Of a DNA stretch of 40,695 nt, positions 1 through 40,695 are shown piece by piece. The stretch's first letter is position 1; each line of letters opens with the position of its first letter. Under the pieces are notes generated by a model. That model ran no database searches, had not been told where the DNA came from, and worked only from the letters and a program-made list of their open reading frames with translations. Source of the stretch: Bacteroidota bacterium (GTDB lineage: Bacteria; Bacteroidota; Bacteroidia; Bacteroidales; JADFUO01); NCBI GenBank assembly GCA_030622635.1, contig JAUXFX010000006.1, forward strand, positions 1 through 40,695. Direction: 5' to 3'. The translations under genes and the position numbers were made by a program.

Positions 1-84
1 TATATGCCTTGCCGAGGTTTTTAAAGCATTTTATTGACAAAGGATTTACGATTGGGAAGCTTTTAGAAGAAAATTAATTAGAGT

Positions 85-471
85 TTATTGTAATTTTGAA
101 TTTGTTTTAAAGACCACAAAGCATGAATTAATAATAATTAAAGAACTAGTAACAAATTGTGACCGGTTAGCCAGCCTTAAACATTCATCTGTAAATCCTT
201 TGGTTTTTACGGAGCAGGGTGTTGCAATGCTTTCTTCAGTATTGCGGTCGCCTAAAGCAATTGCAATTAACATTGAAATTATGAGAGCATTTGCTAAATA
301 CAGAGCTATGTTAATTGAAACCGGGACTTAAAATTTGAACTCAAAGATCTGGATGATAAAATAAATAAAGTATTCAAGTTTTTGCTTAATAAAATTGATG
401 CTTTACATCAAAATAAAATAGAAGAAAAACCAAGAAAAAGAATTGGTTATAAAAACTTTGATAATGAATAA
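85..471 (+). pseudogene. Decayed ORF6N-domain (phage/MGE-type DNA-binding) protein, frameshifted
   Basis: A + strand frame reads ...[54 protein letters not shown], which is ORF6N-like ([13 protein letters not shown]...NIxIMRAF). After the stop a second frame continues KFELKDLDDKINKVFKFLLNKIDALHQNKIEEKPRKRIGYKNFDNE*, typical of ORF6N protein tails. The 5' end is degenerate and the left boundary is approximate. Confidence 0.62.
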
Positions 472-500
472 TCAACAAAGAACTACAAATCACAAAATTT

Positions 501-620
501 GAAACCCATCGCCGGCAACTTCAACGTGCCGTAGACCACACAGAAAACAAAATTGATGAGTTGGTTTATGAGCTTTATGGATTGACGGAGGAGGAGATTG
601 GGATAGTGGAGGATTTATAA
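501..620 (+). pseudogene. C-terminal remnant of a restriction-modification (type IIG/N6-adenine methylase-like) protein
   Basis: The frame reads ETHRRQLQRAVDHTENKIDELVYELYGLTEEEIGIVEDL*. The motif xxIDELVYELYGLTEEEIxIVE is typical of the extreme C-terminus of Eco57I/PglX-like methylase-nucleases. No upstream body is present. Confidence 0.55.
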
Positions 621-759
621 AATGATTATATTTGCTAAAAATAAATATAGCGAATGTTTATTTCTTGTATAAATGAGTTGGCAATAATTGCTAAAAAAAA
701 TAATAAGTGAAATTTTCATTAATAATTTAAAAAATTGTAAATTTGTTAAAAAACATGTT

Positions 760-921
760 ATGACAACCATTCAACTAAAAAACGCTTTAATTCAAAGGAT
801 ATCCGAGATAGAAGATATATCCTTTCTTGAAGCTATAAAAACAATATTAGAAGCAAAATCAAAAGGTACGAAATCCTTAAATTTTACATTCACAGAAATA
901 AAAGCAATACCTATTCCATAA
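760..921 (+). CDS. Small hypothetical protein, antitoxin-like (MTTIQLKNALIQRISEIEDISFLEAIKTILEAKS...)
   Basis: 53 aa ORF with an ATG at 760, inside the listed 688 ORF. The N-terminus resembles small Bacteroidetes proteins often placed as antitoxin partners. No toxin ORF follows here. Confidence 0.45.
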   Translation: MTTIQLKNALIQRISEIEDISFLEAIKTILEAKSKGTKSLNFTFTEIKAIPIP

Positions 922-1183
922 AACTAAATCGCCGAATTAATAAAGAACTCCAACTACTCTCTACTTTTGTCTTCCCGATTTAGTCGGTTTGTTTTCTACT
1001 CATTTGAAAATAATTAGTCCTTATTTCCCCTATACCCTTATTCCCCCTATTTCCCTTACAACCGCAGGGCGTCCGTATGAAGCGAAGCAAATCCGTATGG
1101 ATGGATTTCCCTTATTTCCTATATTTTGACATGGAAACTGACAATTATTCGGAGTAAATATTTATAATTTTATTATAATTATT

Positions 1184-3271
1184 TCACAGGCAGTATTTCT
1201 CCATCTCCTTTAAGGCGGCTTCTAAGCCGAGTTCAGCAGCTTTTTGCAAATCAACACAACCTTGATTGTTCTGTCCGGTTTTAATTTTTGACAGTCCTCT
1301 TATTGCATAAGATAATGCAAAATCAGGACTTTTTCTTATTGAAATATTCAAATCGTCAATTGCTTTTAAATAATTTTCAAGATTATAATTGGCAAATCCG
1401 CGGTAAGTATAAGGATCAGAATAACTTTTTTTAATTTTAATAGATTTATCAAAATCCTGGATCGAACTTTTAAAATCTTTCAGATTATATTTTGCAAACC
1501 CGCGTTTAAAATAAATAGTATGATGTTTTAGTCCAAGGTTCAGGGATGTATTAAAATCCTTAATTGCACTTTCAAACTTGCCCAAATCACATTTGGTATT
1601 ACCGCGGTTCGCATAAGCTTGTGCAAAATCCGGATTCAAAAAAATGGCTTTGTTGAAGTCAGTAATGGCTTTATCAGAATTACCTGATTTCCGGTAAGCA
1701 TTTCCCCTGTTATTGATAGCGATAACAAATTCAGGTTTAATTTTGATAGCTGTGTTAAAATCGCTTATTGCTAAATTAAAATATCCAAGGTTAGTATTGG
1801 CTAAACCACGATTATTAAAAGCATCAGCATAATCAGGGTTCAATTCAATAGCTCTGTTAAAATCGTTGATAGCTCCCTGATAATCTCCAGATTTTCCTTT
1901 GGCATTGCCCCTGTTATTATAAGATACCGGATTTTCAGGGTCTGATTTTATTGCTTGATTATAATCCGAAATTGCACCTGAAAGGTCTCCTGAATTGGCT
2001 TTGGCATTTCCTCGGTCGTTCCATGCCATTGTCGCTTCGGGAAATTGCTCAATAACATTGCTCCATAAAGTTATGCTGCTTTTCCATGTTTTATTTTGCT
2101 GGTATGTTAATAAACCCAGAAAAATTATATATGCAGTAAAAATTATACAAGTGATTATTTTTGTGATTTTTCCTCTTTTTAAAAGATTATTGCAGCTAAT
2201 ACCTGCTATCATAAATATTCCGACTGATGAGAGATAAATGTAACGGTCTGCCATAAAATAATTTCCATAAGGAATATTGAAAATTTTCAGAACAAAAAAT
2301 ATATTGATAATAAAAAACAATATTCCAAAAGCTATTGGTCTTGAACGCCTGATAGTAAATACCAAAACAATAATAATTGCAATTACAGGAATAATATAAA
2401 GATAGTATTGAAAAGGAAAAATTTCACCGGCTCTAACAGGATAGGGGTAAAATGCCGAGAGATTTACAGGAACAATCAATTTTATTATATATTGAATAAA
2501 TGCAAAACCCGCGAAAATAATTCTTTCAAAAAATGAATATCCTGTTTCACTCAAGTTAATCCAGAATGATTGTTGTGCCAGTCGGGCAATAAATCCAAAA
2601 ATTATCGCAGTAATAAAAAATGGTATTTTTTCAATAATGACATGTTTGCTTAAAAAATTTCTTTTTAATAAAAAATCAATAGCCGGCAATGTCAGGCATA
2701 ATGTAATTGCCTGTGATTTTGATAATACTGATAATAAAAATAACAGGAATGAAAAGATATAAAACCTGTTTTTATTATGTTCGGTATATTTAATGTAGTT
2801 TATCAGAGAAGCCAAATAAAAAAAGGTATATAGCAGGTTTTTGCGTTCGGAAATCCATGCCACGGATTCAACTCCCATAGTGCTTACGCCGAATAATAAT
2901 GCGGCAATTGTTGAAATTTTAATATTTTTAAAAAGTTTGTAAATAAACCAAAACACAAAGGAAGTATTCAATAGATGAATTAAAATATTGGTAAAATGAT
3001 ACTGTCCTGGATTTAATCCGCCTAACAAATAATCAATTGATAATGAAAGCATTGTTAACGGGTGATAGTGACCATCAAAGAAAGTGAAGAAATAATTATA
3101 AATATTTATAAAAGAAAAATGTTTTATGCCTGAATTTTCTAAAATGTATCTGTGGTCATCAAAATTTGTAAATCCATTATTAAAAGCAGGTAAATAAATA
3201 AGCAATGTAATGAATAGTATGAATGAAACAGAAAAAATAATAGTGTAATTAAATTTATTTAACTTCCTCAT
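1184..3271 (-). CDS. Multi-pass membrane protein with TMTC/PMT-like N-terminus and about eight C-terminal TPR repeats
   Basis: N-terminus LPAFNNGFTNFDDHRYILEN and many TM segments, then repeated TPR units (AWNDRGNAKANSGDLSGAISDYNQAIKSDPEN...). An ATG at 3271 (MRKLNKFNYT) is preferred over the TTG at 3307. Confidence 0.8.
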   Translation of the reverse strand: MRKLNKFNYTIIFSVSFILFITLLIYLPAFNNGFTNFDDHRYILENSGIKHFSFINIYNYFFTFFDGHYHPLTMLSLSIDYLLGGLNPGQYHFTNILIHLLNTSFVFWFIYKLFKNIKISTIAALLFGVSTMGVESVAWISERKNLLYTFFYLASLINYIKYTEHNKNRFYIFSFLLFLLSVLSKSQAITLCLTLPAIDFLLKRNFLSKHVIIEKIPFFITAIIFGFIARLAQQSFWINLSETGYSFFERIIFAGFAFIQYIIKLIVPVNLSAFYPYPVRAGEIFPFQYYLYIIPVIAIIIVLVFTIRRSRPIAFGILFFIINIFFVLKIFNIPYGNYFMADRYIYLSSVGIFMIAGISCNNLLKRGKITKIITCIIFTAYIIFLGLLTYQQNKTWKSSITLWSNVIEQFPEATMAWNDRGNAKANSGDLSGAISDYNQAIKSDPENPVSYNNRGNAKGKSGDYQGAINDFNRAIELNPDYADAFNNRGLANTNLGYFNLAISDFNTAIKIKPEFVIAINNRGNAYRKSGNSDKAITDFNKAIFLNPDFAQAYANRGNTKCDLGKFESAIKDFNTSLNLGLKHHTIYFKRGFAKYNLKDFKSSIQDFDKSIKIKKSYSDPYTYRGFANYNLENYLKAIDDLNISIRKSPDFALSYAIRGLSKIKTGQNNQGCVDLQKAAELGLEAALKEMEKYCL

Positions 3272-3324
3272 TAGACAAGGATTATGAAATATTTTATTGT
3301 AAGGCAAAAATACAAAAATATTTT

Positions 3325-3356
3325 TCTTGATTTTTTTTAAAATTAAATTATTTTTG
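3325..3356 (+). promoter_or_regulatory. Candidate Bacteroidetes-type promoter for the DUF2795 gene
   Basis: TTG (3327-3329), 19 nt spacer, TATTTTTG (3349-3356), matching TTTG-N19-TAnnTTTG reasonably well, 31 nt upstream of the ATG at 3388. Confidence 0.45.
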
Positions 3357-3387
3357 CAAAAAATTCAAAGCATAAAATTTTACGTAT

Positions 3388-3609
3388 ATGTATTGGACAC
3401 TTGAATTAGCATCAAAGCTCGAAGATGCACCATGGCCTGCAACAAAAGATGAATTAATTGATTTTTGTATAAGGTCGGGAGCTCCTATGGAAGTTATTGA
3501 AAACTTAAGAGAAGTAGAAGATGAGGGCGAAGCTTATGATAAAATAGAAGACCTTTGGCCCGATTATCCTACCCGTGAAGATTTCTTTTTTCACGAAGAT
3601 GAGTATTAA
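3388..3609 (+). CDS. DUF2795 domain-containing protein
   Basis: MYWTLELASKLEDAPWPATKDELIDFCIRSGAPMEVIENLREVEDEGEAYDKIEDLWPDYPT matches the DUF2795 pattern (L...PATKxELIxxA...GAPxxVxxxL). Confidence 0.8.
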   Translation: MYWTLELASKLEDAPWPATKDELIDFCIRSGAPMEVIENLREVEDEGEAYDKIEDLWPDYPTREDFFFHEDEY

Positions 3610-4132
3610 AAACACTAAAATTTACCTTTCCGTATTTTCTTTGTTGTGAAAAGTGAGGCAGGTGTTCAAGTTCTGTTTTTTTTGAATGTTCAATTATCAG
3701 CCATCCTTGTTTGTTTAAAAGCTGCCGGCTGAATATCAGTTCGGGGATTTTTTCAATTCCTTCAAGGTCATAAGGCGGGTCTGCAAAAATAATATCATAA
3801 GTTTTGTTTGTAAACTTAAGGAAATTAAACACATTGGCTCTTATAATATTTATATTATCAAAATTTAGTTTTTGAACGGTTTCCTTTATAAAATCCGCAC
3901 ATTTAAAATTTTGTTCCACAGCAGTAATTTCTTTACAGTTTCTTGAGGCAAATTCATAGGAAATGTTACCGGTTCCGGCAAAAAGGTCAAGTACAACCAA
4001 TTCGTCAAAATCAAAATTATTAATTAAAATGTTGAATAAACTTTCTTTGGCTAAATCGGTTGTAGGCCTGACAGGTAAATTTTTAGGAGCAATTATTTTT
4101 CTGCTTTTATGACTGCCGCTTATAATTCGCAC
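3569..4132 (-). CDS. rsmD: 16S rRNA (guanine(966)-N(2))-methyltransferase RsmD
   Basis: MRIISGSHKSRKIIAP...RPTTDLAKESLFNIL...VLDLFAGTGNISYEFASR...IIFADPPYDLEGIEKIPELI: SAM-binding motif and DPPY motif of RsmD. Confidence 0.92.
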   Translation of the reverse strand: MRIISGSHKSRKIIAPKNLPVRPTTDLAKESLFNILINNFDFDELVVLDLFAGTGNISYEFASRNCKEITAVEQNFKCADFIKETVQKLNFDNINIIRANVFNFLKFTNKTYDIIFADPPYDLEGIEKIPELIFSRQLLNKQGWLIIEHSKKTELEHLPHFSQQRKYGKVNFSVFNTHLREKRNLHG

Positions 4133-5013
4133 AAACTGATATTTAAAAGGTTATAATAGTAATTTGAAGGCACCTCATCTAAAACATAACTATATTTAAA
4201 GTAATCGTTTCGTTCGATAAAACTGATATTCCGGATATAGTTGAATAATATTTCGTAATAATTTGAACTTTTATTTATTTCTCCTAACAAGACCAGATCA
4301 ATGGTTTCCGGATTGAGCTTAAGTTGTTCAAGTGTGAAAATTAAAAAATAAATTAAATCTTCCTTAGTGCGGTATTTGAAAGCATTGTAATAGATAAGTT
4401 GTTTATCTTCAATAATAATGATGTCAAAATATGATGAGCGTATGTTTGTAAAAACTTTATTTTTTAAACTTTGATTTTTATGATTTATTAGCAGACTTTC
4501 AATTAAAGTGCTTGAAAAATTCGAAATTTTGTATTTGTAAAATTTGCTTCTGATCTTTTCCCTGATACAATTCGGAATTGTATAAATATTATATGCTTCA
4601 AGGTTTTTCAGTTCGTCAAAAAATATTTCTTCGTCGTGCTGGATTTTATGATTGAATTTCAGGTATGAATCTATTTCCGATTTATCAAAAAGCGGTGATG
4701 GGACAAGTGTTGATTTCTGACTTTCAAAGTTTATATTAATGGTAAAAAAAGCCCTTTTTAAAAGTTCATTTTCTGAAATAATGTTTTCAATTTCATTACA
4801 CAGTGTTTCGTAATCTTCAATTTCCTGAAAGAAATAAGATTTGATAGCAAGGTGTTTATTCCGCTCAATGTCAATAACACAAAAAGAAAATCCATCCAGC
4901 GAGAACTGAATGGATAATAAATAATCTTTATAATAATCTGAATAAGACCTTGAACTGTCTTTTGTCAGAACTTTATCAATATAATTTGCATTAGCAATAG
5001 TATGTGACGACAT
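4120..5013 (-). CDS. DUF3822 family protein
   Basis: Upstream of and overlapping rsmD. YLLSIQFSLDGFSFCVIDIERNKHLAIKSY and LVLLGEI match the Bacteroidetes DUF3822 pattern and usual synteny. Confidence 0.75.
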   Translation of the reverse strand: MSSHTIANANYIDKVLTKDSSRSYSDYYKDYLLSIQFSLDGFSFCVIDIERNKHLAIKSYFFQEIEDYETLCNEIENIISENELLKRAFFTININFESQKSTLVPSPLFDKSEIDSYLKFNHKIQHDEEIFFDELKNLEAYNIYTIPNCIREKIRSKFYKYKISNFSSTLIESLLINHKNQSLKNKVFTNIRSSYFDIIIIEDKQLIYYNAFKYRTKEDLIYFLIFTLEQLKLNPETIDLVLLGEINKSSNYYEILFNYIRNISFIERNDYFKYSYVLDEVPSNYYYNLLNISLCEL

Positions 5014-5027
5014 CTAACATATAGTTG

Positions 5028-5630
5028 TTAAAATTCCCAGTTTCCGTCGGTAGAAGCTTCCGTCATTGAACCTAATTTTAAGCCGGGGAACCTGTCAATT
5101 TCTTTTTTTGATTTTATCAGATTTATAATCAACTGCCTATCTAATCCCTTTAAAAAATATTCATAAAGAGCAGAAATTTCAAAAACATTAATTTTAACTC
5201 TACCTTGTTCAATTTCTCCTGCATTTATTTCAAATTCTATAGTATCGGTAAAAGGAATAAACCGGATTTCATCAATAACAAAGTTGAGGCGTTTACCGAA
5301 AAGTGAATCCCCAACATTAATATAGCCAATAGTGTCATTGATTGTTTTTGTAAAAGTAGTGTCTTCAGGGTCAGGGATAATATTTACCACAGGAATTTCG
5401 CCGGTATGTAAAAATTCAATCAACGAGTCAAAAGAAGCAGTGTATTTGTTGTTTATTGTCCGGTAAATCATCTGACTTGTTCTAATGTCTTTAAGCTGTT
5501 GAATGACTTCCAGTTCGCGTATTTTTTTTTCTTTTTTAAATCTAACGGGTTCTAAAATACTCTCATATACAAAGTATGCCAGTAAAATTATTACAATTGC
5601 TAAAACGATTTTGATGATATTATTTTTCAT
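5028..5630 (-). CDS. Hypothetical single-pass membrane protein
   Basis: N-terminal TM (IIKIVLAIVIILLAYFVYESI), then a conserved-looking soluble region (QQLKDIRTSQMIYRTINNKYTASFDSLIEFL). Probable operon with DUF3822 and rsmD. Confidence 0.6.
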   Translation of the reverse strand: MKNNIIKIVLAIVIILLAYFVYESILEPVRFKKEKKIRELEVIQQLKDIRTSQMIYRTINNKYTASFDSLIEFLHTGEIPVVNIIPDPEDTTFTKTINDTIGYINVGDSLFGKRLNFVIDEIRFIPFTDTIEFEINAGEIEQGRVKINVFEISALYEYFLKGLDRQLIINLIKSKKEIDRFPGLKLGSMTEASTDGNWEF

Positions 5631-5684
5631 AACGAATTATTTTTTATGTGAATGCAAATTTATAAAAATATTTTAATAACAAGA

Positions 5685-5719
5685 TTTTTTTGTAAAGAAA
5701 TAAATTTTTTGTATCTTGC
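5685..5719 (+). promoter_or_regulatory. Candidate promoter for the GYD-domain gene
   Basis: TTTTTTTG (5685-5692), 19 nt spacer, TATCTTGC (5712-5719), an imperfect Bacteroidetes -33/-7 pair about 40 nt upstream of the ATG at 5761. Confidence 0.35.
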
Positions 5720-5760
5720 AATTTCATTTTTAATAAATTTATTAATAACAGGAGGTGATA

Positions 5761-6057
5761 ATGCAAACATACATTTTAATGACCAAATTATCGCCCGATC
5801 TTTCAAAACAAATGAAAGACAGGGCAAAAATAGGTAGAAACTGGCTTGAACATGTTAAGGAAAAATGTCCGGAAGTCAAATTTATTGCTCATTATGCAAT
5901 ATTAGGACAATATGATTTTCTTGACATTTATGAAGCACCCAACGAAGAAGTAGCTGCTAAAGTATCAATGATTAGTCAGGCAAACGGAGCATTTCATGCT
6001 GAAAGCTTGCCCGCAATTCCTTACAAGCGGTTTCTTGAACTTGCTGATGAAATATAA
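5761..6057 (+). CDS. GYD domain-containing protein
   Basis: MQTYILMTKLSPDLSKQMKDRAKIGRNWLEHVKEKCPEVKFIAHYAILGQYDFLDIYEAPNEEVAAKVSM. The ATG at 5761 follows a strong AGGAGGTGAT. Confidence 0.82.
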   Translation: MQTYILMTKLSPDLSKQMKDRAKIGRNWLEHVKEKCPEVKFIAHYAILGQYDFLDIYEAPNEEVAAKVSMISQANGAFHAESLPAIPYKRFLELADEI

Positions 6058-6088
6058 AATTTCATTAATCTAAACATAGGAGGGGAAT

Positions 6089-6157
6089 ATGTTTCGTGGA
6101 ATTTTATGTGTTTATATTCTTTTAGTTAATTTATTTTCTGCTACTTATAAATTTTAG
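6089..6157 (+). CDS. Candidate small hydrophobic protein, 22 aa
   Basis: ATAGGAGGGGAATATG gives a strong Shine-Dalgarno upstream of MFRGILCVYILLVNLFSATYKF*. Not in the supplied ORF track because of its length. Confidence 0.35.
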   Translation: MFRGILCVYILLVNLFSATYKF

Positions 6158-6235
6158 AAAAATTCATATTCAGAAATTAGATATTTGAAATTAGGCTGTT
6201 AAAATAAGTTTTTTTCAAATTTCGAATTTCGAATT

Positions 6236-6685
6236 TCAAATTTCATTATATTTAGGTATTTTTTTTAGAAAGTTGTAAGTTTTATTTATAAAGTCAATAC
6301 GGCAGCAATAATGGATTATTCCATTTGTAACAATCAGATAATCCACTTGTAAAGTCATATTATATCTTGCAATCTGGTCAAAAGTTTTTTGTGTAATTTT
6401 AACTTCCGGTGCTTTGCACTCAACAATCAATTTTGGCGTGCCTTTATTTGTATAAACAACCACATCAGCGCGTTTTTGCATTTGGTTAAGAGATAAACTT
6501 TTTTCTACAATAATTAATGATTCCGGGAAATTTTTTTCATGAATCAGGTATTCAATAAAATTTTGTCTTACCCACTCCTCTGGTGTCAGTGCAACATATT
6601 TTTTCCTGAACCGGTCGAATATCTCAAGCTTTTGATTGCTTTTTCTTATCTTAAAATTGTATTCCGGAAGATTTAATTTATACAT
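6236..6685 (-). CDS. Type I restriction enzyme R protein N-terminal (HSDR_N-like) domain protein
   Basis: ...YVALTPEEWVRQNFIEYLIHEKNFPESLIIVEKSL...KRADVVVYTNKGTPKLIVECKAPEVKITQKTFDQIARYN: PD-(D/E)xK-like core typical of this stand-alone Bacteroidetes family. Confidence 0.8.
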   Translation of the reverse strand: MYKLNLPEYNFKIRKSNQKLEIFDRFRKKYVALTPEEWVRQNFIEYLIHEKNFPESLIIVEKSLSLNQMQKRADVVVYTNKGTPKLIVECKAPEVKITQKTFDQIARYNMTLQVDYLIVTNGIIHYCCRIDFINKTYNFLKKIPKYNEI

Positions 6686-6735
6686 AATTCAAAGGTAATA
6701 TTTATTTTAAATTCTTTATTTAAAGTAAAAAAAAT

Positions 6736-6743
6736 TAAATTTG
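6736..6743 (+). promoter_or_regulatory. Candidate -7 element (TAAATTTG) for the AMP nucleosidase gene
   Basis: Perfect TAnnTTTG, 18 nt upstream of the ATG at 6762. The -33 element is not clear. Confidence 0.35.
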
Positions 6744-6761
6744 CGTGAAATTATAAAAAAT

Positions 6762-7547
6762 ATGAAAACTAAAGATGAAATTATTAAAAACTGGTTACCA
6801 CGCTACACAGGAACTGAACTTGATGATTTTGGCGAATATATAATTTTAACAAATTTCATTAATTATGTTGAGCTGTTTGCCGAATGGAATAATGTAGAAA
6901 TACATGGTAAAAATAAGCCAATGCCCAATGCCACGGCAAAAAATATAACTATAATCGAGTTTGGGATGGGCAGTGCTAATGCAGCAACAATAATGGATTT
7001 GTTAGGTGCTGTTTCACCTAAAGCTTGTTTATTTTTAGGCAAATGTGGAGGATTAAAGAAAAAGAATAAATTAGGCGATTTGATTTTACCAATTGCTGCA
7101 ATAAGAGGAGAAGGAACATCAAATGATTATTTTCCTGAAAAAGTACCTGCTTTGCCTTCTTTTAATTTACAGAAAGCAATTTCAACTACAATTCGCGATT
7201 ATAAACGGGATTACTGGACAGGAACTGTTTATACAACAAACAGAAGAGTTTGGGAACATGATGAAGAGTTTAAAAAGTACCTAAGAAAAACACGAAGCAT
7301 GGCAATTGACCTGGAAACTGCAACGATTTTTATTGTTGGTTTTGCCAATGAAATACCAACAGGTGCTTTGCTGTTGGTTTCTGACCAGCCAATGATTTCC
7401 GAAGGTGTTAAAACCGAAGAAAGTGACCGGAAAATCTCGGAAAAATTTGTTGAAGAACATCTTAAAATTGGTATTGATTCATTAAACCAGCTAATAAATA
7501 AAGGAGAAACAGTTAAGCATCTTTATTTTGATTATTATGAAATTTAA
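6762..7547 (+). CDS. amn: AMP nucleosidase
   Basis: MKTKDEIIKNWLPRYTGTELDDFGEYIILTNFINYVELFA...EFGMGSANAATIMDLL...LFLGKCGGLK...GEGTSNDYFP...AIDLETATIF matches the short Bacteroidetes AMP nucleosidases. Confidence 0.88.
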   Translation: MKTKDEIIKNWLPRYTGTELDDFGEYIILTNFINYVELFAEWNNVEIHGKNKPMPNATAKNITIIEFGMGSANAATIMDLLGAVSPKACLFLGKCGGLKKKNKLGDLILPIAAIRGEGTSNDYFPEKVPALPSFNLQKAISTTIRDYKRDYWTGTVYTTNRRVWEHDEEFKKYLRKTRSMAIDLETATIFIVGFANEIPTGALLLVSDQPMISEGVKTEESDRKISEKFVEEHLKIGIDSLNQLINKGETVKHLYFDYYEI

Positions 7548-8535
7548 CCAGATAATCACCGATTTAAAGAACAAAATTTATTACCCGGTTTATTTCCTGA
7601 CCGGTGAGGAATCGTTTTATATTGATGAAATATCAAATTATATTGAAAAAAATATTTTGAGCGAAGATGAAAAAGAATTTAATCAAACGGTTATTTACGG
7701 AAGAGAAACAGATGTGCCGACAATTGTCAGCTATGCAAAAAGGTTTCCCATGATGTCGAACTATCAGGTTGTGATAGTTAAAGAAGCTCAACAAGTAAAT
7801 AAAATCGAAGAACTTGCTCCATATATTGAGAATCCCTTAAAATCAACATTACTTGTAATTTGTTATAAGTACAAGAAATTTGACAAACGAACAACTTTTG
7901 CAAAAACTATTGCAAAAAACAGTGTTTTATTTGAATCGGCTAAATTGTATGATAATAAAATTCCTGATTGGATTAATAACTATTTAAAACAAAAAGGATA
8001 TACAATCACACCTAAAGCGTCTTTTTTATTGTCGGAATATCTCGGGGCCGATTTATGTAAAATTTCAAATGAAATAAGTAAGCTGATAATAAATCTACCG
8101 GAAAACACCCAAATAACCGATTTTCATATTGAGGAAAATATCGGGATAAGCAAGGATTTTAATGTATTTGAGCTTCAAAAAATTTTGGGTAAGAAAAATG
8201 TTTATAAAGCCAACCAGATAATAAATTATTTTGCTGCTAATCCTAAGGAAAATCCGATATACAAAATTATCCCGGTTTTATATAGTTTTTTCTCGAAATT
8301 ATTGATTTACCATCAGTTAAAAGACAGGTCAAGGAATAATGTAGCATCAGCTCTTTCAATAAATCCGTATTTTGTTTATGATTATGAAAATGCCGCTAAA
8401 AATTATTCGTTTGAAAAACTGTCAAAAATTATTTCATATCTCAGAGAATATGATGTGAAATCAAAAGGTGTTGGAAATATTTCAGCTAAAGATGGAGAAT
8501 TAATGAAAGAGTTGGTTTTTAAAATATTACATTAA
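7537..8535 (+). CDS. holA: DNA polymerase III subunit delta
   Basis: YPVYFLTGEESFYIDEISNYIE...ERFPMMSNYQVVIVKEAQ-type motifs and FNVFELQKILGKKNVYKANQIINYFAANPKENPIYKIIPVLYSFFSKLLIYH. The ATG overlaps the amn stop. Confidence 0.88.
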   Translation: MKFNQIITDLKNKIYYPVYFLTGEESFYIDEISNYIEKNILSEDEKEFNQTVIYGRETDVPTIVSYAKRFPMMSNYQVVIVKEAQQVNKIEELAPYIENPLKSTLLVICYKYKKFDKRTTFAKTIAKNSVLFESAKLYDNKIPDWINNYLKQKGYTITPKASFLLSEYLGADLCKISNEISKLIINLPENTQITDFHIEENIGISKDFNVFELQKILGKKNVYKANQIINYFAANPKENPIYKIIPVLYSFFSKLLIYHQLKDRSRNNVASALSINPYFVYDYENAAKNYSFEKLSKIISYLREYDVKSKGVGNISAKDGELMKELVFKILH

Positions 8536-8550
8536 TTAAAAGTTAAAAAA

Positions 8551-10086
8551 ATGAAAATAAAGAAAGTATTAATTTTTACAATCGTTCCTTTGATATTTGT
8601 GATAATATCATCTTCTTCCGTATTTGCCTGTTATGCAGTGATAGCAGGAAAGAAAGCAACAGCTGACGGCTCGGTATTATTTGCCCATAGTGAGTTGAAT
8701 TCCGGTAAAAGATTCCTGAATTTCCGGGTTGTGCCGAGGATAAAATATGAACCGGGTGCAGTAATTCAACTTGCAAATGGCGGCACATATCCTGAAGTAA
8801 GTGAAAGTTATTCATTTATCTGGTCCGAAAATTTTGGTTCAAGAGGCAGTGATTCATATATCAACGAATGGGGTGTTGCTTGTGCCAGTGATGGTACACG
8901 AACCATTGAAGATTCATGGGAAGAATTAATAAAGCGGGGAGACATAATTGACGGCGGTATTGGGTATATGTTAAGGCGTCAGGTAGCACGAAGGGCAAGA
9001 ACAGCAAGAGAAGGTGTACTTATTGCAGGAGAATTGATAAAACATTTCGGATGTAATTTCCTGGGTGTAACGTTAGTTATAGCCGACCCCAATGAAGCAT
9101 GGATATTATCAATGGCAAGGGGACAGCACTGGGTGGCTCAACGGGTCCCTGATAATGAGGTGGTTGTTTTAGCAAATGTTAACATAATCGGGGAAGTTAA
9201 TTTGAAAGACACAAATAATTTTTTAGCATCACCCGATTTAATTGAGTATGCAATAAAAAGGGGATGGTATGACCCGAAAAGCGGTAAGCCTTTCAATTAC
9301 AAAAATGCATACAGCAAGCCCGGTAAAGGCTGGTTTGATATTAAATATGGTTGCGATTCAAGACAATGGCGGGGTCAATGTTTGATGACAGGGGAAAACA
9401 TCCCGATACCAATTAAGGGAAACCTTCCTTTCTCAGTTAAAGCAAATCGTAAAATGACAGTTCAGGATATGAGAGATATTCTAAGCGACCATCTTGAAGG
9501 AACCGAGTTTGATAAAACAAATGATTATAAACTGGGCTCGCCGCATAATATTATGAATTCAGGCGATGGATGTATTTGCAGTCAGCATAACCAGGAAGCC
9601 GCTGTATTCCAGTTGAGAAACTGGTTGCCGCCGGAAATTGGTTGTGTTTACTGGAGAACAACCGGTGCCTCATGTTCAAGTGTTCTTACTCCATGGTATT
9701 TGGGAATAACGGAAACCCCTGAAATGTATTATTTTCAATATGATTTGAATAAAAGTTTAACTGCGGAGTTTCATTTTAATCCGCCCGCAGGCACGTATGA
9801 TTATAACCCTGAAAAAGCATATTGGATATTTAATACTTTAGAAAATCTGGTTGACCTGAATTATAAAAAAAACATTAATAAAGTACGTGAAGTTTGGAAA
9901 GAATATGAAGCAAAAGAATATGCCATGCAACCGGTAATTGAAGAAACTGCTATTAAATTATTTAAAGAAGATAAAGATTTATGCAGAGAATTTTTGACAC
10001 TTTATTCAGGTGCTCTTGCTTTTGAATCTGTTGAAAAAGCAAAAAAAATGATCAACGAATTAAGAACCCGTCTTTTTGGTTCTTAA
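8551..10086 (+). CDS. Peptidase family C69 (dipeptidase)
   Basis: Signal peptide, then CYAVIAGKKATADGSVLFAHSEL (N-terminal Cys nucleophile context), EWGVACASDGT, and dipeptidase-like WILSMARGQHWVAQRVPDNEVVVLANVN. Confidence 0.87.
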   Translation: MKIKKVLIFTIVPLIFVIISSSSVFACYAVIAGKKATADGSVLFAHSELNSGKRFLNFRVVPRIKYEPGAVIQLANGGTYPEVSESYSFIWSENFGSRGSDSYINEWGVACASDGTRTIEDSWEELIKRGDIIDGGIGYMLRRQVARRARTAREGVLIAGELIKHFGCNFLGVTLVIADPNEAWILSMARGQHWVAQRVPDNEVVVLANVNIIGEVNLKDTNNFLASPDLIEYAIKRGWYDPKSGKPFNYKNAYSKPGKGWFDIKYGCDSRQWRGQCLMTGENIPIPIKGNLPFSVKANRKMTVQDMRDILSDHLEGTEFDKTNDYKLGSPHNIMNSGDGCICSQHNQEAAVFQLRNWLPPEIGCVYWRTTGASCSSVLTPWYLGITETPEMYYFQYDLNKSLTAEFHFNPPAGTYDYNPEKAYWIFNTLENLVDLNYKKNINKVREVWKEYEAKEYAMQPVIEETAIKLFKEDKDLCREFLTLYSGALAFESVEKAKKMINELRTRLFGS

Positions 10087-10420
10087 TATTAATAATTTCT
10101 TAATTTCAGAACTCCTGACCCACAATAAACTATATTATTACAAAAGTTAAAAATATTTTGAATTTATTTTTAACTGATTAAACTATCATAAGATTTATTT
10201 GTCATATTTTATTTAATGCAGGTTAGAAATAGCTAATGGAGTTAATGTTCTGTTTACCCATCCATACGGACTTCCTTTGGTCGTACGGGCTAATGAAACG
10301 AAGTGAATCCGTCCATACGGATACATACGTACTAACTTTGTGTCGTTTGCTTCGCTTCATATGGACTTCGTGTTGCTGGTTACTGGTTTCTGCTGTTTTT
10401 GGTTTCTGGTTAATTTAGGT

Positions 10421-10498
10421 GGGCAGCTGAGAGGGATTTATTTTGTAAGAATTCAAGGTTATTATTTTATCAGTGTGAAGAAAATTGTGATTCAATAG
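10421..10498 (+). pseudogene. Orphan C-terminal fragment of a T9SS sorting domain
   Basis: ORF fragment GQLRGIYFVRIQGYYFISVKKIVIQ* aligns with the end of the 17503-19698 product (SKQPKGIYFVKIQSGDFISIKKIVIQ*). It is followed by the same TAG-AAGGCAATTATG / TAG-GAGGTAATTATG junction into a paralogous downstream gene. Confidence 0.8.
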
Positions 10499-10507
10499 AA
10501 GGCAATT

Positions 10508-13111
10508 ATGAAAAAAACAATTATCATTTTTTTTGTTTTAATAAGTTTAAGCATAAATTCACATAAATCTTATGCACAGGTTGTTAATGACCTGAATGAT
10601 GTTGCAGTATGGTCATTCAACGGAGGAATAACAGAAGGATGGCATGCAGATTCTGCAATGTATGTGAACCCACAATATTGCAAAAGAGCGTGGTTTAAAT
10701 ATTCCGAGATTCCCTGTAATTATTTTGCTGATTCTACTTATAATTTGTGGACAATTCCACCTTATTTAAATAGTTTAGGTTCTTTATTTGAAGGTGGGGT
10801 TCAGTGTGCTCATATTCAACAAAATACAGGATGGCCATGTGATAATGCTTATGATGATGATCATCAACCACCTTATGAAGTGCCCGATCCTGTCTTTTAT
10901 GATTTTGCAACAAGAAATGCAAATGATAGTATTTATTGGCTGGGGAATTATACTTATCCCAAGAGCAATGCTTCAATAGCTAATGAAAATTGGCAGGATT
11001 TTTTGTTATACTGGGCTTATGAACAGATTGACGCTAATGTGAACGCGTTGGAGTTTGACCAGATAAATGCAGGATACCGTTTTACTACTACAGGAACTCC
11101 TGATAATAATTCAAATGACGGCTATGATGATTATGCAATTGGTACAGCAAATTTTGCTACTAAGCTCTCAGTAGTATGTGAACACGGGATAATTGACCCG
11201 ATTGAGTGGTTTATGCCAACAGATTCAGCAAGTTCTAATAATGATTCTGCTTTTTTTGCTTTTGATGATAATAATGAAACATACTGGCGCTCATCCTTTG
11301 CGGGAAGTCATTGGATTGAGATAGATTTTGGGCGGATACGGACAATTCAACAGGTTTATTTAAAATTTCCTTCTGTTCATATACCTAATAATTTTGAAAT
11401 TACATACTGGAATGGAAATATCTGGCAAAATTTCAATCCACATATATCTTTTACAGGAAATACCGATTCTATCTGTTCATTTTTGATAGAACCTGCTCAG
11501 GCAACAAAGGTTCGTCTTTCTTCAACTGATAATGAAATATGGGTTTATGAAATACAACTTTTTGGTCAGGGATTCAGACAGTATCTTTTAAAAAAATACT
11601 GCGATAGCTTAGGTTGGTCTGTTAATGATTCGCTATGGGAAACAGAAAAACTTGTTATTCTGTCAGATACTTCTGTCTGTCCTGATGGCACAATGAATAC
11701 TTTCAAATATCGCAAATATCTGCAGACACATGGCTGGTCAGGCAATCCATTTGGTACGAATATTACTTTTTTAAATTATCTCAATCCTGTTAATCCGCTC
11801 TTTTGGGATTGGTGTCCGACAAAATATATAAATGGACTATTATTTCCTTTTTTCGCTGATACAAATATATTTGATACTATTGTGATGTTACATTCAGCTT
11901 CCTATTCATACCAAAGAACATACCCGAATTTTTGGTTTCCTGCTATGGATAGCGTAAGAACTTATGCAGCAAATCTTGGGAAAGATGTTTATGTAGCACG
12001 CAACGGATTTTTTAATCCAGGTAATGAAGATTACTTATTAGCTCCATTAGGTGATCACCCAATTTTTCCTGTATATAATGCACCATCGCCTACGGATTCA
12101 AACAAGGTTCTATTAGATGGCTTTCAGGCACGCATCAATATATGGAGATTGTTAAAGGAATATACGGTAAACTCAATGGGACAGGATGTTCCGCTTGTAG
12201 CATTTTGCGATTTTGCAGACCACCTGCCTTTTGCTCATCTCGGAGGTATTGATGAACCTGCTGACCAGAGAGCAATATATTTGCGAACTTATCCGATGGA
12301 AATGTATGCGGCAGGTGTAAATTTCTGCTATCCGGTAGTTGTGCCTTATTATATTGCCTGGTGGGATTCAACATCCTATGATATTGCAATTATAGAGATT
12401 ATTAAACAACAGACGGATTTTCTTAATGCATATAAGGAAATTTATCGTGATGTAAATATAAATAGCGAAGAATTAGAAGTAACAGTTAATGGAATTGTAC
12501 CGTTTAATGGTGAATGGAACTGGCAGGATTGGAGAATTAGCTGCCCGGTGAATGACTCCAAAGTTACAATTGCTTATATGGATAAAGACAGCAGTAATTT
12601 TTCTTATCTTCACATCATAAATCACAATTGGGACAGCATAAACCGTGTAATGCTACCGCAATATAATGTTTCTGTTTCCATTCCCGTAACCGACAATTGT
12701 GAAAATTTAATGCTCGTTTCACCCGATTTTGCTGATACACTTTATCCTGCATTTTCTTATAATGCTGATACAATAAATTTTACAATGGATACTTTAAAAT
12801 ATTATAATGTAATAATTCTTGTTTTTACTGATACTACTACATCAATTAATGAAAATCAAATATTACCGGAAATCAATATATCTATTTATCCGAACCCAAC
12901 AAACGGAATATTTACTATTGAAGGAAAAGATATTCAATCCATTGTAATTACAAATATCAGTGGGCAAGTTGTTTATGACAGAAACCTTCAAGGTTTTAAA
13001 AACCTTGAAGGTTTAATTCAGGTTGATTTAAGTAAGCAGCCGAAAGGAATTTATTTTGTTAAAATCCAAACTAATGATTTAATAAAAACAGAAAAAATAA
13101 TAATTCAATAA
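10508..13111 (+). CDS. Secreted discoidin (F5/8 type C)-containing putative glycoside hydrolase with T9SS type A sorting domain
   Basis: Signal peptide; SHWIEIDFGRIRTIQQVYLKFP...KVRLSS discoidin-like segment; C-terminal ISIYPNPTNGIFTIEG...GIYFVKIQTNDLIKTEKIIIQ. Full-length paralog of 19708-22317. Confidence 0.75.
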   Translation: MKKTIIIFFVLISLSINSHKSYAQVVNDLNDVAVWSFNGGITEGWHADSAMYVNPQYCKRAWFKYSEIPCNYFADSTYNLWTIPPYLNSLGSLFEGGVQCAHIQQNTGWPCDNAYDDDHQPPYEVPDPVFYDFATRNANDSIYWLGNYTYPKSNASIANENWQDFLLYWAYEQIDANVNALEFDQINAGYRFTTTGTPDNNSNDGYDDYAIGTANFATKLSVVCEHGIIDPIEWFMPTDSASSNNDSAFFAFDDNNETYWRSSFAGSHWIEIDFGRIRTIQQVYLKFPSVHIPNNFEITYWNGNIWQNFNPHISFTGNTDSICSFLIEPAQATKVRLSSTDNEIWVYEIQLFGQGFRQYLLKKYCDSLGWSVNDSLWETEKLVILSDTSVCPDGTMNTFKYRKYLQTHGWSGNPFGTNITFLNYLNPVNPLFWDWCPTKYINGLLFPFFADTNIFDTIVMLHSASYSYQRTYPNFWFPAMDSVRTYAANLGKDVYVARNGFFNPGNEDYLLAPLGDHPIFPVYNAPSPTDSNKVLLDGFQARINIWRLLKEYTVNSMGQDVPLVAFCDFADHLPFAHLGGIDEPADQRAIYLRTYPMEMYAAGVNFCYPVVVPYYIAWWDSTSYDIAIIEIIKQQTDFLNAYKEIYRDVNINSEELEVTVNGIVPFNGEWNWQDWRISCPVNDSKVTIAYMDKDSSNFSYLHIINHNWDSINRVMLPQYNVSVSIPVTDNCENLMLVSPDFADTLYPAFSYNADTINFTMDTLKYYNVIILVFTDTTTSINENQILPEINISIYPNPTNGIFTIEGKDIQSIVITNISGQVVYDRNLQGFKNLEGLIQVDLSKQPKGIYFVKIQTNDLIKTEKIIIQ

Positions 13112-13121
13112 GAATGGAACC

Positions 13122-15509
13122 ATGAAAACTATCATTATAATATTCAGTATATTGTTGTTTGGTTCACAGGTTTTTGCACAGTGCAATATCCCAAATCCGG
13201 GTTTTGAAAATTGGGGAACAACTTATCCAACCGGTTGGACACCTATTCATCCGTCAGACAGTACTGCCATTTCTAAAACTACTGATGGTCATACTGGAAA
13301 TTATGCCGTAAAATTCGATACTTCATCAACTTTTACCGGTCTTGTAACAGGAGTTTTTTTGTGTACTGATAAACCTGCAAACATGCAGGGCTATTATAAA
13401 ATGGAAGGAAACGATACATTGACCGTTGTTGTTACGCTTACCGATGCTTTGTTGAATACAGTAGCTGTAGGTGCAAAAATCATGGTTGCCCCATATCCCG
13501 TATATACCAAATTCAATGTTTACATGGAATACGAACCGGTTGCAAATCCTGTTTATGGATTCGTTACAATAATCGCGGCAGGCAGTGGAACTATTTATGT
13601 TGATGATTTATCGTTTAATGGAACGATTTTAACACCTGAAATTGATTCTATCCCAATGCGCGATACCATGAAACTGGCAGCAGATATTTATCTCCCTAAC
13701 GAAACAGATACATTTCCAACCATTTTAATACAGACCCCTTATAACAGAAAAATCTATCGTTCAACAGGCTTGCCATTAAATATTGACTTTGATGTTGCGT
13801 CAAGTGATTATGCTTTTGCAATTGCCGACTGGCGATGCTTTTATGGTTCTGCAAATGCCTGTGTGCCAAATGTTACTATTCAAAAAAGAGGTGAAGACGG
13901 TTATGATATTATTGAATGGATAACACAGCAACCATGGTCTGACGGACAAGTTGGAACTTACGGTGGTTCGGCTGTCGGGAAAATTCAGTATTATACTGCA
14001 AAAGAACAACATCCTGCCCATATCTGTGCCGTACCGAAAGTTACAGGAACAGCTACAAATTATTTTACTTATTTTCCTGGTGGAGCATTAAGAACAGAAT
14101 ATCTTGAAACTCTTGATATTCTTGGATATGGTACATCTGCTATGGTATTGGGGATAGATTCAAACAGGTTTTACAATAATATGTGGCAATATGCCGAGGA
14201 CATTGGATTTTTTCCTGAAATGATCAAAACAAAAATGTTTTTGATTGGCGGATGGTACGACCATAATACTGAAGATGTTTTAGAATGGTACGACAGCTTA
14301 CGCGTATATTCCGATATTTCTGTCAGGGATGAACACAGGTTATTGTTCGGGCCATGGACACACGGGGGGGTTACGACAACAGGTTTGGGAAATGCAATGC
14401 AAGGGGAAATTGATTATTACGAAGCTGAAAACTACGATGATTCCCTTGCCTTGCAGTTTTTTGATTATTATTTAAGGGAACAAATCAACGACTGGGAAAA
14501 CATGCCTGATATTCTATATTTCCAGATGGGGGAAAACACATGGAACCCTGCAACAAATTGGCCTCCCGATTCTATCAATGATGTAATGTTTTATTTACAT
14601 GCTGATGGAACAATAAATGGTGATATACCTGTAAATACTTCCGATAAATTAACAATTGCTTATAATCCCGAAGACCCTTCGCCTACATGGGGCGGATCAA
14701 CATTGAGATATGATTTGTTGCAGGGACCTTTTGACCAATCTTATATGGTTGAGAACAGAAATGATATTTTAGTTTTTTCAACACCTGTTTTAACCAATGA
14801 TGTTGTAATGAAAGGAAATGCAATAATAAATCTGTATGTTTCTTCCGATAAACTGGATACTGATTTTGTTGTCCGTTTAACCGATGTTTATCCTGATGGA
14901 AAGTCCATGTTATTATTGGATGATGGAATTCAAAGAATGCGTTTTCGCAATGGTTACAGGGTTACGGATACCCTGATGATGACACCCGTAAGCATATATC
15001 CGATAACAATTGAATTGCCGAATACAGCGATTACTTTTTTGGAGGGTCACCAAATACGAATAGATGTTACTTCATCAAACTATCCGCGGTTTAACAGGAA
15101 CATGAATACCGGTGGGGATATGTACCCGAACCATAACGGCGATACCCTTGTAAATCCCCTTGTTGCCACAAATACAGTTTATTGCAATAGTTTATACCCT
15201 TCCAATGTTGTTTTGCCCTTAAAAGGTTATTGTACTGAAATAAATGAAAATGAACATAAAAACACCGAACTTGATTTTCTGATTTATCCAAATCCAACAA
15301 CAGGAATGTTTATAATTGAGGGTGCAGGGATTAAAAATATTGAAATTACAAATATCAGTGGGCAAGTTGTTTATGACAGAAACCTTCAAGGTTTTAAAAA
15401 CCCATCTGATGAATATAGGGTTGATTTAAGTGAGCAGCCGAAAGGAATTTATTTTGTTAAAATCCAAACTAATGATTTAATAAAAACAGAAAAAATAATA
15501 ATTCAATAA
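13122..15509 (+). CDS. Secreted CocE/NonD family hydrolase with N-terminal PCMD-like domain and T9SS sorting domain
   Basis: IPMRDTMKLAADIYLPNETDTFPTILIQTPYNR, VGTYGGSAVGKIQYYTA (Ser motif), LIGGWYDH, LLFGPWTHGG. N-terminal region NPGFENWGTTYPTGWTP...CTDKPANMQGYYKMEGNDTLTVVV. C-terminal IYPNPTTGMFIIEG. Confidence 0.85.
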   Translation: MKTIIIIFSILLFGSQVFAQCNIPNPGFENWGTTYPTGWTPIHPSDSTAISKTTDGHTGNYAVKFDTSSTFTGLVTGVFLCTDKPANMQGYYKMEGNDTLTVVVTLTDALLNTVAVGAKIMVAPYPVYTKFNVYMEYEPVANPVYGFVTIIAAGSGTIYVDDLSFNGTILTPEIDSIPMRDTMKLAADIYLPNETDTFPTILIQTPYNRKIYRSTGLPLNIDFDVASSDYAFAIADWRCFYGSANACVPNVTIQKRGEDGYDIIEWITQQPWSDGQVGTYGGSAVGKIQYYTAKEQHPAHICAVPKVTGTATNYFTYFPGGALRTEYLETLDILGYGTSAMVLGIDSNRFYNNMWQYAEDIGFFPEMIKTKMFLIGGWYDHNTEDVLEWYDSLRVYSDISVRDEHRLLFGPWTHGGVTTTGLGNAMQGEIDYYEAENYDDSLALQFFDYYLREQINDWENMPDILYFQMGENTWNPATNWPPDSINDVMFYLHADGTINGDIPVNTSDKLTIAYNPEDPSPTWGGSTLRYDLLQGPFDQSYMVENRNDILVFSTPVLTNDVVMKGNAIINLYVSSDKLDTDFVVRLTDVYPDGKSMLLLDDGIQRMRFRNGYRVTDTLMMTPVSIYPITIELPNTAITFLEGHQIRIDVTSSNYPRFNRNMNTGGDMYPNHNGDTLVNPLVATNTVYCNSLYPSNVVLPLKGYCTEINENEHKNTELDFLIYPNPTTGMFIIEGAGIKNIEITNISGQVVYDRNLQGFKNPSDEYRVDLSEQPKGIYFVKIQTNDLIKTEKIIIQ

Positions 15510-15551
15510 CAATTTTACATTGACGGAAGCTAAATATTAATTTAATAAACC

Positions 15552-17492
15552 ATGAAAAAAATATATTTATTAATACTATCTCTAAGCATATCGTTTCTGT
15601 TAAACGCACAAAATCTAATTGTTGGCTATTTTGATCCTAATGAAGAAATAACTATTACAAATACTACTGTCCAGTATGATACAGTTTATATTATTAATAA
15701 TGGGAAGTTGTCAGTTGATAATTCTGCTTTTTATATTAACAATCTTTTAGTAAATACTGATTCGGGTGAATTAAGCATTAAAAATTCTCATTTAAATGCA
15801 AACGGAACTATTATTTTTTATGGCAACAGCACAACAATATTAAAAGACAGCCTAAATTTAAAATGTAATATTACTGTAGGCGGTAATGCTTGCTTAGCTA
15901 TAGACAGTGCAATAGTAGATGCAGAAATGTATTATGTCGGGCAGTATAATTTAATAGGTGTTGACAGTTCGGAATTTCATATCACCAACTCTGTTTTTTC
16001 TCTAAGTTCAGGAAAATATGATGTTTTTTTTATTGACAAATCATCTTTTTATCAATCAAATACAAAATATAATAACTCTATTGGTATTGCTATGACACTT
16101 GGCATTGGAAATAACGCTACATTAAATATTGATGATTGTTCAGGCGGAATGGAATTAATAATTTCCGACTCTTCAAATATATGGGTTAATAACACAAATT
16201 TATTAGTTCTCTGGTTTAGCTTTTTAGAAAATGCTTATGCTAATTTTGAATTACCTGCACAAAACTCTCAATTTCCTTATGCAAGTGATGTTTCTGAATA
16301 TTATTTTTCCGATTCATTAAGTAATGTTACAAATGTCTATTATAATTTAGAATTACACAATACTGATACTGTTTTTTGGGGTATAATGCAATATTCAGGC
16401 TCAGATATAACGTTAAATAATTCTGTTGTTTTGGCTTGTGGCTTTCCTTTTAAAGGTTCTGTAACTGATACTGTTTATGATTTTTTTAATGATTCTCTTT
16501 ATTCATCTTATACTGCTCCTTTGTCTGACCGAAATTTCTCTATAACAAATACATTAATACAGGCATGGAATTTTTACCCTATGGACACAAGTTCAATAAC
16601 AATAAGAAACTGTGTTTTTGGAGAATTATTAAGCTTTAATAACTCTACCGCTTTTGTTGAAAATAGTATATGTGATGGTACCGGTGGATATTTTGGAGCA
16701 GAAAATAACAGTAAAATATATGTAAATAACTCATTTATTCAACGTTTATATCCGGGTTTTTCAATAATACTAACTTCTGATAGCTCTGAAATATTTATAC
16801 AAAATTCTGAAATTCAAGGAGATGTTACTCTTGTTAATTCATCAAAAATTTATTGTAGTAACACAGTATATAATTCAGTACCAATAGTTAACAATAGTTC
16901 TTATTTTCTTAATACCTTTGTTGACTCTATACCAAATGCTTATATTGATTCAACAGTAAATTTAAGCGGTTCAATATTTGATATAAAAGGAATTAGCAAT
17001 AATGATATTATTACAGGTTACAAACTTGAATTTTCAGATACTCAAACAACAAATTTTTTAGAAATTATTGATACAAACTATACTCCATATATTCAAAACA
17101 GTTCTATTTACAATTGGAACACATCCGGTATATCACAGGGAAGTTACATTTTACATTTAACTACTTATATAAATGGGGATTCTATTATTACATCACAAAG
17201 AAATATTTTATTAGAAAATATTAGTTTTATCAATTCAGAAAAAAACATACATAATGGCTTGATAAATATTTTCCCAAACCCAACAAGCGGAATTTTTACA
17301 ATTGAGGGAAAAGATATTCAATCCATTGAAATAACAAATATTAGTGGGCAAGTGTTGTATTATTCATATGATGACTCCAAGTCATCTGATGAATTTAGAG
17401 TTGATTTAAGGAAGTATTCAAAAGGGGTTTATTTTGTGAAAGTACAGAGTAAATATAACATTTCAACTAATAAAATATTACTAATAGAATAA
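15552..17492 (+). CDS. Secreted parallel beta-helix-like protein with T9SS sorting domain
   Basis: Repetitive short NSxxxxxNxS units through the body (DNSAFYINNLLV, KNSHLNANG...). C-terminal INIFPNPTSGIFTIEGKDIQSIEITNISGQ...GVYFVKVQ. Confidence 0.65.
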   Translation: MKKIYLLILSLSISFLLNAQNLIVGYFDPNEEITITNTTVQYDTVYIINNGKLSVDNSAFYINNLLVNTDSGELSIKNSHLNANGTIIFYGNSTTILKDSLNLKCNITVGGNACLAIDSAIVDAEMYYVGQYNLIGVDSSEFHITNSVFSLSSGKYDVFFIDKSSFYQSNTKYNNSIGIAMTLGIGNNATLNIDDCSGGMELIISDSSNIWVNNTNLLVLWFSFLENAYANFELPAQNSQFPYASDVSEYYFSDSLSNVTNVYYNLELHNTDTVFWGIMQYSGSDITLNNSVVLACGFPFKGSVTDTVYDFFNDSLYSSYTAPLSDRNFSITNTLIQAWNFYPMDTSSITIRNCVFGELLSFNNSTAFVENSICDGTGGYFGAENNSKIYVNNSFIQRLYPGFSIILTSDSSEIFIQNSEIQGDVTLVNSSKIYCSNTVYNSVPIVNNSSYFLNTFVDSIPNAYIDSTVNLSGSIFDIKGISNNDIITGYKLEFSDTQTTNFLEIIDTNYTPYIQNSSIYNWNTSGISQGSYILHLTTYINGDSIITSQRNILLENISFINSEKNIHNGLINIFPNPTSGIFTIEGKDIQSIEITNISGQVLYYSYDDSKSSDEFRVDLRKYSKGVYFVKVQSKYNISTNKILLIE

Positions 17493-17502
17493 AGAAGTTG
17501 TT

Positions 17503-19698
17503 ATGAAAAAATTAATATTATTTGGATTTTTCATATTAATACTGACAACAATTGGAAAACCACAAATTAATAATACATCAGTTGAAACAATAAACGGAGT
17601 ACCAACAATTTGTTTAAATAATCAGCCATATAATATTAGCGGATGGACAGTAGCCACACTTGGAGGATATTGGGAGCTTTCGGCAAATGAAATAATACAG
17701 GAAATGGACTCTGTCAAAAATCAGGGATTTGAAGTTGTGGAATTTCTTGTTCCATGGCAAAAAATAGAATGGTTTAAAGATCAATACGATTGGTTAAAAA
17801 TTGACTCATTAATGGAATATGCAGAAACAATTGAGCTGTATAGTATTATTCAAATAGTTGCAACAATAGCACCGCCATGGTTTGCAGACACATTTTATCC
17901 TGATGCGGTTTTCACAACTTATGATCCGGATTCTGCTATACACACAGGAGAAATGTGGGGAAGACTTGCTATACAAGGTGAAGGTTCTTTCCCAATATTC
18001 TATCATCCCGGATATTATGAACAAATTGATACTTTTATTGTAAATATAATTAATCGTTATAAAAACCATCCTTCATTATTTGGATGGACATTAGGGCTTT
18101 GGTTCACTGGCGAATATAATTATCCCGGTGCCGGTTATGGTATTGCAGGATTTGCCGATTATTCACCTTACACAGAATCGCTTTATGGAACACAACCACC
18201 ATATCCGCTAAACATGTTTAGCCAATCAAGCCCTGATACACGTACCGAATGGAATGAATGGACAAAATTCAGAATAGAAAAAAAACGTGAAACACTCCAA
18301 CATTTTGCCTCTTATGTAAAATCGCTTGACCCTGATCATATTCTTATCGGGTATCCGGGTGGCGGATTATGGGGCGAATTAGATAACGGATATATTTCGG
18401 AAGTGGTCGGAATGGATTACGTTTCAATGTTGATGAATCCTGACATTGATGTGATAAGAGGCGCTCCGCAAGTTTCTGAAAATCTATTTTGTGTTATTAA
18501 TAATGAAATTTCATTAGTTCCTTACCTGATGGTAGCAAATACACAGGCAAGTTATCGAAACGGAAAGCCATGTGTTTTACAAAACGAACGAAGTCTGGAT
18601 ACAACATCTTTAACTCAGGAAATTATTATATGGTCAGAATATCACAAATCTCTTGGTTGCGATTTATTATGGTGGGAAGAGCCGGACTCAAACAATATTT
18701 CGGGCAACTGGTCAACATCAGAAAAAGCAGAGATAGGAAATACCAGGAACATTTCAGACCTTCCGAATATTTCTGCATTAACAAAATCAGATTTTGCATT
18801 TATTGACCTACCTTTTGAAATTGGCAAATATTACACTGATAGCACATATAGCCTTATGTTTGCAATGAAACAGGTAAAAGCATTTATGGATGCCGGGCTT
18901 CCTTTTGATTGTATATCAGAAGAAGAAATACTGGAAAATCCTTCTGTTTTGAATTCCTATAAAGCAATTGGTTTTCTTTTTCCTGATATGTATAATTTAT
19001 TAGCTCCGGATACATTAAAGGATATTATCTCAAATTATACAGGAGCAATATGGAATGGAAGTCCTTTAGATGGTTATTTATATTATTTAAGCGAATATTC
19101 CGACACTAATTACCTCAATACACTTCGTTTATTTTATGATACCAACAATCTTATCAGAAATAATTATACCGGTCATTTTGTTTATATAGCAGGTAATAAG
19201 CCATTTGTTTTTATGTTATCAAGAGATAATAATTTTTCGGGTAATATTGAAGTTAATATTAAAGGATGGGGTTTAGCAAATGGCAATTATATTTTTATGG
19301 AGTATAATACAAGTACAAACTACTCTGTTTCTGTTAATAATGATATAGCAATATTCTCTATAAACTTGAGTCCACAAGAACCTTGTTTATTTACATTGGA
19401 TACTTTGACTGATATTGAGAAAAATGATTTATCTGATTCTTTTCTTACAATTTATCCTAATCCAACAACAGGAATATTCACAATTAAAGGAGAAAACCTG
19501 TCTGCCGGACAGGTAGGCATTCAATCTATTGAGATTACAAATATCAACGGGCAAGTTGTTTATGACAGAAACCTTCAAGGTTTTAAAAACCTTGAAGGTT
19601 TAATTCAGGTTGATTTAAGCAAGCAGCCAAAAGGAATTTATTTTGTGAAAATCCAGAGTGGTGATTTTATCAGCATAAAGAAAATTGTGATTCAATAG
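17503..19698 (+). CDS. Secreted GH42-like (beta-galactosidase-type) TIM barrel protein with T9SS sorting domain
   Basis: QEMDSVKNQGFEVVEFLVPWQKIEWFKDQYDWLKIDSLMEYAETIELYSIIQIVATIAPPWF...NRYKNHPSLFGWTLGLWFTGEYNYPG...GCDLLWWEEPDSNN. C-terminal IYPNPTTGIFTIKGEN. Confidence 0.72.
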   Translation: MKKLILFGFFILILTTIGKPQINNTSVETINGVPTICLNNQPYNISGWTVATLGGYWELSANEIIQEMDSVKNQGFEVVEFLVPWQKIEWFKDQYDWLKIDSLMEYAETIELYSIIQIVATIAPPWFADTFYPDAVFTTYDPDSAIHTGEMWGRLAIQGEGSFPIFYHPGYYEQIDTFIVNIINRYKNHPSLFGWTLGLWFTGEYNYPGAGYGIAGFADYSPYTESLYGTQPPYPLNMFSQSSPDTRTEWNEWTKFRIEKKRETLQHFASYVKSLDPDHILIGYPGGGLWGELDNGYISEVVGMDYVSMLMNPDIDVIRGAPQVSENLFCVINNEISLVPYLMVANTQASYRNGKPCVLQNERSLDTTSLTQEIIIWSEYHKSLGCDLLWWEEPDSNNISGNWSTSEKAEIGNTRNISDLPNISALTKSDFAFIDLPFEIGKYYTDSTYSLMFAMKQVKAFMDAGLPFDCISEEEILENPSVLNSYKAIGFLFPDMYNLLAPDTLKDIISNYTGAIWNGSPLDGYLYYLSEYSDTNYLNTLRLFYDTNNLIRNNYTGHFVYIAGNKPFVFMLSRDNNFSGNIEVNIKGWGLANGNYIFMEYNTSTNYSVSVNNDIAIFSINLSPQEPCLFTLDTLTDIEKNDLSDSFLTIYPNPTTGIFTIKGENLSAGQVGIQSIEITNINGQVVYDRNLQGFKNLEGLIQVDLSKQPKGIYFVKIQSGDFISIKKIVIQ

Positions 19699-19707
19699 GA
19701 GGTAATT

Positions 19708-22317
19708 ATGAAAAAAATAATTATTCTTGTTTTAATAAATTTTTTAATTGGAATTACACAACCAGTTTCAGCACAGGTTGTTAATGACCTGAACGATGTC
19801 GCGGTATGGACATTCAATTTTGGAATATGGACACAGGGAGAGGCAATAGAAGCAACTTATGTTAATCCACAGTATTGTATCAGAGGCTGGATGAAAACAG
19901 CAGCAGTTCCATACAATGCTTATACCGATCCACAATATAATCTTTGGACTATACCTCCAATTATGAATGATAATGGTACATTGTTAGAGGGAGGGGTTCA
20001 GGTTTCGGAAATTTGGCCTTATGCCGGCTGGCCTTGGGACAGCCCTTACGATGATGATCATCAGTTTCCTTATGAGATACCGGACCCTGTATTTTATGAT
20101 TTATCTACAAGAAATACAGAGGACAGTATTTACTGGCAACAAATGGCGAGTGATTCATTAATCACTTTTGTTAATATAGCAAATGAAAATTTTCAGGATT
20201 ATCTTATTTGTGCTTCATACCAGCAAATAGATGCAGGTGTTAATGCACTTGATTATGACGGTATTTCCGGTGCAGAGAGATTTAGTCCTTATGCTGTGCC
20301 CGGAAATAACGCAAATACAGGATACGATGATTATCATTTGGGAACAGCAAATTTTACAAACAAACTCTCAATGGTGTGCAACTCTGATACAATACTATAT
20401 TTTATGCCAATTCCAAATGCAGATTCTGAAATGGATTCTGCAAAATATGCCTTTGATGATGATCTGTCAACTTACTGGATTTCCGAAACAGGTAGCAGTC
20501 ATTGGATTGAGATAGATTTTGGCAGAATTAGAACTGTTCAGCAAGTTTATATTTTTCTTGATACAAATTATATTCTCAATGATTTTTCTATTAAATATCA
20601 AAATGACACAACAACTGATTGGGTGGATTTTACACCTGCAATAGACATAACAAATAATACTGATCCTACAAAATCATTTTTAGTTGAACCTGTTGCAACT
20701 TCCAAAATAAGATTATTTTCAACTGATACACAAGTTTATTTGCCTGAGCTGCAAATTTTCGGGCAAGGTTTCAGGCAATTTTTACTAAAGAAATATTGTA
20801 TAGATTCAGCATGGACTGCTACGGATTCACGATGGGAAACAGATAAACTTATAAGTTTTGCCGATACCAACCAATGCCCTGATGAAACAATGAATTCTTT
20901 TAATTATCGCAATTATTTACAATATCATAACTGGACTTACAATCCATTTGGTGGAAATATAACTCAGAGCAATTTCCTTAATCCGCCCAACCCATTATTT
21001 TTTGACTGGTTACCGGTAGTTTATTTATACAGGTTATTTCCACATTTTATGAATGATAGTACAATGTTGGATAACTTTAGGAATCTGTTTAGTAATTCAT
21101 ATTCACATCAAACAATATCTTTATTTTGGAATCTTATCCACGATAATGTTACAAATTATGCAGCCAATCAAGGAAAAACCATTCACCTTACTTATGGTTT
21201 AGCCGGAACTAATTTAATTAATGGAGACTGTGATTATATACTATATTATGTATGGGACAATGTTATATTTCCGGTTTATTCTGCTCCAACAGCAAGTGAT
21301 ACCTTGAAGACCCATTTAAATGGTAGTCAGGCTCAAATTAATTCATGGCGGCTTATACACGAAGTTTGTACATCAGGACATCAAAATGATACTCTTCCTG
21401 TTGTGGCATTTTTAGACCATGGTTTTGGTTATATGCCTTTCTCCCACTTGGGAGGAAATGATGAACCAGCAGATGAGAGAACAGAATTTTTAAGAACATA
21501 TACATGGGAAATATATGCCGCAGGTGTAAATTTCTGTTTTCCTGTAAAATATCCCGGATGGAGAGCGTTAAATGATACCGCATCCGATGGAACACCAGTA
21601 ATAGAAACCATTAAATTATGTGCAGATTTTCTTAATGTTCACAAACATATATATCGCAATGTAATCATAAATAATTTTGAACAAGAGGTAACGGTTAATG
21701 GTGTTATCCCATTTAACGGTGAATGGAACTTAGTTGGGGGCAGCATTATTTCACCTGTGAACGACTCCAAAGTTACAATTTCTTATATGGACAAAGATGA
21801 CGGCACAAAATCCTATCTTCATATAATCAATCATAACTGGGATAGCATAAACCATCAGATGATACCACAGTATAATGTTCCTGTTTCCATTCCTGTAACC
21901 GACAGTTGTGAAAATTTAATGCTCGTTTCACCCGATTTTGCTGATACACTTTATCCTGCATTTTCTTATAATGCTGATACAATAAATTTTACAATGGATA
22001 CTTTAAAATATTGTAATGTAATAATTCTTGAGTTTACCACTACTACATCAATTAATGAAAATCAAATATTACCGGAAATTAATATATCTATTTATCCGAA
22101 CCCAACAACAGGAATGTTTATAATTGAGGGTGCAGGGATTAAAAATATTGAAATTACAAATATCAGTGGGCAAGTTGTTTATGACAGAAACCTTCAAGGT
22201 TTAAAAAACCTTGAAGGTTTAATTCAGGTTGATTTAAGTAAGCAGCCGAAAGGAATTTATTTCATTAAAATCATGAGTAATAATATTATAAGTGTGAAAA
22301 AAATTATTATTCAATAA
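19708..22317 (+). CDS. Secreted discoidin-containing putative glycoside hydrolase with T9SS sorting domain (paralog of 10508-13111)
   Basis: Collinear similarity along the full length: AQVVNDLNDVAVWTFN, NPQYC, YDDDHQFPYE(I/V)PDPVFYDLSTRN, GSSHWIEIDFGRIRTVQQVY, AHLGGxDEPADxR, YAAGVNFC. C-terminal IYPNPTTGMFIIEG. Confidence 0.75.
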   Translation: MKKIIILVLINFLIGITQPVSAQVVNDLNDVAVWTFNFGIWTQGEAIEATYVNPQYCIRGWMKTAAVPYNAYTDPQYNLWTIPPIMNDNGTLLEGGVQVSEIWPYAGWPWDSPYDDDHQFPYEIPDPVFYDLSTRNTEDSIYWQQMASDSLITFVNIANENFQDYLICASYQQIDAGVNALDYDGISGAERFSPYAVPGNNANTGYDDYHLGTANFTNKLSMVCNSDTILYFMPIPNADSEMDSAKYAFDDDLSTYWISETGSSHWIEIDFGRIRTVQQVYIFLDTNYILNDFSIKYQNDTTTDWVDFTPAIDITNNTDPTKSFLVEPVATSKIRLFSTDTQVYLPELQIFGQGFRQFLLKKYCIDSAWTATDSRWETDKLISFADTNQCPDETMNSFNYRNYLQYHNWTYNPFGGNITQSNFLNPPNPLFFDWLPVVYLYRLFPHFMNDSTMLDNFRNLFSNSYSHQTISLFWNLIHDNVTNYAANQGKTIHLTYGLAGTNLINGDCDYILYYVWDNVIFPVYSAPTASDTLKTHLNGSQAQINSWRLIHEVCTSGHQNDTLPVVAFLDHGFGYMPFSHLGGNDEPADERTEFLRTYTWEIYAAGVNFCFPVKYPGWRALNDTASDGTPVIETIKLCADFLNVHKHIYRNVIINNFEQEVTVNGVIPFNGEWNLVGGSIISPVNDSKVTISYMDKDDGTKSYLHIINHNWDSINHQMIPQYNVPVSIPVTDSCENLMLVSPDFADTLYPAFSYNADTINFTMDTLKYCNVIILEFTTTTSINENQILPEINISIYPNPTTGMFIIEGAGIKNIEITNISGQVVYDRNLQGLKNLEGLIQVDLSKQPKGIYFIKIMSNNIISVKKIIIQ

Positions 22318-22324
22318 AATAATT

Positions 22325-24685
22325 ATGAAAAAAAAGATTTTTTACGGTATCTCATTATTCTTGTTAATAATGATACATTTTTCATTAAGTAATAATTTGA
22401 ATGCTCAAAATTGGGAAACGATTGGTCCCTGGGGTGGGGACAGGCATTTTATCTGCCTTCATCCTAATGACACCAATATTGTTTTGGTAGGTGGAGCAGG
22501 AGGTTTCATTCACAGAACGAATAATGGCGGTGGCTACTGGGAAAGTCTGGCACCTGATTCCCTTCTTGGTTCAACAAATGTTGAGGCAATCCTTATTCAT
22601 CCTGATTATCCCGATACAATTCTGTGCGGTGCTAATCCTCTTGGCATCTATAAATCATATAATAATGGAATTACATGGCATAAAAGAAATACCGGTTTAA
22701 TGTCTGTTAATGTAACAAGTTTGTTAATAGCCCCTGATAATCACCAAAAGGTTTATGCGGGATTCGTTACTTCACAGGGACAGGTAAGCGATGGTGGAGT
22801 ATATGTGTCTGATAATTTTGGTGAAACATGGACTCCGATGAACAACGGACTTGGGTTAACTCGTGTAACAAGACTGAATATTGATAAAGACGGGAAATTA
22901 TATGCAGCTACTTATGGTGAAGGCTTATCTGTTTACAATGATTCATTAGCCGTATGGCAAACCATTTTTTACGGTAGCGACAGTTTAATTACTACAGTTG
23001 AACCACATCCTTATTGTCCTGACACAATCATTGTCGGTACTTATAAAAATTGGCTATACAAATCGGTTGACGGAGGGGGTAATTGGCAACAATTGCCAAT
23101 ACCAGCAGAAATAGGAACCGACACAGCCGCAGTATGTTATGATATTGAATACGACCGTCAAAATTCGGATTTGATATGGACGAGCTTGCACGTTGCTCAT
23201 GAACTGCCTTTTTATTCAACTACCTTAAATAGTGGAGATGGTATGTTTTATAGTTTAGATGGCGGAAATATCTGGTATAAACGTGGATCAGGATTTACTC
23301 AAATAATTATTGATGAAAGGTCTTCTTTAACGCAAGACAGTTTCCCTCAACGTTCAAGTATTATGTATTCTACAGGAGGAGGTGGACATGCTATTCGGAA
23401 ATCAGAAAATGGCGGATTGTCTTTCGAGCCGGCAGTTATGGGTATTAATGGTGTATATGTTAATATGGTTATGATAGACACTTACGGCAGAATTTTTACC
23501 GGAGCCGAAAAAGGATTTGAAATATCGCGTAACAGGGGAAATACATGGAAACAGATTATCTATATGCAAACACCTTTTGAAAGGGTTGGGTATAAATGGC
23601 ATATCAATATTGATCCGCAGGACAGCAGCATCTTGTATTGTTCGAAAGGGGAATTTGCTCATTATATCCCTGATGGAAAGGGTCTGTTTGTAGCTAATAT
23701 CGTTAACAACACAGGAGCGAGGGTGTCAGGAACATTTGGTATTGGTGTTTGGAAATCGCTTTGTGGCAACACCTGTGATACTATATTTATGGCAACCCAA
23801 TCGCATGGGGTTTGGAAAACAACTGATAACGGAACAAGCTGGGCAGAACTGGCTTACGGTCTCGATGAATTAAGTGTAACCGATATTTATATTTCACCTC
23901 AATCCGGTAATTTACTGTATTGTACAACACGGTCTGATTCAGGTATGCATTGGTCTGCCTGTATTTCTTATGAAGAAGGTGGTTTTTATAAATGGGATGA
24001 GCAATTGCAAAGCTGGGAAAAGAAAATAAACGGCATGACATTTCCTGCTGCAATTTCACAAATGCAGGTTAACCCGCAAAACGATTCTATTGTTTATATT
24101 TCTACATTTGCACATGGAGTTTACAAAACAACCGATGCAGGCGAAAATTGGATAAATATTAGCCCGCAGGGAGTGAATAAAATTTATTCAATTGCTGTTG
24201 ACCCCACTAACTTTGATTATTTGTATGCAGGAACAGCAAGAAAAGGAGTACATGCTACTTTTAACGGAGGACAAACATGGAATGATCTTAACGGTAATGG
24301 ATTAACAAATGTAGTTATCAATTATATAGCAGTGGATCCTGTCCACAGGGATACACTGTATGCAGCAACTCTTGGTGGAAGTGTGTTTAAAACACACGTT
24401 GATACCGTAATTATCAATATCAATAAACAAATACATGAAACTGAAAAGATAATTATTATTTATCCAAACCCAACAACAGGAATATTTACAATTGAAGGAA
24501 AAGATATTCAATCCATTGTAATTACAAATATAAGCGGACAAGTTGTTTATGACAGAAACCTTCAAGGTTTTAAAAACCTTGAAGGTTTAATTCAGGTTGA
24601 TTTAAGTAAGCAGTCGAAAGGAATTTATTTTGTAAAAATTCAGAATGATGATTTTATTAGTGTAAAGAAAATAATTTTTAATTAA
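22325..24685 (+). CDS. Secreted BNR/sortilin-like repeat protein with T9SS sorting domain
   Basis: Repeated sialidase-like Asp-box/VPS10-type motifs (TNNGGGYWESL, SYNNGITWHKRNTG, SDNFGETWTPMNNGL, TDNGTSWAEL, TDAGENWINI, FNGGQTWNDL). C-terminal IYPNPTTGIFTIEG. Confidence 0.85.
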   Translation: MKKKIFYGISLFLLIMIHFSLSNNLNAQNWETIGPWGGDRHFICLHPNDTNIVLVGGAGGFIHRTNNGGGYWESLAPDSLLGSTNVEAILIHPDYPDTILCGANPLGIYKSYNNGITWHKRNTGLMSVNVTSLLIAPDNHQKVYAGFVTSQGQVSDGGVYVSDNFGETWTPMNNGLGLTRVTRLNIDKDGKLYAATYGEGLSVYNDSLAVWQTIFYGSDSLITTVEPHPYCPDTIIVGTYKNWLYKSVDGGGNWQQLPIPAEIGTDTAAVCYDIEYDRQNSDLIWTSLHVAHELPFYSTTLNSGDGMFYSLDGGNIWYKRGSGFTQIIIDERSSLTQDSFPQRSSIMYSTGGGGHAIRKSENGGLSFEPAVMGINGVYVNMVMIDTYGRIFTGAEKGFEISRNRGNTWKQIIYMQTPFERVGYKWHINIDPQDSSILYCSKGEFAHYIPDGKGLFVANIVNNTGARVSGTFGIGVWKSLCGNTCDTIFMATQSHGVWKTTDNGTSWAELAYGLDELSVTDIYISPQSGNLLYCTTRSDSGMHWSACISYEEGGFYKWDEQLQSWEKKINGMTFPAAISQMQVNPQNDSIVYISTFAHGVYKTTDAGENWINISPQGVNKIYSIAVDPTNFDYLYAGTARKGVHATFNGGQTWNDLNGNGLTNVVINYIAVDPVHRDTLYAATLGGSVFKTHVDTVIININKQIHETEKIIIIYPNPTTGIFTIEGKDIQSIVITNISGQVVYDRNLQGFKNLEGLIQVDLSKQSKGIYFVKIQNDDFISVKKIIFN

Positions 24686-24703
24686 TTTTATAAAAAAGGA
24701 GTT

Positions 24704-27061
24704 ATGATGAAAAAAAATATTTTTATTTTAATCGCATTATCGGTAATTGCACAAATGGGCATTTGCCAGGGATTTTATGATGTAAACACCGTGAACACCA
24801 TTGAAATTGTTTTTACCGAACCCGACTGGGATGAAATCCTGGACAGTTTGTATGCAGCCGGAGATGAAGAACGTCTCGTGGGAACGGCAATTATCAACAA
24901 TGTGCAGTACGATAGCGTTGGCGTTAGATACAAGGGCAACAGTTCTTACAATCCCCATCAAATAAAAAATCCGCTGAACATAAAATTGGATCATATCATT
25001 GATGATCAGCTATTGGATGGTTATGGCACTTTAAAACTGGCGAATGGTTTTAAAGACCCCAGTTTTGTAAGGGAAGTCCTTAGTTATGAAATTGCACGAA
25101 CATATCTGCCGGCGAGTAAAGCCAATTTCGCTAATGTATACATCAATGGTGATTTGACAGGATTATATTCAAGCATTCAAAGTGTTGACAAATTTTTTAT
25201 GAACACTCATTTTAATCCTGATGAAGATATTCGGTTTAAAGGAGAATTAAGCTGCGGTCCTCAACCGGTTGTAGTCTGGGGTTATTTTGATTCCGATTCA
25301 AGTTCTTATTATAACTTTTATGAACTGAAATCCGATTATGGCTGGAACGAACTTGTAAACTTCCTGGATATTTTAAACAATAATACTGAAGAAGTTGAAA
25401 CAGTTTTAAATGTTGACAGGCATTTATGGATGCTGGCATTTGATATCCTGATGATAAATTTGGATGCTCCCGTGAACTTTGGCCATAATTATTATTTGTT
25501 CAAAGACGGTTCGCATCGGTTCAATCCCGTTCTCTGGGACCTGAACGAGAATTTCGGTGTGTTCAGGAGGTTGATTGGCGGAGGACCTTTAACCATACAA
25601 GGGATGCAACATCTTGATCCCTTCCTGAATATTTCTCATCCTAATTATCCTATTATTAATAAAATACTTCCTGACCCGACTTATCGCAGAATGTATGTTG
25701 CTCATATGAAAACCATTATAGAAGAATATTTCTCGAATAACCTGTATTTAACCAGAGCGTTGGACATTCAGGATATTATTGACGAAAGTGTTCAGGCAGA
25801 TCCCAATAAATTCTATTCTTATAATGAATTTTTTAATAACATTTATAATCAGGTAGGATATGGACCTCATGCAATTGTTGGTATAACACAGCTAATGGAA
25901 GAAAGGGTTCCTTTTCTTTTGAACCACCCCTTGTTCCAGGAAACACCACCGGTTATTTCTAATATTGCTAATACACCTGTAATGATAATACCAAATACAA
26001 CGGTATGGTTTTCTGCTGAAGTTGAAGATGCAGAAATTGTTATTCTTGGCTACAAACAGAATATAAACGGGAAATTTGAAAAGACAGAGATGTTTGATGA
26101 CGGCAATCATAATGACGGAGCTGCAGGAGATGGAATATACGGGGTTTCAATTATTGCCGGTTACAACGATATTCAATATTATATTTATGCGGAAAATGAT
26201 GATGCCGGAATATTTTCTCCCGTCAAGGCAGAATACGAATTTTATTTTCTTGATGTGGTGTATGAAACTGCTAATGTGGTTATAAATGAGATAAACTATA
26301 ATTCTTCAGAAGATTTTGATCCTGAAGACTGGGTTGAATTTTATAATCCGGAAAATGATGATATTGATATTTCGGCTTGGTACTTTAAGGATGAAAATGA
26401 TGATCATATCTTCACATTTCCTGCAAATACGATCATTGAAGCAGATGGATATCTTGTCCTGACCAAAGATTCCATAGCTTTCTCAAGTTTATTTCCTGAT
26501 GTGTATAATTTCATCGGGGATATGGATTTTGGTCTGAGTGGCGGAGGTGAATTAATCCGGCTTTATGATTCCGTGGGTATAATAGTCGATTCACTAATTT
26601 ATGATGATGATGAACCCTGGCCTACAGAACCGGATGGTAACGGGCCAACCCTGGAATTGATAGATCACACGCTCGATAATACATTGCCGACAAGCTGGGC
26701 AGCTTCCTGTGAACATGGAACACCGGGAACTATAAACAGTACAGTATCAATAGAAAATTATGAGATAACAACAGCTGTAAGTGGGGAATTATATCAAAAC
26801 TATCCAAACCCATTCAATTTTTCAACAACGATTTCGTATAATCTTACTACAAACGAACATAGTAACCCAAAGATAGAAATCTATAATATAAAAGGGCAGA
26901 AAATACGAACTCTTAATGGTAATCCTAAACTTGTCAAAGGGTCTGTTGTCTGGAACGGCACCAATGAAAACAATCAAGCTGTCTCATCAGGAATATATTT
27001 TTATCAATTGAGAACAGAAAAATATTTTTCCCAAACAAAACGAATGATGCTTTTGAAATAG
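24704..27061 (+). CDS. Secreted CotH-type kinase family protein with lamin-tail domain and FlgD-like/T9SS C-terminus
   Basis: CotH-like VGVRYKGNSSYNPHQIKNPLNIKLD...FKDPSFVREVLSYEIARTYLPASKANFANVYINGDLTGLYSSIQSVDK...WDLNENFGVF; lamin-tail VVINEINYNSSEDFDPEDWVEFYNPENDDIDISAWYFKDENDDHIFTFP; C-terminal LYQNYPNPFNFSTTISYNL...IYFYQLRTEKYFSQTKRMMLLK. Confidence 0.87.
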   Translation: MMKKNIFILIALSVIAQMGICQGFYDVNTVNTIEIVFTEPDWDEILDSLYAAGDEERLVGTAIINNVQYDSVGVRYKGNSSYNPHQIKNPLNIKLDHIIDDQLLDGYGTLKLANGFKDPSFVREVLSYEIARTYLPASKANFANVYINGDLTGLYSSIQSVDKFFMNTHFNPDEDIRFKGELSCGPQPVVVWGYFDSDSSSYYNFYELKSDYGWNELVNFLDILNNNTEEVETVLNVDRHLWMLAFDILMINLDAPVNFGHNYYLFKDGSHRFNPVLWDLNENFGVFRRLIGGGPLTIQGMQHLDPFLNISHPNYPIINKILPDPTYRRMYVAHMKTIIEEYFSNNLYLTRALDIQDIIDESVQADPNKFYSYNEFFNNIYNQVGYGPHAIVGITQLMEERVPFLLNHPLFQETPPVISNIANTPVMIIPNTTVWFSAEVEDAEIVILGYKQNINGKFEKTEMFDDGNHNDGAAGDGIYGVSIIAGYNDIQYYIYAENDDAGIFSPVKAEYEFYFLDVVYETANVVINEINYNSSEDFDPEDWVEFYNPENDDIDISAWYFKDENDDHIFTFPANTIIEADGYLVLTKDSIAFSSLFPDVYNFIGDMDFGLSGGGELIRLYDSVGIIVDSLIYDDDEPWPTEPDGNGPTLELIDHTLDNTLPTSWAASCEHGTPGTINSTVSIENYEITTAVSGELYQNYPNPFNFSTTISYNLTTNEHSNPKIEIYNIKGQKIRTLNGNPKLVKGSVVWNGTNENNQAVSSGIYFYQLRTEKYFSQTKRMMLLK

Positions 27062-27066
27062 CGTAA

Positions 27067-27150
27067 GGAGAAAATATCCAATCAATTGAAATTATAAATA
27101 ATAAAGGACAAATAATTCAGCAAATTGAATGGAATAATAAATTTAACAGA
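27067..27150 (+). pseudogene. Orphan fragment of a T9SS sorting domain
   Basis: Reads GENIQSIEIINNKGQIIQQIEWNNKFNR immediately after the CotH stop, corresponding to (K)GENxxIQSIEITNINGQVV of neighbouring domains. Confidence 0.6.
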
Positions 27151-27257
27151 AGCATAGTTTATTATAAAATATTAACTGATTTTTTCAAAGTATCTTTAAA
27201 TTTACTTATATTTGATCAATTATTAGTTAAATTACAAAAATTTTAGATGAACTGGCA

Positions 27258-28176
27258 TTATGCGAAATGCCGCTCATTTTTTTTAAGAGAAATTTATGAA
27301 GCTAACAGTATTAATCGACAATAATACATTTATAGATAGATACTTCCTTGGTGAACCAGGAGTATCGTATCTAATTCAAGATGGAAATAGGCAAGTATTG
27401 TTTGATGTTGGTTACTCCAACGCCTTTATTATCAATTCTCAAAAGATGAATTTAGATTTGCTGCAAAGCGATTTTCTTATTCTTTCTCATGGACACATAG
27501 ATCATACTGGGGGACTTGATCCACTCTTGAAAATATATACCGAAGCAAAAATCGAATCAGTACCTTATAAAAATCCAACTTTAATAGCTCATCCAAATGT
27601 ATTCGAAACAAAGACCATAGATGGTTTAAATGAAATCGGATGTATAATTTCTAAACCTAAGCTCAATCAACACTTTAAGATAAATTTAACAAAGGATCCT
27701 TTTTGGCTATCTGAAAAATTAGTTTTTCTTGGAGAAATAGAAAGATCAAACGATTTTGAGAACAAAGAACCTATTGGAAAAGTTCATTCCAAGGATGGAA
27801 TAAAAGATGATTTTCTATTAGATGATACAGCATTGGCATATAAAGGGAGCAAAGGCTTGATAGTTATTACAGCTTGTTCTCACTCTGGGATTTGCAATAT
27901 TGTTGAATATGCCAAAAAGGTTTGTGACGAAAATAGTGTTGTTGATGTTATTGGTGGATTTCATTTACTGCAACCTTCTCAAGAACAATTGAAAGGTACA
28001 GTCGATTATTTTCAAGAGTTGAAATCGAAAGAGTTGCATCCATGTCATTGTGTAGACTTAGATTCAAAAATTGCTTTGTCGAAAGTGGCAAATTTAAAAG
28101 AAGTTGGCGTTGGTTTGTCTATTGAATACGATTAATCTGTTATCGATAACGAAAAAATGAGTCGTACATCGCATAA
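27258..28176. repeat. Imperfect inverted repeat pair flanking the MBL-fold gene
   Basis: 27258-27282 TTATGCGAAATGCCGCTCATTTTTT versus the reverse complement of 28152-28176, TTATGCGATGTACGACTCATTTTTT: 20 of 25 positions match. Confidence 0.55.
27296..28135 (+). CDS. MBL-fold metallo-hydrolase (COG1237-like, dihydropterin-related group)
   Basis: MKLTVLIDNNTFIDRYFLGEPGVSYLIQDGNRQVLFDVGYS...LILSHGHIDHTGGLDPLL...VITACSHSGICNIVEYAKKV...VIGGFHLL: canonical MBL motifs. Confidence 0.88.
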   Translation: MKLTVLIDNNTFIDRYFLGEPGVSYLIQDGNRQVLFDVGYSNAFIINSQKMNLDLLQSDFLILSHGHIDHTGGLDPLLKIYTEAKIESVPYKNPTLIAHPNVFETKTIDGLNEIGCIISKPKLNQHFKINLTKDPFWLSEKLVFLGEIERSNDFENKEPIGKVHSKDGIKDDFLLDDTALAYKGSKGLIVITACSHSGICNIVEYAKKVCDENSVVDVIGGFHLLQPSQEQLKGTVDYFQELKSKELHPCHCVDLDSKIALSKVANLKEVGVGLSIEYD

Positions 28177-28202
28177 CAGAAGAAATTCTAACATAAAATA
28201 AA

Positions 28203-28560
28203 ATTAGCGGTTGGACGGTAGCCACACTCAGTGGTTATTGGGAACTTTCGACAGATGAGATAATGCAGGAAATGGACTCTGCTAAAAATCAGGGATTTGA
28301 AGTTGTGGAATTTCTTGTTCCATGGCAAAAAATAGAATGGGTTAAAGATCAATACGATTGGTCAAAAATTGACTCATTAATGGAATGTGCCGAAACAATT
28401 GAGCTGTATGGTATTATTCAAATAGTTGCAACAATAGCACCGCCATGGTTTGCAGACACATTTTATCCTGATGCGGTTTAGCAAATGGCAATTATACTTT
28501 TATGGAATATAATACGAGTTCAAATTATAAATAAAAACAGCTAATATAATAGCAATAATT
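28203..28560 (+). pseudogene. Truncated and internally deleted copy of the GH42-like gene 17503-19698
   Basis: 28203-28479 aligns closely with 17637-17911. After GATGCGGTTT the sequence jumps to the equivalent of 19270 onward (GGTTTAGCAAATGGCAATTAT...TATAATAC). It lacks both ends and is frameshifted to TAG. The right boundary is fuzzy. Confidence 0.88.
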
Positions 28561-28714
28561 ACATGTTGTTTTATATTGAATATTGTCTATGCAGCCATTA
28601 GGATATTGTTTCGGGTTACCAATATGGATGGGCTGACTGAAATCTTCATTTTATCATCTTTTTTTCGTTCAATTAGGTGATAAACTTTTTAGTGTTGGGT
28701 CAAATCCATTGATA

Positions 28715-28738
28715 AACTGACGGGTTAACCCGTCAGTT
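28715..28738. repeat. Perfect 24-bp palindrome AACTGACGGGTTAACCCGTCAGTT
   Basis: 12-bp arms, no loop, 36 bp upstream of the kinase ORF start. Confidence 0.85.
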
Positions 28739-28773
28739 GAGTAAGCCATGACTATCTTCAAATGTTTTAACCC

Positions 28774-31700
28774 ATGAACAACTTTTTCTATTTGAACGAT
28801 ATTTATTTTGAAACAATGCAGAAGTCGGAAATTCTGAAATTACTCAATAATTTCCACATTCTAATCATATATATCAAGCAACTAAAAATTTCTTATTGCT
28901 TTCACACTCGAAAATCTATACTTTTGGGGCAAAATACAATTTTGAAAATCTTAGCCCCAATCATTGTCCTTTTTTTGCTTGCCCTTGCCAATTTTTGTCA
29001 GGGACAGTATCTTTTCAATAATATTTCAAAACAAAACGGACTTGAAACTTCAGGGATAAATTGTATTGAAAGGGACAATGGGGGATTTGTATGGATTGGT
29101 ACCGGTAAGGGCTTATATCGTTTTGACGGAACGGATATCATCCATTTTAAAAATGACCCCAATGATTCTACCACCATAAGCGAAGATGTCATCATCAGTT
29201 TATACAATAGCAAGGACGGCAATATCTGGGTAGGGACCAAAGACAAGGGCGTGAACATCATTGACCCTGAAAGTTTGAACATACAACATCTCTATCCCAC
29301 CGGGGATAATTCTACGGGACTTACTTCGGTTCAAAACTGCATAATGTACGATGACGGGGAAAACGTATTGATAACGGGGTCTTTTCATGGGTTTGACATT
29401 TTCAACAAGAAAGAAAAAAAGTTTACCAATTTCAAGCCCACCAACCAGATCCATCAATTGCAGCCCAGACTGGCCAATACCTTTATCTGCTGTGCCGCCG
29501 ATCCGGCAGACCCCCAGGTTGTTTGGATGGGCACTTTGCAGGGGATATTCAAGTTCAATTTGAAGTCCAGGGAGTTCAGTCATTACCCGATAAGCAAGGA
29601 AAAAGCCACTAACCCCGAACTGTTCGGTGGGAGGGAAGAAATTGTCAGAGATTTGCTCTTCGTGTCAGAGCATGAGCTGTGGTTTGCAAGCTGGGGTGGC
29701 GGAATGGGATGCCTCAACACGGTAACAGGAGCCTACAAAATTTATAAATACGAACCTTTGATCCCCGTAAATGCGGTCAGGAACAATGTAAAAAAACTGG
29801 TCAGGAAGAATGACAGCGAACTGTGGTTTGCCGCACAGCATAGTGCCTTCGGCGTTATCGACATAAATACCGGAGAGAGCCATTTCCTCCCTTCAATACA
29901 TGATAACAAGCCTGCCGTGAGACATCCGTCGGACATCGTTTTTGGTAAGGATGGCTATTTGTTCATCAGTTCATATTCCGGTGGTCTGTACTATGCCCAG
30001 ACCAAGGCATATCAGTTCAACAAACATTATCTTCCCTTTAATTTGATTTCGGGTGATGGTGGGAGTGAAAATGTTTTTTGGGCAGGATCGTACGGGAAGC
30101 AAGGAAAGCTGATTCGCATTGACCTTGAATCATCGGATTATGAAGTTATTGGGTACGACCCCATAGATGATCTGGACGACAATTTTTTCACGAACATCAT
30201 CAACAGTGATTCGGTATTGTGGCTGGTGGGGGGCTTCAACGTTTACACTTACGACCACAACCTGATGAAGATTGATCCCTATTCCAATTTCCAGCCCGAT
30301 TCAATTGGTGTTGTCAATAACCCGCACCATTTCTTTAGGGTAGCCACTGCCGACATGTTTGGCAATTTATGGATCGGGAGCACGTTCAATGGTATTTTTA
30401 ACATAAACAGGGACGAAAGCACTGTTGAGAATTATTTTTATGCCGATAAGGAAACCAACAGCCTCAGGTTCGACGAATTCTTTTTTTCTATGTTCACCGA
30501 CTCCAGGGGAAGGGTATGGTACGGCACCAATTATTTTGGTTTTTTTAATAACGCGACCCGGAGGTTTGTCAATTTCAAATATCCCGAAGTATTGTCGGAA
30601 TCGCCGGTAAAGCTGAAAAAGATCACTGCTTTCGCAGAAACCAAAAACAATGATATTTGGCTGGGGACAGAGAACGCGGGCATTGGTGTAATAAGTGTGG
30701 ATGGCGATTCCGCGACTTTTGTCAGGTCGTATACCCGCGGCGACGGTTTGCCAAGTAACCAGATATATGAAATGGCAACCGACAAAAGCAACAACGTATG
30801 GGTGATCACCCCCGAAGGGCTTTCGCGTATCATTACTTCAAGTGGTGCGATCGAGAACTATAACATGCAATATGGAGTACAGGGACTGAACTTCATTTCC
30901 CCGCTCGAAAACGGGAAGATGTTCATAGGGACGGGAAATGGCTATTACCTGTTCGACCCCGATGAAATAGCGCCTTGCAAAAACAAGGCAAAACTATATG
31001 TTAAATCGTTCAGGATATTCGACGAGGAGATAGGGATAGATCCCTTGTCAATAAATAATGCCCAGGTGAAACTGAATTATGATCAAAATTTCTTCTCCAT
31101 CGAATTTGGGATGGTCAATTTTTTTAAAGACCGTCCGGTATCGTTCAATTATATCTTAGAGGGGCTGGATGAAAAATGGCAACATGCAGGTAACCGCACC
31201 TACCTTAGTTATACAAATTTAAGAGGAGGTAATTACAAACTTCGCATTACAGCAGACAATGCCGATGAACTCGTTATCCCATTGTTCATCGAAACGCCAT
31301 ATTGGAAAACCTGGTGGTTTTATTCATTGCTTGTACTACTGGTAATCGGCTTGGTGATAAGCACCCATTTTTTCAGGCTCCAACAGCTAAAAAAACAGGA
31401 AAAGCTAAAAGCCGATTTCAACAAAAAGATCAGCCGGTTGGAAATGAAAGCTCTCAGGGCGCAAATGAACCCCCATTTTCTGTTCAACAGCCTAAACTCG
31501 ATACGTTATTATATTTTAAATGAAGATAATGACAGTGCTGCCGAATACATAACTAAATTTTCTAAATTGCTTCGACTGATCCTGAACAATTCAAGGCAAA
31601 ACCAGATCAGTCTGCACGATGAAATGTATGCCCTGGAAATCTATATAGATTTTGAGCGCATGAGGTTCAATAACAAATTTGATTATGAAATAAATATCGA

Positions 31701-32061
31701 AAAAGGTTTTGACACAAAGACCGTACAGATTCAGCCACTTACAATCCAGCCTTTTGTTGAAAATGCCATTTGGCACGGATTAATGCCAAAAAAGGAAAAA
31801 GGCAAATTGAAGATCAATGTTTCAAAAAGTGAAAATATTATAAGGATAGTTATTGAGGACAATGGCATCGGACGGCAAAAGGGAAAAGAAATAGCAGAAA
31901 GCGGACTGGAAGAAACCAAATCTTTTGGATTGAAGATCACAGAGGACAGAATGAACCTGATGGAAAGCATACGTGGGAAAAAGTCGGGTTTTAAGGTAGT
32001 GGATCTATTTGATAACAAAAAAGCAACAGGGACGAAAATAATAATTACATTTGAGGTATAA
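28774..32061 (+). CDS. Two-component-regulator propeller-domain LytS-type sensor histidine kinase (module 1)
   Basis: Periplasmic propeller repeats (GIN CIERDNGGFVWIGTGKGLYRFDG, SKDGNIWVGTKDKGVNIID), Y_Y_Y-like domain, TM (WWFYSLLVLLVIGLVIS), His_kinase core LRAQMNPHFLFNSLNSIRYYIL, and N-box VENAIWHGLMPKKEKG. True N-terminus uncertain. Confidence 0.92.
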   Translation: MNNFFYLNDIYFETMQKSEILKLLNNFHILIIYIKQLKISYCFHTRKSILLGQNTILKILAPIIVLFLLALANFCQGQYLFNNISKQNGLETSGINCIERDNGGFVWIGTGKGLYRFDGTDIIHFKNDPNDSTTISEDVIISLYNSKDGNIWVGTKDKGVNIIDPESLNIQHLYPTGDNSTGLTSVQNCIMYDDGENVLITGSFHGFDIFNKKEKKFTNFKPTNQIHQLQPRLANTFICCAADPADPQVVWMGTLQGIFKFNLKSREFSHYPISKEKATNPELFGGREEIVRDLLFVSEHELWFASWGGGMGCLNTVTGAYKIYKYEPLIPVNAVRNNVKKLVRKNDSELWFAAQHSAFGVIDINTGESHFLPSIHDNKPAVRHPSDIVFGKDGYLFISSYSGGLYYAQTKAYQFNKHYLPFNLISGDGGSENVFWAGSYGKQGKLIRIDLESSDYEVIGYDPIDDLDDNFFTNIINSDSVLWLVGGFNVYTYDHNLMKIDPYSNFQPDSIGVVNNPHHFFRVATADMFGNLWIGSTFNGIFNINRDESTVENYFYADKETNSLRFDEFFFSMFTDSRGRVWYGTNYFGFFNNATRRFVNFKYPEVLSESPVKLKKITAFAETKNNDIWLGTENAGIGVISVDGDSATFVRSYTRGDGLPSNQIYEMATDKSNNVWVITPEGLSRIITSSGAIENYNMQYGVQGLNFISPLENGKMFIGTGNGYYLFDPDEIAPCKNKAKLYVKSFRIFDEEIGIDPLSINNAQVKLNYDQNFFSIEFGMVNFFKDRPVSFNYILEGLDEKWQHAGNRTYLSYTNLRGGNYKLRITADNADELVIPLFIETPYWKTWWFYSLLVLLVIGLVISTHFFRLQQLKKQEKLKADFNKKISRLEMKALRAQMNPHFLFNSLNSIRYYILNEDNDSAAEYITKFSKLLRLILNNSRQNQISLHDEMYALEIYIDFERMRFNNKFDYEINIEKGFDTKTVQIQPLTIQPFVENAIWHGLMPKKEKGKLKINVSKSENIIRIVIEDNGIGRQKGKEIAESGLEETKSFGLKITEDRMNLMESIRGKKSGFKVVDLFDNKKATGTKIIITFEV

Positions 32062-32064
32062 ACA

Positions 32065-32811
32065 ATGAAAATTAAAGCCATTATTATAGACGATGAGCAG
32101 CACAGTTTGCAAACAACAGAACTATTGATAAATAAGAACTGCAGTGATGTTGAGATTGTGGGTTTGGCAGATTCTCCCGAAAAGGGCATCGAACTGATTG
32201 AAAGCATAAAGCCCGACCTGGTTTTCCTCGACATTGCCATGCCGGTGATGAACGGATTTGAAATGCTGCAGCACATCACTTATAAATCTTTCGATATCAT
32301 TTTCACCACCGCTTACGACGAATATGCCATAAAGGCTTTTAAAGTAAATGCCATTGATTATCTTTTAAAGCCCATTGAAAAAGCAGAGTTAATTGAAGCT
32401 GTTGATAAAGTAATATCCAAATTGGAAAAGAACGAAGAATACAATAAAATTGACAAGCTCCTGAGTTCTATCGGAAAACCTGCAATAAAAAAAGAAAAGG
32501 TGGCATTGCCCATTGATGGAAAGATACATATGATACCTTACTCTTCAATTATTTATTGCAGATCGGAAAGCAATTATACCTACATTTACCTTACCGGCAA
32601 TAAAAAAGTGCTGCTCAGTAAAACCCTGAAAGAAATAGAACAATTAATCGACCATCCCGATTTTTTCAGGGTGCAGAATTCATTTTATGTCAACCTTAAC
32701 CATATCAAAGAATATGTGCGCGGCGAAGGTGGCGATCTGGTGATGAGCAATGGCAAAGAAGTACGTGTTTCGAGAAACAAAAAGCTCGCACTTTTAAAGT
32801 TGCTGACATAA
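32065..32811 (+). CDS. LytTR-family response regulator (module 1)
   Basis: KAIIIDDEQHS...[20 protein letters not shown]...[27 protein letters not shown], then a LytTR domain (IPYSSIIYCRSESNYTYIYL...FFRVQNSFYVNLNHIKEYVRGEGGDLVMSNGKEVRVSRNKK). Confidence 0.94.
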   Translation: MKIKAIIIDDEQHSLQTTELLINKNCSDVEIVGLADSPEKGIELIESIKPDLVFLDIAMPVMNGFEMLQHITYKSFDIIFTTAYDEYAIKAFKVNAIDYLLKPIEKAELIEAVDKVISKLEKNEEYNKIDKLLSSIGKPAIKKEKVALPIDGKIHMIPYSSIIYCRSESNYTYIYLTGNKKVLLSKTLKEIEQLIDHPDFFRVQNSFYVNLNHIKEYVRGEGGDLVMSNGKEVRVSRNKKLALLKLLT

Positions 32812-33049
32812 GTTCGGATGATTATTGTTGCTTGTTGAATGTTGAGTGTTTTTGGCTTTTGGCTGTTGGCTGTTAGCTCTTGGCTGACTGAAGACTGTGG
32901 ACTGCCGACTCATTAAACATTCAACAATCAACACTCAATTTTCAACGACCAAAGGAAGTCCGTACAACTTCATTTAAGCTATACATCAAACAGGGTAAAT
33001 ACATACGGACAAGTTTTGTACATTTTGATTTGTTTTTTTAGTAGTCATT

Positions 33050-33280
33050 GTCCCGTTAGGGACTTAATATTTATAGAAAATGAAATGCATCCATAACAAA
33101 GTCCCGTAGGGACGTAATATAAAAAAAAGACATTCAGAGAGGTATATTTTGAATTGTTAAACAGATTTAATGTTGATTATGATGAGCGGTATATTTTAAA
33201 AGATATTCAATAATATATCGTCCCTAACGGGACTTGTATTCTGTTGTGATTATTTTTTCTATAAATATTAAGTCCCTAAG
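33050..33280. repeat. Compound palindromic repeat block A (GTCCCGTTAGGGAC units, inverted pairs)
   Basis: Units at 33050-33063, 33101-33113 (one base shorter), 33220-33233 and a truncated one at 33272-33280. The pairs share TTAATATTTATAGAAA / TTTCTATAAATATTAA spacers and lie in opposite orientation. Confidence 0.85.
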
Positions 33281-33370
33281 ACTGTAAGGAATCCGTATGG
33301 ACGGGACAAAAAATGTAATAATTTATCCCCCACGGGGAAGATGCTTGCTAAGCATATTTTAAAAATTTAT

Positions 33371-33484
33371 CTGTAAAGTTATACTAATGCGGAATAGAAA
33401 TGCAAAAGTTTTATAAGTCTATTCCGCACGCATAACTAATTCTAAACAGCTATGCTTCGCAAACCTGTAAAGAATTAGTATAAT
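33371..33484. repeat. About 110-bp element with nested inverted repeats
   Basis: TTATACTAAT (33379-33388) with ATTAGTATAA (33474-33483) outside; GCGGAATAG (33389-33397) with CTATTCCGC (33419-33427) inside; alternative ACTAATTCT (33435-33443) with AGAATTAGT (33471-33479). Confidence 0.65.
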
Positions 33485-33699
33485 AAACCTCATCGAATAA
33501 AAATTCGTATAATTCGTTCAATTCGATGATAAATTTTTCCTGCTTGTTTATTTGAGGAAATTTGTTGTACACCCGCAACCTCCATCAAATAAATAATTCC
33601 TGCGTTTTACAAGCAAATCCCCCCACTTTACTCATTACCACTTTTATTTAGTTTATGATGGATGTACATTTATTCCCTGTTTGATTGAGTAATTTGTTT

Positions 33700-33814
33700 G
33701 AAATTAGAAATCCATCCACCCGTACGGGCGGACAAGTTTGGAAATTAGAAATTAGCAGTGGCAGTCCGCAGCTATATTTACGAATTACGAAAAATATTTA
33801 ACCAAATAACACAC
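33700..33814 (+). repeat. Intergenic direct repeat, copy 1
   Basis: GAAATTAGAAATCCATCCACCCGTACGGGCGGACAAGTTT (33700-33739) is identical to 36873-36912; degenerate similarity continues through GCAGTGGCAGTCCGCAG...TTTACGAATTACGAAA...TTTAACCAAAT. Confidence 0.85.
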
Positions 33815-33846
33815 AAATACTAAATGAAAATTGAATAACAACTACC

Positions 33847-33879
33847 TAACCTAACAGGTTTTTTCCAACCTGTTAGGTT
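33847..33879. repeat. Inverted repeat AACCTAACAGGTT-N6-AACCTGTTAGGTT
   Basis: 13-bp perfect arms upstream of the adhesin gene. Confidence 0.8.
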
Positions 33880-34019
33880 GATAACTTTAACAAAGAATAA
33901 TGAATGTAGAATTTTGAATAATAGTGAAACGAACGACCAGAAACCAGAAACCAGTATCCAGCAACCAGTAACAATGAAACAATTTTTCAAATATTTATAA
34001 ATCCTAAATTTCAAAAAAA

Positions 34020-36389
34020 ATGAAAAAGTCAATTTTAATTTTTGCAACGCTTATCATGGCATTAATGAGCTACTCACAAGTAGCGATCAATCAGGACGGT
34101 GATGATCCCGATGCATCGGCTATGTTGGATGTTAAATCCACCACCAAAGGCATGTTGATTCCCAGTATGAACGAACCAGACAGGACGTCCATTGATAATC
34201 CTGCAACAGGACTGATAGTTTACCAAACAGATGGCACTACCGGTTTTTATTACAATGCCGGAACTCCCGAAAGCCCAGACTGGCAGAAACTAAATTCAGG
34301 CACAGTTACGCTTTCAACAATACAGGATTCTGACGACGACACCCAGGTTATTGCCAACGATGGCGACAGGATATTCTTTAATACCGATGGCGTAAGGCGT
34401 ATGACTATAATGAATGATGGAAAAATAGGAATGGGAATAGGTACCTCAACACCTTCTGCTGATTTGGAACTTAACGGACAAATAAAAATTAATGGCGGAA
34501 GCCCGGGTGCCGACAAAGTGCTAACTTCCGACGCAAACGGGCTGGCATCATGGCAAACAGGCGGCGGTGGCGGTGCTTCAAGTATTAACGACCTTAGCGA
34601 TGCCGTCTCTGATGGCTCAAGTGTTTTCCTCGGCGCAGGGGCGGGCGACAACGATGATGGGAGCAGCAACAGCAATACTGCACTCGGAATAGATGCCTTA
34701 AATAATAATACAGGTGGATATCAAAATACTGCTATAGGTGATAATGCTTTTTATTCAGGTAAGAATTTACATAGAAATACAGCTATTGGTTATTTTGCCA
34801 TGTATTATGCCAACAACACAACTTCTTCAATACAAACATACAACACAGCTATGGGCTATCAATCTTTAAGGGGCAGTACAAATTCAGCTGATAATACAGG
34901 CATCTATAATACTGCAATGGGGACACTTTCCCTTTTTGAAAATACATCAGGCGGGTACAACACTGCAATGGGAACAAGTGTCCTTCATGACAACACAACA
35001 GGAGATTACAACATTGCAATGGGATCAAGTGCCCTTTTTAAAAACACAACGGGCAACAACTCAACAGCAATGGGATACAAAGCACTTTATACCCAAACCG
35101 GCAATGCTACCGACAACGACCTGAACAACACTGCTATTGGTTATGAAGCACTATATACAACCAACCCAACAAGTGGGATAAACGGAAGGCACAATGTGGC
35201 AGTTGGGCATAAAGCATTAAGGGAGAACACAACAGGTTATGAGAACACTGCCATTGGCAATGAAGCCCTTTTTTCAAACAAAGGAAAAATTGGCAGTACT
35301 GCAATAGGTTATCAGGCAATGTATTATGTAAATAACAGTACTGCAAACACATCTACTTATAATACAGCCACGGGTTACCAAGCTTTAAGAGGCAGTACAA
35401 CAGCATCCAATAATACGGGTAGGTTCAACACAGCAAATGGTTATCAGGCTCTTTATTCCAATGGTGAAGGGACTAGCAATACAGCAAATGGTCATCAAGC
35501 CCTTTGTTCTAATACAACAGGCGATGATAATACAGCAAATGGTTATTCAGCTCTTTTTTCCAATAAAGCAAATAACCGAAGTACCGCCATTGGTTATAGG
35601 GCAATGTATTATGCAGATGACAGAACAACAGGACAGGAAACTTATAATACTGCTGTTGGATACGAAGCCTTAAAAGGAAGCGGCACTCCTGCCAATAATA
35701 CAGGGCAATACAATACTGCAGTTGGGGATCTGGCACTTTGTTCCAATACGTCAGGTGATTACAATGTTGGTTTTGGTCGTTTAGCCGGAAGTTTTATTAC
35801 AACCGGCAACAACAACACATTTATCGGGAGCTTGTCAGATGCAAGTTCATCATCTGTATACAATGCCATGGCCCTGGGTTACTTTTCTACAGTAAACGCC
35901 AGCAACAAAGTATCGATAGGCAACACCAGCGTAATATGGATAGGCGGACAGCAAACATGGTCAACTTATTCGGATGCAAAGGCAAAAAGCAATATAAAAG
36001 AAGATGTAAAGGGTCTGGATTTCATTAAGGAACTGCGCCCGGTTACTTATTACTTTGATAAAGATAAAATGGACAACCTGATCGGGACAGTGGATTCAAG
36101 CGACTATGCCGAAAAATATGATATCGAAAAAATAAAGCAAAGCGGTTTCCTGGCCCAGGAAGTGGAGCAGGCCGCCATAAGCGCAGGCTATGATTTCAGC
36201 GGCATCAAAAAACCCGTGGATGGTAAAGGATATTACAGTTTGTCGTATGCGGAGTTTGTGGTGCCGTTGGTGAAGGCGGTGCAGGAGCTTAATGAAGAGA
36301 ACAAGGAGTTGGAAGCAAGGGTTAAGAAATTGGAAGCTTTAGTGGAACAAATGGCATCAAAAAACGATTTTGTTGCAAATAATAAATGA
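34020..36389 (+). CDS. Secreted tail-fibre/adhesin-like protein with head-type repeats and C-terminal S74 (chaperone of endosialidase) domain
   Basis: Signal peptide; many GNNTAxGYxAL-like repeats (NTAMGYQSLRGST, NTAIGYEALYTT, NTAVGYEALKGS); C-terminal SDAKAKSNIKEDVKGLDFIKELRPVTYYFDKD...SGFLAQEVEQAA...SLSYAEFVVPLVKAVQELNEENKELEARVKKLE. Confidence 0.9.
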   Translation: MKKSILIFATLIMALMSYSQVAINQDGDDPDASAMLDVKSTTKGMLIPSMNEPDRTSIDNPATGLIVYQTDGTTGFYYNAGTPESPDWQKLNSGTVTLSTIQDSDDDTQVIANDGDRIFFNTDGVRRMTIMNDGKIGMGIGTSTPSADLELNGQIKINGGSPGADKVLTSDANGLASWQTGGGGGASSINDLSDAVSDGSSVFLGAGAGDNDDGSSNSNTALGIDALNNNTGGYQNTAIGDNAFYSGKNLHRNTAIGYFAMYYANNTTSSIQTYNTAMGYQSLRGSTNSADNTGIYNTAMGTLSLFENTSGGYNTAMGTSVLHDNTTGDYNIAMGSSALFKNTTGNNSTAMGYKALYTQTGNATDNDLNNTAIGYEALYTTNPTSGINGRHNVAVGHKALRENTTGYENTAIGNEALFSNKGKIGSTAIGYQAMYYVNNSTANTSTYNTATGYQALRGSTTASNNTGRFNTANGYQALYSNGEGTSNTANGHQALCSNTTGDDNTANGYSALFSNKANNRSTAIGYRAMYYADDRTTGQETYNTAVGYEALKGSGTPANNTGQYNTAVGDLALCSNTSGDYNVGFGRLAGSFITTGNNNTFIGSLSDASSSSVYNAMALGYFSTVNASNKVSIGNTSVIWIGGQQTWSTYSDAKAKSNIKEDVKGLDFIKELRPVTYYFDKDKMDNLIGTVDSSDYAEKYDIEKIKQSGFLAQEVEQAAISAGYDFSGIKKPVDGKGYYSLSYAEFVVPLVKAVQELNEENKELEARVKKLEALVEQMASKNDFVANNK

Positions 36390-36636
36390 GTCTGGTCTAA
36401 AAAGTTCATATTAATAGTCATCGGATGACTGTATATCTAATGTCAGTCTATAATGTCCGAAAGTTTAAATAATACACAGGTTTGTTTTTTGTAGATTTTG
36501 GTTTTAATCGCCTGCCTCCGGCATTGCCTGGGGTGGGCATTTTTTTGGGAGAAAACCCATTGAGTGGCTTTTTCCAGACACCTTACTTCCAGACTTCCTG
36601 ATCCATGTTTCACAGGGTAAAGTATTTTAATATTTC

Positions 36637-36817
36637 GTCCCTAACGGGACTGGTTCTATGCTGTGATTGTTTTCTATAAATATATAGTCCCTAACGGGAC
36701 TGAAAAAGCGAAGTGAACAAATACATTTTGAAGTGTTATTTTGGTAGTTATTGTCCCGTTAGGGACAAAATATTTATAGAAAATAAACTATTCCTCTTAT
36801 AAAGTCCCGTTAGGGAC
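36637..36817. repeat. Compound palindromic repeat block B (GTCCCTAACGGGAC units)
   Basis: Units at 36637-36650, 36687-36700, 36753-36766 and 36804-36817, again as two oppositely oriented pairs with CTATAAATAT/ATATTTATAG spacers. Confidence 0.87.
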
Positions 36818-36872
36818 GTAATATCAACAGATATAAAAATTATTCACAACATATTATCGTAAATATATATAA

Positions 36873-37026
36873 AGAAATTAGAAATCCATCCACCCGTACG
36901 GGCGGACAAGTTTAGAAATTAGAAATTAGAAATTAGAAATTGGCAGTTGGCAGTGGCAGTCCGCAGTAGGCAATTATATTTACGGATTACGAATTACGAA
37001 ATAAATTTAACCAAATTAAACACAAA
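36873..37026 (+). repeat. Intergenic direct repeat, copy 2
   Basis: 40-bp identity with 33700-33739 and further degenerate similarity; contains an expanded GAAATTA tract. Confidence 0.85.
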
Positions 37027-37229
37027 CAATGAATGACCACACAGTTCATTAAATAAGTTGACACCTTATGATTTTGAACAGCAAATTAATAAATTATAAA
37101 AAAAAGTCAACCTTATTTAGGCATGGACAGATTGCTGACTGAAGAATAAACCACCAGTTACTTATTGAAAATGACAAATTACGAATTTATACTACCTTGA
37201 AAAAATAAAAGTGTCTATCTTTGTGGCAC

Positions 37230-39425
37230 ATGCTTATATTTAAAAAGAACATAATAGTATCTTTAATTATTCTGTTTGGAGTTGTTTTTCCCGTTCGTTC
37301 TCAGGATTATATATGGGAAGATATTACCATAGATCATCCTATAAGAACTGATGTTGTTGAAACTTTATTAGAGACAAGCGATGGATTAATTTGGATAGGT
37401 AATACACGTAGTGGATTGTGGGTTTATAACGGATATGACTTGAAAAATATCGACCCAAAATGGTACGGGATCCCGACCACAAGTTTTAATTCTATTGCCA
37501 GTCTGTATGAAACGGCTGACAGCAATATCTGGATAGGTACCAAATACAATGGTGTAACAGTTTTGAATCCCTACAAAGCAAAAGCTATAAAACTGAAAAC
37601 AAAGAACGATCCGTTGATAGAAGAAGCCATTACCAGGGTCCTTCATTTTTATTTGGATAAAGATGATATCATGTGGTTGGCCACTCATAAAGGATTAGTA
37701 AGATACGACATAGAGACACAAGAGTTTCGATTATTTCAAACTGATCTCCCTCCACATAAACACAATAATTTTAATCCTTCTTTATTCAGATATATCGTGC
37801 CGGACACAAAAGACTCAACGATATTGTGGATCGGAGGGTTGAACGGTCTTTTTTCATTTGACCGGAAAACACAATTACTGAAACATCACCGGCATCCGAT
37901 ACAGCTCCACGAAGATTATGGCAATATGAATTTTCTCCCCCAACACAGACAGTACCTGATAACCGATATTGAAATAGTAGAAAACAGCATTTTTGTGGCT
38001 ACATGGGGTGGTGGAGTTATGGAGTATAAACCTGCAGACGGCACATGGAAAAAACACATCTTCGAACCCTACACATCAAAAAATGCTTTGGATGAAAATA
38101 TCGCAAATAGTGTTGTTGCTTACAAAAACAAACTGTATTTTGGTACTATACCAAAAGTAGGTTTTTTCGATCTGAAAGACCACACTATCCATCTTATTGA
38201 CAATTCTGTTAACAAAAAAAGAAAAAACTTCTTTGCTGTGCTCAGAGACAAAAATGATGTGTTATGGTGGGGTACTTATGGTAATGGAATCCATTCAATG
38301 AAAATCGCCGGCAAGGATTACAAACCTTCCAAACCCTCAAGTCTGATGATAAATACTATTTCACTTGATGATGAAGAAGTCTTTATTTTATTTAAGGATA
38401 AGATTCCTGACACCTTAATTATTCCGCCCGAACATGACCTCATCAATTTGAATATCAGCTTAACCAACCCGATGGATACTGCCAATGTCGAGTATCAATA
38501 TCAACTTGTCGGATATGACCCCGGATGGATATCCAATGGAATGTCCAGGCAAATTGAATACCTGGATTTGCCCGAAGATAGTTATATTTTGAAGATCAGA
38601 GCTTGTGAATCAGGTGAAAAATGGCAATTTGCCCATGTGCTTACAATTCAGAGAAAAGTATATTTTTATCAGACAGAGTGGTTTGTAGTATTTTGTTTCA
38701 TTCTAATGATTGCTGTTCTTTATATTTTGTATCGAATAAGGATCAGAACGATCAGGAAAAAGGGAAAAATTCAACGGCAGATGACTGAACTGAAACTGCA
38801 GGCACTTCAGGCACAGATGAACCCACATTTTACCTTCAATGCGCTCAACTCGATCAATAGTTTTATACTATCGAATAAATCGGAAAAAGCATCGGATTTT
38901 CTCACAAAATTTTCCAGGCTGATAAGGCAGGTACTCAACAACTCCAAACAAACAATGGTTAGTCTGAGTGATGAATTACAAGCCTTGCGTTTGTATATTG
39001 AATTGGAGCAATTAAGGTTTGAAAATCATTTTTATTACAGAATTGAAGTTGATGACCGCATTGATACGGATAGTATTCAAGTGCCTCCTCTCTTGCTCCA
39101 GCCATATGTTGAAAATGCCATCTGGCACGGTTTGATGCATAAGGATGCTGAAGGGAATATTGACATCCTTATAGAAAAAGAAAATGATCAATTATTATTT
39201 AAGATTATTGACGATGGCATTGGAAGAGAAAAAGCTTCTATATATAAAAGCAAATATAACAGCAATAAAAAATCGCTTGGGATGAGTATTACGAAAGACC
39301 GGATCGGTTTGCTGAATAACCTTTATCATATTAAGGCTACAAGCAAAATCGTTGATTTGTATGATGAGCATAATAATTCAAAAGGCACTATGGTAGAAAT
39401 ATCAATTCCTGTAATTTTAAAATAA
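37230..39425 (+). CDS. Two-component-regulator propeller-domain LytS-type sensor histidine kinase (module 2)
   Basis: Signal-peptide-like MLIFKKNIIVSLIILFGVVFPVRSQ; propeller repeats (TSDGLIWIGNTRSGLWVYNG, ADSNIWIGTKYNGVTVLNP); Y_Y_Y region; TM; LQAQMNPHFTFNALNSINSFIL; VENAIWHGLMHKDAEG. The ATG at 37230 is preferred over the TTG at 37221. Confidence 0.92.
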   Translation: MLIFKKNIIVSLIILFGVVFPVRSQDYIWEDITIDHPIRTDVVETLLETSDGLIWIGNTRSGLWVYNGYDLKNIDPKWYGIPTTSFNSIASLYETADSNIWIGTKYNGVTVLNPYKAKAIKLKTKNDPLIEEAITRVLHFYLDKDDIMWLATHKGLVRYDIETQEFRLFQTDLPPHKHNNFNPSLFRYIVPDTKDSTILWIGGLNGLFSFDRKTQLLKHHRHPIQLHEDYGNMNFLPQHRQYLITDIEIVENSIFVATWGGGVMEYKPADGTWKKHIFEPYTSKNALDENIANSVVAYKNKLYFGTIPKVGFFDLKDHTIHLIDNSVNKKRKNFFAVLRDKNDVLWWGTYGNGIHSMKIAGKDYKPSKPSSLMINTISLDDEEVFILFKDKIPDTLIIPPEHDLINLNISLTNPMDTANVEYQYQLVGYDPGWISNGMSRQIEYLDLPEDSYILKIRACESGEKWQFAHVLTIQRKVYFYQTEWFVVFCFILMIAVLYILYRIRIRTIRKKGKIQRQMTELKLQALQAQMNPHFTFNALNSINSFILSNKSEKASDFLTKFSRLIRQVLNNSKQTMVSLSDELQALRLYIELEQLRFENHFYYRIEVDDRIDTDSIQVPPLLLQPYVENAIWHGLMHKDAEGNIDILIEKENDQLLFKIIDDGIGREKASIYKSKYNSNKKSLGMSITKDRIGLLNNLYHIKATSKIVDLYDEHNNSKGTMVEISIPVILK

Positions 39426-39474
39426 GGTACTGCCATGAATTTAATGAAGAAATGATAAAAGGTAAATGGAAAAA

Positions 39475-39498
39475 CTGGAAAACTGGAAAACTGGAAAA
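39475..39498 (+). repeat. Short tandem repeat (CTGGAAAA)x3
   Basis: Directly readable in the HK2-RR2 gap; preceded by a related ATGGAAAAA. Confidence 0.9.
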
Positions 39499-39606
39499 TT
39501 TTCGCACTGTCTTGTCATGTCCTGTCCATTCCACCATTCCACTATTCCATCATTCCAATAAAAACACTTTACCCATTAAAATAACAGTAGAATCCAAAAT
39601 AATAAT

Positions 39607-40377
39607 ATGAGAGCCCTGATAATTGATGATGAACAACACTGCATAGAGGCATTACATGCCCTAATACAAAAGTACTGCCCTGAAATTGAAGTTGTGGGTA
39701 CCTGCAAAGATGGTCAATGCGGACTTGCCGATATTGAAAATACAGAACCCGACCTGGTATTCCTTGACATCGCCATGCCCAAAATGAATGGCTTTGAGAT
39801 GCTAAGCAGGCTGGAAGATATTTCATTTGAGATCATCTTTATTACCGCTTACGACAATTATGCCATCAAAGCATTTAAAGTCAGTGCAATTGATTATTTG
39901 TTAAAACCTGTTGACAGAAAGGAACTGGTAAAGGCAATCCGACTTGTTAAAGAAAAACTTTTCCTGAAATCCCAGGCAAATATCGCATCACGAAATAAGG
40001 AACAACTTAATATTTTATTAGATAATATCAGTTCAAGAAATGACGCTTTCCCGAATATTGCCATACCAACGCTTGAAGGTTTGGAGATTTTTAAAGTAGA
40101 TGATATTCTTTACGTCACCGGTGAAGGCAATTATTCTCAGATCCATTTTAGGGATAAGCCGCCCATGCTTATTTCAAAGACCATCAAATATATTGAAGAC
40201 CGGATTGAAGGACATCATTTTATGCGTATCCATAATTCCAACCTTGTAAATTTAAAAGAGATCAGCAAATACATTAAAGGAGCAGGCGGGCAGGTAATCA
40301 TGTCGGATGATAAATTATTGAATGTGTCACGCAGCAGAAAAGACGACCTGCTACAGTTGTTGAGAGCAATCAAATAA
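39607..40377 (+). CDS. LytTR-family response regulator (module 2)
   Basis: [36 protein letters not shown]...[20 protein letters not shown]...[29 protein letters not shown] plus LytTR domain ([18 protein letters not shown]...[42 protein letters not shown]). Confidence 0.94.
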
Positions 40378-40480
40378 AAAAACACCACTTACACAGCCAA
40401 AGCAACCATTCACGAATTATCCTTTGCAGACCTGCTCATGGCTTTGTATTTTCACATCCGAAACTTCAAACCCATGTATT

Positions 40481-40695
40481 ATGAAAAAATTTATTCCTTT
40501 CTTTTCGATTTTAATGCTCAGTATTAATTTTCTTTTTGCACAGGTTGCAATCAATACCGATGGCAGCAACCCGGATCCATCAACTATGCTGGATGTAAAG
40601 TCCACAACCGGGGGATTGCTGATTCCAAGAATGACGGAATTGGACCGTAATGACATTACAAATCCCGCAACGGGTTTGTTGGTTTATCAAACCGA
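40481..40695 (+). CDS. N-terminus of a second adhesin/tail-fibre-like secreted protein, truncated by the window end
   Basis: [71 protein letters not shown] is closely similar to the N-terminus of 34020-36389 ([54 protein letters not shown]). Confidence 0.85.

Follow-up and report, generated by a model that had tools for sequence, protein, structure and literature searches.

The window considered here is a stretch of 40,695 nucleotides, one of the 279 contigs that make up the 3.13-Mb draft genome of a Bacteroidota bacterium. It carries six consecutive plus-strand genes (10508-24685) that each end in a type A T9SS sorting domain by matches to TIGR04183/PF18962, and the locus raises the question of why one loop of this C-terminal domain (CTD) should be spelled by palindromic DNA. 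Open reading frames and domain matches describe gene 1 (10508-13111) as a secreted protein of 867 aa with an F5/8 type C domain, gene 2 (13122-15509) as a CocE/NonD (S15) hydrolase, gene 3 (15552-17492) as a CTD protein of 646 aa, gene 4 (17503-19698) as another that also has a glycosyl hydrolase 42-like match and gene 6 (22325-24685) as a Sortilin/BNR-type protein. Gene 5 (19708-22317) was identified as a paralogue of gene 1 by gene to gene comparison. Gene 7 (24704-27061, plus strand) encodes a CotH protein; its CTD is of another kind and lacks the palindrome, which makes it an internal control. No match to an Rfam RNA family was obtained in the window.

The loop follows the residues GQVVYD and reads NLQGF/LKNLEGL. 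It is encoded by the perfect 33-bp palindrome AAACCTTCAAGGTTTT-A-AAAACCTTGAAGGTTT, with 16-bp arms around a 1-nt centre, in frame on the plus strand in gene 1 (12982-13014, NLQGFKNLEGL), gene 4 (19569-19601) and gene 6 (24556-24588), and by a central variant with 15-bp arms in gene 5 (22188-22220), all as placed by the first-pass annotation. The solitary first arm described for a further gene was likewise present in gene 2, as the left part AAACCTTCAAGGTTTTAAAAACC (15380-15402, plus strand). Eighteen matches to the half-motif with at most two mismatches occurred in the window relative to 0.10 expected from shuffles. Arms of at least 11 were found four times among the 152 sorting domains of the genome, always in the window copies, where synonymous recoding gave 0.1, and chance palindromy was rejected on this basis; other sorting domains do not encode the loop with the motif.

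The exact family-1 33-mer was also found outside genes on four other contigs, and a wider template recovered nineteen elements in the genome, in which variants were compensated with full pairing kept (cores TCA/TGA, GAC/GTC and ACG/CGT; outer positions AAT/ATT and AGA/TCT). The intergenic versus coding count suggested earlier was run on 580 kb of the genome (85% coding) and gave 27 palindromes outside ORFs and five inside, four of the five being the window CTDs. Since the exact 33-mer also lies between genes, the loop is spelled by a repeat scattered over the genome and did not arise as a coding accident. The first-pass reservation that the motif might occur nowhere else in the genome is answered by these intergenic copies; the other, that the same loop is spelled elsewhere with non-palindromic codons, is answered by the remaining sorting domains, which do not encode this loop with the motif.

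The limits of the element were examined in 79 distinct contexts. Flanking positions carried no more than 0.15 bit and the centre base was evenly A, C, G or T, so that the element is exactly 33 bp, or eleven codons. A GT[AG]G foot was present at none of 158 element ends, no CGTC tag was seen at the borders in these contexts and no target motif was found in the flanks.

Gene 3 carries a different palindrome in the same loop. The inverted repeat GATGACT-CCA-AGTCATC (17370-17386), noted in the first-pass annotation and unremarkable when judged on arm length alone, proved to be the core of a second 33-bp element whose perfect form, ACTCATCCGATGACTTCAAGTCATCGGATGAGT, has the same 16+1+16 bp geometry as family 1. 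Family-2 copies, some of them perfect, were located at intergenic sites on five contigs, and the fourteen fixed core bases occurred five times in the genome relative to about 0.01 expected by our own arithmetic from genome length. The gene 3 copy, YSYDDSKSSDEF (17362-17394, plus strand), is in frame and worn, with 27 of 33 bases the same as in the family-2 form. In gene 2, the family-1 left part is followed directly by a right part matching family 2, CATCTGATGAAT (15403-15414, plus strand), and by its sequence this loop is a chimera of both. The gene 3 copy and the gene 2 chimera therefore indicate that two unrelated families have occupied one loop, which bears out, for these two families, the earlier proposal of unrelated palindromes at a single site.

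In an AlphaFold2 model the palindrome residues N87-L97 sit between strands 82-87 and 98-101; the input was only seven sequences, and the sorting domain was confidently modelled while the upstream part was not. The best fold match of the model was a T9SS substrate complex (8glk_D, E 5e-5). The interval from a conserved G to GIY spans 26 residues, within the usual 21-27, and the element therefore fills or replaces the loop instead of adding eleven residues to it. The proposal of in-frame dispersed palindromes in sorting domains stands, but the element does not clearly lengthen the loop. Alignment with other CTDs, suggested as a check for a clean insertion, did not bear one out: in same-genus genomes the best CTD match outside the window reached 49% identity, not close enough to serve as an orthologue and define an empty site, and the CTD on contig C103 was rejected as a clean empty site on account of its divergent loop. 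That CTD, the closest to those of the window, carries CAATTATCAATTGACAATGAACAATTTACAATTG in the same loop in a double-hairpin layout (L132, 3125-3158); this may be a third worn repeat, and no further copy of it was present in the stretches examined.

Repeats were also observed in other sorting-domain loops. Gene 4 has a 24-nt in-frame segment resembling an inverted repeat, AACCTGTCTGCCGGACAGGTAGGC (19495-19518, plus strand, NLSAGQVG), in another CTD loop, which is absent from its paralogues. Two sorting domains on contig C162 carry in-frame repeats of the GTTTCAGGTTTCA type (KFQVSSFRFQV; L076, 16305 and 18851), which are also found outside genes, and three more contain the inverted repeat CCCCCTCAATCCCCCCAAATGGGGGG (PPSIPPNGG) or a near variant in another loop (L143, 464; L148, 1166; L135, 5457).

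Fourteen of 59 close relatives contained the template, as did 54 of 396 genomes across the phylum. In named genomes the exact 33-mer had 91 occurrences, of which 82 fall outside ORFs (taken as at least 150 residues). All nine copies within ORFs use one frame, xNLQGFxNLEGL; a second frame, read from the sequence, is also free of stops, so stop avoidance alone cannot explain this bias. Genes hosting the element in frame included those for IleRS, an RlmI-like protein, IcmF, type I and type IIG/ISP restriction enzymes, a SpoIIE-type phosphatase, SprB adhesins and RAYT. The secretion-signal domain, which the first-pass annotation took as the special target, is therefore not one, as copies in relatives are mostly intergenic and those in frame lie in many unrelated genes. 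In IleRS the copy accounts for 14 residues inserted with respect to PDB 8c8w; when the RlmI-like and IcmF hosts were aligned to PDB structures, no clean insert of 11-12 residues emerged. Two related HsdR genes, with 92.5% identity in the region of the site, differ in that only one has the element and is there a net 30 nt longer, and the flanking bases of the filled and empty sites differ too.

Several further observations concern the relatives. The exact 33-mer occurs in records of Candidatus Parabeggiatoa and Halobeggiatoa, Beggiatoa-like Gammaproteobacteria, at four loci among others and with one copy in frame in a kinase/ATPase gene, reflecting either horizontal transfer or a binning error. 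A single SprB-repeat protein of genome G050 has three in-frame palindromes (L188; 1029, 1260 and 1710). Left and right half-units assort freely in genome G042, where four of 33 were matched relative to 8.3 expected at random, which suggests half-site exchange. Half-unit hairpins were significant in some families only.

A candidate mobilising enzyme was found at two palindrome loci, each containing a gene for a small HUH protein that is similar to TnpA_REP (PDB 4er8) and matches NF047646 REP_Tyr_transpos at 56-69 bits, below the cut-off of 80. A search of 294 genomes of the order found relatives of this RAYT in 84, and a palindrome lay beside or inside the RAYT gene at 23 of 29 loci. Palindrome density was 4.45/kb within 120 nt of RAYT and 0.084/kb elsewhere, a 53-fold enrichment obtained by searching with the RAYT found beside palindromes. 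The flanking palindromes had a modal size of 33 bp, their sequence varying by genome and their geometry remaining constant, and nine instances lay within the RAYT gene itself, typically in frame after the HuH motif. Y1_Tnp matches were present in all 14 palindrome-bearing relatives compared to 46 of 59 overall. The best Y1_Tnp match per relative was mostly without flanking palindromes, probably because these top matches are mainly another RAYT/IS200 type. The RAYT relative in the genome under study (contig C109) had no palindrome with arms of at least 12 nearby; the RAYT link for the window families thus comes from relatives, and the mobiliser may have been lost or left unassembled.

Other RAYT loci displayed features of their own. 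Flanking the C109 gene is another repeat, GAAATGGAATGTTT / AAACATTCCATTTC. The palindrome occupies the post-HuH loop of RAYT at a dozen loci from many genera, one of which (L349) retains the peptide of the palindrome rather than the palindrome. A type I restriction operon in genome G013 (L170, contig C242, 89-2548) has a RAYT gene between hsdS and hsdR and seven copies of a 33-bp palindrome of the AAACGTGTTAGG family, two of them in frame, in RAYT and in hsdR, with two further in-frame copies downstream along hsdR. In genome G038 a different RAYT is flanked by TTGCCGTAGGCTTCAGCCTACGGCAA palindromes that contain GTAG (L209, 1108-1430).

These results are probably best explained by REP-like 33-bp elements dispersed by a RAYT, or TnpA_REP-type HUH transposase, with two families reaching one CTD loop. 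The identity of the loop DNA with dispersed intergenic elements, the geometry, the frame bias, the RAYT association in relatives and the position of the loop in the model were observed and support this reading. Counting against it are the missing GTAG foot, the lack of these palindromes near the RAYT relative on contig C109, the flanking differences at the HsdR site and the CTD comparison, which showed no clean insertion. An HUH enzyme would process single-stranded palindromes and paste them elsewhere, and RAYT would in this manner disperse two inverted half-units of 16 nt with a random base between them, mostly to the 3' flanks of genes. Rare copies may survive in ORFs at surface loops, as eleven codons with the open frame xNLxGFxNLxGL specify a loop-like peptide. 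Two families would then have reached the same beta-hairpin loop in one lineage of T9SS sorting domains, after which the family-1 copy would have multiplied as a CTD cassette copied onto neighbouring genes, with one gene becoming a recombinant of both families. We infer that RAYT moved the elements, that events took this order and that secretion tolerates the loop or is neutral to it.

It is improbable, though the best surviving alternative, that the intergenic palindromes are bidirectional terminators or stabilisers of mRNA ends which spread by recombination without a transposase, the CTD copies arising by accidental recombination with one of them. Such a role fits the position of about 29 of 73 intergenic sites (those with a gene end in reach) within 31 nt 3' of a stop codon, as well as the strong folding of the element as DNA (z about -6.5). 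It does not fit the enrichment of palindromes at RAYT genes with genome-specific sequence matching, or the identical 33-mers shared in frame by genes that are unrelated and belong to distant taxa, and it leaves the exact 33-bp borders and the random centre unexplained.

We also regard as unlikely a functional role for the palindromes as recombination points that move CTD cassettes between the genes of the cluster. The last 220-280 nt, the CTD module, were the only DNA common to genes 1-6 in BLAST comparisons, the pair of genes 1 and 5 excepted, and gene 2 is chimeric inside the loop, as such a role would have it. However, CTD similarity continues beyond the palindrome in either direction, which ordinary duplication or gene conversion suffices to explain, and comparable clusters were not observed around the other genes that carry palindromes.

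The same pattern bears on the number of events. The CTD DNA around the family-1 copies is near-identical while most gene bodies are unrelated, and it is therefore most likely that the window copies descend from one event and spread with the module. By our count there were two independent arrivals in the window and one in the relative G050, a CTD of which (L189) carries a pair of elements in frame, one of them in the corresponding loop.

Selfish elements of the Rickettsia RPE type, whose coding potential is maintained for insertion into genes, are a very unlikely source. Both kinds of element share in-frame residence in loops or linkers of unrelated protein-coding genes, with one conserved peptide frame here, but RPEs are about 150 bp and tagged with CGTC (PMC3733652), whereas the elements in this study are 33 bp, untagged and mostly intergenic, which largely excludes membership. 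Coincidence, in which a conserved loop peptide happened to acquire palindromic codons, gains something from the five copies sharing one context and hence not being independent, but it is refuted by the exact 33-mer between genes elsewhere and has further against it the recoding result for the 152 CTDs and the second family in the same loop.

Under the RAYT reading, REP-type DNA is translated, strictly in one frame, as part of an essential synthetase, of restriction enzymes and of secretion tags. It is possible, and put forward here tentatively, that 33-bp REPs without a foot form a class served by a RAYT clade of its own and act as donors of protein loops in Bacteroidota. They would repeatedly supply both cytoplasmic and secreted proteins with a ready-made, frame-compatible loop of eleven residues (NLxGFxNLxGL), and the T9SS loop would be a recurrent site at which REP families are interchangeable. 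This little-studied clade and its repeat lacking the GTAG guide make guide-free recognition testable, and with the T9SS loop nature has provided a way to assay the tolerance of the sorting machinery. For annotators, an 11-residue NLxGFxNLxGL in a Bacteroidota protein is probably mobile-element DNA.

With regard to known systems, the window domains have the C-terminal TIGR04183/PF18962 matches and the CTD fold of T9SS type A sorting domains. REPINs are inverted REP doublets, and the elements described here resemble them in comprising two inverted half-units but differ in that the halves are not separated by a spacer and a conserved tag is lacking. At 33 bp in all they fall short of MITEs, which measure 70-300 bp (PMC3733652) and are bounded by terminal inverted repeats and a target duplication. 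In-frame REPs are already known: RPEs and GTAG/CGTC REPs have been described within ORFs (PMC3733652), and REPs in frame, including within tnpA_REP, were reported by Quentin et al. 2018 (PMC6006769), where those of TnpA_Y1 subclass 2.4 have a GT[AG]G foot. A footless 33-bp class, or REPs in T9SS sorting domains, were not encountered in the open-access literature searched. The RAYTs in this study (NHFH, LF[QE], YIHxNP and an SSY extension) are closer by motif to subclass 2.1, in which Quentin et al. 2018 (PMC6006769) found no REPs, than to 2.4. Compared to REP/RAYT systems (REPtrons; TnpA_REP, for example of E. coli, PDB 4er8), palindromes similarly lie mainly beside genes and flank a RAYT with matching sequence, the latter in relatives and not for the RAYT of the genome itself. 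The differences are a fixed, near-perfect 33-bp geometry, a random centre, frequent in-frame residence and no GTAG/GTGG foot, whereas the TnpA_REP enzymes studied need or prefer GTAG. RPEs had been offered as the nearest parallel, but the RAYT flanked by palindromes and its similarity to NF047646 and 4er8 place the REP/RAYT system closer.
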